IMG/VR virus record: IMGVR_UViG_3300034198_017445
Coordinates: 1-64,000 of that record
DNA: 64,000 nt
From: a virus
Strand: one strand, 5' to 3'
Below, in pieces: positions 1-64,000 of the stretch; the stretch's first letter is position 1; every line of letters begins with the position of its first letter. The position numbers were made by a program, and so were the translations under genes. The notes below the pieces were generated by a model. That model searched no databases. It saw only the letters and a list, made by a program, of their open reading frames with translations, and was not told the origin of the DNA.

Positions 1-2
1 TG

Positions 3-476
3 CGTCTCGCTACGCCCATGAAGAGAAATCCTTCTGTGGTGTATCGAACGGAAAAGGCGCATGGTCTGTACAAAGGAAAGGCTGTCTTTGGCGATGGTCT
101 GTACGTCGGCTTGAGCAAATCGCAAGTTGCAGAGATGACGCTCGATCCGGACCGGGAAGCTGACGACGAAACAGTCCCTGATCATGGAAGTGTGAAGGCG
201 TTGCAGTTTCCTAAAGATTTGAAGGTGCTTTCGATTCAAGAGACCGATCTTCCTGGGGGAAGTCGTATTTGGGATCCTGCGCGAATCAAACAGGCCGTTC
301 TTGATGCCGGATACGATGCTTTGCATGTCAACAGCGAAAGTTTGAACTTTGGAGGGAACCAGATAGTTCTCTATCGCGGTTTTGACAAAAAGCTGAAGCA
401 AATCAAGGAATCTGAATCCGGATATTTGTCGCCACGTCAGCGTCAAATTCTTGAGGGTTGGAGCGGCTATCCATAA
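3..476 (+). CDS. C-terminal part of a head-region protein with an ADP-ribosyltransferase-like domain (5' end outside window)
   Basis: The reading frame is open to the left edge, and the first ATG (position 18) has no ribosome-binding site, so this is probably the tail of a longer gene. The visible 150 residues contain a pattern seen in ADP-ribosyltransferase folds: an early Arg-Thr, then GLYKG, FGDGLYVGLSK, and later AGYDALHV followed by GNQIVLYR. ART-like domains are known fused to phage portal or minor head proteins. The next gene is a gp7-like head protein, which fits. The catalytic Glu cannot be placed, so activity is uncertain. It could instead be a non-enzymatic structural domain. Confidence 0.5.
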   Translation, partial: RLATPMKRNPSVVYRTEKAHGLYKGKAVFGDGLYVGLSKSQVAEMTLDPDREADDETVPDHGSVKALQFPKDLKVLSIQETDLPGGSRIWDPARIKQAVLDAGYDALHVNSESLNFGGNQIVLYRGFDKKLKQIKESESGYLSPRQRQILEGWSGYP

Positions 477-493
477 CTGATATACTTGGGGGC

Positions 494-1180
494 ATGGACT
501 TCCCAGGACGCAAGGAAACCGAAAAACAGATAGCGGCTGCTGTTCTTGATGTGTTCAAGGCTGCATCTTCTAAGCTGTTTTTTGGCATTGAAGCGGTCAA
601 TTCTGCCATGAGGCTGGCGCTCAAGAAGTACGTCGGTCCTATCTTCGAAGCTGTCGCGCGTCGCGTCACGTCGCTGTTTGTGGCGATCATTGGCAAGCCA
701 AAAGCGGCTGAGCCAGAACCCGATGGTCCGTATGTGACCGACTGGGACGAGGAGCACGAAATCCATTCTGTGGGTGTTCGGTCCGTCAAGAAGCAGATCC
801 GGGTGCTCGGGGATCAAATGTCCGAGACGAACCGCAAGCGATGGGAACGTCGCCAGGAGCGTCTTGAGGACGATCTTGCCAATGAAGGCTTGCAGGAGTG
901 GGCTGACTCGACTTTGTTTGCTCCGGACCGCGCTGCCACGATCGCTGTAACTGAGCTAACCAGTGCCGTTTCCAATGTCGAGATTGCGGTTGCGAATCGC
1001 GCCGAAGAGCTTGGAATCGTGCAGTTGGCGACCTGGGTGACTGCAAAAGACGACCGTGTTTGTCCTATCTGCGCGCCGTTGGATGGGCTAGGCGAGAGGT
1101 CTTGGAGGATCGATTTTCCATCGGGACCACCTGCCCATATCAATTGCCGTTGTTACTTGCATTGGTACCCGTTGCAGTGA
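494..1180 (+). CDS. SPP1 gp7 / Mu gpF-like minor head protein
   Basis: About 228 residues. The C-terminal third carries the hallmark of the phage head morphogenesis family: a helical stretch with VTELTSAVSN, then DDRVCPICAPLDG and finally PAHINCRCYL, a Cys/His cluster that probably binds metal. In SPP1-like phages such proteins sit in the procapsid near the portal and take part in assembly and DNA ejection. I chose the ATG at 494. An upstream TTG at 458 would add 12 residues but sits inside the end of the previous gene. It precedes the prohead protease, as expected for a head operon. Confidence 0.8.
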   Translation: MDFPGRKETEKQIAAAVLDVFKAASSKLFFGIEAVNSAMRLALKKYVGPIFEAVARRVTSLFVAIIGKPKAAEPEPDGPYVTDWDEEHEIHSVGVRSVKKQIRVLGDQMSETNRKRWERRQERLEDDLANEGLQEWADSTLFAPDRAATIAVTELTSAVSNVEIAVANRAEELGIVQLATWVTAKDDRVCPICAPLDGLGERSWRIDFPSGPPAHINCRCYLHWYPLQ

Positions 1181-1189
1181 TTCTGCAAT

Positions 1190-1212
1190 TGTGCGCACAG
1201 GCTGGGTACGAT
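1190..1212 (+). promoter_or_regulatory. Late promoter motif, copy 1 (TGTGCGCA-N9-TACGAT)
   Basis: TGTGCGCA at 1190-1197 is followed after exactly 9 bases by TACGAT. The same arrangement recurs at 7774, 15916 and 26443, always just before the first gene of a structural or lysis block. No good -35 box is present, so an activator or phage-encoded sigma factor is likely needed. Here it precedes the prohead protease start at 1220, leaving almost no leader. Confidence 0.6.
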
Positions 1213-1219
1213 TTTCTGC

Positions 1220-4200
1220 ATGGCAACTGCAGAACTGGAACATCGGCTACTTGAATCCTCAAGCGGTTACGATCGTATCGATCGTGATGCGGGGATTATT
1301 TATGGCGTGAAGGTGCTCGGGCTGGTCAGCAAGAATGACCGCAGGTATCTTCCCAAGGCTGTTTCTGATGCACTCCCCCTGTATGAAGGGGTCGCAGTCA
1401 ACATCGACCACCAACGCGACGATCCGAATTCTCGCGTCATCCAGGATCGTCCTATGCGCGATCGTTGGGGTGTTCTTCGCAATGCTCGAATCATCGACGG
1501 CGAAATCTACGCCAATCTGCACTACATCAAATCGCACCCCATGACCGAAATGCTGGTTGAGGCTGCGGAGAAGTTTCCTGAAACGTTCGGCTTGTCCCAC
1601 GATGCAACCGGCGACGAACGGGCGATCAACGGGGAACGTCAGGTTATCGAAATTTGGCGAGTCAATTCGGTTGACGTTGTCTCGCGACCGGCAACCAATG
1701 CTGGTTTGTTTGAGTCTGTCGAAATCCCCATTCACTCTGCTTTTGGTAGTCGCATGAAAAAATCGCTCAAAGAAGCCTTTTGCAGGACCGGCAAGGGCGG
1801 CAAGGTCGACAACTCGTGTTCTGGCAAGAAGGGGACCGGTCGTGGTCGATCCACGGGTGCCAAGGGCGCTTCTGCGTCAAAGGGTGCCACGGGTGCTGAC
1901 GCTGCTTCCGGTGCGTCTGGCGTAAAGGGGGCTGGCAAGAAAAAGGCGACCAAGGCTTCTAAGGCGACCAAGGGAACCAAAGCCACGGAGGTTCCTGTTT
2001 CACCTGATCTGAAGGCGAAGCTGAATCACTTGGCTGCTAGCAGCAACATGCCGAAGCACTTCAAGCCTGCTATGAGCCATCTTGAGCTGAACGGCAAAAC
2101 CTACAAGCTGGCAAAGGCTGGCGCATGGTCGCACTCTTATGTGGCTGATGACGGCACCAAGGCTATGTACCACAACGGCGACGGTGGTCACTACATCGCG
2201 CACGGGACTGATTCTGACGGCGATCCTAACTACGTTCCTGCGCATGCATCGAATCAGCCTGGGGTGCATTCTCGCGACGGTAAGCCGTTTGGCGAAGAGA
2301 ACAAGTTCTCGGCTTTTCACAACAACGAACTCTATACAAACATGGGGGTCGCTACTGGGATCAAAGACGGGAAGAAAAAGGATCAGTTTGAAGACTCAAG
2401 CGGAAATAAAATCTTCCGCGATCACGAGACCAGTGTTTGGACTGACGACAACGGCAAGTATATCGGTGGGCCTGCTTCCAAGACAACCAAGAAGGCTGCT
2501 GCCAAAACCGCCAGTCCAAAGTCATACGAGGCTCGCGTTGCTGCTTATGAAAAGCAGGGAATGACGACCAGTGATGCTCAAGGCGTGGTTGATGCAGAGG
2601 ATCTAAAAGCCGATCCTAATTCACCAATCGGAAAGCCTGTCAAAAAGCCGACGACTTCTAAATCTTCAAGTGCTTACGATGTGGCTGGAAGCATCAAAAA
2701 GGATTTGGAGATCAATCCTGTCACCACTTCTAATGCTCGGTACGAAGTGGGTGGTTTTGGCAATACGTGGCTTACCAATACGCACGGCCATGGGAATCAC
2801 GATGTCGGAAGCCCAACGTACAAAGATGCCGTAAATAAGTATCACGAAACAGCCAAGGGCTTGATTGATGCTGGTCACTTTGATTCGGCTGAGCACGCTC
2901 AGAATTATCTCGATTCGTCTTATGGTCGTCACTTGGCTGATGGGATGCATGGCCATGGAGACTTGTCAAAGATTCGTGGTCTTTCAAAGACCATTGCAAT
3001 TTACAAAAAAGCTGCAGGTATCAGTTCAAAGAGTTCGCCCAAAACCGCCAAGCCTGCGAAAGCTGCTAAGTCTCTCGATGTAACCGGCGCGAAGGTCTTT
3101 CACGCTACCGACGAGAAAGCCTACGACGACAAAGTTCGTATGTGGAAAACTGCCGGTGCGAAGATCAAGACGATTGGCGATCGCACTCATGTTTTGAATA
3201 CCGACGATGGTTCTGTCATGGGGTACATCGACAAACCGAAGTCTGGTTCCTCGGGATCTACCAGCAACTTGACGATCGTCGGAAACGATCCGTCTGCTCA
3301 GGTCATGACGCTTGGTGGAAATCCTGTTACCGCTAAGGCAAGTGACAACTTGACGATCGTCGGAAACGCGGCTGGCAAAGCAGCCAAGACTGCGAAACCA
3401 TCAGCAAAGACTCAGCCTGCTGCATCGTCTGGATCTGATAACTATTTCCAGGACTATGACGGCAATACGTACTACATGCCATCGTCGTCGGGTGATGCAA
3501 GCAAAAAAAGTCCATCCGAGAAATCAAAGTCTAAATCCGCCTCAAGTGGTATTCATTCCATTCTTGGTGCTATTGCGACTCCAGGTAGTTCTGACTCGTT
3601 GGGGGGCGTGTTCAAAAACAGATACACTCCAAAAATAGGGACCGACTCAAAGGACGTTCAAGCTGCGATTGACAAAGCAGGGTTTGAGTTTGAAAGCATG
3701 AATGGTTTCGCCCAGGAGTGGAAGCATCCGAAGACCGGTGAAAAGGTAAGTGTTTCTTATCATCCACTCACGAATAAAGTGATGCATATGCATGTTACTC
3801 CAGGCAAGGCTGCGAATCCGAAGTCTTCGTCTGGTGCTAAGGATGCTCTTGGTTCTGTCTTGACGCACAAGCCTGTCTCGCACAATCCAGGGCTGTATAT
3901 GAACGACTCGGGTGCTTCCGAGAAAGCGATTCACGATGCGCTTGTGGCTGACGGCTACAGGCTGAAGCCTGCAAACTCTTACGGTCATTACGTCAAAGGG
4001 CTGTACGAAAAACCTGCAGGTCCGTATGGATCATCAACCGCATCAATCAGTTTTGATCCAAAGACGGGGCTTCCGAGGTCTGTTAGCAAGTCATCGAGTG
4101 TCATGAAAGATTCGTTCAATCCAAAGGGGGCAGCAATGCCAAAGTCAACGTACAGAGAATTGGTTGAGTCCAACGAGCAGTTTGGTCGGTTCCTTGAGTC

Positions 4201-5041
4201 TGCCCTGGGGGATGATGATTCCATCGGTGGCGTCGGGGTTTCTTATGACGACAGCAGCGATGCCGTTGGTCAAATGATTTCAGCGTTCCGTTCTGCGATG
4301 GGATCGTTGATCGATAACGATGCGCTGTCGACCAAAGAGAAGCTCGCAAAGATGAAGCTGATTCTGGATGCTCGCGAGAGTGCTCTCGAATCCATCGGTG
4401 CTGACTTGAGTCCTGTCGAGGATCTTGAAGAAGGCGACATGATGGACGACGAAGAAGCCATCGACGAGTCTGCGAATCCGTTTGCTTCTGGCGACTCCGA
4501 GGAAGGCGACGCTGAAGAAGTCGACGCTGAAGAAGTCGACGATGCGGAAGGCGATATGGATGACGATTCCACCGATGAAGAATCGGACGAGGACGAGGAC
4601 GAAGAAGACAGCCCTGGTGAAACTAACCAGTTTGCCGAGTCCGACGATATGGCTCTCGAAGACGAGGAAGAAGAACCCACTGTCATGAGTGAATCGGCGA
4701 CTCGTGTCGCTGAGTGCGGTGGTAAGGACTGCAAAGACTGCGATGGTAAAAATATGAAAGAAAGTAACGTTGACGATCTTCGTCTCGAAAATGCTGCGCT
4801 TCGTGTGCGCATGCAGCTTTTAGAATCGGGTTGCGAGGTCACTGACGTTCGCGTTAAGGCGTTGCTTCCGTTGAACGAATCGGAACGAGTTCAGCTCATG
4901 GAATCATGGACTGGCACTCAAAAACGAGGAGAGCGTGAAGGACGACCGGCGCGGTCGCCATCGGTTTTCACGGAGTCGGCAGCGGCTGACGGTGGAAGCT
5001 ACCCAACGGACAGCAAAGAGTTTGCTCGGCAGTTGGGCTAG
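1220..5041 (+). CDS. Giant prohead protease / scaffold fusion
   Basis: 1273 residues. The first 165 residues match the phage capsid maturation protease style: VAVNIDHQ (candidate catalytic His), GLSHDATG (candidate Ser) and a closing SVDVVSRPATNAGLF. Such proteases cleave scaffold and capsid termini inside the procapsid. The last 250 residues are acidic and helical (runs of Glu/Asp, then a coiled coil around LRLENAALRVRMQLLES), like scaffold. Between them lie about 800 residues of Lys/Ser/Ala-rich linkers joining several small domains, far more than usual for this family. A 23-bp direct repeat encodes NLTIVGN twice (near 3265 and 3345). It sits upstream of the major capsid gene. Protease assignment is good; the role of the inserted domains is unknown. 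Confidence 0.75.
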   Translation: MATAELEHRLLESSSGYDRIDRDAGIIYGVKVLGLVSKNDRRYLPKAVSDALPLYEGVAVNIDHQRDDPNSRVIQDRPMRDRWGVLRNARIIDGEIYANLHYIKSHPMTEMLVEAAEKFPETFGLSHDATGDERAINGERQVIEIWRVNSVDVVSRPATNAGLFESVEIPIHSAFGSRMKKSLKEAFCRTGKGGKVDNSCSGKKGTGRGRSTGAKGASASKGATGADAASGASGVKGAGKKKATKASKATKGTKATEVPVSPDLKAKLNHLAASSNMPKHFKPAMSHLELNGKTYKLAKAGAWSHSYVADDGTKAMYHNGDGGHYIAHGTDSDGDPNYVPAHASNQPGVHSRDGKPFGEENKFSAFHNNELYTNMGVATGIKDGKKKDQFEDSSGNKIFRDHETSVWTDDNGKYIGGPASKTTKKAAAKTASPKSYEARVAAYEKQGMTTSDAQGVVDAEDLKADPNSPIGKPVKKPTTSKSSSAYDVAGSIKKDLEINPVTTSNARYEVGGFGNTWLTNTHGHGNHDVGSPTYKDAVNKYHETAKGLIDAGHFDSAEHAQNYLDSSYGRHLADGMHGHGDLSKIRGLSKTIAIYKKAAGISSKSSPKTAKPAKAAKSLDVTGAKVFHATDEKAYDDKVRMWKTAGAKIKTIGDRTHVLNTDDGSVMGYIDKPKSGSSGSTSNLTIVGNDPSAQVMTLGGNPVTAKASDNLTIVGNAAGKAAKTAKPSAKTQPAASSGSDNYFQDYDGNTYYMPSSSGDASKKSPSEKSKSKSASSGIHSILGAIATPGSSDSLGGVFKNRYTPKIGTDSKDVQAAIDKAGFEFESMNGFAQEWKHPKTGEKVSVSYHPLTNKVMHMHVTPGKAANPKSSSGAKDALGSVLTHKPVSHNPGLYMNDSGASEKAIHDALVADGYRLKPANSYGHYVKGLYEKPAGPYGSSTASISFDPKTGLPRSVSKSSSVMKDSFNPKGAAMPKSTYRELVESNEQFGRFLESALGDDDSIGGVGVSYDDSSDAVGQMISAFRSAMGSLIDNDALSTKEKLAKMKLILDARESALESIGADLSPVEDLEEGDMMDDEEAIDESANPFASGDSEEGDAEEVDAEEVDDAEGDMDDDSTDEESDEDEDEEDSPGETNQFAESDDMALEDEEEEPTVMSESATRVAECGGKDCKDCDGKNMKESNVDDLRLENAALRVRMQLLESGCEVTDVRVKALLPLNESERVQLMESWTGTQKRGEREGRPARSPSVFTESAAADGGSYPTDSKEFARQLG

Positions 5042-5114
5042 GCGTTTTGGACGGTTGGTTGGCTGATTTTTACTGATTCACTTTTTAGGGTTACTCACCC
5101 AGGACGAGGATAAA

Positions 5115-5840
5115 ATGCGAGGACTTTTGCTACCCCCACAGCACCTGTTGCTTGGTAAGTCGTTTGGTTTCTGTGATCCGTTTGTCAGCAAGGACACCAC
5201 GTTCTGGACGACTACGGCAACGGATACCGGCGCTGCCGTCATGACTGATGCGGCTGGTGGTGTTATTCAGTTGCAGCCATCGGACGGAACGGTCGCCGAT
5301 AACGATGAGGTGTACCTGCAAACGACCAGCGAAATTTTCAAGATCGCTGCTGGCAAGCCAATTTCGTTTGCTTCTCGCGTTCAGTTTGCTCAGGCAGCTA
5401 CCAATGCTGCGAACATCATCTCTGGTCTTGCTGATGCTCCTATCGCCAATACGCTTGTCGACAACGGCGCTGGTCCCAAGACTTCGTTCTCGGGCGCAGC
5501 GTTCTTCTGTGTCGATGGTGGTCTGAACTGGAACGTCATTTACTCGGATGGGGCGACTCAAACCAAGGCTGAATTGACGGCGACCAATACGCTGAACAAG
5601 ACGGCTGCGGTTGCTGCTACGGCAGCGTCTGTGTTCACTCTGCTAGAGATCGACATCGTTCCGAAGACTTCGGCTTTGGTCGATGTGATCTTCAAGATCA
5701 ACGGATCGACCGTATTCAAAATGATGGACCGCACCTACGCCAATGCCACGGAAATGGCAGCGTTCGTTGGTGCCAAGAATGGTTCTGCTAACCAGCAAGT
5801 GCTCAACGTCGACGACGTTTCGGCTTGGCAGGCTGTGTAA
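5115..5840 (+). CDS. Putative capsid decoration protein
   Basis: 241 residues, beta-rich with many Ala/Thr/Asn, no membrane segment, and a clear ribosome-binding site (AGGACGAGG) before the ATG. It lies directly upstream of the major capsid gene, the usual place of head decoration or stabilisation proteins. I do not recognise the family. The sequence (for example FSGAAFFCVDGG and LLEIDIV) would suit a jelly-roll or concanavalin-like sandwich. Function is inferred only from position and composition. Confidence 0.5.
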   Translation: MRGLLLPPQHLLLGKSFGFCDPFVSKDTTFWTTTATDTGAAVMTDAAGGVIQLQPSDGTVADNDEVYLQTTSEIFKIAAGKPISFASRVQFAQAATNAANIISGLADAPIANTLVDNGAGPKTSFSGAAFFCVDGGLNWNVIYSDGATQTKAELTATNTLNKTAAVAATAASVFTLLEIDIVPKTSALVDVIFKINGSTVFKMMDRTYANATEMAAFVGAKNGSANQQVLNVDDVSAWQAV

Positions 5841-5906
5841 GAAACTTGTGTTTTTGTGGCGACTTGGTCGCTGTGTTTTTTGGCTCGGTGTTTCGAAAGG
5901 TTCAAC

Positions 5907-7070
5907 ATGGTAGTAGACGCAAAGACTCGCCGTCACCAAAATTTGCGGCGATTGTACGAGGCTTCGGTTCGGGATCGCAATACGAATCGGTTCCTCGAAG
6001 ACTTCACTTCGACGCTGAATGATGATCGGCACGATCTTGGCAGTCGCTGGTCGATTCGTCAGTTGGCTGAGCAGTTCATCCCTGATGGGCGCGAAGCAGT
6101 AAATATGCTTCGTCCTACTGGTTCGGGTGGCTTTCAGTTGAAGGAATCGGCGGAAGTCATCGACACTTCGCTGTTCGCAAACATCATCGGACCGGTGATG
6201 TATACGTCCACGTTGAACGGCTTCAATATGCCGGGTCTGGTTGGCGATCAGTTGGTCGAAACCATTCAGACTGCATTCTCCGGGGAGCGTATCCCTGGCG
6301 TCGGTCGAATCGGTGACGACGTTGATATCGTCAACGAAGGGTCGCCGTATCCGAACGCGGTTCTTGGTGAGGAGTACGTTGATACTCCTGAAACCATCAA
6401 ACGCGGCTTGATCCTGAACGTGACTCGCGAAGCGATCTATTTCGACCGCACGGGCGTGCTCTTGGCTGAGTGTGCTCGCGTTGGTGAACGGGTCGCCGTT
6501 AACCGCGAGAAGCGAATTCTGGACGTTGTAACGGGCATCAGCACGGTTTACCGTCGCAATGGCGCGGCTGCTCAAGCTACCTACGCTGCTGACAACACGG
6601 TTTCCAACACGTTGGCAGACTGGACGAGCCTGGATGCCGTTGCTCAGAAGTTCAACGTCATGACGGATCCTATCACTGGCGAACCGATTTCGATCGATGT
6701 CGTCGCGATGTTGGTTCCAAAGGCGTTGGCTGTTCTTGCGAACCGCATCATCAATTCGTCGATGACTCGCCAAGGATCTAGCACTGGCAACAACCAGACC
6801 TACGTTCAGGGGAATTCGCTGTACTCCACGGGTGCTCCGCAGGTCATCACGGGTCAGTATGTTCGTCAACGAACGGGCAGCGACGCGACTTGGTTTGCTG
6901 GCGATCCAAAGAAGTCGTTCGTCTACATGCAAAATTGGCCCCTGACAGTTTCGCAGTCCGACGATTCGAGCGAGGTCGGGTTCACTCGTGACATCGTCCT
7001 GCGGTTCAAGACTTCGGAACGTGGCGCTGCTGGCGTTCGCGAACGGCTGTACATGGTAAAAAACACCTAG
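5907..7070 (+). CDS. Major capsid protein (HK97-like)
   Basis: 387 residues from the ATG at 5907, preceded by AAAGG. An in-frame ATG at 5856 exists but lacks a site. Features expected of HK97-fold capsid proteins are visible: a charged N-terminal helix region (about residues 5-50), a central stretch with VTREAIYFDRTG and a long A-domain-like region, and a C-terminal VGFTRDIVLRFKTSERG that resembles the conserved C-terminal strand seen in many capsid proteins. Position after the protease/scaffold and decoration genes and just before a strong terminator supports the call. It is expected to be the most abundant late product. Confidence 0.75.
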   Translation: MVVDAKTRRHQNLRRLYEASVRDRNTNRFLEDFTSTLNDDRHDLGSRWSIRQLAEQFIPDGREAVNMLRPTGSGGFQLKESAEVIDTSLFANIIGPVMYTSTLNGFNMPGLVGDQLVETIQTAFSGERIPGVGRIGDDVDIVNEGSPYPNAVLGEEYVDTPETIKRGLILNVTREAIYFDRTGVLLAECARVGERVAVNREKRILDVVTGISTVYRRNGAAAQATYAADNTVSNTLADWTSLDAVAQKFNVMTDPITGEPISIDVVAMLVPKALAVLANRIINSSMTRQGSSTGNNQTYVQGNSLYSTGAPQVITGQYVRQRTGSDATWFAGDPKKSFVYMQNWPLTVSQSDDSSEVGFTRDIVLRFKTSERGAAGVRERLYMVKNT

Positions 7071-7106
7071 TTCGGCATGGTGGTATTCACCAGGGAAAAC
7101 TTGTAT

Positions 7107-7139
7107 AAATGGTGGGGAGTGATCCCCACCATTTTTTTT
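7107..7139 (+). terminator. Rho-independent terminator after the capsid gene
   Basis: A 12-bp stem (AAATGGTGGGGA pairing with TCCCCACCATTT) with a GTGA loop is followed by a run of T. It separates the capsid operon from the downstream connector genes. Confidence 0.9.
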
Positions 7140-7150
7140 GGAGTGAGTGA

Positions 7151-7771
7151 ATGTCTACAGATGGAAACTTGACGGCGCTTGAAAATGCTTCGCAGGCTGG
7201 CACCACGGGTGCGGCTTCTGCCCAATCGGAACGGTCTGGTGGCAGGCAAAATGCAAAGCCTACTCCCGTAGTTTCGGACCAAAAGGAAAGTTCCGCGAGC
7301 AATCTTGAGGCGCGTCTTGCTGCTCTTGAGGCTGGCGAGAAAGCGTTGAAGGAAAAGCAAGCCGAGTTGCTTGAGATGCAGGAGAAGATGCGCGCGGCAG
7401 AAGACTCGGACCGGCTGCGACCTGTTCGTCCGTCAGAGGCTGTCTGTGTTGGAAACGGATATCTTTTCGTCGTCACTGGAAAGAAGGATTCGGACGGGTT
7501 ACCACGTAAGGAGATCCGTTGTTGCGACGAGTCTGAGGCTTTGCGGTGGTATGTTGCCACGACGCCAAACCCAAAAAATCCCACAAAGCAGGTTGATCCT
7601 GTCACGTTTCACCTTGATGTTAAGTGCATGGATGCGACTCGAAACGAGCATCGCCAACGCGATCTTCGTTTGTCTGTGCTTCGGGCAAAATCGGACCGTG
7701 GCGTTCCATTGACTCCGGAGGAGCAGCAAACGTTGGAAGAGTGGGACTTGGAACGTCTCGGGATTATCTAG
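7151..7771 (+). CDS. Hypothetical protein with central coiled coil
   Basis: 206 residues. The N-terminal 45 are Ser/Gly/Ala-rich and probably disordered. Residues about 50-90 form clear heptads rich in Leu, Glu and Lys. The C-terminal half is mixed and holds several Cys. A GGAGTGAGTGA site precedes the ATG. It lies between the capsid terminator and a late promoter, so it may be expressed by read-through. No family recognised; a head-associated role is likely from position only. Confidence 0.55.
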   Translation: MSTDGNLTALENASQAGTTGAASAQSERSGGRQNAKPTPVVSDQKESSASNLEARLAALEAGEKALKEKQAELLEMQEKMRAAEDSDRLRPVRPSEAVCVGNGYLFVVTGKKDSDGLPRKEIRCCDESEALRWYVATTPNPKNPTKQVDPVTFHLDVKCMDATRNEHRQRDLRLSVLRAKSDRGVPLTPEEQQTLEEWDLERLGII

Positions 7772-7773
7772 GT

Positions 7774-7796
7774 TGTGCGCATCGGTTCGATAGGAT
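7774..7796 (+). promoter_or_regulatory. Late promoter motif, copy 2 (TGTGCGCA-N9-TAGGAT)
   Basis: Same octamer and same 9-base gap as the copy at 1190. It lies 21 bases before the ATG of the small gene at 7817 and starts the connector/fibre block. Confidence 0.6.
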
Positions 7797-7816
7797 AGCG
7801 GACGGAGGTATGTCTC

Positions 7817-8077
7817 ATGTCCGTCCTAGCGTTGCTGAAAACCAGACGTAATTATGTTGCTACTCAGATTTCGGAAATCACCAAGACCACTCTTGGTGGT
7901 AAGCCGAATGCAAACACGGCGGATGGTGGGACGACTATAGATCACGTCGCCTATCGCGATTCTTTGTATCGAGAATTGCGAGAGTTGGATGCGGCTATCC
8001 AGCGTGAGGCGGTTGTCGCAGCGGCGCTTGATGACTCCGATGGTTCCTGGGAAATCGAATCACAGGTGTATTCCTAA
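7817..8077 (+). CDS. Small hypothetical head-tail region protein
   Basis: 86 residues, helical and charged, beginning MSVLALLKTRRNYV. A GGAGGT site at 7803-7808 gives ideal spacing to this ATG; the nearer ATG at 7809 is out of frame and closes quickly. Size and position suit small connector proteins with a conserved helical pair, but no motif is diagnostic. First gene after a late promoter. Confidence 0.6.
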   Translation: MSVLALLKTRRNYVATQISEITKTTLGGKPNANTADGGTTIDHVAYRDSLYRELRELDAAIQREAVVAAALDDSDGSWEIESQVYS

Positions 8078-8079
8078 CT

Positions 8080-8433
8080 ATGGTCAACCGAATTCCAGTC
8101 TCGATTCCTATCAATCAAACGAAGTCGGATGCTGTCCAGATTCCTGACTTCGAGTCTGTTTGTGCGGTGTCAATACTCACGGACGGCTTTCAGGGAGCGA
8201 CGTTCTCGTTTGAGATTTCGTTTGACAATGGGACTACCTACCTGCCTGTTCGCGCTCTCGGTGGCGCTTCGGTCTACACGGTAACAGCGGCAGCAACCAA
8301 GGCGTATTTCCCGATCGATTCTGATGTGTTCTTTGCTTCGCACACGGGTCACGTTTGTTTGGTTCGAGTTGTGTCGGCTGCGACTGAATCGACTGGGGCA
8401 CGGTCGCTCCTGGTGCATACAAAACGAAGCTAG
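8080..8433 (+). CDS. Hypothetical structural protein
   Basis: 117 residues, beta-rich, starting two bases after the preceding stop, so co-translated. The pattern SFEISFDNGTTYLPV resembles small sandwich domains in fibre or decoration proteins. No enzyme motif or membrane segment. Product identity unknown. Confidence 0.55.
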   Translation: MVNRIPVSIPINQTKSDAVQIPDFESVCAVSILTDGFQGATFSFEISFDNGTTYLPVRALGGASVYTVTAAATKAYFPIDSDVFFASHTGHVCLVRVVSAATESTGARSLLVHTKRS

Positions 8434-8449
8434 CTGGAGGTGGTGACGC

Positions 8450-10270
8450 ATGAGTTACGTTATCCCTCAACCGTATGATTCCGATTTGACGCTAATCGCT
8501 GAGCAAACAAACACGGCGTATGGTCTATCGTTTTTGGTGCTCGCAGATGCATTGGCGGCGCGTGCTCTGATCGGAGTTTCTAACGGCCTGAATGCTGATA
8601 TGACTCGGACATCGACTTCGAGTAATTACATCGGGATAGGGCAAAAGGTTTTTACATTTGCCGCATCCTCCAATCTCGGATGGGCTTTAGGTCAAAGAAT
8701 TCGAGCGACTGCTCTGCCATCTTTTGAATGGATGGAAGGGCAGATAGACGCGGTCACTTCTACTTCCGTTTCCTTTTTTGTTGTCGATGGCTACTTTGGA
8801 AGTGGCACCAAAACAAGCTGGACGTTGTCAATCTCTGGCGAGCCTGGGATGAATGGCAACGATGGGCTGGACGGAAGCGTTGGTCCTGCAGGAACAATCT
8901 CGATTGGAACGGTAACCACTGGCGCGCCTGGATCATCAGCGTCTGTGATCAATGTTGGGACGGCATCGGCTGCTGTTCTTAACATCACTATCCCTCGGGG
9001 CGATACTGGGGCAAGCGGTTCTGGTTCCGGTGACGTATCGAAGTCGGGCACTCCGTCTACTGGTCAGGCTGCGGAGTGGAACGGCGCTTCGACGATCATC
9101 GGCGTGGCTGTTGTTGGGACCGGTTCCTACGTCAAGGCGACGAGCCCCACGTTGGTCACTCCTGTTCTGGGAGTGGCATCGGCGACCACAGTCAACAAGG
9201 TTGCAATCACCGCGCCTGCAACTGGTGCAACGCTCACGATCCAAGATGGGTTCACGCTTACAGTATCCGGCAACTCAACGCTAAGTGGGACAAATAGCGG
9301 CGATGAAACTGGCGCGTCGATTCGATCAAAGCTGGGCATCTCAACGCTTTCAGGTTCGAACACGGGCGACCAAGATCTATCGGCTTATGCGACGATCGCA
9401 TTCGTAAATTCTGCGGTCACTGGTCTGCTTGATCTCAAGACAACGCTGGATTGTTCTTCAAATCCCAACTACCCAGCGGCGTCGAAAGGCGATTGCTATC
9501 CGGTAACCGTAGCTGGAAAGATCGGCGGCGCTTCAGGAGTATCCGTCGAAGTAGGCGACATGATCGCTTGCTTGGTCGATAATGCGGGTGGTACTCAGGC
9601 TGCGGTTGGATCGTCGTGGTTTATCCTTGAGCACAATCTTGTTGGCGCTGTCATCGTAGGCGGTGCTCTTGGAACTCCATCAAGCGGAAACTTAATCAAC
9701 TGCACGTTTCCGACGCTCAATCAAAGCACGACCGGAAATGCTGCGACGGCTACCGCGCTGCAAACTGCGAGGACGATCAACGGCGTTGCGTTCGATGGAA
9801 CGGCAAACATCACCATCGGATGCGCCCTGGGCAATGTAACGGGCTTTGGTACTGGTGTGGCGGCGGCGCTTGCGTTAGCTACCAATGGGGCTGGTGGTGT
9901 TTTGGTTTTGGCTTCAGGTGGTCTTTTGTCATTGCCTGGAACCCTTCGGATGCCAGTCGAGACGCTGACTTACGGCGCGAGCATCGCGGTCGATATCTCG
10001 GTGAGTAACAAGAAAAAAGTTACGTTAACTGGAAGCCCGACGTTCTCTGCGCCGATTGGAACTCCAGCCGACATGGACCAGTTAATTTTTCGCATCACGC
10101 AAGGCGGAACTGGATCATACACTCCTGGCTGGGGTTCGATCTATAAGTTTCGCGGTCTGCTCGCTTCAATCACTTGGTCGACTGCGGTTGGAGCCAAAGA
10201 CTACATCACGTTCGTTTACGATTCATCCGTTCCAGAATGGGATTGCGTGGCATTCTCGAAGGGTAGTTGA
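8450..10270 (+). CDS. Tail fibre-like protein with collagen-like segment
   Basis: 606 residues with a GGAGGTGGTGACGC leader before the ATG. Residues about 130-148 are Gly-X-Y repeats (GEPGMNGNDG and onward), followed by long Ser/Gly/Thr-rich repeats with recurring SGTNSGDE and SGSNTGDQ units, then a compact C-terminal beta region. Collagen-like linkers and GTNSGD-type repeats are typical of phage fibres and appendages that contact the host. It is placed among head and connector genes, so it could be a head fibre rather than a tail fibre. Host binding is inferred. Confidence 0.65.
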   Translation: MSYVIPQPYDSDLTLIAEQTNTAYGLSFLVLADALAARALIGVSNGLNADMTRTSTSSNYIGIGQKVFTFAASSNLGWALGQRIRATALPSFEWMEGQIDAVTSTSVSFFVVDGYFGSGTKTSWTLSISGEPGMNGNDGLDGSVGPAGTISIGTVTTGAPGSSASVINVGTASAAVLNITIPRGDTGASGSGSGDVSKSGTPSTGQAAEWNGASTIIGVAVVGTGSYVKATSPTLVTPVLGVASATTVNKVAITAPATGATLTIQDGFTLTVSGNSTLSGTNSGDETGASIRSKLGISTLSGSNTGDQDLSAYATIAFVNSAVTGLLDLKTTLDCSSNPNYPAASKGDCYPVTVAGKIGGASGVSVEVGDMIACLVDNAGGTQAAVGSSWFILEHNLVGAVIVGGALGTPSSGNLINCTFPTLNQSTTGNAATATALQTARTINGVAFDGTANITIGCALGNVTGFGTGVAAALALATNGAGGVLVLASGGLLSLPGTLRMPVETLTYGASIAVDISVSNKKKVTLTGSPTFSAPIGTPADMDQLIFRITQGGTGSYTPGWGSIYKFRGLLASITWSTAVGAKDYITFVYDSSVPEWDCVAFSKGS

Positions 10271-10272
10271 TT

Positions 10273-10731
10273 ATGACTCCACAAGAACTGAAGGCATTGA
10301 TACTCAGCGACGAACAAGCAACTTCGTTGTTCAACCAGGGAAAAGACTGGGAGTGCTCGCTTCGCTGTATGGATATCGCGCCAAAGGTTCGCAAGAAATT
10401 GCAGCTAACTAGAATCGGTCTGCTCAAACTTTTTTCGGATGCAAATGGATTGCCGGGCGCAATTGTCGCCAACGCGATTTTGGATTCTATTGTCGCTATC
10501 AGCGCGCAGAATTCATTGGTTGCCAAGGTGTATGACTTTACTGGTCCAAGCACCAATCCAGACTCAATTTTCGATTGGGCTGACGGGCCATCATTGGCAA
10601 TCCTAATGGCACCAATTGATTCTGGTGGCTGTGGGTTTACGGAAGAACAATTAGCGCCGTTGCTGAGTGCTGCTTTCGAACGCCCTCACATATCTGATCT
10701 TGAAATTGAATTCGTTAGGAATCGCATCTAA
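10273..10731 (+). CDS. Hypothetical protein downstream of fibre
   Basis: 152 residues from the ATG at 10273, three bases after the fibre stop. Mixed alpha/beta, no membrane segment, no recognised motif. It overlaps the next ATG by one base. It may be a fibre assembly factor by position; this is a guess. Confidence 0.55.
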   Translation: MTPQELKALILSDEQATSLFNQGKDWECSLRCMDIAPKVRKKLQLTRIGLLKLFSDANGLPGAIVANAILDSIVAISAQNSLVAKVYDFTGPSTNPDSIFDWADGPSLAILMAPIDSGGCGFTEEQLAPLLSAAFERPHISDLEIEFVRNRI

Positions 10732-11321
10732 TGCCGGACATTCTCAAGAAAACACCAACGTACACTCAAGTCGAAGCTCCTGTTTCGTTGACTGCTAACA
10801 CCCTCGGATCGCTTCGGACTTTGGATTTGCGCACCAAGCAAGGAGCACTGATTGGTATTCGGTTCGGCAGGTCCGTCGCTACAGTGTTGAATAGACCTGC
10901 CTATGTTTCAATCCGGCGCACTGACGGGAATACACTTTGCATTCCGTCAACAATATTTGACTTCGTGTCGCAAGTAAACGCATGTACTGCAACGACGCTT
11001 TCGAGCAGCGCATCGGCTGGAGATACTCAAGTTGTCGTTGTCAGTGGAACAGGGCTTGCGATCGGTGATGTGATTTGCTTCGCCGTAGCTGGAAGATTTG
11101 AAATAGCGAGGATCTTCAACATTGTCACTTCCACGACACTTGTGCTTGAAAGACCATTGCTCGCGGCGCATACAAGTGGCGATGCGGTTACGAACTGGGC
11201 TGAAGCGGCATGGATATTTTTGCCCGGATGGGAGCACTACGAAATTCGTTGCTGCAACGCAAGCAACCAAACAGTTCTTTTTGCGATCGATGCGGTGATT
11301 GATGAGGGCGAATCCTACTGA
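10731..11321 (+). CDS. Hypothetical beta-rich structural protein
   Basis: 196 residues. A central region with SSSASAGDTQVVVVSGTGLAIGD is typical of small beta domains that recur in phage baseplate and fibre proteins. It shares one base with both neighbours, so it belongs to the same operon. Function not recognised. Confidence 0.55.
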   Translation: MPDILKKTPTYTQVEAPVSLTANTLGSLRTLDLRTKQGALIGIRFGRSVATVLNRPAYVSIRRTDGNTLCIPSTIFDFVSQVNACTATTLSSSASAGDTQVVVVSGTGLAIGDVICFAVAGRFEIARIFNIVTSTTLVLERPLLAAHTSGDAVTNWAEAAWIFLPGWEHYEIRCCNASNQTVLFAIDAVIDEGESY

Positions 11322-12142
11322 TGAGCCGTCAAGGGGTTGTGCAATTCGAGAATCCTGTAAGTAGGCATCCACTGAATGTTGGGCTTCGGGCGTGGTATTA
11401 CATGCCTGACTCTAGGTTTGCAACTCAGGGTAGAATTTTCAACTTGGTAAATCGACGATTCAATCCTGGAACGGTATCTGGGACCTTCGGCTTCGGCGCG
11501 ACGCCGCGAAACTCCATTGCGTTCCGACAGCTCTCGCCTGTGTCGTTCGTCACCGTGCCGGACGGCCTGATCCCAGGGGCTGCCGCTGGAACCAGTGGCA
11601 CCGTATGCGGGTGGGTTAGAGCGACCGGCCTATGGTCGAGATTCCGCAACGTGTGGCTGTGGAACTCAAGAAATGTCGACGTGAGCATGAACGGAGGGCA
11701 GATTGGAGGAGCCGGGGCGCAGCCGTCCGCGTTCATTTTCTCCGCTACGAGGGTGACTGGCACACTGACCACGGACGCACGCTGGGTATGGCTTGCGGCG
11801 ACTCTTCGCTACAACGGCACGTTGAATGTGTACGTCAACGGCGTATCGATTGGATCCAGTGCCGTCGGAACCCATCAAACGCAAGTCGGATTCACTGCGA
11901 GGATTTGGGCGTACAGCGATCCAGTTGCGAATCAAGCTGACTGGCTTGGACCGTACGAATTCGACTACACGCGAGTCTATGACCGGGATTTGAGTGCGGA
12001 AGAAATTAGGTTTTTGTATATGGAGTCGCTTGACGGAAACCAGAATACATTAAATCTGGAGCGTCAGCGCCGATATGGGTTCGCTTCTACTCCAAGCGGA
12101 TCGCTTTTGCAATCTAGCTATTTCATGGCATTTCCAGGATAA
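11321..12142 (+). CDS. LamG / concanavalin-like domain protein
   Basis: 273 residues. The middle contains the signature of the laminin-G/concanavalin fold: WVWLAATLRYNGTLNVYVNGVSIG, and a C-terminal FDYTRVYDRDLSAEEIRFLY, which closes many LamG_3-type domains. These bind carbohydrate or act as adhesion modules in fibres. Three fibre-like genes precede it. The ligand cannot be told from sequence. Confidence 0.75.
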   Translation: MSRQGVVQFENPVSRHPLNVGLRAWYYMPDSRFATQGRIFNLVNRRFNPGTVSGTFGFGATPRNSIAFRQLSPVSFVTVPDGLIPGAAAGTSGTVCGWVRATGLWSRFRNVWLWNSRNVDVSMNGGQIGGAGAQPSAFIFSATRVTGTLTTDARWVWLAATLRYNGTLNVYVNGVSIGSSAVGTHQTQVGFTARIWAYSDPVANQADWLGPYEFDYTRVYDRDLSAEEIRFLYMESLDGNQNTLNLERQRRYGFASTPSGSLLQSSYFMAFPG

Positions 12143-12145
12143 ATC

Positions 12146-12688
12146 ATGCTCGTTTCGTGGGTTGGTTTCGTCATCCTGTCTTGGCTTGCTGCTGACTTTG
12201 TCTCTGGGTTTTTTCATTGGCTGGAGGATAGGTACTTTGACAAAGATTGGCCGATTGTCGGAAAGTACATCGCAACTCCAAATCAAGAGCATCATGCGCG
12301 ACCGCAGGCGTTTCTAAGTGGTTCTTACTGGTATCGAAATTGGACGACGATTGTTCCTGCCCTGGCGGGACTTGCGGTCTGCTTGCTGGTTCCATCGTTG
12401 CATTGCGGTTGGTTGACGTGCTTGTTTTTGACTCAAGCAAACGAACTGCATGCCTGGAGCCATCAGCACGGGCACCTTACAAAGCCCATTGTGCTGATCC
12501 AAGAGACGGGCGTTGTGCAGTCGTGTCGTCATCATGCCGAGCACCACCGAAGCCCACATGAGGTGCGCTATTGCGTAATGTCAAACTGGTTGAATCCGTT
12601 TCTGGACTGCGTTGGTTTTTGGTATGCTTGCGAGCGTGTTCTTGCTTGTGTCGGTATTCGCGTCAGGGAGATAAATCATGCCTCTTGA
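12146..12688 (+). CDS. Kua/CarF/TMEM189-type lipid desaturase (plasmanylethanolamine desaturase-like)
   Basis: 180 residues with two or three hydrophobic spans and the His pattern of the Lipid_desat family: DFVSGFFHWLEDRYF near the N-terminus, then NQEHHARP, NELHAWSHQ, and RHHAEHHRSP followed by YCVMSNWLNPFLD. In this family (animal TMEM189/PEDS1, myxobacterial CarF, plant FAD4) the His residues bind two irons and desaturate a membrane lipid; PEDS1 and CarF make the vinyl-ether bond of plasmalogens. Here it is a likely membrane enzyme acquired by the phage, wedged between structural genes and sharing 11 bases with the next. Substrate in this host is unknown. Confidence 0.85.
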   Translation: MLVSWVGFVILSWLAADFVSGFFHWLEDRYFDKDWPIVGKYIATPNQEHHARPQAFLSGSYWYRNWTTIVPALAGLAVCLLVPSLHCGWLTCLFLTQANELHAWSHQHGHLTKPIVLIQETGVVQSCRHHAEHHRSPHEVRYCVMSNWLNPFLDCVGFWYACERVLACVGIRVREINHAS

Positions 12689-13025
12689 AATCACGTTAGT
12701 TCCGGACGCGTCACCAACTCTGCGAGCGTACAAACGATCGGACGGTGTCGCGCAGGGCACTCCGATCTCGGGCACGGCGGTCGGTTCTCGATCGGCGCTT
12801 TACGAGTTCGACTTGTCGTCGCTTCCGAACGGCGACTACTGTTGTGATATTTCTAGCCCACTTGCGCGTCTTTATGTTCGCAAGACAGGGTCGGTTATTG
12901 TTGATGCGGGATCCTGGGTCGACTTAGATGCCGTCACTCGCGTCGCTACGCTTCCCGCCTATGGCGAGTCGCAAGAGTGGGACAGCGGAACGAATCAATT
13001 AAACGTCACGATCACGAAGAACTAA
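12678..13025 (+). CDS. Hypothetical beta-rich structural protein
   Basis: 115 residues, all-beta character with YEFDLSSLPNGDY and a C-terminal LNVTITKN typical of Ig-like or fibre domains. Starts inside the end of the desaturase gene with GGGAGATAAATC before the ATG. Probably a virion component. No family recognised. Confidence 0.55.
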   Translation: MPLEITLVPDASPTLRAYKRSDGVAQGTPISGTAVGSRSALYEFDLSSLPNGDYCCDISSPLARLYVRKTGSVIVDAGSWVDLDAVTRVATLPAYGESQEWDSGTNQLNVTITKN

Positions 13026-13026
13026 C

Positions 13027-13476
13027 ATGGCACTTGTAACTACGTTCTGCGAATTCTTCGGCTGCGGTAGCGGTGGTGGGAACCCTTCGATCACTGGTTC
13101 GGTCGTCAATCTTTTGTCGGTCGATTACGAGGATGACTGGATCTACCTTGAGGGAATCGAAGACGTTGGTTTTGTTCTTGGACCGCAGCGAGATGCGACC
13201 GGCTTGACTGCTCCTACCAGCGGTGTCAAGGCAAAGCGTGCGAGCATGACCCACAACGAGGTCGTGGTTGCGGCTGCTACGATCGGCTACGAAGCGAACG
13301 ATTGCGTGTTTGTGGTTTGGGCTCAAACTCTGACCAGCAGCGGCACACCGTTCGATCCAAGGCCAGGGGATACAATTCGGGCGTTCGACTATGACTGGAT
13401 CATCAAGTCTGCAAAAAGGAACGTCGACTTTTCTCAGTATCGGTGCGTCGTTAAGCGATCGGCAAAGCAAGCATGA
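13027..13476 (+). CDS. Probable head-tail connector protein
   Basis: 149 residues, begins one base after the preceding stop and overlaps the next gene by four bases. A domain with DTIRAFDYDWIIKSAKRNVDF resembles the small barrel-like proteins that close the head or join the tail, and the next gene is a virion morphogenesis protein, so a connector role is reasonable. Not diagnostic. Confidence 0.55.
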   Translation: MALVTTFCEFFGCGSGGGNPSITGSVVNLLSVDYEDDWIYLEGIEDVGFVLGPQRDATGLTAPTSGVKAKRASMTHNEVVVAAATIGYEANDCVFVVWAQTLTSSGTPFDPRPGDTIRAFDYDWIIKSAKRNVDFSQYRCVVKRSAKQA

Positions 13477-13919
13477 TCCCTCGTGAGTTCATGGCTTCCG
13501 ATGCTTTGGATGTGATGACTTCGTTCGCGGATGACTTTGAGAGCGTGTCCGTTCGGGATGCGTTCGAAGCAATCAAACCAGACGTTCGCGAGGCGTTTGC
13601 TTCTAACTTTGCAAACACTCGTGCACCGTATGGAACGTGGCCCCCCCATTCACCGTACACGGTTGCAAGGTATGGACCGCACCCACTGTTGATTCTGTCC
13701 GGCGCGATGCTCGCAAGCGTGACCACAAGCGGTGCTTCGGAGTCGATCGAGGAGACTGGCGATCGGTATATGGTGCTCGGGACTGGGTTTTTCTATGCTC
13801 CCTACCAGCAGTTTGGAACCAGGAAGATCCCACCCAGGCCGTTTTTGTGGCTGACTGGTGATGCTGCTGATCAGATTTCCGAGAAATTCCTTGATGCATG
13901 CTGGACTATTTTGGTCTGA
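13473..13919 (+). CDS. Phage virion morphogenesis protein (tail completion, HK97 gp10 / Mu gpG type)
   Basis: 148 residues. The C-terminal half carries the family pattern: ILSGAMLASV, then a small domain, then FYAPYQQFGTRKIPPRPFLWLT, which is close to the usual YA.yhQfGT..ipaRPFl. Such proteins attach or complete the tail at the head-tail interface. Overlaps the previous gene by four bases. Confidence 0.8.
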   Translation: MIPREFMASDALDVMTSFADDFESVSVRDAFEAIKPDVREAFASNFANTRAPYGTWPPHSPYTVARYGPHPLLILSGAMLASVTTSGASESIEETGDRYMVLGTGFFYAPYQQFGTRKIPPRPFLWLTGDAADQISEKFLDACWTILV

Positions 13920-13935
13920 GAACGGCTATGTAATT

Positions 13936-14871
13936 ATGGAAAAGTCGAAGCGGCAAATAGGGAGCGTGGTTGGGTTGGCGATCGGTGATGCGATTGGCGC
14001 TCCGTGGGAGTTCACGCGTGGTCCGAATGTGGTAAATGGATACGAGTCCGGTGGTCCCTGGGATCTTGAGAAAGGGCAGTGGACGGACGACACGTCGATG
14101 GCGCTGTGCTTGGCTGATTCGATTATCGAGTCGGGGTGGTCGCTTCGTGATCAGCTTGATCGGTATGTTCGCTGGCACCGCGATGGGTATATGTCTAGCA
14201 CTGGTTCGTGCTTTGATATTGGCGTGACGACATGCCGGTCGCTGAGTGCTTACCAGAAGACTGGATTCACGATTGCCCCCCATGACGATCGAAGTCGTGG
14301 CAACGGTTCGATAATGCGTCTTGCTCCTGCAGCGGTTTATGCTTCTCGTATTTTTGACGTTTGCGGCATGCGCGGCGCTTTGGCTTTTGCGAATCTTTGC
14401 GGGACGTCGTCGCTGACAACTCACTCGCATCGGGAGTGCGTCGACTGCTGTGCATTTCTCGGGCTCGTGCTTGGGTTTCTTTACGAGTCGATGAGCCTGG
14501 AGGAGTGCTTCAAGCAGGACGCTTGGCATGCGATTCAAATGCTTGAGAGTTTCCCGGAGATCGGGTACGAGGTTTTTGAGTCGTCAAAGAAGCCTGTTCC
14601 GTTCGGCGTCAGGGGGCGTGCGATCGATACGTTGATTGCTGCTATTCATTGCGTTGCTACGACGAGCACGTTTTGCGAGGCTGTCTGCAAGGCTGCGGCG
14701 CTTGGTGGGGACACGGATTCGGTTGGTGCTGTCGCTGGTCAGATCGCTGGGGCACTGTACGGTATCGACGGCATTGACCATGATTTGATCGGGGGGCTGT
14801 TCTGGTCTGACAAAATCACGGCAATGGCAACGGAACTATCGGAGTGGGTAGAAAAGCCAAGAAAAAAATAA
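13936..14871 (+). CDS. ADP-ribosylglycohydrolase (DraG/ARH family)
   Basis: 311 residues from the ATG at 13936; an in-frame ATG at 13858 lies inside the previous gene. Family signatures are plain: GLAIGDAIGAPWEF near the start, GQWTDDTSMALCLADSI (metal-binding Asp residues), RGNGSIMRLAP, and ALGGDTDSVGAVAGQIAGALYG near the C-terminus with the second metal-binding DTDS. These enzymes remove ADP-ribose from proteins, nucleic acids or small adducts using two Mg or Mn ions. It is an insertion among connector genes, so it probably reverses host or phage ADP-ribosylation, for example as an anti-defence factor. That role is inferred. Confidence 0.92.
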   Translation: MEKSKRQIGSVVGLAIGDAIGAPWEFTRGPNVVNGYESGGPWDLEKGQWTDDTSMALCLADSIIESGWSLRDQLDRYVRWHRDGYMSSTGSCFDIGVTTCRSLSAYQKTGFTIAPHDDRSRGNGSIMRLAPAAVYASRIFDVCGMRGALAFANLCGTSSLTTHSHRECVDCCAFLGLVLGFLYESMSLEECFKQDAWHAIQMLESFPEIGYEVFESSKKPVPFGVRGRAIDTLIAAIHCVATTSTFCEAVCKAAALGGDTDSVGAVAGQIAGALYGIDGIDHDLIGGLFWSDKITAMATELSEWVEKPRKK

Positions 14872-15143
14872 GACTTGCGCCAAAGAGACGCGTTGCAAAA
14901 CCGGAGTGCATTCCGGACTGTATCGATGACGACGTTGTGGTGTATGCTGGCGTGCCGAGCAAGCCTACGGACGCATTGCCTGGAACGGCGGAAAAGAAAA
15001 GAGTGCTTGCTGAACGGTTTTCTCGTGGGGAAGATTTGTTTCATCCAGACGATCCTTCTGAAATCATCAACATGATGGAGATGCACTATGGCTTTGTTCT
15101 CTCGGGCGATAACGATCGGCAATGCGATCGTGACGATTCTTAA
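14844..15143 (+). CDS. Hypothetical basic protein
   Basis: 99 residues from a GTG start with a CGGAG site. It overlaps the glycohydrolase end by 28 bases and the next gene by 56 bases. Lys/Arg-rich first 17 residues, then an acidic helical region (RFSRGEDLFHPDD). The long overlaps lower confidence, although amino-acid composition is protein-like. Confidence 0.45.
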   Translation: MGRKAKKKIRLAPKRRVAKPECIPDCIDDDVVVYAGVPSKPTDALPGTAEKKRVLAERFSRGEDLFHPDDPSEIINMMEMHYGFVLSGDNDRQCDRDDS

Positions 15144-15597
15144 TGCCGATCCTGATCTTGCTACCTACGATTTTGTTTTTCAAAAAAAGCCGTACAACCG
15201 AACGAATCCAGACTTGGACTTCGGTGTTGTTTCGCTTCCGCAGGTCATGGTTCGCGACTTCGAAAACGAGGAAGAGGAGATTTCGTTTCAGTTTAAGGTG
15301 TCGATCTCGCGCCCTGCAGACGGCGATTTGACTTCTGGAATAGAGGACCAATGCGGCGCGATTGAACGTGTCGCAGATTTGTTTCGAAATCGGGCTGGTC
15401 GGTATCTTCCGACTGCCCTAAAGGTGACCGCACAGAACGCGATGAATGCGGCAACTACAAGCGGTTACATTGCTTCGACGGCGATCGAAAAGACCACGTC
15501 TCAAATCACGGGCATGTTCGTGGACGGCGCGTTCGAAGCGGGTTATGATTCATCGTCGTGCGTCGTGACTGTTATTTGCCGTGCTACCAGGATCTAA
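15088..15597 (+). CDS. Putative tail terminator / connector protein
   Basis: 169 residues. The order virion morphogenesis protein, this gene, then tail tube is the usual order for tail terminators. Beginning with an amphipathic helix (ITIGNAIVTILNADP), strands, and a C-terminal beta pair fits the tail terminator fold but is not unique to it. A GGAG site precedes the ATG. Confidence 0.5.
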   Translation: MALFSRAITIGNAIVTILNADPDLATYDFVFQKKPYNRTNPDLDFGVVSLPQVMVRDFENEEEEISFQFKVSISRPADGDLTSGIEDQCGAIERVADLFRNRAGRYLPTALKVTAQNAMNAATTSGYIASTAIEKTTSQITGMFVDGAFEAGYDSSSCVVTVICRATRI

Positions 15598-15600
15598 AAA

Positions 15601-15915
15601 ATGAGCACTGATGATGTTTCGCTTGATGTAATTCCTGCTCTCTCCGTGCCTGACGAATCGGGAAGTGTAAAAATTGACACTTCGTTAAGTCCTGATGTGG
15701 TCGTGAGTTCGGACGATGCGAAAGCCGTAGTCGATGGATACTGGGTATGCGATGGAAAGTGGGTCATGGCTCCTACGGACCACGAGGCTTCGGTGATCTA
15801 TGTCGGTTTTTTTCGTGCTGAGCCTGCTTGCGTTGTTCCAGCGACTTCGTACCCGGAAAAAGGGGAACACGTCTATTTGATTCGCGACGGTCAGCCTGTC
15901 GACGAACTGGCGTAG
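15601..15915 (+). CDS. Hypothetical protein before tail tube
   Basis: 104 residues, acidic N-terminus (SLDVIPALSVPDES), later a compact region with WVCDGKWVMAP. Starts three bases after the preceding stop. It contains an operator-like 22-bp palindrome at 15662 within its coding sequence. Not recognised. Confidence 0.5.
   Translation: MSTDDVSLDVIPALSVPDESGSVKIDTSLSPDVVVSSDDAKAVVDGYWVCDGKWVMAPTDHEASVIYVGFFRAEPACVVPATSYPEKGEHVYLIRDGQPVDELA
15662..15683. promoter_or_regulatory. 22-bp operator-like palindrome, copy 1 (one mismatch)
   Basis: GAAGTGTAAA, two A, then TTGACACTTC. Two other copies at 30740 and 53382 are perfect 10+2+10 palindromes. This one lies inside a coding region and has one arm mismatch, so it may be a weaker site or a chance relic. 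Confidence 0.45.
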
Positions 15916-15938
15916 TGTGCGCATGGGTTGGGTATCAT
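15916..15938 (+). promoter_or_regulatory. Late promoter motif, copy 3 (TGTGCGCA-N9-TATCAT)
   Basis: The same octamer and 9-base gap as the other copies, 23 bases before the tail tube ATG. It begins exactly at the stop codon of the preceding gene and would give the abundant tube protein its own promoter. Confidence 0.65.
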
Positions 15939-15960
15939 TCCCTTTGGAGGATTGTTACCT

Positions 15961-16902
15961 ATGAGTCAAAGTGCAGCAGCTAGGTTGATGCTAGCCGACG
16001 ATGCGGCTATCACGACGAATCCGATCGCGGTCGCGTTTTCGGATTGTTCGTTGGCAGGTCCACAAACGATCGCGACGCACATGGGGCACCGTGGAACGCG
16101 GCAGCGTGCTTCGTGCCGTTCTCGTGTCGTCTCATCCAAGTCGCAAGGAAACATCACAGGAAATTTTTCGGTCACTGAGATCGACTGGTTTTTGAACCGC
16201 GCTCTCGGTGGTGCTACGCTCGGTGCGAACGGAACGCTTGCGGCTTCTGGAAATTCGACTATTTATCCAGGCGAGTCCCTGCTTCCGATCTATGCGCTGG
16301 TCGACAAGGTCGCTGCAATCTACCTGTACAACAAACTTCGCATTGCCAGCTTTGAGGTTGGTGGTCAGGAAACTCAGTATCTGAACTGGTCGATTGCTAC
16401 GGCTGGTGAACTTGAGACGGTCTATGGTTCGGCGTGGCCATCGACACCTGCTTACGAGTGCGGGACTTCGTTCCTGTTCTCGGATTGCACTCTGACTTAC
16501 AGCGGGACTGCATACAAAATGCAATCGTTCCGGTTGTCTGTCAGCAATGCTCTTGATGCTCAGCAGTACGAAAACTCGATCACTCCGTCGAGGTTTGAAA
16601 CTCCTGACTTGCAGGTCGGACTGTCTGTCCAGTGTGCGTTGCGATCGGATACGATCGCGCTGTACAACGCTGCGCTCGCTGGTGCGGCTGCGAAACTTTC
16701 AATCAGCAACGGATCGACTTCTGGTTGCGTTACCTATGATTTTAATTTTGGAAACCTGAAGTATCGTCAGGGGGCTCCGACCATTCCTCCCCAGGGACGG
16801 ATCAACATGCCATTGCAGTTTGAGGCGTTCCGTTCGGCTGCTGTTTCCAGCTTTGTGATCGGTGACAATCAAATTCACGTCGCGAAGACTGTTACGCCAT
16901 AG
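15961..16902 (+). CDS. Major tail tube protein (putative)
   Basis: 313 residues from the ATG at 15961, with TTTGGAGG eight bases upstream; an in-frame ATG at 15928 overlaps the promoter. Beta-rich, Ser/Ala/Gly-rich, no membrane segment. Position (own late promoter, directly before two overlapping chaperone ORFs and the tape measure) is the classic tube position. Motifs are not diagnostic, but the neighbourhood is strong. It would polymerise around the tape measure. Confidence 0.7.
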   Translation: MSQSAAARLMLADDAAITTNPIAVAFSDCSLAGPQTIATHMGHRGTRQRASCRSRVVSSKSQGNITGNFSVTEIDWFLNRALGGATLGANGTLAASGNSTIYPGESLLPIYALVDKVAAIYLYNKLRIASFEVGGQETQYLNWSIATAGELETVYGSAWPSTPAYECGTSFLFSDCTLTYSGTAYKMQSFRLSVSNALDAQQYENSITPSRFETPDLQVGLSVQCALRSDTIALYNAALAGAAAKLSISNGSTSGCVTYDFNFGNLKYRQGAPTIPPQGRINMPLQFEAFRSAAVSSFVIGDNQIHVAKTVTP

Positions 16903-16952
16903 TCGCTGTTTGCTACAATCGGCGTTTTCTGATTCTCTAAAACGAGGCCGAT

Positions 16953-17366
16953 ATGCGTACTGATGGCGAAGCAAACCTGGAAGCTGACGACTGGACAAAC
17001 CCGTTTGTGCGTGGGGCTGGCGAGTGTCCTGCGTTCGTGCAATCAAAGATTGGTCTGTATCCTTCGGTGTTCTATAAGTACCGTAGGATTGCTCCACGAA
17101 TGATCGAGAGGCTTCACAAGGAGTTTCGCGATAGCACGTCGAACAAAGATGCCGGAACTTCTATCGGAGTTGCGCAGCGAATCGTTTTCGAGCACGTTAC
17201 GTCGTGGTCGTTCGGTGAGTTGAGCCGAGAACGAATCGAGCAGTTGATACATCCGTTGCTGCTCAAGGTTTTCTGGCAAATCATGCAGTCGGACCCAACT
17301 GATCCGATTCCAGAAAAGTATTTACCAGAGTCGGAAGAGGATGCAGATAGCGACGAAAAAAAATAA
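16953..17366 (+). CDS. Tail assembly chaperone, upstream ORF (G-like)
   Basis: 137 residues, mostly helical, acidic C-terminal tail ending in Glu/Asp/Lys. It sits between tube and tape measure and ends in a run of eight A just before its stop, with the next ORF in the -1 frame. This is the layout of lambda G/GT, where two chaperone forms guide tape-measure assembly. A TACAAT box at 16912 may be a promoter element. Confidence 0.7.
   Translation: MRTDGEANLEADDWTNPFVRGAGECPAFVQSKIGLYPSVFYKYRRIAPRMIERLHKEFRDSTSNKDAGTSIGVAQRIVFEHVTSWSFGELSRERIEQLIHPLLLKVFWQIMQSDPTDPIPEKYLPESEEDADSDEKK
17357..17363 (+). other. Probable -1 programmed ribosomal frameshift site (A AAA AAA)
   Basis: The zero frame reads GAA AAA AAA TAA, so a slippery heptamer occupies the two codons before the stop. 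A -1 slip enters the frame of the ORF at 17366 without meeting a stop, making a fusion of about 275 residues. The pattern matches known G/GT frameshifts. Re-initiation at the overlapping TAATG is the alternative. Confidence 0.65.
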
Positions 17367-17782
17367 TGACATGGTTCGCGGTGTCGCTTTCAAACCCGGC
17401 GCTGGCATCGCGGCCATGTGATCTATGTCGGCAGATCATGTTCGACGAGGAAACTGGTATGCCGTATGAATCAAAGCCTGGATCCAAAACCAAGTATGAC
17501 GCTCGCGTCGGGAAGGTTCCCTGCGAGACGTCTATTGGTTGCAAGAAGGGGCATTGGAAAGACAAGCCTGATCTAAATCCTTCGCAGGAAGCTGTAATCG
17601 ACTTGTTCTATTCTTCGCGCGCCACGGGGGGAGCGTTTTTGTCTCGTGCCGAACGGCGCGATTGGTGGCTGCTTACTATTTTTGCGCGTCTTCAGGCCAT
17701 CTCCGAGGCAAACGAGAGATCCGCATCGTCGTCGCTTTTGAGTTGCATCACTGCGATGCAGACGGGGGCAGTCAATGGCTGA
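17366..17782 (+). CDS. Tail assembly chaperone, downstream ORF (T-like) with Cys cluster
   Basis: 138 residues if started at its own ATG (TAATG overlap); more likely made mainly as the C-terminal part of a -1 frameshift fusion. It contains four Cys (PCDLC, then VPCETSIGCKKG) that could bind zinc, and a helical C-terminal half. Overlaps the tape measure start by eight bases. Cys clusters are unusual but not unknown in this position. Confidence 0.65.
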   Translation: MTWFAVSLSNPALASRPCDLCRQIMFDEETGMPYESKPGSKTKYDARVGKVPCETSIGCKKGHWKDKPDLNPSQEAVIDLFYSSRATGGAFLSRAERRDWWLLTIFARLQAISEANERSASSSLLSCITAMQTGAVNG

Positions 17783-20126
17783 GAATGCTGAACGCGGCGT
17801 AACATTCTTGCTTCGTGCAAAGGCGGATCCTAGCTCGCGCACCGTCATCGAAAGTTTTGGGCATGATCTAAGTTCGGCGCAGTCGCAAATCGACAAGGCT
17901 GTCTCTACGACTGCTCGCAATGTCGAGACGGCTGTCGATGCCCAAAACGCAAGGACCAAGGCTGCGGTGGATGCTTCGATCTCTGAACGGCAGCGTGCTG
18001 TCGATAGGTCGATCAAGGATCAGCAGGAGGCTGAGGAAAAGGCGCTTAATGATCGCGCTTCGGCGATTCGTCAAAGCGAGTCTAAGATATCGGCTATCGA
18101 GATGGACCTTGAAAGCAAGTCTCTTGAGGAACTGGAGGCTATGCGAGAACAGCGGATTGCGCAGCGTCTTGCAAAGGAGGAGCAGAAGTACCTGGAAGCG
18201 ATGCAGGCTCGCATTGCTGCGGACAAGGCTTACGAGCAGATTTCTGACGCTGCTCAAAAACAAACGGTCGAGACGGGTCGTGCGTTGTCGAAGGAAGAAA
18301 TCGACATCATCAAGCAGATCCAGAAAGCTCGCGATACCTTGACTCGCGAGGCAGAGGCTTCTGAAAAGCGATGGACTTCGGTGCAAGAAGCGGAGTCAGA
18401 ACGGCGCTTAAATTCTGCCATCGTCGAAGCCAAAAAGAAGAAGTCTGTCCAGGACGAGCAGGACGAGGCTGTCAAGGCGTCGCATGAAAAGGTCGAGAAG
18501 CACCTGGAGGACATGAAAAACGCACTCAGCGGCGCTCTGCTTGCTTCTGGTCAGTTGGCGCGTGGTCTTGCTTTCCTCGGGCTCTCTGGCGAGAAGGAAG
18601 TCAATAGGCTCACCGAGGGGATCATTAAGTTGGTTGGTGCCCTGGATGCGTTTGAGGGTTTTGTTGGCACCGTCATCAAGATCGAAAAAGCGTACCGATC
18701 GTGGACGGCTGCAACGGTCGAGCAGGTCGCTGCAGAGCAATTGCTTGCTGCTGCTCGTGCTGGTGGTTCGGCGGTTGGCGCTGGCGTCTCGGGGGCTACC
18801 GGGGCTGTTCAGGCTGGTGCGGCAAAACGGGCTGGAAGCGCAGCGGCTGGTGGGCTCGTTGGCGAGGGTGTTGGTGGGGTTGCTGGTGGTCTTGCTGGGA
18901 CTGCGGTTGCTGGCGTCGGAGGAAAAATTGCTGGCACTGGACCGGTTGCTGGTGCGTTAGCTCGGTTGGCTGCGTTTGGGGATAGAGCGAAGGCTTTTGC
19001 TGCTCCTGTTGCTAGGGTCGCAGGAGGTTTGGCTGCGCGAGTCGCACCACCACTGGCTGCGCTTGCTGGTGGTTATGCGTTAGGAAGCGGAATCAGGAAC
19101 GCATGGGAGGAGTCGTCGATCGAGGACGATGTTTGGGGTGGTGCAACGAAGCTAGCCAAGAACGTGATTGATATGCCCACGTTCGGCTGGGGTTCGTACA
19201 TCATGGGCGAGAAGACTTTCGAGACGTCTCGCGATCGCAGACTGAAAAGCGAGGACAAGGATTTCAATCAGCGAACGGAAATCCTGAACGAAAAAAACAA
19301 AAGGGACGCGGCTGACGAGGAGTCGCTTGTCGCGCAGACAAAACAGAAACTCGAAATCCTGGAAGCTCAAGCCCAGGTTGAGAAGCATCTTCATGACCTA
19401 AAATTCAAGGACATGACGATCGACGAAAAGCGGCTGGATCTGACTTCAAGAATCGCCGATGCTACCAAGGAGGCTGCTACCGGAGACGAAAAGTCTCATG
19501 CTCGTGTCATCGATCTTTTGAACAAAAAACTGGAGACTGAGCATGCGATTTACTCCGTTCAAAAGACCGCAGCAGTTGAGCAAGAAAACACCGCTAGAAA
19601 ATTGCTCGATCTCGCGAACGCTAAACTTGAATCAGAAAAGTCTGCTCACGAGTCTGCCAAGGAACGCTTTGGTGGGATGTCAGCTAGTGAGCAACAGGAA
19701 ACGATTGACCTGTTTGCAAAGTTTCAGCAGGATCCTAAGTCGATGGATCCTGAGGCCATGCGAAAGATGGGCGGTCTTTCGAAGTCTATGGATGCCCAGA
19801 TCAAGGCTGAGAAGTTACGTCGCGCTGATGCGGCTGGCTTCGATCGAACGCTGGGTGCCAATGACGTAGCCGAAATCGCAAAGCTGGAGCACGAAATCAA
19901 AACCAAGTTGGAGGTCGACGTGCAGGCAAAGGCTGACGTGAGTGTCAAGCTGACGGCTGACTACGAAGCGATCGCTAAAACTGTAAACGAGCAGATCAAA
20001 GCCCAATGGAAAGACGTACTCGACTTGATGGCAAAACGTGTCATGGAAAACGAGTCGTCTATTCAAGATATCCTTAAAAGATTGAAGGATAGAAACATTC
20101 GCCTGACCAATGGAGGTATTCCATAA
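17775..20126 (+). CDS. Tail tape measure protein
   Basis: 783 residues. Long coiled-coil stretches rich in Ala, Glu, Lys and Gln cover about residues 30-250 and 480-700. A central Gly/Ala-rich hydrophobic region (about residues 320-430, with GVGGVAGGLAG) is typical of the membrane-interacting part. At about 0.15 nm per residue it would set a tail of roughly 115-120 nm. It follows the chaperone pair and precedes the distal tail genes. It runs inside the tube and is ejected with the DNA. Confidence 0.85.
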   Translation: MAENAERGVTFLLRAKADPSSRTVIESFGHDLSSAQSQIDKAVSTTARNVETAVDAQNARTKAAVDASISERQRAVDRSIKDQQEAEEKALNDRASAIRQSESKISAIEMDLESKSLEELEAMREQRIAQRLAKEEQKYLEAMQARIAADKAYEQISDAAQKQTVETGRALSKEEIDIIKQIQKARDTLTREAEASEKRWTSVQEAESERRLNSAIVEAKKKKSVQDEQDEAVKASHEKVEKHLEDMKNALSGALLASGQLARGLAFLGLSGEKEVNRLTEGIIKLVGALDAFEGFVGTVIKIEKAYRSWTAATVEQVAAEQLLAAARAGGSAVGAGVSGATGAVQAGAAKRAGSAAAGGLVGEGVGGVAGGLAGTAVAGVGGKIAGTGPVAGALARLAAFGDRAKAFAAPVARVAGGLAARVAPPLAALAGGYALGSGIRNAWEESSIEDDVWGGATKLAKNVIDMPTFGWGSYIMGEKTFETSRDRRLKSEDKDFNQRTEILNEKNKRDAADEESLVAQTKQKLEILEAQAQVEKHLHDLKFKDMTIDEKRLDLTSRIADATKEAATGDEKSHARVIDLLNKKLETEHAIYSVQKTAAVEQENTARKLLDLANAKLESEKSAHESAKERFGGMSASEQQETIDLFAKFQQDPKSMDPEAMRKMGGLSKSMDAQIKAEKLRRADAAGFDRTLGANDVAEIAKLEHEIKTKLEVDVQAKADVSVKLTADYEAIAKTVNEQIKAQWKDVLDLMAKRVMENESSIQDILKRLKDRNIRLTNGGIP

Positions 20127-20869
20127 TGCTGTTCTCCGTTGGTTCGGTTGTTCGACCAAACAACGAGGCGGTTGCTTCGATCTCGATCACTCCGGTGTAC
20201 GGTATGGATCGGGTGATGTCGTACTACATTGAGCGTTGGGACGTTACTGGTCGCATCGTCAATTGGCCGATAGCGACTCAGGATGTGACGACGGCTGCTC
20301 TTGCTCGGTTGAAAGCGGATATGCTTCAACAAAACGTCGACGTGAAGTTCTTGGCTGACGATGGGAAGGAGACCGCTTTCAATCTTCGCGCATCGCAATG
20401 CTTGCTTGGTCCGTATGTCACTGAGTATTCATTTCCAAATTCCCAGGAGGAAGTCTACGCGACTGGTCAGTTGTATCGCGTGCTGTACGAAGCAAGGTGC
20501 ATGCCTAGTGGGAACGCTTCGAACCTACTTGAGTTTAGCGAAACGGTTAGCTTGACTCAGGTTGGCGGTCGCCACATGGTGTACGTTGGTGGGTCTGTCA
20601 ATTTGCCGGAACGCCAGACTGGAATCCAAAACAAGACGTGGATGTACTCTCAGTCTGGTAGTGCCGTTGGGTTGACTGCGTATCCGTTTATCCCAAATGC
20701 GATATGGCCATTTGCCCTAACAAATCCAGATGGGGTGTCGCAGTCGCTTGTGAGTCCTGTTGTGGTTGGAAACACTCCGGGGCTGGATACGGAGTTTCGG
20801 ATATCGTGGGAGTACCAATTTGAGTGGGCGTATCCATTGCGTGGGTTGCCTCACAGGAGAACTATTTGA
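20126..20869 (+). CDS. Putative distal tail protein
   Basis: 247 residues, starts on the last base of the tape measure stop (TAATG). Beta-rich with a hydrophobic-aromatic C-terminus. First gene after the tape measure usually encodes the distal tail (Dit) protein. I see no decisive motif, so the call rests on order. Confidence 0.5.
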   Translation: MLFSVGSVVRPNNEAVASISITPVYGMDRVMSYYIERWDVTGRIVNWPIATQDVTTAALARLKADMLQQNVDVKFLADDGKETAFNLRASQCLLGPYVTEYSFPNSQEEVYATGQLYRVLYEARCMPSGNASNLLEFSETVSLTQVGGRHMVYVGGSVNLPERQTGIQNKTWMYSQSGSAVGLTAYPFIPNAIWPFALTNPDGVSQSLVSPVVVGNTPGLDTEFRISWEYQFEWAYPLRGLPHRRTI

Positions 20870-20870
20870 T

Positions 20871-22112
20871 ATGGCTACTAAGTATTGGGTTGGTCGGGCT
20901 GCTCGCGTCGCGCAAGTTTCCAAGATCGTTTTTTCGTCTGTGACTGTTTCGGCGACGTACACCATCACCATCAACGGAAAGTCCGTATCGGTTGTAGCAG
21001 CCACGACTGTGCTCGCTGATCTTGTTGCTTTGTTTGCGGGGGCTTGGTCGTCGTCTGCGGAGCCTGAGCATCAAGAGGTGACTCTGGCTGGTCGGTTCGA
21101 TCCAACGTTGTCTGGCGTGCAGCTAACGTGCAACACGACGGGAGTGGATTTTACTGTCTCTGCATCGGCGACTTCTGGGTCTGCAACTGTCACCACTCCA
21201 ACGGCAGCATCGGGTCCGAATTTTTGGAACGTTGCGGGTAATTGGAGTGGTTCGACATTGCCATCGGCAGCAGACGATCTTGTGTTGTCAAACAGCGACG
21301 TTTCGATTCTCTACGGGTTGACCGACACGACCAGTTACGCTTCGCTTACAATCGATGCGTCGTACACGGGAACGATCGGTTTGCCATCAAAGAATGAACG
21401 CGGGTATCCTGAGTATCGCACTCAGCACTTGACCCTCGGTTCGGGTTCTGCGATCACTGTGACGATCGGAAATGGAATCGGTTCGTTTTCTCCAATGATC
21501 AAGTTGGATTTTGGGGCGTCGAATGTTACTTACACACAGGTTGGGAGTTCTTCGTCTGCTTTCGGAACGTCTTCATCGGCGATTGAACTTCGCACGTCAT
21601 CGTCTGCGAGCACGTATCGTGTCTACGGTGGTTCGCTATCTGTTGTCTCTGGCAGCACCGCGACCATCACGACTCTTGATGTCATTCGTCGCGATCAATC
21701 CAATATTCCTAACGTAGTTACGTCAAATGCGATCACAATCACGACAGCCACGGTCATCGGCGGAAATGTCAAGATCTCGGGACCATGCACGACGCTTGTC
21801 GCGCGTGACGGGTCGGAGGTTACTACGGCGCAGGCTTCCGCAGCGGCGACGGTACGTGTCGGTTCCAGAGCAAGGATCGGATGGGAATCGTCCGGAGGAA
21901 TCACGACGAAACTGTTCGTAGAGGCTTTCGGGATAATCGATTTTGGTCGCGTTGCAACTTCGAAGACAATAGCTGCTTGTGATCTGTATGCCAGCGGTGC
22001 GATCTTGGATCCTTTGAACATCGCGACGTTCACTAATGGCATTGTTTTGCAAGCGTGCCGGTTGGCTGATGTTACTTTGGATGTTGGTATCGGAGTGACC
22101 ATCAATGCCTGA
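20871..22112 (+). CDS. Tail-associated beta-solenoid-like protein
   Basis: 413 residues from the ATG at 20871 (the frame is open upstream but overlaps the previous gene). Very rich in Ser, Thr, Val and Gly with repeated strand patterns such as ITITTATVIGGNVKISG and TLTIDASYTG, as in parallel beta-helices of tail spikes. Contains a WNVAGNWSG segment typical of carbohydrate-facing modules. Likely part of the tail tip or a spike. Overlaps the next gene by eight bases. Confidence 0.55.
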   Translation: MATKYWVGRAARVAQVSKIVFSSVTVSATYTITINGKSVSVVAATTVLADLVALFAGAWSSSAEPEHQEVTLAGRFDPTLSGVQLTCNTTGVDFTVSASATSGSATVTTPTAASGPNFWNVAGNWSGSTLPSAADDLVLSNSDVSILYGLTDTTSYASLTIDASYTGTIGLPSKNERGYPEYRTQHLTLGSGSAITVTIGNGIGSFSPMIKLDFGASNVTYTQVGSSSSAFGTSSSAIELRTSSSASTYRVYGGSLSVVSGSTATITTLDVIRRDQSNIPNVVTSNAITITTATVIGGNVKISGPCTTLVARDGSEVTTAQASAAATVRVGSRARIGWESSGGITTKLFVEAFGIIDFGRVATSKTIAACDLYASGAILDPLNIATFTNGIVLQACRLADVTLDVGIGVTINA

Positions 22113-23904
22113 TCCACAGGGAAGGCTGCGGTACGCTGGTGTTTGGTGCGATGGCGCGTTTTCTGTTCCGCGTACCCCATCGTGCAATCCAGACACGATC
22201 GTCGCCGACTTCAATCTGTCAAAGAATTTGCCTCAGGTTGGAGACATTGAAGTCTGGTACGGAAGTTCGTTCATCACGCTTCCGCGTTGTCGCTTGATCC
22301 GTCAGGAGGTTCAGACTTCGGATAGCGGTCGGATGTGGCGTTGCATTTTTCAGGATCGAAGGTGGGTATGGAACTACGCTTCGTCGATGGGAAACTTTTG
22401 CTATGCCAGCGGATTAAGTGATAACAACGGGTTCAAGCTAATATTTAATCAAGTTGAGATGATTGAGCTTTTGATTCGCTTGTTTGCTCAGCTTGGTGAT
22501 GTGCCAAATTTCAACATTGGCACTCGCATCAATGGTGCGTTCACAAACCCAACGGTTCACATGAACCTTGCGCCTGCAAGCGTTGCGCTGGCTACGCTGC
22601 TTGACAGCATCAGTGCTGTCGCTTGCCTGAATTGGAACAACTCAATCAGTGTTTTCACGACGAATACTGGCGATCCTCCACCGAACGACTCGCGTGTTTG
22701 CGAGTATGCGATATCGTCCGTTCCTCCTACCATTCCGGAGTTCTTGGCGATGTTTTCGGAGCCAACGGAATTCCTGACTGACATCCCGCTTTCGGCGGTT
22801 GGCTTTGATGTGACCAGCGCAGGGGCTCCTGACTACAACAATCCTAAGCCAATCGATCAACTGTCGTATTCACCTACCAGTGCTGGCAAGCCATGGGATC
22901 CACCGCACTTTAACAACGTTGATCCAACGTACCGTCAATTGGCTGTCGAGACCATCTTTCGGTTTTATCAAGTGCGGTATCGCAGGTCGAAGCTGCAGGT
23001 CGCCGTTCCGAACGTGCAGGCTGGATTGAAGCCTGGAAAGAAAGTATGGGAGTGGTTCAATCCAGACGACTTCGTTATTGGTGACTCCGACGACGAGTAC
23101 TCTCGGCTGTTGTATCCTGATGTCAAAGGCAAAGAGCCGATCCCAGAGATCTGGGGATTCTATTGCACGGGTGGGTACTCAAAAAACAACAATCTGACCC
23201 CACCGCCAGCAGCGATTGCTACCGACCAGATGAATCCCGCCTACACGTCACCCTATACGGCTGCGGGGGTGAACGCTCAGTATCCGTTGCTGGCTTACAC
23301 GGGAAAGTATCGGTTTGATCGAGCAGCCAATATGGTGATTTTCCAGAAGCCTGTTTACTACAACAACTCGAACCCTGTCACGCTTGGTGGTTTTGGTCCT
23401 ATCATTCCTGCGTTCTTAGTCATGCGCGCGTGGCATCATTTGAGGCGAAAGTATGACCGAGAAACAATGCGTCAGTTTTCGTTTATCCCTACGGGATCTC
23501 CGTTCGCAATTCCTGGGCTTGTGCAGCCAAGCCCGATGAATTCTCCGTTCTTTGTCTCTCCAAGAGTTTTGGAGTGCACCAAGTGGCCTAACTGGACGGC
23601 GTTGGTTGAGCAGCGTGCTCGTGATGTGTTCCAGCAATTTGCGATTAACAAATCGGCAACGGTTCAGTACAAAGGCTTTGCTTTCGACATCAACGTCAAC
23701 GGGTGCATCAAGGGTGTCCGGTTTGATTGTGGTCCTGCGGGGCATTGCACAACTACGGTTGCGTGGAACGAGGCGCAGGGTATTTTCTTCGACGACCATC
23801 GCTTGAAAGAAATCGAAGCATCGATGAAATTCACGGCGACTCAGATGCTGAGAGTTTTGAAGAAAAGCGGGTTGTATGATCTTTCAAATTCGGTGCAGCC
23901 ATGA
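22105..23904 (+). CDS. Large minor tail protein (candidate tail hub)
   Basis: 599 residues, mixed composition with many aromatic residues. The N-terminal third (DIEVWYGSSF, then an RDRRWVW-like aromatic region) and a middle helical part fit a baseplate hub of the gp27 type, but no motif is decisive. It lies in the position of the hub between distal tail and fibre-like genes. Confidence 0.5.
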   Translation: MPDPQGRLRYAGVWCDGAFSVPRTPSCNPDTIVADFNLSKNLPQVGDIEVWYGSSFITLPRCRLIRQEVQTSDSGRMWRCIFQDRRWVWNYASSMGNFCYASGLSDNNGFKLIFNQVEMIELLIRLFAQLGDVPNFNIGTRINGAFTNPTVHMNLAPASVALATLLDSISAVACLNWNNSISVFTTNTGDPPPNDSRVCEYAISSVPPTIPEFLAMFSEPTEFLTDIPLSAVGFDVTSAGAPDYNNPKPIDQLSYSPTSAGKPWDPPHFNNVDPTYRQLAVETIFRFYQVRYRRSKLQVAVPNVQAGLKPGKKVWEWFNPDDFVIGDSDDEYSRLLYPDVKGKEPIPEIWGFYCTGGYSKNNNLTPPPAAIATDQMNPAYTSPYTAAGVNAQYPLLAYTGKYRFDRAANMVIFQKPVYYNNSNPVTLGGFGPIIPAFLVMRAWHHLRRKYDRETMRQFSFIPTGSPFAIPGLVQPSPMNSPFFVSPRVLECTKWPNWTALVEQRARDVFQQFAINKSATVQYKGFAFDINVNGCIKGVRFDCGPAGHCTTTVAWNEAQGIFFDDHRLKEIEASMKFTATQMLRVLKKSGLYDLSNSVQP

Positions 23905-24449
23905 CGCTAGTTGAGCAGGTTCGTGAGTACGGTTTTGAAAACACGACGGGCGAGGAGATTCCTCCGTTTGCGTGCTTGGCTGTAACCAGTTCAACGACCG
24001 AGAACGGCTTCGTTCGATACGTCATTCGGAAGCCAAACTACGAGGACGAGCAAGCGCAGAATCCAGGAAGGCTTGTGTTCAACTCTGGGGCTGTTTGTCC
24101 GGTTGACGCGTGGGGTTCGTGTTCGTCTGACTTTCCGGCGATCGCTCTTGTGAACGAAGCGACCGAAGTGACCGAGGGTCAAATCATGGGACCGGTTGAG
24201 AACCAATGGTATCTTGGTCCCTACGGCAACGCTTTTGTGCTAAAGGCGAAAGAGATCAGTCGTGATGCGGTTGCAACCGATATCTATCCATGGCTGGTTG
24301 AGCCGTATGTCGCCGAGGTTGAGATTGTTCGCGTGACATCGGCTACTCCTACGGCTGGTTACTATTCTGGTGTCGTGGAGCGATTCGACAAGGCGACGCT
24401 CACTTGGATTGCTGTTCGAGACTGCAAGGTGAGGGATACGAACGCATGA
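23901..24449 (+). CDS. Minor tail protein
   Basis: 182 residues, overlapping its neighbours by four bases on each side. It contains TGEEIPPFACLAVTSS, close to a pattern common in small phage proteins that cap fibres or baseplates (a beta domain beginning with a Pro-Pro turn). Function inferred from operon position. Confidence 0.5.
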   Translation: MTLVEQVREYGFENTTGEEIPPFACLAVTSSTTENGFVRYVIRKPNYEDEQAQNPGRLVFNSGAVCPVDAWGSCSSDFPAIALVNEATEVTEGQIMGPVENQWYLGPYGNAFVLKAKEISRDAVATDIYPWLVEPYVAEVEIVRVTSATPTAGYYSGVVERFDKATLTWIAVRDCKVRDTNA

Positions 24450-26011
24450 CGATCCAAACACGGAGGTACGTCAGTGAGTTCATCGGTGTCGATGGCGCTC
24501 CGATCTACTCGGCTGAATGTCGCAATACGGTCACGATGGAAGACAATCGCTTCGTTGCTAAGTTCCTTGGTGTCGATGGTGGTGAGCCAATCTTTGGTGT
24601 TGCGCGGTGCGACTTCCCTTCCCTCGGGCGATATCCGATGCGGTTTGTTGGCGTTGACGGCGCTCCGGTTTACTCGATTGGTTGTTGCGTTCCGAGCTGC
24701 TACGAAATTTCGCCATTGGAGCGACCGGTCATAAGCAAGTCAGGATGGACGGCAAGTCCCTGGGGAACGAACCCATGTTGTCCGTGCATGGAGCTAGTGC
24801 CAGATACTCCGTTCGATCCGACTTACTGTTGCACTGACTACTTTTTAGACAAAACTTTGACCGGCGTTTCTGTCATGTCAGAGCGAGCGTATCGAACACA
24901 AAAGCCGAAGCATTTCCCTACCACTGGTGGCGTTACTCTATCGGAAGAACACTGCTGCGACGGCGCTCCGTTTGAGGTCGCTTCGACAACGCGAACGACC
25001 ACTCAACGAATCAGGTACAAGCTGCTTACTGAGTTCCAGCTTATTAAGATTGTGATTTGCATCTCAAAGAATTTAGTGACGTGCGGAAGCGATGCGCCTG
25101 CCATGAAATGGATCGTCAGTTCGCGATTTGTTTTTTCGTATCGGTCGTGGGCTACGATCGCTTTGAATGCTGACGTTGTTCACGTCAGGACTGTAACTCC
25201 TGGGACGTGTTTCACTCTCGGCGCTGCGGATGTTGACTGCTCTGCATCCACTACTGCTCCGTGCCATCCTGATGATTTCGATGACAACGTAAATTCTCCG
25301 ACTATCGGATTTGGGAACCAGCCAAATTTTATTTATCTGGGTGGTGGTTCGGATTCGTTTGAGCGGGTCAAGTTTTACGAAACGCTTCCAACGGAGACCA
25401 CTGTCAATTTCACCAATGCTGACGTTGGCGATGATTGCGAGTGGGATCGTTGCGGTCAGGCTGGGATTCTTGGAGATAGTTTTTGCGTCGACGTGACTTC
25501 AGTTCCTTCCGGAATACCAACGTGCTATTGCGAAAAGTCGTACACGTCGCCGACGACTACCTACACCGGGAATATCGTTTCGTCGTGTTGTGGGATTTGC
25601 TCAATAATCGTCGGATTGAATTACCCGTACACCGAAGTTACTAGGTGCGATGACCCAGAGTTTTTCTACTTGGATTGTATCGCAGGTTGTCAGTTCGATC
25701 CGTGCCCGACTTCAACGTATTCGTACTCTACTGTGACGGCTGATTCGCCGACTGCATGGGATCCATGCTTCCCAAACTGGAGAGACGAGTTTCCTGATTG
25801 CGTTGGGAATTCGTGGGGGTACATGCGAGCAAAGACATGCGCTGAGGATGCATCTTGCTTCTGGCCAGATTCGTGCGGTAGTTCGTGTGGATATCCCAAG
25901 TACGCTGGATTGGTTGCTATCTATCCGAGCCTTGTAACTACGGCTGAGTGTGATTTTTCTTCGCGCAGTTGTTGCCTGTCAGCACCTAGCTGGAACGTTT
26001 ACTTTGAGTGA
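24446..26011 (+). CDS. Cys-rich tail protein with triple N-terminal repeat
   Basis: 521 residues from the ATG at 24446, which overlaps the upstream stop. The first 85 residues hold three tandem copies of a unit like FIGVDGAPIYSAEC, FLGVDGGEPIFGVARC and FVGVDGAPVYSIGCC. The rest is unusually Cys-rich for a cytoplasmically assembled phage protein, with many CC and CxxC pairs, suggesting metal binding or disulphides formed after release. Probably a tail tip or adhesin. No known family recognised. Confidence 0.55.
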   Translation: MTIQTRRYVSEFIGVDGAPIYSAECRNTVTMEDNRFVAKFLGVDGGEPIFGVARCDFPSLGRYPMRFVGVDGAPVYSIGCCVPSCYEISPLERPVISKSGWTASPWGTNPCCPCMELVPDTPFDPTYCCTDYFLDKTLTGVSVMSERAYRTQKPKHFPTTGGVTLSEEHCCDGAPFEVASTTRTTTQRIRYKLLTEFQLIKIVICISKNLVTCGSDAPAMKWIVSSRFVFSYRSWATIALNADVVHVRTVTPGTCFTLGAADVDCSASTTAPCHPDDFDDNVNSPTIGFGNQPNFIYLGGGSDSFERVKFYETLPTETTVNFTNADVGDDCEWDRCGQAGILGDSFCVDVTSVPSGIPTCYCEKSYTSPTTTYTGNIVSSCCGICSIIVGLNYPYTEVTRCDDPEFFYLDCIAGCQFDPCPTSTYSYSTVTADSPTAWDPCFPNWRDEFPDCVGNSWGYMRAKTCAEDASCFWPDSCGSSCGYPKYAGLVAIYPSLVTTAECDFSSRSCCLSAPSWNVYFE

Positions 26012-26014
26012 TGC

Positions 26015-26437
26015 ATGAGAGTCGAACTGGGTTCTGGGGTCATTCCAAAAAAAGGCATCACGGTTATCAATCCGCCTGCATCTAGCGACGCGGTTGCTGC
26101 TCCCTTGGTTGGTCAAGCTCCTGGACGCATCGACCAAGCGGAGATGATCCGTCGCGCTGGGCGTCTTGCGTGGCAGTTTCTCCACGAGTACGTTGGCTGC
26201 GATCCTCAATGGTTCAAACTTTGGACGATTCTTATCCCTCGGGGCTGCGAGTGCGAGGAAGCGTTTGCAAAGATCGTAGTTGACTTTCCTCCTGACTTCT
26301 CATCCGACGATGCGTTCTGGGTCTGGGGTGTTATGGTTCATAACTTGGTCAATGAAAAGCTGATCAAGAAGGGCGACACTACGAAGCGGATCATTCCTAT
26401 CGACGAGGCTCGCTTTATTTGGAACCGTGCGGCTTAG
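26015..26437 (+). CDS. Hypothetical protein, last gene of the tail block
   Basis: 140 residues. A disordered first third (Pro/Ala-rich) and a helical second part containing WFKLWTILIPRGCECEEAF. It ends just before a late promoter. No motif recognised. Confidence 0.5.
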   Translation: MRVELGSGVIPKKGITVINPPASSDAVAAPLVGQAPGRIDQAEMIRRAGRLAWQFLHEYVGCDPQWFKLWTILIPRGCECEEAFAKIVVDFPPDFSSDDAFWVWGVMVHNLVNEKLIKKGDTTKRIIPIDEARFIWNRAA

Positions 26438-26442
26438 GTCTA

Positions 26443-26465
26443 TGTGCGCATCTCTGCGATAGGTT
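26443..26465 (+). promoter_or_regulatory. Late promoter motif, copy 4 (TGTGCGCA-N9-TAGGTT)
   Basis: Octamer and 9-base gap identical to the other three; the downstream hexamer is the most divergent. It precedes the membrane protein gene at 26483, so it probably times lysis genes. Confidence 0.6.
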
Positions 26466-26482
26466 TTCACCATGGAGGTGAC

Positions 26483-26848
26483 ATGGATTTTCTACTTCTG
26501 TCCGATGAATTCGCTGTAAGATTGCAAGCTGGGGCTTTTGGTTCCTTGCTGGCTGTCGTTTCCGAGACTCGCGATCACTCAGTTCCTGCGACACGCAGGT
26601 GGCTTGGTGGGTGGATATTCGCTATCTTTGGGGCTCCAATCGGTTCTGCTCTGATGTTGTCTTTGCTTGGACCTATCGGCATGGTTGGGAATGCTACCAA
26701 GCGTGACGCGGAGTTGATCACGGCGTTCTTTTGCGGCATCGTCGGATGGAAAATCGTTCACGCGATTAACTTAAGAGCAAATTCATTTCGCTTTGGTCGT
26801 GACAAAAAAACAAAAGGCAACGACGAGAATCATGATCAGCGAAGCTAA
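26483..26848 (+). CDS. Small membrane protein, candidate holin
   Basis: 121 residues from the ATG at 26483 with GGAGGTG directly upstream. Two hydrophobic spans are visible (about residues 41-68, WLGGWIFAIFGAPIGSALML onward, and 78-96, ITAFFCGIVGWKIVHAI) and a charged Lys/Asp-rich C-terminus. Size, topology and position after a late promoter and before a peptidase gene suggest a holin. Sequence alone cannot prove it. Confidence 0.55.
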   Translation: MDFLLLSDEFAVRLQAGAFGSLLAVVSETRDHSVPATRRWLGGWIFAIFGAPIGSALMLSLLGPIGMVGNATKRDAELITAFFCGIVGWKIVHAINLRANSFRFGRDKKTKGNDENHDQRS

Positions 26849-27164
26849 CATCCCGGATTTTGTGGGCGTTTTAAGTCGGTTTGTGCTTATTGGTTTTTGC
26901 GCTGGGGTTTGCTTGCGGCGAGTCGTGCTGGGATGTGTGATTAGACCGTCGTGGCTTTGTAAGGTAGAATCCATCGTTCTTTTGCTGTCGATCGTGACGG
27001 CTGGGGCTGGTATTTTTTATCCTTCCGTCGCTAGTTTTTTTGCCATTTTGCTGACGATGACAATGTTTTTTGTTGATCGTTCTGTGGCGATGTGGAAGAA
27101 AACGCACCGCGTTAATCCAGTATGGAGTTCGACCAAATTTCGCGAGGTTCAAAGTGACCACTGA
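26832..27164 (+). CDS. Second small membrane protein, possible holin or antiholin
   Basis: 110 residues from the ATG at 26832, overlapping the previous gene by 17 bases. Two to three hydrophobic spans (VLSRFVLIGFCAGVCL; IVLLLSIVTAGAGIFYPSV; SFFAILLTMTMFFV). Overlapping pairs of small membrane proteins are common in lysis cassettes. Function inferred. Confidence 0.5.
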   Translation: MISEANIPDFVGVLSRFVLIGFCAGVCLRRVVLGCVIRPSWLCKVESIVLLLSIVTAGAGIFYPSVASFFAILLTMTMFFVDRSVAMWKKTHRVNPVWSSTKFREVQSDH

Positions 27165-27762
27165 CAATGCTGCTGACCTTGATCAAAATCCGTCCGAGGT
27201 TGATCCTGCTCCCGTCAAGCCAAAGCCACGGAAAAAAAGAAAGCCCCACAGAAAACCAAAGGCACCGACCGTTTCAGACCCTCAGTCGTGGTTTTCTCTT
27301 AAGTCGTGGTCGTCGTCGATCGACTGGTATTTGGTTGGCTTGCTGTTTCTTGGTGCCATCACTCTTGCGCCCTACATAGTGAAGTTTACGCAGTTTGTTG
27401 TCCCTGCTGTAATTGTTCCTGTAGCTAATTTTGACGCTTCGGCTGCAAAGGTTCCGGAGTGGCTCGGGCTCGTTGGAACCGAAAAAAACACGGGTGCTCC
27501 TGCATTCGCTGAGTCGCTTAGAACGATTGCGGCTGGATGCAAGTCTGGGGCGATCACAAGTTCGGACGTGCTTTGGGACAAGCTGCACGAGGAGTTCGCT
27601 GCAAAGACCGATGAGGTTGCGTGGGCTGACTGGTCGCTGTTTGCTCGGGAGATTTTCAGCGAGGCGAAGGCGTTGAAGCAGGCAGGTAAAATCACTACGA
27701 TCAACCGCGATGTTGCGGCATATTTCGAGGCAATTGCGAAAGCACTAGACGAGGTAAAGTGA
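27154..27762 (+). CDS. Membrane-anchored protein with Pro/Lys-rich N-terminus
   Basis: 202 residues from the GTG at 27154, preceded by GAGG. About 45 residues rich in Pro, Lys and Arg come before one long hydrophobic span (WYLVGLLFLGAITLAP onward), then a helical, charged domain presumably on the far side. The layout is that of an anchored lysis or export accessory protein. No family recognised. It overlaps the next start by one base. Confidence 0.5.
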   Translation: MTTDNAADLDQNPSEVDPAPVKPKPRKKRKPHRKPKAPTVSDPQSWFSLKSWSSSIDWYLVGLLFLGAITLAPYIVKFTQFVVPAVIVPVANFDASAAKVPEWLGLVGTEKNTGAPAFAESLRTIAAGCKSGAITSSDVLWDKLHEEFAAKTDEVAWADWSLFAREIFSEAKALKQAGKITTINRDVAAYFEAIAKALDEVK

Positions 27763-29909
27763 TGCCAGTTAAGACTCAGATTTGGGATCGGTATCTTCAT
27801 GGCGATCTTGATCAGGCTGCTTTCCACGATCGCGATCACCAAAAGAAGTTTGCGGCTGAAAGCCCTACTCCGATGTACGCGATGGCTGCGCCAAACGTCA
27901 TGGCAAGGGAGCCAGCCAAGGACGTATTTCTTGGTCGCTATATGGTCATGGGAATGCGTACTCTCTACGGTCAAAACTACAAGTATCTCCCTCAGTACCA
28001 AGAATCAGGGACGTGTTTCTTGGCAGGCACTCTTGTGCTGATGGCTGACGGGACTGAAAAGCCAATTGATCAGGTGGTTCCTGGTGATTTTGTTCGTTCT
28101 CACGATGGGTCCATCCAGCAGGTGATTGATGTCGGTTCGCGTCAATTCACAGGGAATCTGCACAGTTTGAGAATGTCCGGTGCTTCGAGACCGCTTGTAA
28201 CAACTGCTGAGCATCCGGTTTTGGGGTATTTGCGACACAGAACATCGAACGCTTCGCATCGCGCACGGGACTGGCATCCGGCTTCATCTCTTGGGGCTGG
28301 GGATCGTGTTTTCGTTCCGTCTGGTTTTGATGGTGGTCGATCTATTTTTGATGCGTCGGTTCTTGCGATGGAAAAGGTCGTTAGGGTCTACAAGGAAGAA
28401 ACCGTCACTGAGGATCGAGTACGTCCAAAGCAATCGAGCAAGTCTTGCAAGCGGTTCATCCCATTGAACGCTGATGTTGGTTTTTTGGTTGGGTTGTATG
28501 CTGCGGAAGGAAGTGTGGAAAAAGGCGCACGAACTACTTTTACAATGCATCGTGACGAAGTTGAAGTCTTAAATCGATGCAGTGTTTTTCTTAAAGATTT
28601 GTTCGGCACTTCCGGTACGGTTGGCGTATCCAAAAACCTATCCAGGCTTCGTGTTTCCTCGGTTGCACTGGCTCGTCTTCTGTCGATGTTTGTTCCTGGT
28701 AAGGCGATAACCAAGTCGTTTTCTGTTGACGTTTTTACTGCTTGTCGCGAGTTTCGCGAGGGTGTTTTGCGAGGATGGTTTGAGGGTGATGGTCATCTTT
28801 CGAAAAGGCGGCGAATTGGAGTAGGCGTGACCAGTTCGTTGCAATTGGCAATGGATATTGAAAGATTGTCGCTTTCCATTGGTGCGCGATGCAGTGTTTT
28901 TCCAAGAGAGCAGCAAGATCACCAGAACGCGGCTGCGAACGATATTGCCTACTCTGGTTCTTCGCTTGGTCTTGTGTCTGGCGTAGCCACTGAGAAGTCA
29001 ACGCGGCCAAAGAATCACGTTGAGGTTGAAGGGGGATTTGCTGTCAACATCGCTTCAAATACTGCTATCTGGGTTGAAAATGTTCAGGTTTGGAACCTTG
29101 AAGTAGAAAACACCCATAGCTATATCGTTGCGGATGTGGCTGTTCATAACTGCGTCGGGCAGTCTCACTCAAGCGGTGCGACTTGCGTTATGGCTGTTTC
29201 TTCGCTGCTCTCGGGGCTCAAGTTTCCCGGTCGCGCGGCGGTTGCTCCGATCTACGGTGGTTCTCGCGTTGAGGTCGGGAAGCAAGTAGGCAGGTGGGAC
29301 GGTTCGACCGGATCCTGGGCTGCGGATTGGCTTTCGGTCAAGGGTGGCGTTGTCACGCTGCTTGAGATGGGGCTGGACGACAATCCCAAAACCGAGAAAG
29401 AGTGGCTTGCCACAATGCAACGGGACGAGCGTTCTGCGGTCGCCTGGGCTGCTTCTCGCGACGGTGTTCCTGCAAACTATGAGCAAATGTCCAAACTCAA
29501 ACCTATCAGGTCTGCTCCGTTGGTTTCCACGGTTGAGGAGGTTCGGGCTTCGATCGGAAACCTAACACCAGTCAATATTTGCGGACAGGTCCATCCGTCG
29601 CAAAGCCTGACCGACAAAGGGGTGTCAAAATCCATCAGTCGTGGTGGTGGTCACTCTACGCTCTTGATCGGTCAGTATTTCGACGGTACAAACTGGTGGT
29701 ATGATCATCTCCAATCGTGGTGGTGGTATTACCAGGGAGGGTTCTGTCGACCGATTAATGCGATCGACAAGCAGTTCGCTCGTTGCGTGACTCGGATCCC
29801 TGAGTCGTGGCTAAAGAGTTGGCTCGTTGAACGAGACTGTTATGCTCTCGTTGGAGTTCAGGGTCTTGAGCCGGTGGAAAAGTCGTTTATGAAAATCATG
29901 CACTCTTAG
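27762..29909 (+). CDS. Papain-like cysteine peptidase interrupted by an intein
   Basis: 715 residues from the ATG at 27762 (a GTG lies one codon earlier). Removing the intein (residues 85-463) leaves a 336-residue protein. Its junction reads SGT-CVGQSHSSGA, resembling the catalytic Cys region of papain-like enzymes, with the His in RGGGHSTLLIG and an aromatic LQSWWWYY region where papains have Asn-Ser-Trp. It would cleave peptide bonds, perhaps a virion protein or host target; no signal peptide is seen. It follows the membrane genes. The intein sits exactly before the catalytic Cys, so activity requires splicing. Confidence 0.7.
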   Translation: MPVKTQIWDRYLHGDLDQAAFHDRDHQKKFAAESPTPMYAMAAPNVMAREPAKDVFLGRYMVMGMRTLYGQNYKYLPQYQESGTCFLAGTLVLMADGTEKPIDQVVPGDFVRSHDGSIQQVIDVGSRQFTGNLHSLRMSGASRPLVTTAEHPVLGYLRHRTSNASHRARDWHPASSLGAGDRVFVPSGFDGGRSIFDASVLAMEKVVRVYKEETVTEDRVRPKQSSKSCKRFIPLNADVGFLVGLYAAEGSVEKGARTTFTMHRDEVEVLNRCSVFLKDLFGTSGTVGVSKNLSRLRVSSVALARLLSMFVPGKAITKSFSVDVFTACREFREGVLRGWFEGDGHLSKRRRIGVGVTSSLQLAMDIERLSLSIGARCSVFPREQQDHQNAAANDIAYSGSSLGLVSGVATEKSTRPKNHVEVEGGFAVNIASNTAIWVENVQVWNLEVENTHSYIVADVAVHNCVGQSHSSGATCVMAVSSLLSGLKFPGRAAVAPIYGGSRVEVGKQVGRWDGSTGSWAADWLSVKGGVVTLLEMGLDDNPKTEKEWLATMQRDERSAVAWAASRDGVPANYEQMSKLKPIRSAPLVSTVEEVRASIGNLTPVNICGQVHPSQSLTDKGVSKSISRGGGHSTLLIGQYFDGTNWWYDHLQSWWWYYQGGFCRPINAIDKQFARCVTRIPESWLKSWLVERDCYALVGVQGLEPVEKSFMKIMHS
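28014..29150 (+). mobile_element. Intein with LAGLIDADG homing endonuclease domain
   Basis: 379 residues, beginning with Cys (block A: CFLAGTLVLMADGT with DQVVPGDFV after it), block B TTAEHPVLG, two LAGLIDADG-like helices (GFLVGLYAAEGSV and VLRGWFEGDGHL), and block F/G VWNLEVENTHSYIVADVAVHN directly before a Cys. All residues needed for splicing are visible: Cys at position 1, the block B His, the terminal His-Asn, and the +1 Cys. Both endonuclease acidic residues (Glu and Asp in AEG and EGDG) are kept, so homing may still occur. Confidence 0.95.
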
Positions 29910-29919
29910 GAGAGACGCG

Positions 29920-30462
29920 ATGAAGTTCGACCGAAGGTTGGTTTGTAATTTGGTTTGCTTGGCGGTTTTTGGGTTGTGGATGACTTGCGTTGGAACCGCT
30001 TCGCTGGTGTTCGATCCCCATCAAGCGATGGGTTCGGATTTTGGTTACGATCCGCTTGAGATGGTCGCCGAGAACGAAGTTGGAAATGCGATCGACTTCC
30101 CTGATATGGTCATTGAGCCGGTTGCGCCTGCTCCTGTTGAGCCGTCGCCAGTTTCGCCTGCTCCTGTCGCGCCTGTTTCGTTTCCATCGGATCCATACGT
30201 CACCACGGTTTACGCTGACGGCGTTCCGGTTTCTAGTTCGGGTTCGTGCCAAAACGGAGTGTGCGCTGTCGCCACAGCTCCTGTCAGGCTTGCTGCTGGG
30301 GCTGTCCGGGTTGTAGCGTCGCCGTTCATTCATGAACCGAGACCTGTCGCGTACCCTGCTACTACTTACCGATACTCATCGTCTTCATGCAGCGGGTCTA
30401 CTTCGTCTGGTTCATGCAGCGGTTCGGCGCGTCGCGTCGGTTTGTTCCGTTGGCGTCGCTAG
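29920..30462 (+). CDS. Secreted Pro/Ser/Cys-rich protein
   Basis: 180 residues with AGGAGAGACGCG before the ATG. The N-terminus is a signal peptide or anchor (basic MKFDRR, then VCNLVCLAVFGLWMTCVG). Pro/Val-rich repeats (PAPVEPSPVSPAPVAPVS) follow, then SSGSCQNGVC and a Ser/Cys/Gly-rich tail. This style is common among exported proteins of planctomycetes, which hints at host origin. Probably envelope-located; function unknown. Last gene before a terminator. Confidence 0.55.
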   Translation: MKFDRRLVCNLVCLAVFGLWMTCVGTASLVFDPHQAMGSDFGYDPLEMVAENEVGNAIDFPDMVIEPVAPAPVEPSPVSPAPVAPVSFPSDPYVTTVYADGVPVSSSGSCQNGVCAVATAPVRLAAGAVRVVASPFIHEPRPVAYPATTYRYSSSSCSGSTSSGSCSGSARRVGLFRWRR

Positions 30463-30512
30463 TCTCGCAATGGTTGCACACTTTAGGCGCGGCGAAAGCC
30501 GCTTTCCTCGAA

Positions 30513-30543
30513 CCCTCCCAGATTAAACCCTGGGGGGGTTTTT
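30513..30543 (+). terminator. Rho-independent terminator ending the late block
   Basis: CCCTCCCAG pairs with CTGGGGGGG (one G-U) around an 8-base loop and is followed by five T. Confidence 0.85.
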
Positions 30544-30556
30544 CGTGCCTGCTTCG

Positions 30557-30598
30557 GCGCAGCAATTAGGCGCAGCTATTCGGTGGTAATTGCTGCGC
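30557..30598. repeat. 12-bp inverted repeat
   Basis: GCGCAGCAATTA (30557-30568) is the perfect complement of TAATTGCTGCGC (30587-30598), and a third arm TAATTGCTGCGC recurs at 30701-30712. Could bind an initiator or repressor, or form a hairpin. Confidence 0.75.
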
Positions 30599-30607
30599 GG
30601 ATAGAAA

Positions 30608-30685
30608 AATCTATCCAAATCTATCCGCGTTTTTCCTTGGGTTTTAATGCTTTTCCGAGTGCGAATCTATGCAAATCTATCCGCG
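30608..30685. repeat. Iteron-like direct repeats (AATCTATCC family)
   Basis: A 22-bp block, AATCTATCC plus AAATCTATCCGCG, occurs at 30608-30629 and again at 30664-30685 with one mismatch; a further partial copy (AAATCTATCG) lies near 30784. Tandem 10-11 bp spaced repeats beside the inverted repeat are typical of replication origins or operator arrays. Confidence 0.6.
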
Positions 30686-30739
30686 CAGGAGATCGTTAAT
30701 TAATTGCTGCGCGTCTTTTGTCTCGCGTTGTCTGGGGTT

Positions 30740-30761
30740 GAAGTGTAAAAATTTACACTTC
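30740..30761. promoter_or_regulatory. 22-bp operator palindrome, copy 2 (perfect)
   Basis: GAAGTGTAAA-AA-TTTACACTTC, a perfect 10+2+10 palindrome, identical in arms to the copy at 53382. The spacing is that of a dimeric repressor site. Confidence 0.7.
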
Positions 30762-30833
30762 GGAATCGCCCTGAAAAACCTAGAAATCTATCGAGATTCG
30801 GAGTTGCAAACCGTTTCGACACGGCTTAAAAGA

Positions 30834-30892
30834 AAGAACCCCCAGAGACAGTGGTTTCTCTGAGGGTTCTTGGGGACGGTCTGGCTGACCGT
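30834..30892. other. Two strong hairpins in the control region
   Basis: 30834-30871: AAGAACCC pairs with GGGTTCTT and an inner AGAGA with TCTCT. 30876-30892: ACGGTC-TGGCT-GACCGT. No T run follows, so these are more likely RNA or origin structures than terminators. Confidence 0.5.
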
Positions 30893-31032
30893 TCGCAAGT
30901 ATACAGTGGTGCTAGGCATGGTTCAAGAGACTTAGGGACAGATCGGGATTCATCGGTATGGCGTCGCATGGTTATGCATGGCGCGGAATCGGTTACCGCG
31001 TGGCGATTAAGTTTGGCGATCTATTCTGGGCA

Positions 31033-31119
31033 GCGACTCGGATCCATATCCGGGGCAAGTAGGGCGAGAGCCCGAGTCGCGATTTTTCGCGGCGACAGGG
31101 GACGGGATTCGCAATCCCG
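31033..31119 (+). ncRNA. Possible structured RNA with mutually exclusive hairpins
   Basis: GCGACTCGG (31033) pairs with CCGAGTCGC (31072-31080), but the same 3' arm can pair forward with TCGCGGCGAC (to 31096). A third hairpin, CGGGATT-CGC-AATCCCG, follows at 31103-31119. Alternative pairings upstream of the gene at 31321 suggest attenuation or a regulatory RNA. It resembles a tRNA T-arm locally, but no tRNA cloverleaf could be built. Confidence 0.3.
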
Positions 31120-31320
31120 CACGATCGGTAAAAAGCCAAACCAAATAAATCCGAGCAACGACTAACCTGTCGACTCGGTCCCTGGACTGGCTGAAACGAT
31201 CGGCTTCGAAACGTCAACATGCGTTTCGCGTGGATTTTCCCCACTGTGCACAACGTATCGCCGATCCTGGTCTGGGCCTATGTCCAGGGTGAAAAGGGGC
31301 GGCGCGCGCTGAGGTGGAAA

Positions 31321-31890
31321 ATGACGCTAGATTTATCTGATGTGGTGGTGAAAGAGTCTGGAATTCTTCGGACGCGAGTTCCGGGTGGGCTCGGGTTTCG
31401 GAAGCAGCGGGGGGCTGTGTTCTCTCCGTGCGAGCGTTGGAGATACGCATTGTGGAACGTCTGGAGTGGTCACGAGGATCCCAGGATCATTGCCTACGTC
31501 GGGCTCAATCCTTCCACGGCTGACGAGATGAAAGACGATCCTACCATCCGTCGCTGTCGTGGCTTCGCGGAAAAATGGGGCTGGGACGGGATGGTAATGC
31601 TCAATGCGTTCGCGTTCCGTTCTACGGATCCGAAAGGGTTAAAAACCATTGATGATCCGGTCGGGGCTGAGACTGATTTGTGGTTAGCACGGCTAGGACA
31701 GAGTTGCGGCGTTGTTGTCGCTTGCTGGGGCGTGCATTGCGATTTGAATCGTGAGCGTGCGGTCTGTGGGGCTATTGGTCGCAAGATGCGATGTTTTGGA
31801 AGGACAAAGGATGGAAAACCAAAGCATCCGTTGTATTTGCCTGGAAGTAGTACTCTGATCCAATATTGGAGTGGACGTTTTGAAAGCTAA
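31321..31890 (+). CDS. DUF1643 family protein
   Basis: 189 residues from the ATG at 31321 with GAGGTGG upstream; the longer frame start at 31219 lacks a site. The family pattern is clear: RYALWNVWSG, then GLNPSTADEMKDDPTIRRCRGFAEKWGW, MLNAFAFRSTDPKGL and a later ACWG. DUF1643 proteins are common in phages and bacteria and have no established function; they are often near restriction or nucleotide genes. Overlaps the following phosphatase by 20 bases. Confidence 0.9.
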   Translation: MTLDLSDVVVKESGILRTRVPGGLGFRKQRGAVFSPCERWRYALWNVWSGHEDPRIIAYVGLNPSTADEMKDDPTIRRCRGFAEKWGWDGMVMLNAFAFRSTDPKGLKTIDDPVGAETDLWLARLGQSCGVVVACWGVHCDLNRERAVCGAIGRKMRCFGRTKDGKPKHPLYLPGSSTLIQYWSGRFES

Positions 31891-32479
31891 CAAAGAGGTT
31901 TTGTGGTACACGTTGAGTGCTGGCATTATGTGCGGCGCGTACCCTGGTTCGTTCCTGAAAAACGACGCAAAGCGGAGAATCAACAAGCTGCTCAATTTGG
32001 GCGTTCGATCGTTCGTTGATCTTACCGAACAAAGGGAAGCAACCAGAAACGGTTGGCTGCGGTCGTACACGAAGGTCGATCCAATGTCGGACGAAGATAT
32101 CCTGGCTGAGTGTGCCAAAAAGAAGGGTATCGTCGATTACGAGTACGCTGGGTTTCCCATCCGTGATGGTGACGTTCCTAGCTACGCTGTGGTCGATCTG
32201 GCAATGATTCGGATCCTCCGGGCGCGTTCGGAAGGCAAGATTGCCTACGTCCATTGCCGTGGTGGTATCGGTCGAACCGGGGTGATCGCTGCGATTTTCC
32301 TTGGGTGCGAGGATCTCGACTGCAATCCGCAGGACAAGCTGGACGTGATCCGGTCGACGGCTGGCATCTTCACGCCAAGTCCGGAGAACGGGAAGCAACG
32401 CGAGTTCGTTGATCGATACCTGCAAACCTACCGGGAAAAGCGGCATAAGTTCTGGTTTTCGAAGGACGCAAAAAAATAA
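31871..32479 (+). CDS. Dual-specificity-type protein tyrosine phosphatase
   Basis: 202 residues from a GTG with GGA upstream. The P-loop VHCRGGIGRTG matches HCxxGxxR(S/T) with catalytic Cys and Arg, and a general-acid Asp candidate lies in RDGDVPS about 40 residues before. It begins with IMCGAYPGS, typical of DSP-fold enzymes. It would dephosphorylate proteins or other phosphoesters in the host cytoplasm. Coupled by overlap to the DUF1643 gene. Confidence 0.85.
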   Translation: MDVLKANKEVLWYTLSAGIMCGAYPGSFLKNDAKRRINKLLNLGVRSFVDLTEQREATRNGWLRSYTKVDPMSDEDILAECAKKKGIVDYEYAGFPIRDGDVPSYAVVDLAMIRILRARSEGKIAYVHCRGGIGRTGVIAAIFLGCEDLDCNPQDKLDVIRSTAGIFTPSPENGKQREFVDRYLQTYREKRHKFWFSKDAKK

Positions 32480-32488
32480 CGCTCAAAG

Positions 32489-32562
32489 TTGAGACTGTTT
32501 TTGTTTTTGCTCGGCTTAGTAGGTGAGGCGATTTTTCAGGCTTTAACTTCCCGAGGTTTACC
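32489..32562 (+). promoter_or_regulatory. GAGAC-box leader, copy 1
   Basis: TTGAGACTG, a T-rich stretch, then CTCGGCTTAGTAGGTG. The same element precedes five other genes (starts 34625, 41340, 43914, 55682, 61889), with box-to-start distances of 70-79 bases; here 74. It is probably a promoter plus leader. TTGAGA and TTAGTA are 21 bases apart here and in two other copies, too long for a standard sigma70 site. Confidence 0.5.
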
Positions 32563-34050
32563 GTGACTTACGATTTTGCAAAGAGTTTCGAGCGTGCTTT
32601 TCGAGTTGGTGTTCCGTTGGTGGCTGTCGAGTCGTCGGATCCTACCGAGTCGATTCGAAAGATCTACCAGTCTGTTCGCGGAATCAACAATGCTCCCGGT
32701 GTCATTATGTGGGATTGCGTTCGCGGCGTCTCGATCGCATCCTTGGAGGACAAGGCTGCTCAGGAAGCGTTGACGACGATTAGTGGAAACCCAAGCGATT
32801 ACGTTTCCAGTCCTGTTCCGTTTCTTCTGGAGGTTCCAAAGATTCGCGAGAGGACGATCATCGTTCTTATCAATGCTCATCGGTTCATCAACGACACGAT
32901 GTGCATCCAGGCGGTCAGTAATCTTCGCGACGTGTGCAAGGCTGAGAGCAAGCTGATTGTCCTGCTCGGCTGTGCGACGCTGCCTGCTGAATTGCAGCAC
33001 GACGTTATCAGTTTCTCGGATCCACTTCCGGACGCTGATCGATTGCAGGCGATCGTGAGCGAGGTTTGCGATTGTGCAAGCACGGAAGTCAGCGACGAAA
33101 CCGTTCGCCAGGGTGGTTCGGCTTGTTTGGGGGTGACTGGCTTTGCTGCTGAAAACCTGACCGCGCTGGCGATCGATCGTGAGGACGGCTTGAAGTTGGA
33201 TCAGCTTTGGGCATCCAAGGCGAGGAAGATCAATCAAACTCCGGGGCTGTCGGTTGTGTCAAGCACCAATGGCTACGATTCGATCGGTGGTTGCAATCAA
33301 ATAAAGAAATTCTTGCGTGCAAACCTGAACGGCAAGGCGCGACCAAACGCGATCGTCTACATCGACGAAATCGAAAAGATGCTGGGTGGTTCGGGCGATA
33401 CGAGTGGGGTGTCTCAGGACCAGTTGGGTCAGTTGCTTTCCTGGCTGCAGGACAAGCGAGCGACTGGGGTGATCCTGGTTGGACCCCCAGGTGCAGCCAA
33501 GTCTGCGATTGCGAAGGCTTCCGGTGCCGAGGGTAACATCCCAACGATCCAGTTGGACCTTGGTGCTACGAAGGGATCGCTGGTTGGTCAGTCTGAGCAG
33601 CAAGTTCGGGAGGCACTCAAGGTGATCGATGCGGTTTCGGGTGGTTCGACGCTGTGGGTCGCGACCTGCAATTCCTTGACGGATTTGCCCCCAGAACTAA
33701 AGCGTCGGTTCAAACTCGGGACGTGGTTCTTTGATTTGCCCGACCTGGAAGAACGACGATCGATTTGGGAAATCTACGGCGCTCGGTATGGTATCGCCAA
33801 GGAAGATTGGCAACCGATGCTTTCGAATGAGTGGACTGGGGCTGAGATTGAATCTTGCTGCGAGCTGGCGAGCAATCTCGGGATCCCTGTCAGCGAGTCG
33901 GCTGAATACATCGTTCCGGTCGCCAAGCAAGCCGCAGACGCGATTGCCAAACTGCGATCCGGTGCGGAGGGCAAGTTCCTATCGGCAAGCGTTCCTGGTC
34001 CTTACATGCGTCGTCAGGTGGCATCCACGGCTGGTCGTCGGATGGAGTAG
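32563..34050 (+). CDS. Ycf46-like AAA+ ATPase with permuted Walker motifs
   Basis: 495 residues. The N-terminal half resembles the degenerate domain of Ycf46-type ATPases (VGVPLVAVESSDP, IIVLINAHRF, LPAELQ). The C-terminal half has all AAA+ elements, but in unusual order: Walker B AIVYIDEIEKMLGG (D268-E269) and the following helix LLSWLQDK come before Walker A GPPGAAKS (307-314). Sensor 1 (VATCN, N370) and the RRF arginines (381-382) then follow in the normal place, with no second Walker B. It is probably a remodelling ATPase; the partner may be the helical protein encoded at 34625. Confidence 0.8.
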   Translation: MTYDFAKSFERAFRVGVPLVAVESSDPTESIRKIYQSVRGINNAPGVIMWDCVRGVSIASLEDKAAQEALTTISGNPSDYVSSPVPFLLEVPKIRERTIIVLINAHRFINDTMCIQAVSNLRDVCKAESKLIVLLGCATLPAELQHDVISFSDPLPDADRLQAIVSEVCDCASTEVSDETVRQGGSACLGVTGFAAENLTALAIDREDGLKLDQLWASKARKINQTPGLSVVSSTNGYDSIGGCNQIKKFLRANLNGKARPNAIVYIDEIEKMLGGSGDTSGVSQDQLGQLLSWLQDKRATGVILVGPPGAAKSAIAKASGAEGNIPTIQLDLGATKGSLVGQSEQQVREALKVIDAVSGGSTLWVATCNSLTDLPPELKRRFKLGTWFFDLPDLEERRSIWEIYGARYGIAKEDWQPMLSNEWTGAEIESCCELASNLGIPVSESAEYIVPVAKQAADAIAKLRSGAEGKFLSASVPGPYMRRQVASTAGRRME

Positions 34051-34069
34051 GCTGATTGATGGTATTCTG

Positions 34070-34095
34070 ACGGTCGTTTCGGCGACCGTTTTTTT
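34070..34095 (+). terminator. Rho-independent terminator or attenuator
   Basis: ACGGTCG-TTTCGG-CGACCGT followed by seven T. It lies 17 bases before the GTG of the next gene, so it may attenuate rather than fully end transcription. Confidence 0.8.
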
Positions 34096-34111
34096 GTGTC
34101 TGGAGGCAAGC

Positions 34112-34531
34112 GTGGAAAATCGAGAAGCATTGGAGGTCATTCGCTGCGGGGTGGAGTTGTTTCCTGACCTGCGGTCGTACTTGGCTTCGGTGGATTCTTC
34201 GGCGACGGCAGTCGGATCCTGGGCTGCTCAGATCCTCGGGCTCGATCGGTTGGATGCTATCGATGTTTTTGAGGCGTGGAGGGTTGGTGAAATCCCTCTA
34301 TTTGACCGCCAGGATTGCGTTCTGTTCGGCGATGCGATCGTTGGCGCTCTGGAGGTCTTGCGCGAGCGACGGAGTTCGATGGATCGCGTTCCAGTGCGTT
34401 CCCTGTCCGACCAGTACCAAGAGATCCTGTCGCGTCGGGAGAAACCTGTTCGCGAGTACAACGCCAAGGCTGCGGAAGCGTACCGGAGATTCATGATGCG
34501 GTACTTGGCAGACCTGGCGTACCAGGAATAA
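34112..34531 (+). CDS. Hypothetical helical protein
   Basis: 139 residues from the GTG at 34112, with GGAGG seven bases upstream; the frame is open further back but that part overlaps the ATPase gene in another frame. Helical throughout, many Arg/Glu pairs (EILSRREKPVREYNAKAAEAYRR split over two helices). Sandwiched between the ATPase and its likely partner gene, so possibly part of the same complex. Not recognised. Confidence 0.55.
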   Translation: MENREALEVIRCGVELFPDLRSYLASVDSSATAVGSWAAQILGLDRLDAIDVFEAWRVGEIPLFDRQDCVLFGDAIVGALEVLRERRSSMDRVPVRSLSDQYQEILSRREKPVREYNAKAAEAYRRFMMRYLADLAYQE

Positions 34532-34545
34532 AAAAACAGCCAAAG

Positions 34546-34624
34546 TTGAGACTGTTTTTGTTTTGGCTCGGCTTAGTAGGTGTGCTGAAAGTTTCCGTGT
34601 TCAAGTTTCCCAAGGGGTTACGAA
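34546..34624 (+). promoter_or_regulatory. GAGAC-box leader, copy 2
   Basis: Nearly identical to copy 1 (CAAAGTTGAGACTG and GCTCGGCTTAGTAGGTG shared); distance to the ATG is 79 bases. Confidence 0.5.
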
Positions 34625-35527
34625 ATGACCAATTTTTCCGACAGGATCAAAGCTGCTACAACCGGTTGCAGGCTTTCAATCGGTTCGATGAGTGTTCGCA
34701 AGAAAATCACCGCTACCCAGCAGGCGAAGATTGCATCTTTATTTGATGCTGAGTTGGCTTCCGTCGATGGTGGTCGCAAGATCATCAATCGTAAGTTGAA
34801 GCCCGTAGCTGAGATGTTTCGGATTCTTCGCGAGGTGCGTTCGACTTGGTTTGCCTATTCGATTCCTTACGAGCCAGGGGTGCGGTTGATTCGCGTCGAT
34901 CGGGTCGAATGGATCAGCGAGACGGTTGCGAAGGCTGCTGAGGAATTGGAAGTTGCCAAGAATGAATTGCATGCTCGTTGGGATGAAGTGATCGAGGATG
35001 CTCGGACACGGCTGGGCGACCTGTTTGTCGAGTCGGATTACCAATTCGATGTTCGGGACATGGTTGGGATTGCGGTATCGTTCCCTGCGATCGAACCGGA
35101 CGGACGGGTCGCTGCCCTGGCACCAGAGGTTTTTGCTGCGGAGCGTGCTCGGATTGCAGCCAAGATGGAAGAAGCGGCTGTAACTGCGGAGGCTGCTTTG
35201 CAGGCTCAGTTGCTCGAAATGGTTTCGTCTCTCGAAACGCGGCTGGTCGACGGTGAGTCCGAGGACGGCAAGAAGCGGGTGATCCGCCAGGGGGCTGTCG
35301 ATGAAATCGTCGAGTTCGCCAATCGGTTTCGCGCTACGGCAATCAACAGCGATGCCCAACTGGACGAAATCGTGGAGCGTGCTAAGGCTTTGGCTTCCGG
35401 CGTGGACTTGTCGGCTGTCCGAAAGGATGCAGTCGCGAAGAAATCGCTTTCGGAATCGTTCGGCGACATCCGTAAAAACCTTGAGAATTACGTCGAAGTG
35501 AAAAAGGAAAGAAAATTCGACCTGTAG
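34625..35527 (+). CDS. Helical protein, possible DUF3150-type ATPase partner
   Basis: 300 residues, nearly all alpha-helix with coiled-coil stretches (residues about 95-125 and 165-200). In several phages a protein of this size and style (DUF3150) accompanies a CobS/MoxR-type AAA+ ATPase; here it follows the Ycf46-like ATPase. The family match is from memory and general character, not from a fixed motif. Preceded by its own GAGAC-box leader. Confidence 0.45.
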   Translation: MTNFSDRIKAATTGCRLSIGSMSVRKKITATQQAKIASLFDAELASVDGGRKIINRKLKPVAEMFRILREVRSTWFAYSIPYEPGVRLIRVDRVEWISETVAKAAEELEVAKNELHARWDEVIEDARTRLGDLFVESDYQFDVRDMVGIAVSFPAIEPDGRVAALAPEVFAAERARIAAKMEEAAVTAEAALQAQLLEMVSSLETRLVDGESEDGKKRVIRQGAVDEIVEFANRFRATAINSDAQLDEIVERAKALASGVDLSAVRKDAVAKKSLSESFGDIRKNLENYVEVKKERKFDL

Positions 35528-35528
35528 T

Positions 35529-35609
35529 CGCGCCCTGTTTTGGCCTGAAAACCGCCATGGTTAGTAAGGCCGAGTGGCTGGTTCGAAGTTCTCTCTGAAA
35601 GTTAAGAAA
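35529..35609 (+). promoter_or_regulatory. CGCGCCCTG leader, copy 1
   Basis: CGCGCCCTG begins 81 bases before the ATG at 35610. Two other copies lie 79 bases before starts at 52939 and 54532. A GGCCT/AGGCC hairpin spans most of this leader. The fixed distance suggests a promoter or a structured 5' UTR. Confidence 0.5.
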
Positions 35610-35864
35610 ATGGTCGCTGCTACAAAGGTTTCTGAAATCGTCTCAGGTGTCAAGGTTGTGATCCAAACCGCAGACGGGTTGTGGTTGTCGCTCAAAAAGG
35701 ACGTTGACGTTTCCGACTTCGCTCGATCGCACGGCGACTTGCCTGTCGAGGTTGCTGACTTCGATCCTCAGTTCGTGGCTTACAAATGCCCAGCGTTGCA
35801 GGCTCGCGTTGCTGCGATCTCGCACTGGATGGACATCGACGCTGCTCAGCACGGGGCTGATTAG
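35610..35864 (+). CDS. Small hypothetical protein
   Basis: 84 residues from the ATG at 35610. A GTG at 35574 would add 12 residues, but the distance from the CGCGCCCTG box matches the other two leaders only if the ATG is used. Mixed alpha/beta with QTADGLWLSLKKDVDVSDF and a C-terminal amphipathic helix. Not recognised. Confidence 0.5.
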   Translation: MVAATKVSEIVSGVKVVIQTADGLWLSLKKDVDVSDFARSHGDLPVEVADFDPQFVAYKCPALQARVAAISHWMDIDAAQHGAD

Positions 35865-35926
35865 CTTTTCCTGGTGGCTTGTGGCGCTGCTGTCCTGGTG
35901 GTCAGCGGCGCTTTTGGAGTGTGGTT

Positions 35927-36442
35927 ATGTCGAGTGAAGTTAAATCGAACGTAAGTCTTTCGTTTGTTGTGGATAAGTTCTCTTGGCATTCTTCTGATCG
36001 CGTTTGCGATCGGTACGGTTCGTTTGGTGTCGAAAGCGACGTTACTTTTAAGTTGCTTTCCGATCGATTTGAAAGGAAGCGAGTCAAGGTTGTTGCCAAG
36101 GTTCTTGAGGTCAAGCCGTGCGAGCACATTGGCGACTTGTTTCACGGGTTCTTTCACACTGTTCCCGAAGTTGGCGAGGTCGCTACGCTCGGGATCGGTT
36201 CGCTTATTGTTTGTTCGGATGGTGACTATCATTTTGTTCGCATCAAACCAGAAGACTCTCGGTCAGAATTCTGGCTTGATCCGATGTTGCTGTATCGTCT
36301 CTGTCATCAGCGAGTTGAGATCACGATCGAGGAAACCGACGAAGCTGATTTGCTATATCCGTTCTGGTTTATTGATGGCAGCAAACAGGAATGTCCTGCT
36401 TGGATCAAGCGTCTCTTGAAAAAGAAAGAAGGTGATGCGTGA
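35927..36442 (+). CDS. Hypothetical beta-rich protein
   Basis: 171 residues from the ATG at 35927 with GGAG upstream. Alternating strands in the first two thirds (VTFKLLSDRF, VKVVAKVLEV), a helical basic end. Overlaps the next start by four bases. No family recognised. Confidence 0.55.
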   Translation: MSSEVKSNVSLSFVVDKFSWHSSDRVCDRYGSFGVESDVTFKLLSDRFERKRVKVVAKVLEVKPCEHIGDLFHGFFHTVPEVGEVATLGIGSLIVCSDGDYHFVRIKPEDSRSEFWLDPMLLYRLCHQRVEITIEETDEADLLYPFWFIDGSKQECPAWIKRLLKKKEGDA

Positions 36443-36768
36443 ACACAAGGGAGAAGATTCTGTACCTGCGAGATTGTGCTATCGAGTTGAGAGCGATCAG
36501 TGCAAAGCTCGATGCAATGCAGGGAGGTCTGGCAAAGAATTGCGGTGATGATTCTCTGCTTGCGAAGGACATCGAGAAGTTCGATGATGCGGTTGATGAA
36601 ATCGATGACCTGATGGTTGCTGTCGAAGAATCAAAGGAGCGTTACGAGGACGAGATAGCGGAGGACGAGCACGATTGTCGTATGACCGACGATCCGATCT
36701 ATCGAGATGCATGGGTCAAGTCGCAAAAGGAAAAGGAAATCGCAGAGCATGGCATCAACGAAGATTGA
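36439..36768 (+). CDS. Small acidic helical protein
   Basis: 109 residues from a GTG (GTGA overlap with the preceding stop). Almost entirely helical and acidic, with DDAVDEIDDLMVAVEES as a coiled-coil core. Small acidic helical proteins are common phage host-takeover factors, but nothing specific can be said. Confidence 0.5.
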   Translation: MNTREKILYLRDCAIELRAISAKLDAMQGGLAKNCGDDSLLAKDIEKFDDAVDEIDDLMVAVEESKERYEDEIAEDEHDCRMTDDPIYRDAWVKSQKEKEIAEHGINED

Positions 36769-37186
36769 AAGCGGAAAGTTTCCGCACATCGAAGGCGTCT
36801 CAAATTGCCCGTTCTGCGGTAGCGATCGGATTGTTTTGCTGGTTCGCCAGGAACGGCTAGCGATCGTTGAGCCTGGGGAGGATTCGGACGTTGATCTTCA
36901 CTGGGGTGAGTGCATTAACTGCGAGGCTCGTGGTCCGTTGGTTGGGTCGTGTGACGTTGCAAAGAAGGCTTGGAACGATCGAGCTGTTGATAGGGCAAGA
37001 ATTCAGGCGATGCACGAGGCGATCGCTATGGTGTACTTCGCTGACGATAGCGACTATCTTCCGGCGTTCTATTCGATCGTTTGTTTGCTTGGTGGTGATG
37101 AGGCGAAGGATTTGCTTGTTGCAAATCCAAAAGAGGCGTATCACAAATACGATCCAGAAAAAAAGGTGAGTGATGGGCATGGCTGA
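36749..37186 (+). CDS. Lar-like zinc-ribbon protein (restriction alleviation family)
   Basis: 145 residues from the ATG at 36749. The pattern CPFCGSD, then CINCEARGP, then AKKAWNDRA is that of the Lar/restriction-alleviation zinc ribbon (CPFCG..C..CGA.GP....A...WN.R). Some family members modulate host type I restriction. The C-terminal 70 residues are an extra helical domain. Overlaps both neighbours. Confidence 0.75.
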   Translation: MASTKIESGKFPHIEGVSNCPFCGSDRIVLLVRQERLAIVEPGEDSDVDLHWGECINCEARGPLVGSCDVAKKAWNDRAVDRARIQAMHEAIAMVYFADDSDYLPAFYSIVCLLGGDEAKDLLVANPKEAYHKYDPEKKVSDGHG

Positions 37187-37460
37187 GGTAAATGAAACCA
37201 AACCGGTCGACGGTGAGATCGAAGCAATCAAAAAGCAGTCGGCTGCTCGTATGGCATTGATTGAAGCGATTCAGAAAAAAGGGAGTTACTGGGAAGCTCT
37301 AGCTACAAGCGAAGCGATCGCGTTTGCCAGAAATCCTGACGACAAAGACGCAAGGGATAGGGCGCAGCGAACAATTCTTCGCGCTGATACTTCCGAGAAG
37401 CTAGCCAAGGAAATCATCGAGTTGGTCTACAAGCACTGGGCCATCAAGGGGGCGTCGTGA
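37179..37460 (+). CDS. Small helical hypothetical protein
   Basis: 93 residues from the ATG at 37179, chosen because AGGTGAG lies eight bases upstream; ATG at 37173 is also possible. Helical, charged, with AIKKQSAARMALIEAIQKKG. Overlaps the next GTG by four bases. Confidence 0.5.
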   Translation: MAEVNETKPVDGEIEAIKKQSAARMALIEAIQKKGSYWEALATSEAIAFARNPDDKDARDRAQRTILRADTSEKLAKEIIELVYKHWAIKGAS

Positions 37461-37768
37461 GCAAGTTCAAAGAGGCTGAGTTCGATCCTCCTGTTGCTGC
37501 GTACTACGCTTCCAAAGGTATAACTCCGGTCAAGTTTCTGGTTTGCCAAAAGCCGAACGGCGTTGTTGTCTGTGCGATAGTCACTGACGATCCAAGCGGC
37601 GAGAATGATGCTGTCGAACGGTGCGTTAGCGTATCGGCGTCGCAGTTCGGTGTTCGTCGGATGCCTACTCGAAACGAGGTCATGAGTGCCGTGGCTGCGG
37701 TCGGTTGGGAATGGTCAAAGTGTAGCGCGATCGAGGGTAATAACGTGGTTACCGTTTATCAGTCGTGA
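37457..37768 (+). CDS. Hypothetical protein
   Basis: 103 residues from a GTG (GTGA overlap). Alpha/beta with NGVVVCAIVTDD and a C-terminal beta hairpin. Not recognised. Confidence 0.5.
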   Translation: MSKFKEAEFDPPVAAYYASKGITPVKFLVCQKPNGVVVCAIVTDDPSGENDAVERCVSVSASQFGVRRMPTRNEVMSAVAAVGWEWSKCSAIEGNNVVTVYQS

Positions 37769-37803
37769 TGGGTGTTTTTATTATGGACGATAGGAGGTCG
37801 ATG

Positions 37804-38010
37804 ATGCATCAAGGTCGAAGTTCAAACGCGCAGCTTGCGTTGTGTGCTCTGCTTGCGAGCGAGATGAATCGGATGCAGGTTCCGGTTGAGCATGTTGTTG
37901 ATTCAACGCGTGGTCAGCCAATCAAATCGATTCATGCTGACGAGCGTGCGCGTCGCAAGGCTCGAAAGAAGTTAGCAAACAAATCCCGCAAGCGAAACCG
38001 AAAGGGGTAG
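37804..38010 (+). CDS. Small basic protein
   Basis: 68 residues from the ATG at 37804, which has a perfect AGGAGGT site six bases upstream; upstream in-frame ATGs lack one. The C-terminal 20 residues are strongly basic (RARRKARKKLANKSRKRNR), suggesting nucleic-acid binding. Confidence 0.55.
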   Translation: MHQGRSSNAQLALCALLASEMNRMQVPVEHVVDSTRGQPIKSIHADERARRKARKKLANKSRKRNRKG

Positions 38011-38018
38011 GTGGTTCT

Positions 38019-38312
38019 ATGGCTGGTCTTTTCATCAACGAAATTATCAGGATGCTTTCGCCGTGGTATCGGCTTGAGTTCCGCAATCTGGAAACCGACT
38101 ATGTTTTTGTACGGTTGCTCGGAGAGGACATGCAGGTCGCAAAACTAAATGACCGTTTTCTCGTTCGCAGCGTATCTCCAAATCTTTTGATGTACGAGGA
38201 AAAGACGTACAACGCCCACCGCATCGAAAAGATCCTGAACGGCTGGGTTCGAAACGATGCTGGCGATCTTGTTCATCCAGATAATGAGGCTCAGTCATGC
38301 CCGGAAATATAA
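38019..38312 (+). CDS. Small hypothetical protein
   Basis: 97 residues; beta-rich with two aromatic strands and VFVRLLGEDMQVAKL. A GGGGTAGGTGG site precedes the ATG. Overlaps the next start by 16 bases. Not recognised. Confidence 0.5.
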   Translation: MAGLFINEIIRMLSPWYRLEFRNLETDYVFVRLLGEDMQVAKLNDRFLVRSVSPNLLMYEEKTYNAHRIEKILNGWVRNDAGDLVHPDNEAQSCPEI

Positions 38313-38554
38313 GCAAAAGTCTTGAGCAGCGAGTGTTCGAGGCTTTCAAAACCGAGGATGCTCTTGTGCTTTCATTTAAAGAAGTCATCTCTCTGATGCG
38401 TGATGACGCTTTTGCTACTCGCGTGACGGCTGTGGCTGCGGAGGAGGCTGGAGTTGAGCATGATGGACATGATGCGGTCGAGGGGTATCGCGGTGGTGAA
38501 ACGTGGTCGGAGTTCAAGCGTCGTCTAAAACGAGTAGCGAAGGGCAAGTCATGA
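38297..38554 (+). CDS. Small helical hypothetical protein
   Basis: 85 residues with helical character and a basic C-terminus (EFKRRLKRVAKGKS). Overlaps both neighbours. Not recognised. Confidence 0.5.
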   Translation: MPGNISKSLEQRVFEAFKTEDALVLSFKEVISLMRDDAFATRVTAVAAEEAGVEHDGHDAVEGYRGGETWSEFKRRLKRVAKGKS

Positions 38555-38970
38555 AAGCATTAACAATTTCGCAGCCATACGCATCTCTGATCGCATCCGG
38601 CGAGAAGTGGGTCGAGAACCGAACGTGGCAGACCAGCTATCGCGGTGAGTTGGCAATCCATGCTGGGCTGGGGAGTCGGTACTTGAAGAAGGAGCAGCTT
38701 GCTGATTACCCGACCGGATGCGTGATTGCAATCGCTCGGCTGGTCGCTTGTGTGTCGGCTGCTTCAATCTCGATTCAAGGACACGACAGGAAGTTAGGTT
38801 CTGTTGTGATTCCAGGGTCCAAAGTGACGTGGCTTGAAGCCTTAACGCACAAGCATGCAGAAGGTCCATGGTGTTGGATCCTGGAGGACGTTCGAACGAT
38901 CGATCCAGTTCAAGTCAGGGGTGCTCAGCAGCTTTGGGAGTTCGACTACAAGAGTGAGGTGGTGAAGTGA
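38551..38970 (+). CDS. ASCH domain protein
   Basis: 139 residues from the ATG at 38551 (ATGA overlap). It opens with the family hallmark MKALTISQPYASLIASGEKWVENRTW, then YRGELAIHAG; GAIAIARLV-like strands and WCWILEDVR follow, as in ASCH barrels of the PUA superfamily. These bind RNA or hydrolyse modified nucleosides such as N4-acetylcytidine. Widespread in phages as an accessory gene. The exact substrate here is not clear. Confidence 0.9.
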   Translation: MKALTISQPYASLIASGEKWVENRTWQTSYRGELAIHAGLGSRYLKKEQLADYPTGCVIAIARLVACVSAASISIQGHDRKLGSVVIPGSKVTWLEALTHKHAEGPWCWILEDVRTIDPVQVRGAQQLWEFDYKSEVVK

Positions 38971-39659
38971 CGCATTCGAGACGGGCGTTCATGGCTCGGG
39001 CTGTCGTAGCTGGCGCGGCAACGTTATACGCTCCGACCGTCTTGCTGCGAGAGAGCATCGATCGTGAGGCGATCCTTCGATCGTTTTGCGTGCGGGAGTA
39101 TTGCTGTCGATACGACATTGCTGATCCGTTTTCTCAGGGTGCTTGGACCTACGCGACCGATGCGAGATGGATCGTTCGTGCTGAGTTGGTGTCCATGGTC
39201 GACGACGGCGAGCCGAAGCGAAGACCAAACGCGGAGTTGATTTGCAGTGGGCTGTGGGACGACAGCGCGGTAATGCGAGAGTTCTGCATGCCTGCTCTCG
39301 ATCATCTTGTGGAGGGGTACGAAGATTGTCCTGTATGCAAGGGGCGGCGCATTGATGTGCGCGATAACTGGACTGCCTACACTGGCGATCTTGATTTCGA
39401 TCCTGATGACGGAACCATTGCTGACCGATCGTGTGCTTGGTGCTGGGATCCGGTAAAGAAAAAAACTAAGAGCAAGATCAAAAGTTGCGTCATGTTTGGC
39501 GATAAGGTTTTTGGTGCCAATCGCCTAGCCAACATTCTTTCGATTCCGGACGTGCGCATCGCGGAAGTTTCGCGAAAGGGTGCGTTCGAGGATTCAGGTC
39601 TTATTCAGTTCGAAGGTTCTGGTTTCAGCGGATTTATGACTGGAATGAAGTATGAGTGA
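38967..39659 (+). CDS. Zinc-ribbon protein with Tat-like signal sequence
   Basis: 230 residues from a GTG (GTGA overlap). Residues 4-26, SRRAFMARAVV followed by a hydrophobic Ala/Val stretch, look like a twin-arginine signal. A later CPVCKGRRID and SCAWCWDP form a zinc-binding pair. Tat export of folded metal proteins is known in bacteria but rare in phage genes. The mature part is not recognised. Alternatively the N-terminus is only a membrane anchor. Confidence 0.5.
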   Translation: MTHSRRAFMARAVVAGAATLYAPTVLLRESIDREAILRSFCVREYCCRYDIADPFSQGAWTYATDARWIVRAELVSMVDDGEPKRRPNAELICSGLWDDSAVMREFCMPALDHLVEGYEDCPVCKGRRIDVRDNWTAYTGDLDFDPDDGTIADRSCAWCWDPVKKKTKSKIKSCVMFGDKVFGANRLANILSIPDVRIAEVSRKGAFEDSGLIQFEGSGFSGFMTGMKYE

Positions 39660-40029
39660 AGCACACGAAAGAAGATGCTTTGACTGCGGAAACGTCACGC
39701 AGCATTCGAGCAGCATTGTGCCTGGGGTGCTCTGCAAGAAGTGCGGAAGTCAGGATACGCGACGGGTCAAGGAGGCTTCTAGTCCATCGCGCAACTATCT
39801 CAATGATCCGAAGTTCGAGAAACGAATGATTCTGTTTTTTTATTGGGCGATGTGTTGGCATCGGCAGTCTGGAGGATATCTTGCTTCCGATACGTCGCTG
39901 ATGTTGATGCACGTCACGGCGTATATTGTCGAGATGGCTGCGAACCATCCAGAGATGAAATGTTTTTTGCCCGAAGAAAACGAGGGACCGATGAGTCATC
40001 AAGCACAACCGGTTCCTCCGTCCGTTTAG
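39652..40029 (+). CDS. Zinc-ribbon protein
   Basis: 125 residues, starting inside the end of the previous gene. CFDCGN and LCKKCGS form a four-Cys zinc ribbon at residues 9-33. The rest is helical with many aromatic residues (FFYWAMCWHR). Possibly DNA- or RNA-binding. Not otherwise recognised. Confidence 0.55.
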   Translation: MSEAHERRCFDCGNVTQHSSSIVPGVLCKKCGSQDTRRVKEASSPSRNYLNDPKFEKRMILFFYWAMCWHRQSGGYLASDTSLMLMHVTAYIVEMAANHPEMKCFLPEENEGPMSHQAQPVPPSV

Positions 40030-40066
40030 CGATCGGTACAACCGATCCGAAAGAAAGAGGCTTGAA

Positions 40067-40375
40067 GTGAAGACTACTATTTTGATTGGCGTGTTGTTGG
40101 CAGCGGTTCGGATTTGGCTTGGGTTTAACATCGAGCCTGAATCGTTTCGCTGGGACCAAGTCTTCAAGGACGCGGCGCACTTGTTCATGGGTGGTCTTGC
40201 TGTCGCGTGGTGGTTCAATAGGTATGAGCTGACCGACGAAGACTGGGACGATACCGAGGACAACAGTGCTCTGTTTGAGGCGCTGACGTGGTGTCTTTTG
40301 CAACCGTGGCAATGGTGGTTGTTTTGGTCGCTTAACGCGATTGAGGTTGCTGTCGCTGTCCTGAGTCGAATCTAG
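40067..40375 (+). CDS. Small membrane protein
   Basis: 102 residues from a GTG with AAAGAGG upstream. Two or three hydrophobic spans: residues 3-18, 36-50 and a Trp-rich C-terminal span (QPWQWWLFWSLNAIEVAVAV), separated by an acidic loop DEDWDDTED. Its stop codon overlaps the first element of the pseudoknot array. Function unknown. Confidence 0.55.
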   Translation: MKTTILIGVLLAAVRIWLGFNIEPESFRWDQVFKDAAHLFMGGLAVAWWFNRYELTDEDWDDTEDNSALFEALTWCLLQPWQWWLFWSLNAIEVAVAVLSRI

Positions 40376-40675
40376 CTTGCTCAGCGGCTTTGTTGCGGAG
40401 ATGGGTCGGTTACGCATGCCTGCTCGGAGGCGTTGTTTCTGAGGCGATAGACGCGCGTTCGCTTCGTGCCTGTCCTGAGGCTTTGTATCTGGAATAGAAG
40501 CCGCTAGTGAACCTGCCTGGAGGTTTTGTTTCCTTGACGGAATTGAGTCTGGCTTATTGCCTATCAAGCGGCGTAATTGCTTGGAGTGCGATCCATTTGA
40601 GCCTGCCATGAGGCTTTGTTTCGTGGACAGGAATTCAGCATGATACAATGCCTGCCTAGCGGCTTTGTTGCTGGG
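40375..40675 (+). CRISPR. CRISPR-like pseudoknot-repeat array 1 (7 units)
   Basis: Seven 26-nt units starting at 40375, 40418, 40468, 40511, 40559, 40601 and 40650. Each fits NNN-TG-(6 nt)-NNN'-DTYGTW-(6 nt'), an H-type pseudoknot: a 3-bp stem (GCC/GGC, or ACC/GGT in unit 4) and a 6-bp stem that differs between copies while remaining paired (for example TCAAGC/GCTTGG, CCATGA/TCGTGG, CCTAGC/GCTGGG). Unique spacers are 17, 24, 17, 22, 16 and 23 nt. No cas gene is adjacent; a similar array lies beside the Cas12-like gene 18 kb away. It ends 33 bases before a metallopeptidase gene. Confidence 0.7.
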
Positions 40676-40708
40676 ATCATTCGAATCTAATACCAAGCGA
40701 GGCAGGTA

Positions 40709-41272
40709 ATGGCACGAGTAATTCGTTGGCGGTTTACGAAGGAGGCTGGTACCAATGGATCCAGTTTTAAGGCCGATGCCATAACCCAGGTGATGATCCC
40801 TCGGTTCCTGCGGTACTGGGATGTGGATTTCCAGCAGTTGACAACGATGGCAGGAACGCCACACGTCACGTTTCGGCTGACGACTCGGACGGTCAGTACG
40901 ATGTGGACGAACGGTCCGGTGATCCATATAAACGCCAAGTTCAAATGGGGCACTTCGCTCGCGGCGCGTGAGCAAATGGGACTGTGCCTATGTCATGAGG
41001 TTGGTCACTGGTTGTCGCCATCGAATCCGATTCACGCTGCCAGTGTTGGAAACGTCATGTTCGCTCAGGTTGGCGATCCGTACCTAAATTGGACGCTGGT
41101 CGACATGAAGTGGTTTGGCATGCTTCCGTGGCGATCCACCTTACGTCCGTGGCACGAGAAAACGCACTGGTATCCCTTACCAAAGGTTGCAATGGGGCTG
41201 TCGGGGCATGAAGATCACGAGATTCTGGAGCCTATCGTGCTTGGTTGCGGTAAGAATCATCGAAAAAATTGA
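40709..41272 (+). CDS. HExxH zinc metallopeptidase-like protein
   Basis: 187 residues. CHEVGHWLSPSNPIHAAS holds a HExxH zinc motif with another His nine residues after the second zinc His. The preceding strand (GPVIHINAKFKW) matches the edge strand of zincin folds. GGCAGGTA precedes the ATG. It is directly downstream of array 1. It may be a host-targeted protease or a virion-associated peptidase; no signal peptide is visible. A Glu in the HExxH supports catalytic activity. Confidence 0.7.
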   Translation: MARVIRWRFTKEAGTNGSSFKADAITQVMIPRFLRYWDVDFQQLTTMAGTPHVTFRLTTRTVSTMWTNGPVIHINAKFKWGTSLAAREQMGLCLCHEVGHWLSPSNPIHAASVGNVMFAQVGDPYLNWTLVDMKWFGMLPWRSTLRPWHEKTHWYPLPKVAMGLSGHEDHEILEPIVLGCGKNHRKN

Positions 41273-41339
41273 GACGTTTTGGCGTTCGTCTCGGCTTAGT
41301 ATGTGTGCTTGGTTCTGCTCTTACTTTTGGAGTTTCAAA
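41269..41339 (+). promoter_or_regulatory. GAGAC-box leader, copy 3
   Basis: TTGAGACG-TTTTGGCGTT-CGTCTC forms a hairpin, followed by GGCTTAGTATGTG; 71 bases from box to the GTG at 41340. It overlaps the last bases of the metallopeptidase gene. Confidence 0.55.
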
Positions 41340-41756
41340 GTGTCTCACGTTGCTACTGTCGATGTTGTCATCAAGGATCTGGATTGTCTTCAAAAGGCAG
41401 CGGAATCGCTTGGTCTTGTGTTCAATCGGGACGCGAAGACGTTCTACTCGTATCAGTCTGGGCTGACCTGCGATCACTCGCTGTCGGTCAAGGAAAAGCA
41501 AGCGAACCCGAATCGCCGACCGTATGAGATCGGAGTCGTGAAGGGAGAGGGTGGTTACTCCCTCCAATTCGATCCGTTCAACCATGGCTATGGCTTGTGT
41601 CCCTACATCGAGTCGGAACCTGCAAAGGGCGACGCTGGAAAACTGGTACAGGCTTACGCTCTGGAGGTTGCCAAGAAGCAGGCTCGGATGCAGGGTTTTT
41701 TGGTTCGCGAGGTTCGCGCTGCAAACGGTGCGGTGACATTGACGCTGTCGCGATAG
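41340..41756 (+). CDS. DUF1257 (Ycf35-like) protein
   Basis: 138 residues from the GTG at 41340 with GGAG seven bases upstream; the frame is open further back, but that part overlaps the previous gene. The start VSHVATVDVVIKDLDCLQKAAESLG matches DUF1257 (SHF.TV.T.IKD...L..AL..LG), a family shared by phages, cyanobacteria and plastids (Ycf35). The next gene is DUF2997, its usual partner. Function unknown. Confidence 0.85.
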   Translation: MSHVATVDVVIKDLDCLQKAAESLGLVFNRDAKTFYSYQSGLTCDHSLSVKEKQANPNRRPYEIGVVKGEGGYSLQFDPFNHGYGLCPYIESEPAKGDAGKLVQAYALEVAKKQARMQGFLVREVRAANGAVTLTLSR

Positions 41757-41811
41757 TTTCGCGGCGGTTGGTTTGGTTGGTTTCTGTCGGCATCAAATTG
41801 GAAATAAAATC

Positions 41812-42006
41812 ATGAGCGAACAAATCAAGATCGAGATAAGTCCTGTAGGCGCGGTGAAGGTGTCGGTTCAGGGCGTTGCTGGTTCCGGTTGCAAAGATCT
41901 AACCAAAGCGATTGAGGCGTCTCTGGGGGTCGTGACTGAGGACACAAAAACGGGGGAATTTTACCAGACGGCAAAGGCTGGTCAGGTGGTTACCCAAGGA
42001 GGGTAG
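41812..42006 (+). CDS. DUF2997 protein
   Basis: 64 residues from the ATG at 41812. IKIEISPVGAVKVSVQGVAGSGCKDLT then IEASLGVV matches DUF2997 (I.i.I.pdG.v...v.G..G..C...t..le..lG). Genes for DUF2997 and DUF1257 are usually adjacent and may act together. Function unknown. Confidence 0.85.
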   Translation: MSEQIKIEISPVGAVKVSVQGVAGSGCKDLTKAIEASLGVVTEDTKTGEFYQTAKAGQVVTQGG

Positions 42007-42007
42007 T

Positions 42008-42271
42008 GTGGCTGGAGATCAGTTTCGGGGTGATCACTATTTTGAGGTCTATGCGCGTCGAAACATCGGGGGCGTGCGTAGCTCTGTGACCTGGGTTGTT
42101 AAGGTCCGGTCCATGGCGAGGTTCCAGGCTCATTGCCGGTGCTATCGTGATTCCGAGAAAATGCTGGAGCACTCTCCTGGCTGGCTTTTGGTCGTCACTG
42201 AAATTAATGAGACGACTTTCGATCGCATGCGGCTATTAGGATATGGTCGCGAGTTTGAGTTCGTCGGTTAA
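42008..42271 (+). CDS. Small hypothetical protein
   Basis: 87 residues from a GTG right after the previous stop, with GGAGG overlapping that stop. Alpha/beta; no motif recognised beyond a Cys pair CRCY. Confidence 0.5.
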   Translation: MAGDQFRGDHYFEVYARRNIGGVRSSVTWVVKVRSMARFQAHCRCYRDSEKMLEHSPGWLLVVTEINETTFDRMRLLGYGREFEFVG

Positions 42272-42284
42272 CGGGAGCTGTGCT

Positions 42285-42524
42285 GTGGAAATGCAAATTC
42301 GGTTTGGTGGTGACGGGGTGGTGACAGCGGTTTACGCGGATGACCTGATGCCAGTCCTGAGTTCGATCGGCGGGACATCCATCGTTCGGGCTTCCAACGT
42401 GGAGCCCGTTGAGGGTGGCTGGGAGGTCGCCATAGTCGACGGTCCGAAGTTCGGTCCGATCGTGCGTCGCGATGATGCGATCGCTGCTGAGGTCCAATGG
42501 TTGCGTGATAACGGGAGAGCGTAA
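42285..42524 (+). CDS. Small hypothetical protein (GGGAG-box leader)
   Basis: 79 residues from the GTG at 42285. Start chosen because ACGGGAG lies seven bases upstream, as in nine other genes of this phage; the ATG two codons later is too far. Beta-rich. Ends on the first base of the next ATG. Confidence 0.5.
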   Translation: MEMQIRFGGDGVVTAVYADDLMPVLSSIGGTSIVRASNVEPVEGGWEVAIVDGPKFGPIVRRDDAIAAEVQWLRDNGRA

Positions 42525-43336
42525 TGTTTCGGGATGTTGTGTCACATATTGAAACGCATGAGCAGTATCATGCGAGGCGTGAGCTGTCGACTTCGATGGT
42601 CAAGGACTGGATTCATTCGCCAGAAATGTACCATCGTCGGAACGTTCTCGGCATCAAGAAAAAAGCCACTGATCCTATGGATTTTGGTAATGCGGTGCAC
42701 GAAGACCAGTTGTTGTCAATTTGGGAGCAGACTTACATTGTCATTCCCAAGGAGGTACTGGCTACCAACGGTGCGCGTCGTGGTAACGCTTGGGATGCGT
42801 TCAAGGCAGCGAACGAAGGAAAGGTTTTACTCAAAGAGCAGGACGTTGCTGATTTGGTTGCTATTCGCGAATCGATCGCTGCAAACCCGGACGCGAGGTA
42901 TCTCCTGGAGTCCGAGGGTCTGTCGGAAGTTTCCCTGGTTGGCTGGGCAGATCTTCCCGGCGAGGAGGGTGCTGGTACTCACTACCGTGGCAGGCTTGAT
43001 CGTGTCATGCAGGCTGGTGAGCGTAGGATCGTTGACCTGAAAACGACCGGCGACATGAGTCCACGGGCGATGCGGTACAAACCGTTGGATTCGTGCTGGG
43101 ATATTTCCGGCATGGCTTACTCGAAAATGTGGGAGGCGATGACCGGCGAATTATTGCCGGTGGATTTTATCGTCGTCGAGACGTGCGAGCCGTATCGGGT
43201 TGAGGTATACTCACCTAGCAAAGCGACGCTTGCGATGGCTTTGGATCGCTGGCTTGAGGCTGTTATCGGCATCCAGTCGGCTGTCGCAAATGGGTACTGG
43301 CATCGTGACGGTTACCCTGCGAGAATCATGTTTTAG
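42524..43336 (+). CDS. RecE/Cas4-type PD-(D/E)XK nuclease
   Basis: 270 residues. The order of motifs fits the phage exonuclease family related to the RecE C-terminus: ELSTSMVKDWIHSPEMYH, DFGNAVHEDQLL (His of the nuclease core), YRGRLDRVMQ (motif II Asp) and IVDLKTTGDM (Asp-x-Lys, motif III), then the QxxxY-like helix region. It would resect double-stranded ends to leave 3' tails for the Erf protein encoded downstream. It stands alone without Cas1 or Cas2, so a recombination role is preferred over spacer acquisition. Confidence 0.85.
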   Translation: MFRDVVSHIETHEQYHARRELSTSMVKDWIHSPEMYHRRNVLGIKKKATDPMDFGNAVHEDQLLSIWEQTYIVIPKEVLATNGARRGNAWDAFKAANEGKVLLKEQDVADLVAIRESIAANPDARYLLESEGLSEVSLVGWADLPGEEGAGTHYRGRLDRVMQAGERRIVDLKTTGDMSPRAMRYKPLDSCWDISGMAYSKMWEAMTGELLPVDFIVVETCEPYRVEVYSPSKATLAMALDRWLEAVIGIQSAVANGYWHRDGYPARIMF

Positions 43337-43367
43337 TTTGTGATCTTGTTTTTCTGGGAGTGCTTGT

Positions 43368-43736
43368 ATGGCTGATGAAGTCAAAGATGAATCTGTTGTT
43401 TTGTCCGGCGCTGCTGGCGCTGCGTTGTCTTTCGAGAAGGTGCTTCGCGAAAACCTGGACACTCATGACGAAATGTTCTTGTCCGATGCGAAGCCGTTGC
43501 TTCTCGGGCATCGGTTTGTCGATGCGGTTGTCAACGCTCTGAAAGCCTTGACTGGTCAAAGTCTCGCAAGTCTCAACAAGGAAGACGCTCTTGCTTTGGT
43601 TGCGAAAATGTACGACGAATACATTTCGAAGATCGATCTTCCCGGTCCGTTCGACAGTTTTATCCATCCGATGATCAAGAACATCGCCCTGGTTATGATC
43701 GGTCGTGTTTTCGACTCGTTGAAAAAACCGGCGTAG
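43368..43736 (+). CDS. Hypothetical protein between nuclease and annealing protein
   Basis: 122 residues, helical, GGGAG upstream of the ATG. Between the two recombination genes, so possibly part of that pathway. Followed by a strong terminator. Not recognised. Confidence 0.5.
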   Translation: MADEVKDESVVLSGAAGAALSFEKVLRENLDTHDEMFLSDAKPLLLGHRFVDAVVNALKALTGQSLASLNKEDALALVAKMYDEYISKIDLPGPFDSFIHPMIKNIALVMIGRVFDSLKKPA

Positions 43737-43793
43737 TTCGCAGTACAATGATTCCGATGGCGATAAGCAGGTACGGACGACTTGCTTCGCTAG

Positions 43794-43833
43794 CGCACCT
43801 GGGTTACTCCCGTTTCCCAGGTGCGTTTTTTTT
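43794..43833 (+). terminator. Rho-independent terminator
   Basis: CGCACCTGGG pairs perfectly with CCCAGGTGCG over a 12-base loop and is followed by eight T. Confidence 0.92.
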
Positions 43834-43841
43834 GCGCTGGC

Positions 43842-43913
43842 GTGAGACGTTTTGGCGTTCGTCTCGGCTTATGTATTAGTGGTGTTCTGTTTTTCACGTT
43901 CTGGAGTCTGGCT
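43842..43913 (+). promoter_or_regulatory. GAGAC-box leader, copy 4
   Basis: GTGAGACG-TTTTGGCGTT-CGTCTC hairpin, identical to copy 3 through CGGCTTA, 72 bases before the ATG of the Erf gene. It starts right after the terminator, so it most likely contains a promoter. Confidence 0.6.
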
Positions 43914-44873
43914 ATGAGTGTTGTTGTCGAAAACGGAGTTATGGTGTTCGAGGACGGCGCGTTGATGCAGACCGTCGATATCAATTTGCTATTGCAAGGG
44001 TTGCATGCGTTCCACGCTGAGTGTCCGAAAGTATTCAAGTCGGAATGGAACAAACAGCTAAGTTCGTACTATGCGGATCTGGCTACGATCTTGGATACGA
44101 TCAGTCCGTTTCTTGTGAAGTCTGGACTGGTGTTGACCCAGGCGGCGTTTGGTAACAATCTCGCGACGACTCTGTATCACACGTCCGGTCAGTGGATGCG
44201 AGTGACGACCAAGTTCGAGGTTCTTGATGCTGTGAGGTATCGCACGGGGGATAAAGGCGAGATCGATGTTCGCGGTGTCACTCCGCAGACCTACGGTTCT
44301 GCTCTGACCTATGCGCGTCGATACGCAGTGGGTTCGATCCTAAGTCTCACGATCGATTCGGATGACGACGGCAATGGTGGGCAGGGCGACGATCCGCGTC
44401 GACGCTACTCGGGAAATTCACCTGGAAGAACAATGAACCAGAACTCTGCTCCGAAGGCTGGAAGTGCGAAGCCTGCGGACGCAAATCCAAAGATCGAAGT
44501 TCCAAAGGCTGACGTTGCTCCTGCGAAGATTGAGCCGTTGTCGAACGCGAAGATTTCCGAGATCGTGACTCGAATCGGCGAAAGCACTCTGGAGAAGATG
44601 CCTGCATGCGAGGCTGCGTTGACGAGGTACGGTTCATCATCGTCTATCACCAAGGCGTTGTGGGGGGATTTGATCGATGTTTTATTGGGTCGCTGGATAT
44701 CCTTGGAGTCTGTCGATGGTGTTGAGGCTTTGCGTGCAAAAGTGACCGCCTACGGTGGTCGTAGTTTGCTTCCGAACGAAACAGTTGTACGGCTGATTGG
44801 TGCCATCGATGAGCGTATCGCGGTGAACCAGGAGCCACAAGAAAAGGTCGAGGGGTCATCCGATGGTCAGTGA
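43914..44873 (+). CDS. erf: Erf-family single-strand annealing protein
   Basis: 319 residues from the ATG at 43914 with CTGGAG upstream. The family core is clear: YADLATILDTISPFLVKSGLVLTQ, TLYHTSGQWM, and TPQTYGSALTYARRYAVGSILSL followed by DSDDDGN. A Pro/Lys/Ala-rich linker and a helical C-terminal domain follow, as in P22 Erf. It pairs single strands during phage recombination, working with the nuclease encoded upstream. Confidence 0.92.
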   Translation: MSVVVENGVMVFEDGALMQTVDINLLLQGLHAFHAECPKVFKSEWNKQLSSYYADLATILDTISPFLVKSGLVLTQAAFGNNLATTLYHTSGQWMRVTTKFEVLDAVRYRTGDKGEIDVRGVTPQTYGSALTYARRYAVGSILSLTIDSDDDGNGGQGDDPRRRYSGNSPGRTMNQNSAPKAGSAKPADANPKIEVPKADVAPAKIEPLSNAKISEIVTRIGESTLEKMPACEAALTRYGSSSSITKALWGDLIDVLLGRWISLESVDGVEALRAKVTAYGGRSLLPNETVVRLIGAIDERIAVNQEPQEKVEGSSDGQ

Positions 44874-45768
44874 TGAAAAAGAGAGAATTGTCCAGGTCGA
44901 TATTGCGGATCTGGTTTTGGATCAAAGGCTTCAAGCGAGGGCCGAGGTTGACCGTGTTGTCATCGACGACTACAGCGAGGGGTGGAAGGACCAGGAAAAG
45001 TTCCCTCCGATTCGAATCATCGTCGTGGACGGATCCAAGTACGTTGTCGACGGTTTTTTGCGGGTCATGTCTGCGTCGAACGCTGGCGTGATTTCAGTTC
45101 CAGCGGTCGTTAAGCCAGGAACGTGGGACGATGCGGTTGCTTTTGCGGTTGGAGCCAACGCGAAGCATGGCGCTAGAAGGTCGTCTGCTGACAAGCGAAA
45201 GGCTGTCACGATGGCTATCACTCAGTGGCCTGATCGGAGCGATCGGCTGATTGCTGGGATGGTCAAAGTTTCTGTTCCGTTGGTTGGTTCGGTGCGGTCG
45301 AAGTTGGGGAAGAAAAGCCCATCAAAGCACAACGGCGTCGATGCAAAAAGGAAAGAAAAGGCGGAGCGAGCGAGCAGAAAAAAGGCTGCATCGGTTGTCA
45401 ACGTTTCAGAGGCTGGCAGTTCGATCGTCTCGCTTGCTGATGTGGCGCACGTCACGAAATGCCCGGAGTGCAATTGTCCGGAGTTCGTGCTGGACGATGG
45501 TGGCAAAACCTGCAGTGCATGCTTGCGACCGGTGGTTCCTGGCGACGCTGCTACTCCACTTGATTCGGTTCCTGCTGTCGCTGCGGATCCTGTTGTCGAG
45601 GCTCCGACTGTCGATTCCGAGACTGGGTCCGGGAAGGTGAAAGGGATCAGCGGTACCAAGGCTGCGGCGCGTAAGTCGCTAGGCGAGTTGGTCCGTTTGT
45701 GTGATCGCATGAAGATTTACGAACAGGCTCGCGAGCATTTGAATGCTCTGTCTCAAATCATTGGATAG
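44863..45768 (+). CDS. ParB/Srx-like protein with C-terminal zinc ribbon
   Basis: 301 residues. The first 120 show the ParB N-terminal fold: LVLDQRLQARAEVD, YVVDGFLRVMSASNAG (the D-G-F/H-R core) and GANAKHGARRSSADKRKAV. A linker rich in Lys follows, then CPECNCPEF and CSACLRPV as a zinc ribbon, and a helical tail. ParB-like proteins of phages act in replication control, DNA modification or as nucleases. Overlaps the end of the Erf gene by 11 bases. Confidence 0.75.
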   Translation: MVSDEKERIVQVDIADLVLDQRLQARAEVDRVVIDDYSEGWKDQEKFPPIRIIVVDGSKYVVDGFLRVMSASNAGVISVPAVVKPGTWDDAVAFAVGANAKHGARRSSADKRKAVTMAITQWPDRSDRLIAGMVKVSVPLVGSVRSKLGKKSPSKHNGVDAKRKEKAERASRKKAASVVNVSEAGSSIVSLADVAHVTKCPECNCPEFVLDDGGKTCSACLRPVVPGDAATPLDSVPAVAADPVVEAPTVDSETGSGKVKGISGTKAAARKSLGELVRLCDRMKIYEQAREHLNALSQIIG

Positions 45769-45788
45769 TTTCAGGAGGGGGGTGGCTG

Positions 45789-47402
45789 GTGAGTGCGATC
45801 GATGCGTCAAAAAACTGGGATCACCAAAATCGGGCGAAGCATGAAACTGCCCAGGCTCGTGCTGAAGGATGCAAGTCATCGCTGGTGGTTGCTCCGTGCG
45901 GCGCTGGCAAGTCTCGGATCATGATGCAGCTTACTCACGAGGAGGTTGCTCGTGGTGGTTCGGTCAGGATCTACGTCCATCGGACGATGCTTCGCGAGCA
46001 ATTGTCTCGTGACTTTACGGCTGCGGGAATAAGCCACGGGTTGATGGCTGCGGGTGCTGAGGTCGACGAGTCGAAGCCTGTTCAGATTTGTATGGCTGAT
46101 TCTGTTTACTCGCGTGCTATCGTGCGTTCCAAGTGGTCGCTTGGAAGTCCAAGTTTGGTGATGGTCGACGAGTCCCACAATCAAACCGGGAACACGTTAC
46201 GATCGATTCTGTTCGGTGGCACCAACGCTGGAGGCTTTACTTGGCAAGGGCACATTCAAACTGGAGCTGATTGCATTGGTTTCACGGCTACTCCGGTCAA
46301 CTGCGAAAAAATCTACGACCGAATCATTGAGTGCGGTTCGTACTCTGAGATGCGTCGGGTAGGGGCTCACAGTATGGTCCGGGTGTATTCTCCATCGGAG
46401 ATTGACTGCGCTGGGTTGGCTCGAAATGCTGACTATGAGTTTTCAAGTTCGGCGTTGTCTGATCGCGCGGTTCGCATCTTCGGAAACTGCTACGACTCGT
46501 GGAAGAAGTTAAATCCTGATTGCTATCCGTCGCTGCTGTACGCTCCCTCGGTTCAGTCGTCGCGTTGGTTTGCGGAGGAGTGGGCAAAGAAAGGCGTGAT
46601 GGTCGCGCACATCGACGGTGAGACGTGCATGCTTCCGGTCCGTAAAAACGGCGAGGTTCATCTTGAAACTTACGAGTCGGACGAAGAAGCCAGAAAGCAA
46701 CTTTTGGAAGGTTCGAAAAGTGGCGAGATTGCTCTGATTTGCAATCGGTTTGTGTTGCGAGAGGCGATCGATATGCCATGGATCCGTCACGGCATTGCGG
46801 CGACCGTGTTTGGTGGTATTTCATCCTACCTGCAGTCGGTTGGTCGGATCCAGCGGTTCAGTCCTGCGTATCCATACAAGGTCTGGCAATGTCACGGAGG
46901 TTCGTTCTTTCGGCATGGTAGCCCGAACGCAGACCGCGACTGGGAGTTGGGTTGCACGAACAAGTCTTGCGCTCAGGGGCGTGCTGAAAAAATCGCGAAG
47001 TCTGAAAACCCGCAGGACGTCGAGGGTATCTGTTGTCCGAAGTGCTCCGTCTGGAGGCAGTATGGACCGCGATGCCCTGGCTGCGGTCATTCTCACAAGC
47101 TGTCGGTGCGCGTGGTGCAGCAGGTCAGCGGCGAGTTAAAGTTGATGCGTGGCGTCGTTAACAAGGTGAAAAGCAAAGCAAAGGCGAAAACTCCTGATAA
47201 AATATGGACGAGCGTTTTGTGGGGAAGTGCCAAGCGGGACCGTTCCGTTTCGTCGGCTGTGGCTTTGTATCGGGCTCGTTGTGCGAAGGAGGGGGTCTAC
47301 TGCGACATCACCAAGTTGCGGTTTGCACCACCTGCTCCAAATTCATCCGATTGGCATCTCTCGGTACGAACGGTTTATCCATGGTTGGGTGGTGCTGGAT
47401 GA
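45789..47402 (+). CDS. Superfamily 2 DEAD/DEAH-type helicase
   Basis: 537 residues from a GTG with GGAGGGGGG upstream. Motif I APCGAGKS (35-42), motif II DESH (127-130), motif III FTATP (about 165-169), motif VI SVGRIQRF. A Cys-rich insertion follows (CTNKSC, then CCPKC and CPGC, likely zinc-binding). It resembles phage helicases used in replication or recombination. It overlaps the next start by four bases (ATGA). Confidence 0.9.
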   Translation: MSAIDASKNWDHQNRAKHETAQARAEGCKSSLVVAPCGAGKSRIMMQLTHEEVARGGSVRIYVHRTMLREQLSRDFTAAGISHGLMAAGAEVDESKPVQICMADSVYSRAIVRSKWSLGSPSLVMVDESHNQTGNTLRSILFGGTNAGGFTWQGHIQTGADCIGFTATPVNCEKIYDRIIECGSYSEMRRVGAHSMVRVYSPSEIDCAGLARNADYEFSSSALSDRAVRIFGNCYDSWKKLNPDCYPSLLYAPSVQSSRWFAEEWAKKGVMVAHIDGETCMLPVRKNGEVHLETYESDEEARKQLLEGSKSGEIALICNRFVLREAIDMPWIRHGIAATVFGGISSYLQSVGRIQRFSPAYPYKVWQCHGGSFFRHGSPNADRDWELGCTNKSCAQGRAEKIAKSENPQDVEGICCPKCSVWRQYGPRCPGCGHSHKLSVRVVQQVSGELKLMRGVVNKVKSKAKAKTPDKIWTSVLWGSAKRDRSVSSAVALYRARCAKEGVYCDITKLRFAPPAPNSSDWHLSVRTVYPWLGGAG

Positions 47403-47683
47403 AAACTATGAAAAAGAACGATCGTGTCGAAAATGCGTTGCGTGCCGTCGAAGCACGGGGGAGGATCGATATGGTGATCGGTGCGTTCGGGATGATCGAG
47501 GCGACTGAGGCGATCAAAGAAATCAAGCGTGATGCTGATTCGTCTCAAAAATCCATCGAGGCCGAGGAGGAAAGTTACCGCGCTGCGTTCTCGCGTTCGT
47601 TTGCTCATGCGATCGACGCGTGCTTGGCTGCTGACGACTTTCGGACGGTCGAGGAGATGCGTCGTGCCTGTCTGGGAGAATGA
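47399..47683 (+). CDS. Small helical hypothetical protein
   Basis: 94 residues from the ATG at 47399, overlapping the helicase stop. Helical and charged with a coiled-coil core (AIKEIKRDADSSQKSIEAEEE). Overlaps the next gene by 20 bases. Not recognised. Confidence 0.5.
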   Translation: MKTMKKNDRVENALRAVEARGRIDMVIGAFGMIEATEAIKEIKRDADSSQKSIEAEEESYRAAFSRSFAHAIDACLAADDFRTVEEMRRACLGE

Positions 47684-48080
47684 CGACTACGATCCGTTGC
47701 GTTACTACGATGATATCCGGCGTGAGATTCGGTCATGCTGGTACTGCAATGCTGAGCGTGCTCCTGTATGGTGGTATGCTCCCTGGCTGATCGAGCGTGC
47801 TCACATCGTCAACAAACCGCGTAGGACCGATCGGCGAGTGGTTGTGATGCTTTGCTCGACTTGCCATAAGCGATCGCACGGCGAGCGATTCTCGGGGGTT
47901 GATTGGCCTATTTTGTCAGTTGCGAATATGTTGTGGCTGAAACTCAATCTCGATCCTGATTGGTGGGATCCTGCGTTCCTGCAGAAGCAATCGATTCGCC
48001 GTTTGCCCGAGCCCGAGATGCCTGCAAAGTTCCAGTTGCAAATCCCAGGAGGGGACGTCCGTGGGAAACCTAATAAGTGA
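47664..48080 (+). CDS. HNH-like zinc protein, possible endonuclease
   Basis: 138 residues from the GTG at 47664 with GAGGAG upstream. SCWYCNAERA, ERAHIVNKPRRTDRRVVVMLCSTCHKRSHGE holds the HNH-style set: two CxxC pairs, AHI as the first His of the core, and CHKRSH. It lies among recombination genes next to RusA. Nuclease activity is likely but the metal site is not fully canonical. Confidence 0.65.
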   Translation: MPVWENDDYDPLRYYDDIRREIRSCWYCNAERAPVWWYAPWLIERAHIVNKPRRTDRRVVVMLCSTCHKRSHGERFSGVDWPILSVANMLWLKLNLDPDWWDPAFLQKQSIRRLPEPEMPAKFQLQIPGGDVRGKPNK

Positions 48081-48495
48081 TCTAGATCGTCCTGGTCGCG
48101 AGTTCTCGATTCGGCTTCCGTGGCCTGACCGCAGGCTGCATGCGCAGACTCGGGGGAGTCGCTGGAAGAAAATATCGGCGACCACGGCTGCTCGCGAGGC
48201 GGCGTTCATGCTCGGGCAAGCCGAAAAGCAAAAGGCGACGGTGCGGCTTCCCATCGAAGTGTGCGAGGTGTCGTATCTGTTCGTCATGCCGTCCAAAACG
48301 CGGAGAGACGTTGCAAACCTGATCCAGTCCTGCAAGCCTTTTATCGACGGGCTGGTTGATGCTGGCATTGTTTCCGGGGATGATTGGACAAAAATGCGGA
48401 TCGCTGGCGCTGATGCGATTGTGGCTAAATCGCGGCATTCTGCGGGGGTGGTCATAAAATTCGAAGAATTATTGCCGTGGTGCGCCTCAGATTGA
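48061..48495 (+). CDS. rusA: RusA-like Holliday junction resolvase
   Basis: 144 residues from a GTG, with AGGAGGGG upstream, overlapping the previous gene by 20 bases. PSKTRRDVANLIQSCKPFIDGLVDAGIVSGDDW matches the RusA core (kP..RDvdNl.K...D.L...gv..DD), including the catalytic Asp residues. It would resolve recombination branches before packaging. Confidence 0.85.
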   Translation: MGNLISDLDRPGREFSIRLPWPDRRLHAQTRGSRWKKISATTAAREAAFMLGQAEKQKATVRLPIEVCEVSYLFVMPSKTRRDVANLIQSCKPFIDGLVDAGIVSGDDWTKMRIAGADAIVAKSRHSAGVVIKFEELLPWCASD

Positions 48496-48589
48496 GGTTG
48501 CTTTGGCCGATAAGTGTATGTACATTAAGTGCATCGATCGACGGGGTTGTCGGTCAGGTTCGGTGGGTTGGAAAACGGGAGATCTGGCA

Positions 48590-49090
48590 ATGGCTGCATC
48601 ATTTGAAGTCGATGTTTTGGATGTGGATTTTGATGCTGTGCGTCGCGCTGCGGCGTTCAGCTTGCGAACGAACCAAGGAGTGTGCTCGTTTGCGGACGCG
48701 GATGACGTTGCTCAGGAAACTGCGATTGCGGTGATGAACGGCTATGTGAGCGTTCAGTGGAAAAGCCGGAACATCGCTAGGAATTTGCGAAGCAAAGAAA
48801 AGCTGGCGAAGAAGCGTGAGATGGGCGCTGCTGTGCGTCGATCCGAGTCGGCTAGCGATGTCGATCCGTTGTCGCAGTTGATTGCTCTTGAGAACGATTC
48901 CATGGTCTGGTCGGTTGTAGAAAAGCTCCCTACTTTTCATTGTTGGGTGATCATGGCTCGGTATCGCGATGGGATGACTATCAGCGAATGCGTGGACGCG
49001 AGTGGGTGGTGCCGTGGAAAGGTTACGCGAGCCATTGCCGAGGCTTTGGTGATGCTGCGGGATGAATTGGCAGACTTTGTCGCCGAGTAG
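48590..49090 (+). CDS. Sigma-factor-like protein (ECF style)
   Basis: 166 residues from the ATG at 48590, which has AAACGGGAG eight bases upstream; a longer frame back to 48503 lacks a site. FADADDVAQETAIAVMNG resembles sigma region 2 (DAEDLVQE.fl...), and the C-terminal ARYRDGMTISECVDASGWCRGKVTRAIAEALVMLR resembles the region 4 helix-turn-helix. A phage sigma would fit the unusual late promoters found at four places. Spacing between domains is typical of small sigma factors. Confidence 0.65.
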   Translation: MAASFEVDVLDVDFDAVRRAAAFSLRTNQGVCSFADADDVAQETAIAVMNGYVSVQWKSRNIARNLRSKEKLAKKREMGAAVRRSESASDVDPLSQLIALENDSMVWSVVEKLPTFHCWVIMARYRDGMTISECVDASGWCRGKVTRAIAEALVMLRDELADFVAE

Positions 49091-49149
49091 CGTGGTGGTT
49101 GCTACAATCCAAGGCATCTAATTTTGGGTGCCTGAACGGGAGAAGTAGC

Positions 49150-50433
49150 ATGGACTGGGTTTCGCGAATTGTTGGTCACGAGAAGGTTGCTGCAGGTCAG
49201 TTGCTTGCCAATCCATTTAATCATCGGCAGCATCCCAAGGCTCAGCGGGATGTTGTTGCGGCATCGATCGAGGAGTTGGGGTTCGTCAAATCGGTCATCG
49301 TGAACCGAACGACCGGTCACATCGTCGACGGTCACGAACGGGTGATGCAGGCGCTGGGTGTTGGCGAAGAGACGATGGTCGACGTGGAGTACGTCTCTCT
49401 GACCTTGGATGAAGAACGCAAGGCTTTGTTGATTCTTGATGCGTCGTCTGAGATGGCGAAGGTGGACGCGGATCTCTTGCGTGAGCTGGTCAATGTGACC
49501 GAGTTCAATCTCCCTGCCCTGGACGGGCTCATGCAGGACATGATGGCGTCGGCTGGCGTGAAGGTCACGATTCCCCCTGGCGACGACGATCTTCCGGAAC
49601 CACCAGACGAGCCAATCGCGCGGCTGGGTGATCTTTGGATCCTCGGGGACCATCGGGTGATCTGTGGCGACTGTACGGACAGCGGCGTCGTTTCTCGGTT
49701 GCTCAACGGCGTTATGCCAGTGCTCATGGTGACCGATCCTCCGTATGGGGTCGAGTACGATCCATCGTGGCGAAACGAAGCGGGGCTGGGAAGTACCGAG
49801 CGTACTGGCGTGGTGCTCAACGACGATCGTGCGGACTGGACGGAAGCGTGGCTTCTGTTCCCTGGTCCGGTGGCTTACGTTTGGCATGGTGCGCTTCATG
49901 CTTCGGAAGTGGAGCAGTCGCTGGTAAAGGCTTCATTTGAAGTTCGCTCGCAGATTATTTGGGCGAAGCCGAGGGCGGCGATCAGTCGTGGCGCGTACCA
50001 CTGGGGGCATGAACCGGCGCTCGTGGCTTCCCGTGGAGAGCAGTCGATCGAGCCAGATGAATCGACGGATCAAGACGGCGAGCACGGTTGGTACTGTGTG
50101 CGAAAAGGTGCCAAGGCGTACTGGTGCGGCGGTCGGAAGCAATCGACGGTCTGGAATATCGGATTCGCTGGCGAGGTGAAGTCTGAGCACGGTACGCAGA
50201 AACCGGTCGCGTGCATGGCGAGGCCGATGATGAATCACGGGAGACCTGGGGATGTGGTCTACGATCCGTTCCTCGGGTCGGGCACATCGGTTATTGCAGC
50301 CATGCGGTCGAAGCGAGTATGCTATGGGTGCGAGCTGAATCCAGCATACGTCGATCTAATCGTGCGTCGCTGGCAAAACATCACGGGCCTGCAGGCTCAA
50401 GTGGTGCGTCAAACCGAAGAGGTTGAAGCGTGA
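49150..50433 (+). CDS. ParB-domain fused DNA methyltransferase
   Basis: 427 residues from the ATG at 49150 with GAACGGGAG seven bases upstream. Residues 1-100 are a ParB N-terminal domain (NPFNHRQHPKAQRDVVAASI, HIVDGHERVMQALG). A methyltransferase domain follows with TDPPYG (196-200) and later VYDPFLGSGTSVIAAM, the DPPY motif before FxGxG order of beta-class N4/N6 amino-methyltransferases. It probably modifies phage DNA against restriction. ParB-MTase fusions are known in phages. Overlaps TerS by four bases. Confidence 0.9.
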   Translation: MDWVSRIVGHEKVAAGQLLANPFNHRQHPKAQRDVVAASIEELGFVKSVIVNRTTGHIVDGHERVMQALGVGEETMVDVEYVSLTLDEERKALLILDASSEMAKVDADLLRELVNVTEFNLPALDGLMQDMMASAGVKVTIPPGDDDLPEPPDEPIARLGDLWILGDHRVICGDCTDSGVVSRLLNGVMPVLMVTDPPYGVEYDPSWRNEAGLGSTERTGVVLNDDRADWTEAWLLFPGPVAYVWHGALHASEVEQSLVKASFEVRSQIIWAKPRAAISRGAYHWGHEPALVASRGEQSIEPDESTDQDGEHGWYCVRKGAKAYWCGGRKQSTVWNIGFAGEVKSEHGTQKPVACMARPMMNHGRPGDVVYDPFLGSGTSVIAAMRSKRVCYGCELNPAYVDLIVRRWQNITGLQAQVVRQTEEVEA

Positions 50434-50981
50434 CGAAGCGCTCGAAAAAGCATAAACAAAAAGCCGGACTGTCACCTGCTCTAGAACATACGACGGGCGG
50501 AAATCGCGAACCGCTTGAGTCACGTAAGAGCCAGATAGCGACAGGCGTTAAACCCCAAACTGAGGATGAGGCGTATCGGGCATTCTGGCCAGAGTTTGCT
50601 CCAGGCATGGAGAAAATAGCCGAGTCAACAGGGAGGGGTGGAGCGTATCAACGTATGTCGGATATGGCACTGGCAATCCGTGCCGTGTCCGACTCGTTTC
50701 CAGTTCCTCGGGCAGCGGTGGAGCGTTTGGTGTTCGATGTCATTCGGCAATCGACCGATCCTTCGCTTACCCTGGAACAGAGGCAGCGGTCGCAGAAACT
50801 GCTGTCTCGCATGATCGAACGGAACGCGGCACCGAAGGGGTTGCCCGACCAACTGCAAACCTTGCCTGGGCAAGTACTCTCTATTCAGCAGGTGCTCGAC
50901 GTGATCGATGTGGACGATAACGATATCGACCTGCGGGACTTCAAACCGGCAATCGGATCCGATGAGGATTATGCCGAATGA
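50430..50981 (+). CDS. Putative terminase small subunit
   Basis: 183 residues, directly before and overlapping TerL by four bases, the normal position of TerS. Basic N-terminus (KRSKKHKQK), a helical centre with RMSDMALAIRAV and a C-terminal acidic tail, all usual for small terminases. Sequence alone is not diagnostic. Confidence 0.65.
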   Translation: MTKRSKKHKQKAGLSPALEHTTGGNREPLESRKSQIATGVKPQTEDEAYRAFWPEFAPGMEKIAESTGRGGAYQRMSDMALAIRAVSDSFPVPRAAVERLVFDVIRQSTDPSLTLEQRQRSQKLLSRMIERNAAPKGLPDQLQTLPGQVLSIQQVLDVIDVDDNDIDLRDFKPAIGSDEDYAE

Positions 50982-52501
50982 CTGCGGTCGCTGGCTGGAC
51001 GGATCAGTTCGGATCGGAAAGCGTACATTCGCACGAGCGCCAAAGTAACGCAGCCAGGGAGTTGTATCTGGACGCACAGGCGATGCGTTCTCCGTTGTTG
51101 CTGGCTGAACGGTTTTCTCGTGGCGAGTGGAAGCGTGCGCGGCACTTGCAGTTCATCGACTGGGAATTCAGAAATCTGCTGAAGTCTCGGGATATCGACC
51201 TGCTGATCATCAAATGCCCTGTCCGTCACGGAAAGAGCCAGTATCTAGCGCGGTGGGCTCCTGCTTGGTACCTGCTCCGGAATCCGCACAAACGGGTCAT
51301 GATCTGTACCGCGACGGCTTCGCTGGCATCGTCTCACTCGCGTTGGGTGCGGGACAAGTTCCATGAGTTGGCTTCGCTCATGCAAATGAAGGGCGTTGAT
51401 CCTACGCATGCTTCTGTGAAGGACTGGGGTATCGACATTCCTGGCGGGGGTGGTGCGTTGGCTGCAGGTGTCGGCACGTCCATCGTCGGCTTCGGCGCGA
51501 ATTTGCTGATCATCGACGATTACCTGAAAGACGCAAAATCGGCGTTCTCTCCAAAGATCCGGGACGACCAATGGGACTGGTTTCTGTCGACCAGTTCGAC
51601 GCGGTTGGAGCCTGGGGGGAAGTTAATTCTTCTCTGTACTGCTTGGCATTCGGACGATCTCATCGGTCGCATCTTGAAACACAGAAAAGAGCTAGATATG
51701 CGGGTGCGTTGCGTCACTCTGCAGGCGTTGCGTGATTCGTCGTATGGCGTTCACGATCCTTTGTGTCGGCAGGATGGCGAGGCGCTTTGGCCTGAGAGAT
51801 GGCCTGTCGAGGTCATGGAGCGTCGGAAGCGCCAGGCTGGTATGTGGTGGCACTCGATCTACCAGGGAACGCCAAAGGGGACGGGGCTTTCATCCTGGCC
51901 TGATGCGTACTTCTCGAATATTTGGGCGGATGACGACGAGTGGCCTAGTCCGGAGGAAGGCGTTCTGTCGGCTTCATTCCTCGATCCATCGAAGGGGAAG
52001 AATTCGAAAGTCGGGGATTATTCCGCGATCGTGTCTGTGGTTTACGCAAAGGGTAAGCTGTGGGTGGATTCCTCGATCGATCGTCGATCCGTGCAGGTGA
52101 TGGTTCGGGAGTGGATGGAGTTCAACCGGGCGCGTCGTATCGCTTTCCAGGGGGTCGAGGGTAATGCGTGGCAGGATTTGCTCGCTGAGGACTACGTCGA
52201 GGAGTGTTTGCGGCACGGGTATCAAATCGATCCTCCTGAATGCGTGATTCACACGACGAACAAAAACCTGCGGATCGAAAAGATCGGGAAGTGGTTGGAC
52301 GGTCGGTTGCTTCGGTTTCGTCGGACGGCTTCGAACGAGTTGCTCCTTGCCCAGATGCGGGAGTTTCCGTTCGGGCAATACGACGACGGTCCGGACGGTC
52401 TGGAGGCTGCGATCGCGCTGCTGTGTCGATCTGTCGATGCGTTGTCGGATGCTCACGACATCGAGGAGAGCGATGCGACGGTTGGTACCAGACCGCTATG
52501 A
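50978..52501 (+). CDS. terL: Terminase large subunit
   Basis: 507 residues. ATPase: Walker A KCPVRHGKSQ (around 80-88), Walker B LLIIDDYLKD (D180-D181), coupling motif LLCTAWHSDD. Nuclease: SFLDPSKG (D336), GDYSAIV (D347) and a late acidic FPFGQYDDGPDGLEA. It packages DNA at the portal and cuts concatemers. It is unusually far from the head genes, with more than 11 kb of small early genes following it. Confidence 0.95.
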   Translation: MTAVAGWTDQFGSESVHSHERQSNAARELYLDAQAMRSPLLLAERFSRGEWKRARHLQFIDWEFRNLLKSRDIDLLIIKCPVRHGKSQYLARWAPAWYLLRNPHKRVMICTATASLASSHSRWVRDKFHELASLMQMKGVDPTHASVKDWGIDIPGGGGALAAGVGTSIVGFGANLLIIDDYLKDAKSAFSPKIRDDQWDWFLSTSSTRLEPGGKLILLCTAWHSDDLIGRILKHRKELDMRVRCVTLQALRDSSYGVHDPLCRQDGEALWPERWPVEVMERRKRQAGMWWHSIYQGTPKGTGLSSWPDAYFSNIWADDDEWPSPEEGVLSASFLDPSKGKNSKVGDYSAIVSVVYAKGKLWVDSSIDRRSVQVMVREWMEFNRARRIAFQGVEGNAWQDLLAEDYVEECLRHGYQIDPPECVIHTTNKNLRIEKIGKWLDGRLLRFRRTASNELLLAQMREFPFGQYDDGPDGLEAAIALLCRSVDALSDAHDIEESDATVGTRPL

Positions 52502-52556
52502 TGTCGGCTGTGTGAGCAGTGGGGCGGGATAATTCTGTGAAAGAGGGGGGTGACCC

Positions 52557-52838
52557 ATGGACGAGGCTGCTATCAAGAATCGGATTTTGGAGCTGGCGAA
52601 ACAATCGAACGCTTCGATCGCTTCGGGGTACATGGACGAGCTGATTTCCGTCTGGCGAAGGGGGTATTCAGACCGGATGCCTGGGTGGGTGGCTGATCTT
52701 TTGCCGGTAAAGACGCTGGAGAATCGTGTCTATCGCGACGGTCACTGGGAAGCGAGAGTGTTTCTGTCTGGGTTTTTGTGTCTCGGGCGAACGAAGATCG
52801 TCTACAAAAAAGATCGAAAAGGCGGGTCTGGAAATTAA
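52557..52838 (+). CDS. Small hypothetical protein
   Basis: 93 residues, strong site (GAGGGGGGTGACCC before the ATG). Helical first half and a basic C-terminus. First gene after the terminase. Not recognised. Confidence 0.5.
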   Translation: MDEAAIKNRILELAKQSNASIASGYMDELISVWRRGYSDRMPGWVADLLPVKTLENRVYRDGHWEARVFLSGFLCLGRTKIVYKKDRKGGSGN

Positions 52839-52859
52839 ATCAGGAAATTGTCGATCGTT

Positions 52860-52938
52860 CGCGCCCTGATTCGGCGTGGATCCAGCCATGACTAACGTGG
52901 GGCAGTGGTTGCCCTGGTTTTTCCTGGAGGATTCGCAA
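52860..52938 (+). promoter_or_regulatory. CGCGCCCTG leader, copy 2
   Basis: CGCGCCCTG, then GGC and a GCCATG...GTGG block also found in copy 1; 79 bases from the box to the ATG at 52939. Confidence 0.5.
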
Positions 52939-53346
52939 ATGCTTAGTTCGACTTTTGTTCTTGGTGGTAAGGCTGTTTTCACGGTGTCCAATCCTTCCGG
53001 CGTGCGATACACGTATCGGGTGAAGGCGAGCAAGGGGCCAAATCCAAAGTTTTTTGCTCAACTCTTGGCTGGTCCTGACAACACCAGCGATTACGTCTAT
53101 TTGGGCGTGGTTGATACCTTTTCCGGTTCGGTGCGGCTTACTGAAAAGTCGAGGATGACCGGGGATTCGCTTCCAGTGAAGGTTCTACGCTGGTCGCTTG
53201 GCAAGTGCTGGCAAGGCGGCGATCTTCCTGAAGGCTACTCGATCCATCATGAGGGTTGCTGTGGTCGCTGCGGTCGGGCGCTCACGGTTCCCGAGTCGGT
53301 AGAAAGTGGTTTCGGGCCTGAGTGCATCAAGCTGGTTGGTGGTTGA
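52939..53346 (+). CDS. Protein with DUF6011-like zinc site
   Basis: 135 residues from the ATG at 52939 with CTGGAGG upstream. The C-terminal CCGRCGRALTVPESVESGFGPEC matches the small DUF6011-type pattern (C..CGR.Lt.p.S...G.GP.C). The first 100 residues form a beta domain. These modules are frequent in phage early proteins with unknown targets. Confidence 0.65.
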   Translation: MLSSTFVLGGKAVFTVSNPSGVRYTYRVKASKGPNPKFFAQLLAGPDNTSDYVYLGVVDTFSGSVRLTEKSRMTGDSLPVKVLRWSLGKCWQGGDLPEGYSIHHEGCCGRCGRALTVPESVESGFGPECIKLVGG

Positions 53347-53381
53347 GGTTTTCAAAAACCCTGGTTTTTCATTGGTCAAAC

Positions 53382-53403
53382 GAAGTGTAAATTTTTACAC
53401 TTC
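53382..53403. promoter_or_regulatory. 22-bp operator palindrome, copy 3 (perfect)
   Basis: GAAGTGTAAA-TT-TTTACACTTC, arms identical to the copy at 30740. It lies 35 bases before the gene at 53438, an ideal repressor position. Confidence 0.7.
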
Positions 53404-53437
53404 CCTTCTGTCTCTGTGGTTGTGGAGGGTTTGTAAT

Positions 53438-53731
53438 ATGGGTGGTTGCAGCGTTGCTTGGTCTTTTGATGGGCGACTTTCGGAGCAGGAAGTTCGGACT
53501 GTGTTCGCGGATTTGCGACAGGCTGACCTGAAAGTGAACGGGTCGGATCCGTATTCCGGGACCGTGCATACGATTCCATCGCTCAAGTTCGTAGGGCAGG
53601 TGGCTGGCTCCTACGACGAGGCGTTCGATTTGGCGTTGGACCGCGCGGTGAAGTGGGAATATGCGATCGCTGTGAAGTATCCGAGGGACGGCAAGCTGTT
53701 CTGGTTGGTCGCTGGCTGGGCTGCGGAGTGA
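53438..53731 (+). CDS. Small hypothetical protein downstream of operator
   Basis: 97 residues from the ATG at 53438 with GGAGGGT upstream. Alpha/beta with FADLRQADLKV and DEAFDLALDRAVKW. Expression probably depends on the operator at 53382. Not recognised. Confidence 0.5.
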   Translation: MGGCSVAWSFDGRLSEQEVRTVFADLRQADLKVNGSDPYSGTVHTIPSLKFVGQVAGSYDEAFDLALDRAVKWEYAIAVKYPRDGKLFWLVAGWAAE

Positions 53732-53796
53732 CGGGCTGGCTGGTTCGGTCGCTGAAAAGATTCCCCAGAAATGACCTTATTTTTGTATTTACGGTA

Positions 53797-53824
53797 TTGA
53801 CGCTAAGTGTTTGGTCGTTAAGAT
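53797..53824 (+). promoter_or_regulatory. Early sigma70-type promoter, copy 1 (TTGACG-N16-TAAGAT)
   Basis: The -35 TTGACG (53797-53802) and -10 TAAGAT (53819-53824) are 16 bases apart. The promoter and leader, from 53785 to the ATG at 53887, are repeated nearly whole at 59738-59839. Confidence 0.75.
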
Positions 53825-53886
53825 CAATGCATGCGGACGACGGGGTGTCGGCTGCGGGGTTCGAAGTGAAACGGGAGACGTTGAAA

Positions 53887-54126
53887 ATGACTGCTGCAAA
53901 AAAAGAAGAATTGGCTCCAACGGTCTACCGCACAAGCGGCACGAAAAATCGAGCGATTGCTCAGTTTGTCACGATCGAAGCGGCAAACGCTTACGTTGCA
54001 GAATTGATTGCCGGAGGCCAATCAAACGAGTTTTTGATAAAGATGGCCGTTCGCAATCCAATCAAAAAGGCTTACACCAAGCGAGGTGTTTGGAGAGAAA
54101 GCGGAGTTCGGCAGGTTAATCGATAA
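53887..54126 (+). CDS. Small basic early protein
   Basis: 79 residues from the ATG at 53887 with AAACGGGAG upstream. Begins MTAAKKEELAP and is alpha/beta with a basic C-terminus. Driven by the strong early promoter. Not recognised. Confidence 0.55.
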   Translation: MTAAKKEELAPTVYRTSGTKNRAIAQFVTIEAANAYVAELIAGGQSNEFLIKMAVRNPIKKAYTKRGVWRESGVRQVNR

Positions 54127-54192
54127 TGTTGCTGTACTGCGAACGGATGGAATGTCGCCTGGATAGGTGGGTTTCGAAACGCGGGGTGCGAT

Positions 54193-54447
54193 ATGGCAAG
54201 CGATATGGGTGCTCTCTCTGAAAAGTGCAAGCGAGCACTTCGGAGCCGAGCGTGGAAGATGACCACGAAAGAACGTCAGGCTTTGTTGAAGGCTGCGGAC
54301 GAAGCGGCTGGCATTTGGATCGTGTTTCGCAAAGGGAAGGCGCTGAATCGGGCGTATGGCTTTGAGTGCCATCCTGTAGCGTTCTCGGTTCCAAATGGTC
54401 ACATCATCATGGGTCGCGACGGAGTTGCGGTTCTGGAAAAAGTTTAG
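54193..54447 (+). CDS. Small early hypothetical protein
   Basis: 84 residues; two basic helices (KCKRALRSRAWKMTTKERQ), then a beta region. No strong site; GGGGTGCGAT lies before the ATG. Not recognised. Confidence 0.5.
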   Translation: MASDMGALSEKCKRALRSRAWKMTTKERQALLKAADEAAGIWIVFRKGKALNRAYGFECHPVAFSVPNGHIIMGRDGVAVLEKV

Positions 54448-54452
54448 AAAGT

Positions 54453-54531
54453 CGCGCCCTGTAATCGGCTGGGCGTGGCCTGGGTATGTGCGGTGGTTGG
54501 TTTGGTTGGTTTCAAAACGGGAGATTCTGTG
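54453..54531 (+). promoter_or_regulatory. CGCGCCCTG leader, copy 3, joined to GGGAG box
   Basis: CGCGCCCTG begins exactly 79 bases before the ATG at 54532, as in copy 2. Its 3' half carries GGTTGGTTTCAAAACGGGAG, the ribosome-binding leader shared by many early genes. Confidence 0.55.
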
Positions 54532-54801
54532 ATGCGTGCTAATACTTTGGGTGAGTTGCTTGAGGCTGTTGAGGAGTTGATCGAGGCTCATGGTGCGGAC
54601 GTCGAGGTTCGCATGGCGACGCAGCCAAACTATCCGTTCGAGTGGTCGATCGGTGGCGTGGTCGCTGTCGATCCGAGCGAATCGGACGAGGACGACGATG
54701 AAGGCTCGGATGCTCCCTCGGGAGATGGCGAGGTCATCGTCTACATCCTGGAGGGTTCCCAGCTCGGGTACGCTTCCAAGCGGCTGTGGGACGAGCAGTA
54801 G
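54532..54801 (+). CDS. Small acidic early protein
   Basis: 89 residues from the ATG at 54532. A helical start (LGELLEAVEELIEAHG), a strand pair, and an acidic loop ESDEDDDEGSD. Resembles small proteins with a VRMAT-type core seen in phages; family not certain. Confidence 0.5.
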   Translation: MRANTLGELLEAVEELIEAHGADVEVRMATQPNYPFEWSIGGVVAVDPSESDEDDDEGSDAPSGDGEVIVYILEGSQLGYASKRLWDEQ

Positions 54802-54882
54802 GCGTTGGTGTCAAGTTTGCAGTCGCGTCGCGTTGGCGCGGCTGCTGTGGGGGTTGGTTGGTTTCAAACGGGAGACGGTTCT

Positions 54883-55614
54883 ATGTCGGTTAAGAACAGG
54901 GCTGCGGTTGTGTTGTACGAGTCGATGGTCGCTTCGATCCACGACATGCTTGCTGATCTCAACGAGGCTGCGGGAAACTTTCCTGCTCCGGACGGAGATG
55001 TGATTCCGAACGGTGACTATGGCGATCTTGGCAATGTCGCCGAGGTTCATCGGTTGCTTGGTGAGGCGATGGGGTTCATCAAGTCGTATCGACCGGTGGG
55101 GGCTGCGGCGCGTGGTGCTCCGTGCGACGACAACGCGTATCTGTTCCGTGCGCCTGTCAACGCTGATAAGGGTCGCATGATTTGGGTGCGAGGCGATGAA
55201 AACTACGACTGGGTTCTTCGGGAGTTCGTTCGCGTCGATTGTGCTGGTCGGTTCGTTTGCGTCGACGCTGAGATTCGCACTGTGCGTGTCTTCTGGAACT
55301 GCGGTCTGATCTGGGATGGAACCATGCCTGTCGAGAAGGATGTCGTGTCGGAAGTGATGGATCGTGGTCCGTGCGACGACAACGATGCGGAGTTTCGAGT
55401 TCCGGTTGATTCGGACCGTGGTCGCATGGTCTGGGTCAAGGACGTTGGCTCGCGATGGTTCCGTCGCGAATTTATTTCTAAATCCGGAGGTAGGTTTTTG
55501 TGCAAGGAAAGCAGTGCTCCTTTGGGCTATGTTAGCTGGGATGTAGCAAATATCAGGGTCGATTCCAAGCCTGTCGAAAAGGCTGATCTTGGAACAATTC
55601 GCGTCATCACCTGA
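54883..55614 (+). CDS. Early protein with two copies of a DxGRMxWV module
   Basis: 243 residues from the ATG at 54883 with AAACGGGAG upstream. After a helical N-terminal 85 residues come two related modules of about 75 residues: PCDDNAYLFRAPVNADKGRM then IWVRGD, and PCDDNDAEFRVPVDSDRGRM then VWVKDV; each ends in PVEK. The next gene holds a third, more distant copy. The module looks like a small beta barrel. No known function. Confidence 0.55.
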   Translation: MSVKNRAAVVLYESMVASIHDMLADLNEAAGNFPAPDGDVIPNGDYGDLGNVAEVHRLLGEAMGFIKSYRPVGAAARGAPCDDNAYLFRAPVNADKGRMIWVRGDENYDWVLREFVRVDCAGRFVCVDAEIRTVRVFWNCGLIWDGTMPVEKDVVSEVMDRGPCDDNDAEFRVPVDSDRGRMVWVKDVGSRWFRREFISKSGGRFLCKESSAPLGYVSWDVANIRVDSKPVEKADLGTIRVIT

Positions 55615-55681
55615 GACGGTTCTCGGTTGGCGTCGGCTATGTAGGTGGTGTTCTTGTTTGTCTTTCAGTCGGGGGCGTGCC
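55611..55681 (+). promoter_or_regulatory. GAGAC-box leader, copy 5
   Basis: CTGAGACGGTTCTCGG, TTGGCGTCGGCTATGTAGGTGGTG; 71 bases to the GTG at 55682. It begins at the stop codon of the previous gene and lies just upstream of the two-gene unit containing the Cas12-like effector, so it may drive that gene and the arrays. Confidence 0.55.
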
Positions 55682-56299
55682 GTGAGTGCAAATCAAAAGT
55701 TATCGATGGATGAGGCGTGGGTGCTGATTTCGAAGTTGCTGCCAAACGCGATTGCAATGCATCCTTATGGCAGGGGGGCGACGGTTCATTTTCGAGATGG
55801 TTCGCCTACTCAGGTGTTGAACTGCTTGGTCGACTGGAAGGCTGGAAACGGAAGTGTCGTGTCGTGGTATTCTCCTCACAATTGGCGTGGCGCGATCGCT
55901 TCCGATGTTCGAGGCGATAATCCTCCGATTTGCCGGTATCGTGGTTCCGTAAGTAGTCCGTGGGAGTACGGGTTTCTTCGGGGGTGTGATCCAGAGACTT
56001 CGCATCATTACTACTGCGGTGGTACGTTACGGTTGCATTGCGAAGTGATCGATGAGCCAAAACAGGAAGCGGTCGCCGATGCTACTGTTCGTGTTCCTGA
56101 TTTACTGCATGGCTGGCGAGAACCTACATCGAGCGACGCTGGTCGAACCGTGTTCGTTCGTGATCATGCTGGGGTAAAGTGGACACACCGAGTGCTCGCT
56201 AGGGTTGAAGGAAAAAAAGTGTTTTGGTGCGAACCGAACGACGGAGTTGGTGAGGTCGACTGGGCTCATGCTTTGATCGTCGATGACGTCGTGTTCTAG
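55682..56299 (+). CDS. Hypothetical protein with one DxGRxVFV module
   Basis: 205 residues from the GTG at 55682. The C-terminal 60 residues (REPTSSDAGRTVFVRD, then WTHRVLARVEGKKVFWCEP) are similar to the modules of the previous protein. The N-terminal part is alpha/beta and ends with Cys-rich YYCGGTLRLHC. Directly upstream of the Cas12-like gene, with a 44-base gap. Not recognised. Confidence 0.55.
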   Translation: MSANQKLSMDEAWVLISKLLPNAIAMHPYGRGATVHFRDGSPTQVLNCLVDWKAGNGSVVSWYSPHNWRGAIASDVRGDNPPICRYRGSVSSPWEYGFLRGCDPETSHHYYCGGTLRLHCEVIDEPKQEAVADATVRVPDLLHGWREPTSSDAGRTVFVRDHAGVKWTHRVLARVEGKKVFWCEPNDGVGEVDWAHALIVDDVVF

Positions 56300-56343
56300 T
56301 TTGCTGTGGTGTTGTGTTCGTGGTTCAAGCGGGAGATTGAAAG

Positions 56344-58092
56344 TTGAGCGTTAAAAACTGGGTCTATGGTGGTAAGGTTCCTACGCCACAAGAGGCTGTC
56401 GATGAGGCGATCTTCACGGCGCACAAGTATCGAAACAAGCTGTGTGAGTTGGAGCTGGAAAAACGGAAGCGGCACTACGATTTGTTGCGTCGGCTTGCTC
56501 CTGAGTTTGTTGCTGCTGAGGAAACGGTCGCGACGTTGGAGGCGGCGCTGGGTGCCTGTCGCGAAAAGATCCAAGCGGAACGGGTGAAGCAGCGGACGAA
56601 AACTCCGACTGGGTGCAAGACCTGGATTGCCGAAAGTGCGGACATCAAATCGCGGTTAAAAGATGCGCGTGCAGTCTTGAAGGCTGCGAAGCATGCGGCT
56701 TACGATGATCCTGCTGTCAAGGCTGCGATGGATGCGAACAGCGAGCAGCATAAATCCGAGTGTGCTCAAGCCAAGCAGGAGTCCGGGCTGTACTGGGGGA
56801 CCGAAGCGGTGATCCGTGATTCGTGTCGATCGTTTGCGAGTGGTGCTCCACCGAAGTTTGCGCGGTATGAAGGGCGCGGTCAGTTGGCTGTCCAAGTCCA
56901 AGGCGGGATGGATTGTTCCAAGGCGATCGATGAGAACACGTTGGTCTACATCGTTGGCGAGGGTCGGAAGCGAACGGCAAAGGTTCGCATTGCTTCGGAC
57001 GGTGGGCGACCGGTGTTCGCGGATCTACCGATCGTGTTCCATCGGGACTTGCCTGACGGCGCTATCAAGTGGGCGTTCCTGCAGAAGCGGATGCGTGCGA
57101 ACAAACCGAAGTACAGCTTGCGTCTTGCGATCGACGTTGCTGATCCTGTCGATGTGCAGGTTCCTCCGGGTGAGGTTGCGATTCACGTCGGCTGGCGAAA
57201 GCACGGGGACGGATTAAAGGTCGTGACTTGGCTCGGGAGCGACGGCGAGAAAGGTTCGCTCGTGCTTCCGGCTTCTCATTGCGAGGACTATCTCAAGCTG
57301 GACAAAATCAAGTCGGAGCGTGACATCGAATTCGGAAAGGCGATTGATCATTTGCGTGGGTGGCTGGAGTGTCGTGGCGATGTGCCTGAGTTCTTGGAGG
57401 AGGTTCGATCGCACTTGCATGCGTGGAAGTCTCAGAAGCGGTTGGCTGCTCTCGTGGTGGCTTGGCGCGATGCTCGCTTCGATCCGTGGGATATTGATAT
57501 TTTCGAGTACCTGGAGGCGTGGCGAAAGAAGGACAAGCATGCATGGCAGCACGATGCTCGGTTGCGGGAGCGAATCGCTGGTCGTCGCAAAACGATCTAC
57601 CAGACGTTTCTGTGTGGTCTTGCTCGGAGGTACGGAGTGGCGATCGTTGCTCCGATCGATGCGAAGGAGTTGACCGAAAACAGCGAGCCAGAAGACTTGA
57701 CGGCGGATCCAACGTTGCAGCATCGGCGTGCGAAGTGGGCTGCTGTATCGACGCTGATTCAGTACGCTCGCGAAAAATGGCCTGAACGCTGCATCGAAGT
57801 GGACGGTGCGAACATGAGTCGCCAGTGCATGCGGTGCGGTCACGTCAACGAACCGCAAGGCAAGCGGGTGCAGTGCCATGGTTGCGGTGCTACTTGGGAT
57901 GTGGACATCAACGCGGCTACGGTTATGCTCGAACGTGGTCAGGCTGCGGCGCGTGATGGTGCTCTTGATGCGTTGGTTGAAGCGAAGGAAAAGAAAGCCG
58001 AGGCTGCTCGCGAGAAACTTGCAAAGATGATACAGGCGCGGCGTGATGCTTCTGCTCGCAAGCGTGCTGAGATGGAGGGCAGCGAGGCTTAG
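56344..58092 (+). CDS. Compact TnpB/Cas12-type effector (Cas12m-like), probably nuclease-dead
   Basis: 582 residues from a TTG start; GCGGGAG lies eight bases upstream, matching the leader of nine other genes. N-terminal 145 residues are coiled helices. SGLYWGTEAVI (148-158) and a beta-rich WED-like domain to about 265 follow. RuvC-I region: VAIHVGWRKHGDGLKVVTW, with His281 (CAC) where the family has Asp. RuvC-II: YGVAIVAPID, with no Glu at the catalytic place. Zinc ribbon: CMRCGH and CHGCG (495-514), inserted before RuvC-III WDVDINAA (Asp521 kept), exactly the TnpB/Cas12 order. The GWR motif and SGLYWG recall Cas12m/V-U1. With two of three catalytic acids missing, RNA-guided DNA binding without cutting is the likely activity. 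A pseudoknot array starts 11 bases after the stop. No Cas1, Cas2 or transposon ends were seen. Confidence 0.85.
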   Translation: MSVKNWVYGGKVPTPQEAVDEAIFTAHKYRNKLCELELEKRKRHYDLLRRLAPEFVAAEETVATLEAALGACREKIQAERVKQRTKTPTGCKTWIAESADIKSRLKDARAVLKAAKHAAYDDPAVKAAMDANSEQHKSECAQAKQESGLYWGTEAVIRDSCRSFASGAPPKFARYEGRGQLAVQVQGGMDCSKAIDENTLVYIVGEGRKRTAKVRIASDGGRPVFADLPIVFHRDLPDGAIKWAFLQKRMRANKPKYSLRLAIDVADPVDVQVPPGEVAIHVGWRKHGDGLKVVTWLGSDGEKGSLVLPASHCEDYLKLDKIKSERDIEFGKAIDHLRGWLECRGDVPEFLEEVRSHLHAWKSQKRLAALVVAWRDARFDPWDIDIFEYLEAWRKKDKHAWQHDARLRERIAGRRKTIYQTFLCGLARRYGVAIVAPIDAKELTENSEPEDLTADPTLQHRRAKWAAVSTLIQYAREKWPERCIEVDGANMSRQCMRCGHVNEPQGKRVQCHGCGATWDVDINAATVMLERGQAAARDGALDALVEAKEKKAEAAREKLAKMIQARRDASARKRAEMEGSEA

Positions 58093-58102
58093 GGTATGGT
58101 TC

Positions 58103-58663
58103 TCCTGCTCATGGGAGTTGTTCATGAGATAATGATCTGGAATATGCTAATGCCTATCAATCGGCTTTGTTGCTTGAAGACGAACTATGTGGCTGATCGG
58201 TGCCATCGTTACCGAAAATATGGGTCTGTTGCGTTATCGCCAATCGCGAGGCTTTGTTTCGCTGATATCGATGCAGTTCACCGCCTGCTCGGAGGCTTTG
58301 TTTTCGAGATACAACGACGTGGTTGCTTTTGATTTTATGCCTGCTAGGTGGCATCGTTACATTGGCTCGAACTTGAATTTCATTCATTGCGTGCGATGGG
58401 GCATCATTCCATTGACATACCCGTAAGCCTGCTCGGAGGCGTTATATCGGAGACAAAAAGCATACGGGGAGACTATTTGGACTGCGATTGATTTGCCTGT
58501 CGTGAGGCGTCGTATCGCGAAAACGAGATTGATCACATGATTCCGCCTGCGGACCGGCTTCGTTGGTCCGGCGCAAGGACATCGTTGCCTGCTCAGAGGC
58601 ATTGTGTCTGAGACGTTCGCGAGAACTTCGATCTGTCGCCTGCCATGAGGCTTTGTGTCATGG
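58103..58663 (+). CRISPR. CRISPR-like pseudoknot-repeat array 2 (12 units), next to Cas12-like gene
   Basis: Units start at 58103, 58152, 58191, 58239, 58283, 58339, 58389, 58427, 58495, 58545, 58587 and 58638. Each 26-nt unit can form an H-type pseudoknot: 3-bp stem, TG (or TA), 6-bp stem, loop DTYGTW. Stems co-vary: TCC/GGA with CTCATG/CATGAG in unit 1; GGC/GCC with ATCGGT/ACCGAA in unit 3; CGGACC/GGTCCG, CTCAGA/TCTGAG and CCATGA/TCATGG in units 10-12. Unique spacers are 23, 13, 22, 18, 30, 24, 12, 42, 24, 16 and 25 nt. The base after every unit is A or G. It lies in the effector transcript. The last unit ends two bases before the ribosome-binding site of the gene at 58676. Confidence 0.75.
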
Positions 58664-58675
58664 ACGGAGTCCATA

Positions 58676-58948
58676 ATGCCCGAAAGTGAAACCAAAAACA
58701 TACCGATCAGCTCGGTCACAAATGCTCTGTGGGAGTGCCGTGATTGCGGCTGCGAGTCGAGCGATGTGTACTGGTTCAGTTGTTTGGGTGCGAGGCTCAA
58801 GAAGCCGAGGTGCGCGTGCTGCCATGAGAAGGCGGTCGTCTCTGGTTCGTCTGTTTACGAAGAAGGGACTATTGAAATGTCTGGTTGCCAGCAACGGGTG
58901 TACGGTAGGCATGTTCGGGGAATCTACTTGTTTCGGGAGGAGAAGTAA
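58676..58948 (+). CDS. Small zinc-ribbon protein embedded between the arrays
   Basis: 90 residues from the ATG at 58676 with GGAG seven bases upstream. ECRDCGCESSDVYWF and CACCHEKAVV make a four-Cys zinc ribbon, with a basic GARLKKPRC loop between. Lying inside the effector/array region, it may be cotranscribed and could assist the system (RNA processing, DNA binding or regulation). This is inference from position. A pseudoknot right before its ribosome-binding site could also control its translation. Confidence 0.6.
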   Translation: MPESETKNIPISSVTNALWECRDCGCESSDVYWFSCLGARLKKPRCACCHEKAVVSGSSVYEEGTIEMSGCQQRVYGRHVRGIYLFREEK

Positions 58949-58957
58949 CTTGCTTGT

Positions 58958-59683
58958 GCCTGTTCGGAGGCATCGTATCCGTGACGACCACTGTTTTACC
59001 CGCCTGCGCTGGGGCGTCGTTTCGGTGAGTGTGACTACACAATCTCCTGCGCGGTGGAGTTGTAACCGTGGCCAGATTAGCGATTTTGCTTTAAGCCTGC
59101 ATGGAGGCATCGTATCTATGACCCCATTGTGCCGTGTTCATTGCCTGCTCGGAGGCGTCGTATCCGAGATGAAACATTTGCTATCTCGTTTTCATTGCCT
59201 ACCGTGAGGCGTTGTTTCATGGATCCGACCATAGCTTCCGGCGTGGCTTTGTAGCGTCGATGGCCTGATTGCGTGCGCCTGCTTGGAGGCTTTGTTTCCT
59301 TGGCTCAATACGATCAGTGAGAATTTTGCCTGCTCAGTGGCGTTGTAACTGCGATCCAGGATTTGGTTGGCGTATCGCCTGCTTGGAGGCTTCGTTTCCT
59401 GAACATGATGCATCGCTGCTCAGTGCCTGCTCAGCGGCTTTGTTGCTGGGATGAAAAGTCACTTTGCCATCTATCGCCTGCGGACCGGCGTGGCTGGTTC
59501 GACGTCAGCCATTTTTTGTAATCGTCACGAAACTGTTTCATGACGGTTTTGTCCTGCGCATCGGACTTGTTGGTGCGACAACGCGGAAAATGTGGAAAGT
59601 ATTGATGGTGCTCGGATGAAATTGGAATCGTCACGAAACTATTCTGTGACGTGTTTTGCCTGCTCGGAGGCTTTGTATCCGTG
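58958..59683 (+). CRISPR. CRISPR-like pseudoknot-repeat array 3 (14 units)
   Basis: Units start at 58958, 59002, 59045, 59095, 59143, 59197, 59234, 59277, 59328, 59377, 59425, 59476, 59552 and 59658. Same 26-nt pseudoknot plan as arrays 1 and 2. Covariation includes TCC/GGA with CGCGGT/ACCGTG (unit 3), CATGGA/TCTATG, CCGTGA/TCATGG, CGGCGT/GCGTCG, CGGACC/GGTTCG and CGCATC/GGTGCG. Four units keep only four or five pairs of a repeated parent such as CTCGGA or CTTGGA. Spacers are mostly 11-28 nt; the last two gaps are 50 and 80 nt and contain another repeated hairpin. It ends 66 bases before an early promoter. Confidence 0.75.
59520..59657 (+). repeat. Paired hairpin repeat at the end of array 3
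   Basis: AATCGTCACGAAACT occurs at 59520 and 59626, each followed by a short arm that can pair back (GTCA with TGAC; GTCAC with GTGAC) and then GTTTTG directly before the last two pseudoknot units. It may be a trailer or a processing element. Confidence 0.6.
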
Positions 59684-59749
59684 ACAGGTAGCTCTAGCAG
59701 ACCGCCAAATTCGAGCGATAAAATACTCCAAGTTTCCGTATTTACTGTA

Positions 59750-59777
59750 TTGACGCGAAGTGTCCGGTCGTTAACAT
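59750..59777 (+). promoter_or_regulatory. Early sigma70-type promoter, copy 2 (TTGACG-N16-TAACAT)
   Basis: Same -35, same 16-base gap and near-identical leader as the copy at 53797. It drives the gene at 59837 and the operon beyond it, and it restarts transcription after the arrays. Confidence 0.75.
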
Positions 59778-59836
59778 GGACACATGCGAACGACGGGGTG
59801 TCGAACGCGGGGCTGGTTCAAACGGGAGACTGGAAA

Positions 59837-60100
59837 ATGCGTTACTCAAAAAGTGGATTGTTCGAGTTGTGGCGAAATGTTGTCATTGAGGGCGATTGCG
59901 TCACGCCATCCGTTTGCCGATCTTTTCTGGTTCGGATTTGTGCGACATCGGAAGATGCCAAGAAAGCACTTGCTGAGTGCGATCCTCGGGATGACATCGG
60001 TATCGTTGCTCCGAAGGCTTATGTCGAACGGCACAGGAAGTTGTTTCTCCGCAAGCAAGCGAGGCTGGCTGCGAGCAGTGCTGTTGATGTTCCATTCTAG
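59837..60100 (+). CDS. Small basic early protein
   Basis: 87 residues from the ATG at 59837 with AAACGGGAG upstream. Alpha/beta; a basic helix (VERHRKLFLRKQARLA) near the C-terminus. Shares its promoter and leader with the gene at 53887 but no clear protein similarity. Not recognised. Confidence 0.55.
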   Translation: MRYSKSGLFELWRNVVIEGDCVTPSVCRSFLVRICATSEDAKKALAECDPRDDIGIVAPKAYVERHRKLFLRKQARLAASSAVDVPF

Positions 60101-60173
60101 TGCGATGGTTGGTCTTGCTCTCCTGCGCTTTGCAGGGGAGCGTTGTGGTGGTTAGGAAACGGGAGTCTCTGAA

Positions 60174-60374
60174 ATGTTGATCGAAGAAGTTCAGGCTGAT
60201 CTTGGCGATCTGTTGCGTGATGTGGTTGCCATTCGCGAGGACATGGAGAACGCTGAGTGCTGCGAGGTAAAAAGCGATCTGTGCGAGAACTTGCGATCGG
60301 CGTTGCTGAAGGTTTCTGATCTGAAGGTCGAGCTGCAGAAGTTTGTTCGCAAGGCTGAGAAGTGCTCGGGGTGA
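60174..60374 (+). CDS. Small coiled-coil protein
   Basis: 66 residues, ATG with AAACGGGAG upstream. Almost wholly helical heptads (IEEVQADLGDLLRDVVAIRE) with three Cys. May oligomerise. Function unknown. Confidence 0.5.
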   Translation: MLIEEVQADLGDLLRDVVAIREDMENAECCEVKSDLCENLRSALLKVSDLKVELQKFVRKAEKCSG

Positions 60375-60402
60375 TTGGTTGTTTTTAAACGGGAGGTCTG
60401 TG

Positions 60403-60723
60403 ATGTTGGAAGCTGGCAAGTTCTATCGGAACAATAACGGAAAGCGGATCCTGATCGGCGGTCGGATCAAGCACTACTCGGAGTTCAATTCGTTCGTGTG
60501 GTCGGTTTCCGGCGACTGGTACGACGAGGCGACCGGTCGGTTTGTGCTGTGCACTCGGAGGTACTGCGGTTTCAGGTTGCCGGTGGAGTTCACTGGTTCC
60601 TGTATCGAAAACCATGAGGCTGTCGGAGACATGGACGATGCGGTCGTCGTCGATGAGCCATGCAGTTCCGATCGCGTTCTTGCTGACCAAGCAAAAGGAA
60701 GGACTGTTCGCCATGAAGGATAA
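60403..60723 (+). CDS. Small hypothetical early protein
   Basis: 106 residues from the ATG at 60403 with AAACGGGAGG upstream. Starts MLEAGKFYRNNNGKRILIGG, a beta-barrel-like opening seen in many small phage early proteins (AGK.Y...DG.k). Overlaps the next gene by 11 bases. Confidence 0.55.
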   Translation: MLEAGKFYRNNNGKRILIGGRIKHYSEFNSFVWSVSGDWYDEATGRFVLCTRRYCGFRLPVEFTGSCIENHEAVGDMDDAVVVDEPCSSDRVLADQAKGRTVRHEG

Positions 60724-61096
60724 CGAGGCTACTGTTGTTGTGCTCAAAAACGGCTTGCGAGTCGCTAACTTCTCAAGCCCACATTCGTTCACGTTCACCG
60801 ATGGTTCGGTGCTTGAAGCCTGCTCTGCAAAGCGTGCGAAGAAGTTGATGCTTGAACACGTCGAGGTTGAGCACAAGATGCAGCGCTGGACGGACATCGA
60901 GTTGAAGTTCGAAATGTCTGAGCCTGTCATGCTGGAGGTGCTCGCGTTGATCCAGCGGTCGGACATCGACATCGTTCTGGTTCCGTTGCCTGTTCTTGAG
61001 TTGGTTCGTGAGAAGGGCTGGACGACGAAGATTCGCGGCATTCGCGTCGCTGATCGGGTCACGAAAACGATCCATTGTGATCGCTTCTGTTTGTAA
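60713..61096 (+). CDS. Hypothetical early protein
   Basis: 127 residues from the ATG at 60713; AAAGGAAGG upstream. Alpha/beta, beginning with a strand pair (ATVVVLKNGLRVANF). No motif recognised. Confidence 0.5.
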   Translation: MKDNEATVVVLKNGLRVANFSSPHSFTFTDGSVLEACSAKRAKKLMLEHVEVEHKMQRWTDIELKFEMSEPVMLEVLALIQRSDIDIVLVPLPVLELVREKGWTTKIRGIRVADRVTKTIHCDRFCL

Positions 61097-61110
61097 TGGT
61101 GGGTTGATCT

Positions 61111-61419
61111 ATGAGCTGCGAGTCTTGTGGGCGTGAGGTCAAATACTACGGGCATTTGCATGGTGGCGTGCGTTGCGCCAATTACTGCAAAGGCCAAGGT
61201 CTTATTGTGGAGGCTGATTCTGTGGCTGAGAAAGAAAAGCGTCGGATGGGTCGACCACCGACCGGTGTCCCTACAAAGGTCGCTATCGCGTTCCGGTTGG
61301 ATCCCGAGGTCTATGCGTTCCTGCGGTCCGTCGAAAACGGAAAACGCACGACGTTGGTCGAGGGGGCTGTCCGTGGGTCCAAGGAGTTCCGTGCCTGGGT
61401 GAAAAGCCAAAAGGCTTAG
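61111..61419 (+). CDS. Zinc-finger plus ribbon-helix-helix-like DNA-binding protein
   Basis: 102 residues. An N-terminal CESCGREV and CANYC form a possible zinc site; a basic AT-hook-like RRMGRPPTG follows; then TKVAIAFRLDPEVYAFLRSV resembles a ribbon-helix-helix strand and helix. It ends KSQKA, as does the next protein. It is a candidate regulator for the 22-bp operators. Confidence 0.55.
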   Translation: MSCESCGREVKYYGHLHGGVRCANYCKGQGLIVEADSVAEKEKRRMGRPPTGVPTKVAIAFRLDPEVYAFLRSVENGKRTTLVEGAVRGSKEFRAWVKSQKA

Positions 61420-61433
61420 CGAGGGTTTTTTTA

Positions 61434-61814
61434 ATGAGTGAGAATATCGTAAGGTTCGAAGCCACAAAAACTCCGAAAGGCTGTGTTGCGATAGCTTCGT
61501 GGCCATCCGGTCGATTCCAGGAGAAGCGTTATTTGGGTGGGCAGGAGCGTGCTGAGACTTGCGCGGTGAGATGGATCACTGATCAAATCGAATCGTTGCG
61601 AGAAAAGTGTGAGGTTGAGCGATCGGAGATGCCGAAGGTTTACGTCAACGGCAAACAGATATTGCTTGTGGGTCAGTCGAGAACTTGGTCAAAGTCGATC
61701 AAGTTCAGTTGTGATGTAGCTAAGTTTTTGGTGGAGCGCGGGGATGGTTGCGTCGAGGATTTGATTCGCAAATCGAAGGCGTTTAAGGACTGGGTGAAAA
61801 GCCAAAAGGCGTAA
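61434..61814 (+). CDS. Hypothetical protein sharing its C-terminus with the upstream neighbour
   Basis: 126 residues. The last stretch SKAFKDWVKSQKA closely matches SKEFRAWVKSQKA of the preceding protein, so part of the gene arose by duplication or the motif has a shared function. The rest is alpha/beta with KVYVNGKQILLVG. Not recognised. Confidence 0.5.
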   Translation: MSENIVRFEATKTPKGCVAIASWPSGRFQEKRYLGGQERAETCAVRWITDQIESLREKCEVERSEMPKVYVNGKQILLVGQSRTWSKSIKFSCDVAKFLVERGDGCVEDLIRKSKAFKDWVKSQKA

Positions 61815-61818
61815 TTCC

Positions 61819-61888
61819 CGGAGACGGTTTCGGGCTGGCGTCGGCTATTGATGTATCTGGCTTTTGTTCTTTTGCGGGGGGCGGTTTG
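61819..61888 (+). promoter_or_regulatory. GAGAC-box leader, copy 6
   Basis: CGGAGACGGTTTCGGGCTGGCGTCGGCTATTGATGTATC, related to copy 5; 70 bases to the ATG at 61889. Confidence 0.5.
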
Positions 61889-62212
61889 ATGTTTGTGGAA
61901 ATTGAGGTCAGTCTTTGGATCGTGCATTCCAGTGGATGCGGTCGGGTACAAAGCACGATGTTCAAAGCCAAGAAGACGTTTCTTCGTCCATGCGTGCCTG
62001 AAGTTGGTTCTCTGTTTCAGGTCGATGGAACCAACGGAAACGGGGTAAGTACGCGGGTCGCCGATGTTGTCTGGCATACTGGGAAACGGGATTTTGTGGA
62101 GGTCTTGACTACTCAGATCGTTGTTTTTGGCGACGAGACCGACGAGGACCGGACTGTCTACCTTAAGACGCTTACGGCTGAAGGTTGGAAGTGTGACGAG
62201 GGGACATCATGA
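61889..62212 (+). CDS. Small hypothetical protein
   Basis: 107 residues from the ATG at 61889 with GGGGGGCGG upstream. Beta-rich (FVEIEVSLWIVH, VEVLTTQIVVFGD). Overlaps the next start by four bases. Not recognised. Confidence 0.5.
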   Translation: MFVEIEVSLWIVHSSGCGRVQSTMFKAKKTFLRPCVPEVGSLFQVDGTNGNGVSTRVADVVWHTGKRDFVEVLTTQIVVFGDETDEDRTVYLKTLTAEGWKCDEGTS

Positions 62213-62736
62213 CTCAAGAACTAAAAATCAATCGGGCACCATGCACGAGCTGCCCGTATCGAAAAGACGTTCCAAGCGGTATCTGGGTCAAAGAGGAGTA
62301 CGACAAGATTTTGCCATACGATGGCGAGATGTGGGTTCAACCACGGGGCGTGTTTCTATGCCATCAGAACGATGGTTCGCTGTGCCGTGGCTGGCTGGAT
62401 TGCCATGGCGACAATCTGCTTGCTGTGCGGCTGTTGTGCTCGCGTGGCGATGCGACAAGCGCGGCGATGATCAAGGCGTTGGACGAAGGGCCTGCGGTCG
62501 CTGTGTTCAATAGCGCGGCAGATGCGTCGAAGCACGGCAGGAAAGCGATCAGGAAACCTGGGAAGCGGGCGCAGGTGTTGATGGATTCAATCACTCGCAA
62601 GCGTGGCAAGCTGTGCATCCATGCGGACAAGTCTTGCCGGTGCCATGGCTACCAAAAGGATCCGAACGATGCATCTCTGTGTACTTGTGGCTGTCCGTTG
62701 GATTTACACGTTGTTGAAAAGGTGGAAGCAAAGTGA
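62209..62736 (+). CDS. DUF6283-type Cys-rich protein
   Basis: 175 residues. The pattern APCTSCPYRKDVPSGIWVKEEYDKILPYD, FLCHQNDGSLCRGWLDCHG matches DUF6283 (PC..CPyR.d.P.G.W...Ey..l..YD...F.CH......C.GW). A C-terminal second cluster CRCHGY and CTCGCPLD is added. Common in actinobacterial and other phages; probably metal-binding, function unknown. Confidence 0.85.
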   Translation: MTQELKINRAPCTSCPYRKDVPSGIWVKEEYDKILPYDGEMWVQPRGVFLCHQNDGSLCRGWLDCHGDNLLAVRLLCSRGDATSAAMIKALDEGPAVAVFNSAADASKHGRKAIRKPGKRAQVLMDSITRKRGKLCIHADKSCRCHGYQKDPNDASLCTCGCPLDLHVVEKVEAK

Positions 62737-62966
62737 GCGAAGCAAACGAAGTCAACGAAGACGGCGAGATTCTGGTCCCTGTCACAATCAAGCTGTCGAG
62801 GCGGGAAGCGGAGGAGATACTTGTCGCGATCGATCAAAGGCGTCGCAAGTCTTCCCGTGCTCGCGATTATCAGCTCGGTGCGCTGGGTGATCGAATCGGC
62901 AAGGTCGTAGAGGTTATCTTCTATGCGGATCCTGGTTGGTGGCAAAGAATCGCGGAGCGAAAATGA
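62733..62966 (+). CDS. Small helical protein
   Basis: 77 residues from a GTG (GTGA overlap). VTIKLSRREAEEILVAIDQRR looks like a strand followed by a helix of a ribbon-helix-helix or related fold. Function unknown. Confidence 0.5.
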   Translation: MSEANEVNEDGEILVPVTIKLSRREAEEILVAIDQRRRKSSRARDYQLGALGDRIGKVVEVIFYADPGWWQRIAERK

Positions 62967-63211
62967 TCGAAGAAACCCCAATTCGGAAGCACTACTTTCG
63001 TAGTGATGAAGAACTGATTTTCAAACGTCAGTTCGTGATTCAGTTCCTTGCTTCGCATGAGGCTGAGAATTTCGATCGCAATTCCAGTGTGTACGGCTGG
63101 AAGAATCATCAGGAAAGAATTCCTGTCGAGGACGCAGCGTGCTTGGCGCAGCGTGCTTGGGACCGTTGGGTTGAAGTGATCGGTGTAGTCAAAACAGAAA
63201 GCGGTGGTTGA
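62963..63211 (+). CDS. Small hypothetical protein
   Basis: 82 residues from the ATG at 62963 (ATGA overlap). Helical with aromatic residues. Not recognised. Confidence 0.5.
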   Translation: MIEETPIRKHYFRSDEELIFKRQFVIQFLASHEAENFDRNSSVYGWKNHQERIPVEDAACLAQRAWDRWVEVIGVVKTESGG

Positions 63212-63212
63212 G

Positions 63213-63434
63213 ATGGCAAAAAAAGGAAAGAAACCTGTTCAGCGGGTTCGGTCGAAACTGGAGATCATCGCTCAAGAAGCGAGTTCATCGGTTACCGATG
63301 CGTTGTGTCGAACGAGCGACCATGGTGAGGCTGCTGCGCTTCAAGCGTTCGTCGATGAGTTCGATACGTTGCTTGAAGGCTGGAAGATGCGGCTTGATGA
63401 ACTTCGCGAAGAAGAAGAGGAGGGCGAGGACTGA
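63213..63434 (+). CDS. Small charged protein
   Basis: 73 residues from the ATG at 63213; basic start (KKGKKPVQRVRSK) and acidic end (REEEEEGED). Helical. Function unknown. Confidence 0.5.
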   Translation: MAKKGKKPVQRVRSKLEIIAQEASSSVTDALCRTSDHGEAAALQAFVDEFDTLLEGWKMRLDELREEEEEGED

Positions 63435-64000
63435 ATGGGTACTCACGGCACGATTCTGGTACTGAACAAAGGCGACAAGCGTGACGAGGGTATCTGGCTT
63501 CATGCCTACTCGGACGGGCAAGTCGATGATGCGATGGATATGCTTCACGATTTGCCGAAGTGGTACGTCGACCGCGCGGTGCTTTCGAATCGATTGGAGG
63601 ATCACTCGATCGGCTTTGGTTTTCTAGTCCGTAGTTTTAACAATGAATTATGGGATGGGTGCTTGTTTCCGAAGCTAGCGGCTGAAAAGACATTCATTGC
63701 TTCTCTGGTTTGCGGTCGCTACTTGGGTCGCTGGAGTCCTGTTGTCGAGGGCGAGATTCCATTTCACGTTATGGGCTGCGAGCCGGATATAAAAGTTGTT
63801 TGCTGCCAAGATTCGTACTCTGTGCTGAGGAAGCACGGCAGGAAAGGTGGAAAGCAGGTCGCGTGGTCGGATGATCTTCGACGGTTGTTTGGTGAGGCAA
63901 ATGCAAAAGAGCCGAAGCCGATGCAGTTGTTCAGCAGTAAGACCAAGGTGCGATCGCGAGCGTGCTCCAAGGGTCCGTGGTCGCGCTGGGGGCAAACGAT
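63435..64000 (+). CDS. Partial gene at right edge, unknown protein
   Basis: Open from the ATG at 63435 (TGAATG junction with the previous stop) to the end of the window, at least 188 residues, so its 3' end is missing. Starts MGTHGTILVLNKGDKRDEG, then alpha/beta sequence with DMLHDLPKWYVDRAV and a basic C-terminal part so far. Composition is protein-like throughout. The opening resembles small phage proteins of unknown function. Confidence 0.65.
   Translation, partial: MGTHGTILVLNKGDKRDEGIWLHAYSDGQVDDAMDMLHDLPKWYVDRAVLSNRLEDHSIGFGFLVRSFNNELWDGCLFPKLAAEKTFIASLVCGRYLGRWSPVVEGEIPFHVMGCEPDIKVVCCQDSYSVLRKHGRKGGKQVAWSDDLRRLFGEANAKEPKPMQLFSSKTKVRSRACSKGPWSRWGQT

What the first reader, a model, noticed from the sequence alone, without database searches (positions are those of the whole stretch)
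40375..40675. Distant third array with no effector beside it
Seven units of the same pseudoknot type lie 16 kb upstream of the effector, between a membrane protein and a metallopeptidase gene. If they are guides, one effector serves arrays at separate loci. If not, the element has a wider role in this phage, for example RNA processing or translation control.
Basis: seen in the sequence. Interest (0 to 1): 0.8.

Follow-up and report, generated by a model that had tools for sequence, protein, structure and literature searches.

The report
Distant Cas12m guide array in phage
A phage carries a CRISPR-type DNA-binding protein (a Cas12m relative) and, 16 kb away from its gene, a set of seven guide-RNA-like units whose letters have all changed but whose folded shape has been kept, which suggests that one protein uses guides scattered over the genome.

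Summary
In detail: seven 28-nt H-type pseudoknot units lie at 40375-40677 (+), 15.7 kb upstream of the effector gene (56344-58092), and are not chance (6 hits; shuffles gave 0 in 994 of 1000, never more than 1). The effector is a Cas12m (type V-M) homologue by sequence (E 3.5e-45) and predicted fold (Z 20-23), with a broken catalytic triad (H-A-D). The units match the published Cas12m2 crRNA scaffold feature for feature, and Cas12m relatives on other viral contigs have ordinary CRISPR arrays with the same scaffold. Unusual: the window's units are only 57-67% identical within an array, yet 94% of base pairs are kept through compensatory changes, and they are packed at 43-50 nt instead of 73. 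Other effector-bearing phages (G030, G035) also carry dispersed solitary units, mostly just after stop codons. Best reading: array C is a functional crRNA array read with the upstream gene and served in trans by the distant Cas12m, which blocks transcription at unknown targets. No target, promoter or expression evidence was found. One 62-kb contig (G032) has such units but no effector, so an RNA anti-CRISPR role for some units stays open. New variant of a known kind.

The parts
40375..40677 (+). Array C (the finding): seven 28-nt Cas12m-type crRNA scaffold units at 40375, 40418, 40468, 40511, 40559, 40601, 40650, separated by 14-22 nt
40067..40375 (+). Gene directly upstream of array C (102 aa, hydrophobic, probably membrane protein); its stop codon overlaps the first unit by one base
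   Evidence: no family match
40709..41272 (+). Gene downstream of array C (187 aa, HEVGH metallopeptidase-like motif)
   Evidence: no family match
56344..58092 (+). Effector: Cas12m (type V-M) homologue, 582 aa; RuvC triad replaced by H281-A436-D521; zinc ribbon C495/C498/C511/C514; H233-R234 equivalent to Cas12m2 H269-R270
58103..58665 (+). Array A: 12 units, first one 10 nt after the effector stop codon
58676..58948 (+). Small Cys-rich (zinc-ribbon-like) ORF, 90 aa, between arrays A and B; the 3' flank of the last unit of array A runs into its start
58958..59685 (+). Array B: 14 units, first one 9 nt after the stop codon of the small ORF

Best explanation
Array C is a functional, remote crRNA array of a phage-encoded type V-M-like (Cas12m) system. 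It is probably transcribed by read-through from the gene whose stop codon it touches. The Cas12m made 16 kb away binds each pseudoknot scaffold in the transcript, the transcript is cut into single units, and the 14-22 nt that follow each scaffold act as guide. Because the effector lacks the RuvC catalytic residues, the complex should bind matching DNA and block its transcription rather than cut it. Shown here: the units, their structure conservation, the family of the effector, the match of the units to the Cas12m2 scaffold, and dispersed units in other effector-bearing phages. Inferred: transcription, processing, loading in trans, guide use, the targets. The arrays look hard-wired: no cas1 is in the record and the repeats have drifted far apart while each kept its fold, as expected of old guides kept by selection rather than newly added ones.
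For: Effector: phmmer to Cas12m chain 23vw_A E 3.5e-45 and Cas12m2 8hio/8hhl E 7e-32; predicted model (mean pLDDT 78) best matches are Cas12m structures, Z 20.4-22.7, next Z 15.0. Scaffold: PMC10442227 gives stem, flipped A(-24), G(-23):A(-2) pair, 6-bp pseudoknot -22..-17/-8..-3, C(-1), guide, 17-bp heteroduplex. Window units have the same order in 28 nt: G at position 5 in 28/33, A at 27 in 28/33, C or T at 28 in 28/33. Cas12m2 H269/R270, which read C(-1) and G(-23), align with window H233/R234, invariant in the relatives. Relatives: L035 (34% identical effector) and G031 have ordinary 73-nt-period arrays with scaffold GCCTGCGCAGAGGCTTTGTTTCTGCGAC; Rctr197k and Allomeiothermus Cas12m arrays have the same architecture. 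Covariation, 33 units: 93.9% of cells paired vs 69.0% shuffled, 73 double changes vs 21, 0/500; array C keeps 0.937 of pairs vs 0.576 +/- 0.047 expected for the same number of random changes, highest of 5000 simulations 0.762. Dispersal: G030 and G035 have an effector, arrays, and 4 and 7 solitary units elsewhere; 13 of 17 clusters or solitary units start within 20 nt after a stop codon, random mean 1.6.
Against: No target found in the phage itself, in related phages, in 50,697 phage records or in plasmids. Some gaps between units (9-11 nt in arrays A/B, 14-15 nt in C) are short for a 17-nt guide unless it runs into the next unit. Unit C4 pairs at only 4 of 6 pseudoknot positions. No sigma-70-like promoter near array C. 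No RNA data. The G032 record has units and no detectable effector.
Confidence: 0.74

Rival explanations
1. RNA anti-CRISPR decoys: the units mimic repeats of a host or plasmid V-M system and trap its Cas12m, as Racrs (solitary repeat units) do for other types.
For: Repeat mimics in phages are established for types I-C, I-E, I-F and V-A (PMC10651486). G032 and fragments L041/L048 have units without an effector. Single units in L041/L048 sit tightly between genes, and in L041 the sequence after the unit is a ribosome-binding site and start codon rather than a free guide.
Against: The window phage has its own Cas12m with two adjoining arrays of the same units; a decoy would also trap that protein. 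33 separately drifting units with guide-sized gaps are more than a decoy needs. Mimics are expected to stay close to one host repeat; these diverge to 57-67% identity.
Confidence: 0.1
2. The units are 3'-UTR or intercistronic RNA elements bound by Cas12m or another protein to process, stabilise or control mRNAs, with no guide role.
For: 13 of 17 clusters or solitary units begin within 20 nt after a stop codon; the region after the last unit of array A covers the start of the next ORF; no targets found.
Against: Position after a stop codon is equally expected of read-through crRNAs. Tandem runs of 7-14 units with guide-sized gaps are not needed for processing. Relatives have the same scaffold in ordinary CRISPR arrays with long spacers.
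Confidence: 0.08
3. Array C is a decaying remnant of an older CRISPR array without present function.
For: No target; diverged repeats; C4 with two mismatched pairs.
Against: With 3-8 substitutions per unit in paired columns, pair retention is 0.937 against 0.576 expected without selection, never reached in 5000 simulations; compensatory changes in 5 of 6 pseudoknot pairs within array C alone. The simulation starts from a relative's repeat as stand-in for the ancestor.
Confidence: 0.06
4. Pseudoknot antitoxin array of a type III toxin-antitoxin system (ToxI-like).
For: ToxI antitoxins are also tandem pseudoknot repeats (own knowledge).
Against: The scaffold matches Cas12m crRNA feature by feature and the gene beside arrays A/B is a Cas12m; no ToxN family match in the record (though the control genomes did not ring either).
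Confidence: 0.01

Closest known systems
Type V-M CRISPR-Cas (Cas12m; MmCas12m2, GoCas12m, MsCas12m)
   Same: Effector family by sequence and predicted fold; crRNA scaffold architecture; guide 3' of the scaffold; no cas1 in the record; binding-only action expected; known from plasmids and some prophages (PMC11656645)
   Different: Repeats within one array only 57-67% identical and structure-conserved; 28-nt units without the 5' part of the repeat; 43-50 nt period; several arrays, one 16 kb away; catalytic triad H-A-D, whereas D-E-D, H-D-D and N-D-D are reported (PMC11013384)
Phage Rctr197k Cas12m homologue and array (KX853510.1)
   Same: Phage-encoded, about 31% identical effector, same scaffold architecture, far-end repeats drift while keeping pairing
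   Different: Full 73-nt period, mostly near-identical repeats (93% mean identity), array beside the effector, D-E-D triad intact
RNA anti-CRISPRs / solitary repeat units (Racr)
   Same: Lone CRISPR-repeat-like units in phage intergenic regions (PMC10651486)
   Different: Here the phage has its own cognate effector and tandem arrays with guide-sized gaps
Viral CRISPR mini-arrays
   Same: Viral crRNA units that use an effector encoded elsewhere
   Different: Mini-arrays copy host repeats exactly and hold one or two spacers (PMC11656645); array C has seven diverged units and the effector is in the same genome
TIGR-Tas stem-loop arrays
   Same: Phage guide arrays with variable but consistently palindromic structural units (PMC12045711)
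   Different: Different protein (Nop domain), box C/D guides, no Cas12-type pseudoknot

Membership tests
Cas12m effector family (type V-M) | Full-length sequence homology to Cas12m | tested here: met
   23vw_A E 3.5e-45 over residues 21-532; Cas12m2 E 7e-32; GoCas12m E 3.6e-25
Cas12m effector family (type V-M) | Cas12m fold | tested here: met
   Cas12m chains rank 1-4, Z 20.4-22.7, next best Z 15.0; Foldseek E 2.4e-33
Cas12m effector family (type V-M) | RuvC triad of a reported kind (D-E-D, H-D-D or N-D-D); a variable trait within the family rather than a strict criterion | tested here: not met
   H281-A436-D521 by alignment: one further loss, still consistent with binding without cleavage
Cas12m effector family (type V-M) | RNA-guided DNA binding or silencing | not testable with these tools
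   Needs biochemistry
Type V-M crRNA scaffold | Stem, flipped base, G:A pair, 6-bp pseudoknot, C(-1) before the guide | tested here: met
   All features in order across the 33 units, with exceptions in single units
CRISPR array | Near-identical repeats at regular spacing | tested here: not met
   Mean identity 0.57-0.67 within arrays against 0.93-1.00 in Cas12m relatives with ordinary arrays; gaps 9-78 nt
CRISPR array | Unique spacers that match invaders | tested here: inconclusive
   Gaps are unique, but no target found in the phage and plasmid collections searched
CRISPR array | Adaptation module in the system | tested here: not met
   No Cas1 in the record; control rang in 9 genomes. Typical V-U/V-M loci also lack spacer-acquisition genes (PMC11013384)
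RNA anti-CRISPR (Racr) | Solitary repeat mimic without its own cas effector | tested here: not met
   Seven tandem units and a cognate effector in the same record
RNA anti-CRISPR (Racr) | Inhibits a host CRISPR system | not testable with these tools
   Host unknown
Type III toxin-antitoxin (ToxIN) | ToxN-type toxin gene beside the array | tested here: inconclusive
   No match to PF13958 in the record, but no control genome rang

The most novel reading that the evidence does not exclude
Some phages have turned a type V-M CRISPR system into a fixed set of guide-RNA genes. Arrays are trimmed to about the size of the mature guide RNA, broken up and scattered behind phage genes, each unit keeps its fold by compensatory change, and a catalytically dead Cas12m uses them all as a programmable repressor with long-lived targets instead of an updatable memory.
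Probability: 0.35. Interest if true: 0.82.

Novelty: new variant of a known kind. Interest (0 to 1): 0.62.

Why it matters
CRISPR arrays are usually found by looking for identical repeats. These arrays would be missed that way, because only the fold is conserved. If the reading holds, phage genomes may hide dispersed crRNA genes, one effector can serve loci kilobases apart, and each repeat's kept pseudoknot marks it as in use. It also gives a natural series from ordinary 73-nt arrays (G031, L035) through mixed ones (G030, G035) to fully trimmed, diverged arrays (this phage), suited to testing how a CRISPR system becomes a fixed regulator.

Tried and rejected
(1) Chance repeats: rejected by shuffles. 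(2) Rfam: no family at gathering score. (3) Self-targeting by the guides: best matches in the own record equal control (15.92 vs 15.87). (4) Targets in terminase relatives, the phage collection and plasmids: nothing beyond chance; a Bradyrhizobium plasmid hit at E 0.5 covers a unit, not a guide. (5) Spacer targets of the longer ordinary arrays of G035 and L036 in phages: no match that pointed to a target. (6) Close effector relatives in viral contigs with the single window protein: none. (7) Pattern hit L002: inside a coding region, no pseudoknot. (8) ToxIN. (9) Host by terminase: only distant matches, 30% identity or less, so the host is unknown. (10) genome-contig scan with the effector alignment: one Chloroflexi locus, L039, no clustered array recognised. 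(11) Literature searches for degenerate Cas12m or phage arrays with diverged repeats gave no description of this arrangement in the held library; that library is not complete. (12) Correction made on the way: two units (A4, B8) were first placed 1-2 nt off and were corrected; all later counts use the corrected starts.

Full report
1. The observation. Positions 40375-40677 hold seven units of 28 nt with the plan GCC-T-G-nnnnnn-GGC-nTTGTT-nnnnnn-A-C. The first three bases pair with positions 12-14 and positions 6-11 pair with 21-26: an H-type pseudoknot. A scan for that shape, with weak sequence terms, finds three clusters in the 74,334-base virus record: array C (7 units, the finding), array A (58103-58665, 12 units) and array B (58958-59685, 14 units). 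In 1000 dinucleotide shuffles of the array C region the scan gave no hit in 994 and one in 6, against six in the real sequence. A covariance model built from the 33 units recovers exactly those 33 in the record at E<=0.1.

2. The structure is under selection. On 33 units, 93.9% of pair cells form against 69.0% after shuffling partners, with 73 double-changed cells against 21, and sliding the partners by 1-3 columns drops pairing to 35-45%. The same holds for array C alone. Compared with the repeat of relatives L035/G031, array C units carry 3-8 substitutions each in paired columns, yet keep 0.937 of pairs; random placement of the same number of changes keeps 0.576 +/- 0.047 and never exceeded 0.762 in 5000 simulations. 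So array C is not a relic drifting freely. This test assumes the relatives' repeat stands in for the ancestor.

3. The effector. ORF 56344-58092 is the only effector found in the record. It is a Cas12m homologue: 23vw_A (Cas12m) E 3.5e-45, Cas12m2 E 7e-32, GoCas12m E 3.6e-25. An AlphaFold2 model from a seven-sequence alignment (pLDDT 78, pTM 0.50) matches Cas12m structures at Z 20.4-22.7, well above the next family at 15.0. The overall rmsd is large because domains are placed differently, so this supports the family and not details. The RuvC positions read H281, A436, D521. Reported Cas12m triads are D-E-D, H-D-D and N-D-D (PMC11013384), so cleavage is not expected and binding is.

4. The units are Cas12m crRNA scaffolds. 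In the Cas12m2 structure (PMC10442227) the scaffold is a stem, a flipped A(-24), a G(-23):A(-2) pair, a 6-bp pseudoknot between -22..-17 and -8..-3, C(-1), then the guide, of which 17 nt pair with DNA. The window units have each feature in the same order in 28 nt. Cas12m2 His269 and Arg270, which read C(-1) and G(-23), align with His233 and Arg234 here, invariant in all relatives aligned. Viral contigs with Cas12m relatives at about 24-34% identity have ordinary CRISPR arrays whose repeat 3' part is the same scaffold, e.g. L035 GTCACAAT-GCCTGCGCAGAGGCTTTGTTTCTGCGAC. The same holds for phage Rctr197k (annotated CRISPR) and the Allomeiothermus plasmid. This comparison settled what the units are.

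5. What is unusual. In relatives with ordinary arrays, repeats are 93-100% identical and the period is 73 nt. In the window mean identity within an array is 0.57-0.67 and the median period 46-49 nt. Most gaps are 14-23 nt, about the size of the guide in a mature crRNA. G030 shows an intermediate: its downstream array begins with three ordinary 72-76-nt repeats and continues with mostly trimmed units at 46-56 nt, and its upstream array is trimmed throughout. G035 keeps identical 71-nt repeats at one end and compensatory-changed, closer units at the other. A stepwise trimming of arrays is therefore plausible; that direction is inference.

6. Dispersal. Array C units are not closer to each other than to units of arrays A and B (p=0.72; C6's nearest is A12 at 93%, C7's is B11 at 93%), so the three arrays are one family. 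Units far from the effector are not peculiar to this phage: G030 has four solitary units up to 59 kb from its effector, and G035 has seven. Of 17 clusters or solitary units in the three effector-bearing phages, 13 begin within 20 nt after the stop codon of an open frame on the same strand, against 1.6 expected at random positions; random positions include coding DNA, so the contrast is somewhat inflated. Array C starts on the last base of a stop codon. With no promoter-like site nearby, read-through from the upstream gene is the likely source of the RNA.

7. Co-occurrence. All 27 records with a related terminase lack both effector and units; most are fragments and share only the 42.5-53.3 kb module with the window, so this is weak evidence. 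Among model-positive records of 20 kb or more, six of seven have a Cas12m gene (G000, G028, G030, G031, G035, G041). The exception is G032 (62 kb, no end repeats found), with six units and no Cas12m or TNB-domain match. L041 and L048 are fragments with single units. These exceptions keep a decoy (Racr-like) or host-effector use open for some phages.

8. Targets. None were found: own record, related phages, phage collection (52, 53), plasmids. The host is unknown. This is the main gap: the functional claim rests on architecture.

9. Membership. The effector belongs to the Cas12m family by sequence and fold, with a further-lost catalytic triad. The arrays carry the Cas12m scaffold but fail the defining test of a CRISPR array (near-identical, regular repeats). 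I therefore do not file array C as a CRISPR array; it works like one and most likely derives from one.

10. Verdict. A new variant of a known kind: a phage V-M-like system with structure-conserved, sequence-diverged, compact and dispersed crRNA units.

Noticed in passing
L068 (G030:66333-66360): A solitary crRNA-type unit is followed directly by what looks like the T-arm and 3' end of a tRNA (aggggttcgactcccct); ARAGORN finds no tRNA there. The unit may have landed in, and split, a tRNA gene.
   Followed up: partly
L085:7243-7514 and 9502-9647: Another viral contig with a Cas12m relative flanked on both sides by arrays of the same pseudoknot plan (CCGATCGCCGCCGGTTCAAnGCGGCGAG), with GAG instead of GAC at the end.
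   Followed up: partly
G032:596-812, 4159-4185, 17086-17189, 17508-17535: 62-kb virus record with scattered diverged units, some close to a cluster of about nine tRNA genes, and no Cas12m found.
   Followed up: partly
L041:366-393 and L048:3769-3796: Two related phage fragments share a single unit right after the same gene. In L041 a ribosome-binding site and start codon follow at once, in L048 about 50 extra bases lie between, so the guide region differs by an insertion or deletion.
   Followed up: no
window 59520-59546 and 59626-59653: Two copies of a hairpin-forming sequence (AATCGTCACGAAACT...GTGAC/ATGAC) lie between the last units of array B and do not fit the unit plan.
   Followed up: no
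L004:2619-2873: Phage Rctr197k has a second annotated CRISPR with an unrelated repeat (GTTGCCGGCTCACCCGCTTCAGCGTTCGATCGCGGG) beside a separate transposase-like gene (978-2381), possibly another RNA-guided effector.
   Followed up: no
window 58676-58948: A 90-aa Cys-rich zinc-ribbon-like ORF is enclosed between arrays A and B; the flank of the last array A unit overlaps its ribosome-binding site and start codon.
   Followed up: no
L074 (G035:8870-8936): The sequence after a solitary unit (8917) resembles the sequence 47 nt before it (18 of 20), as if the unit had been added with a short local duplication.
   Followed up: no
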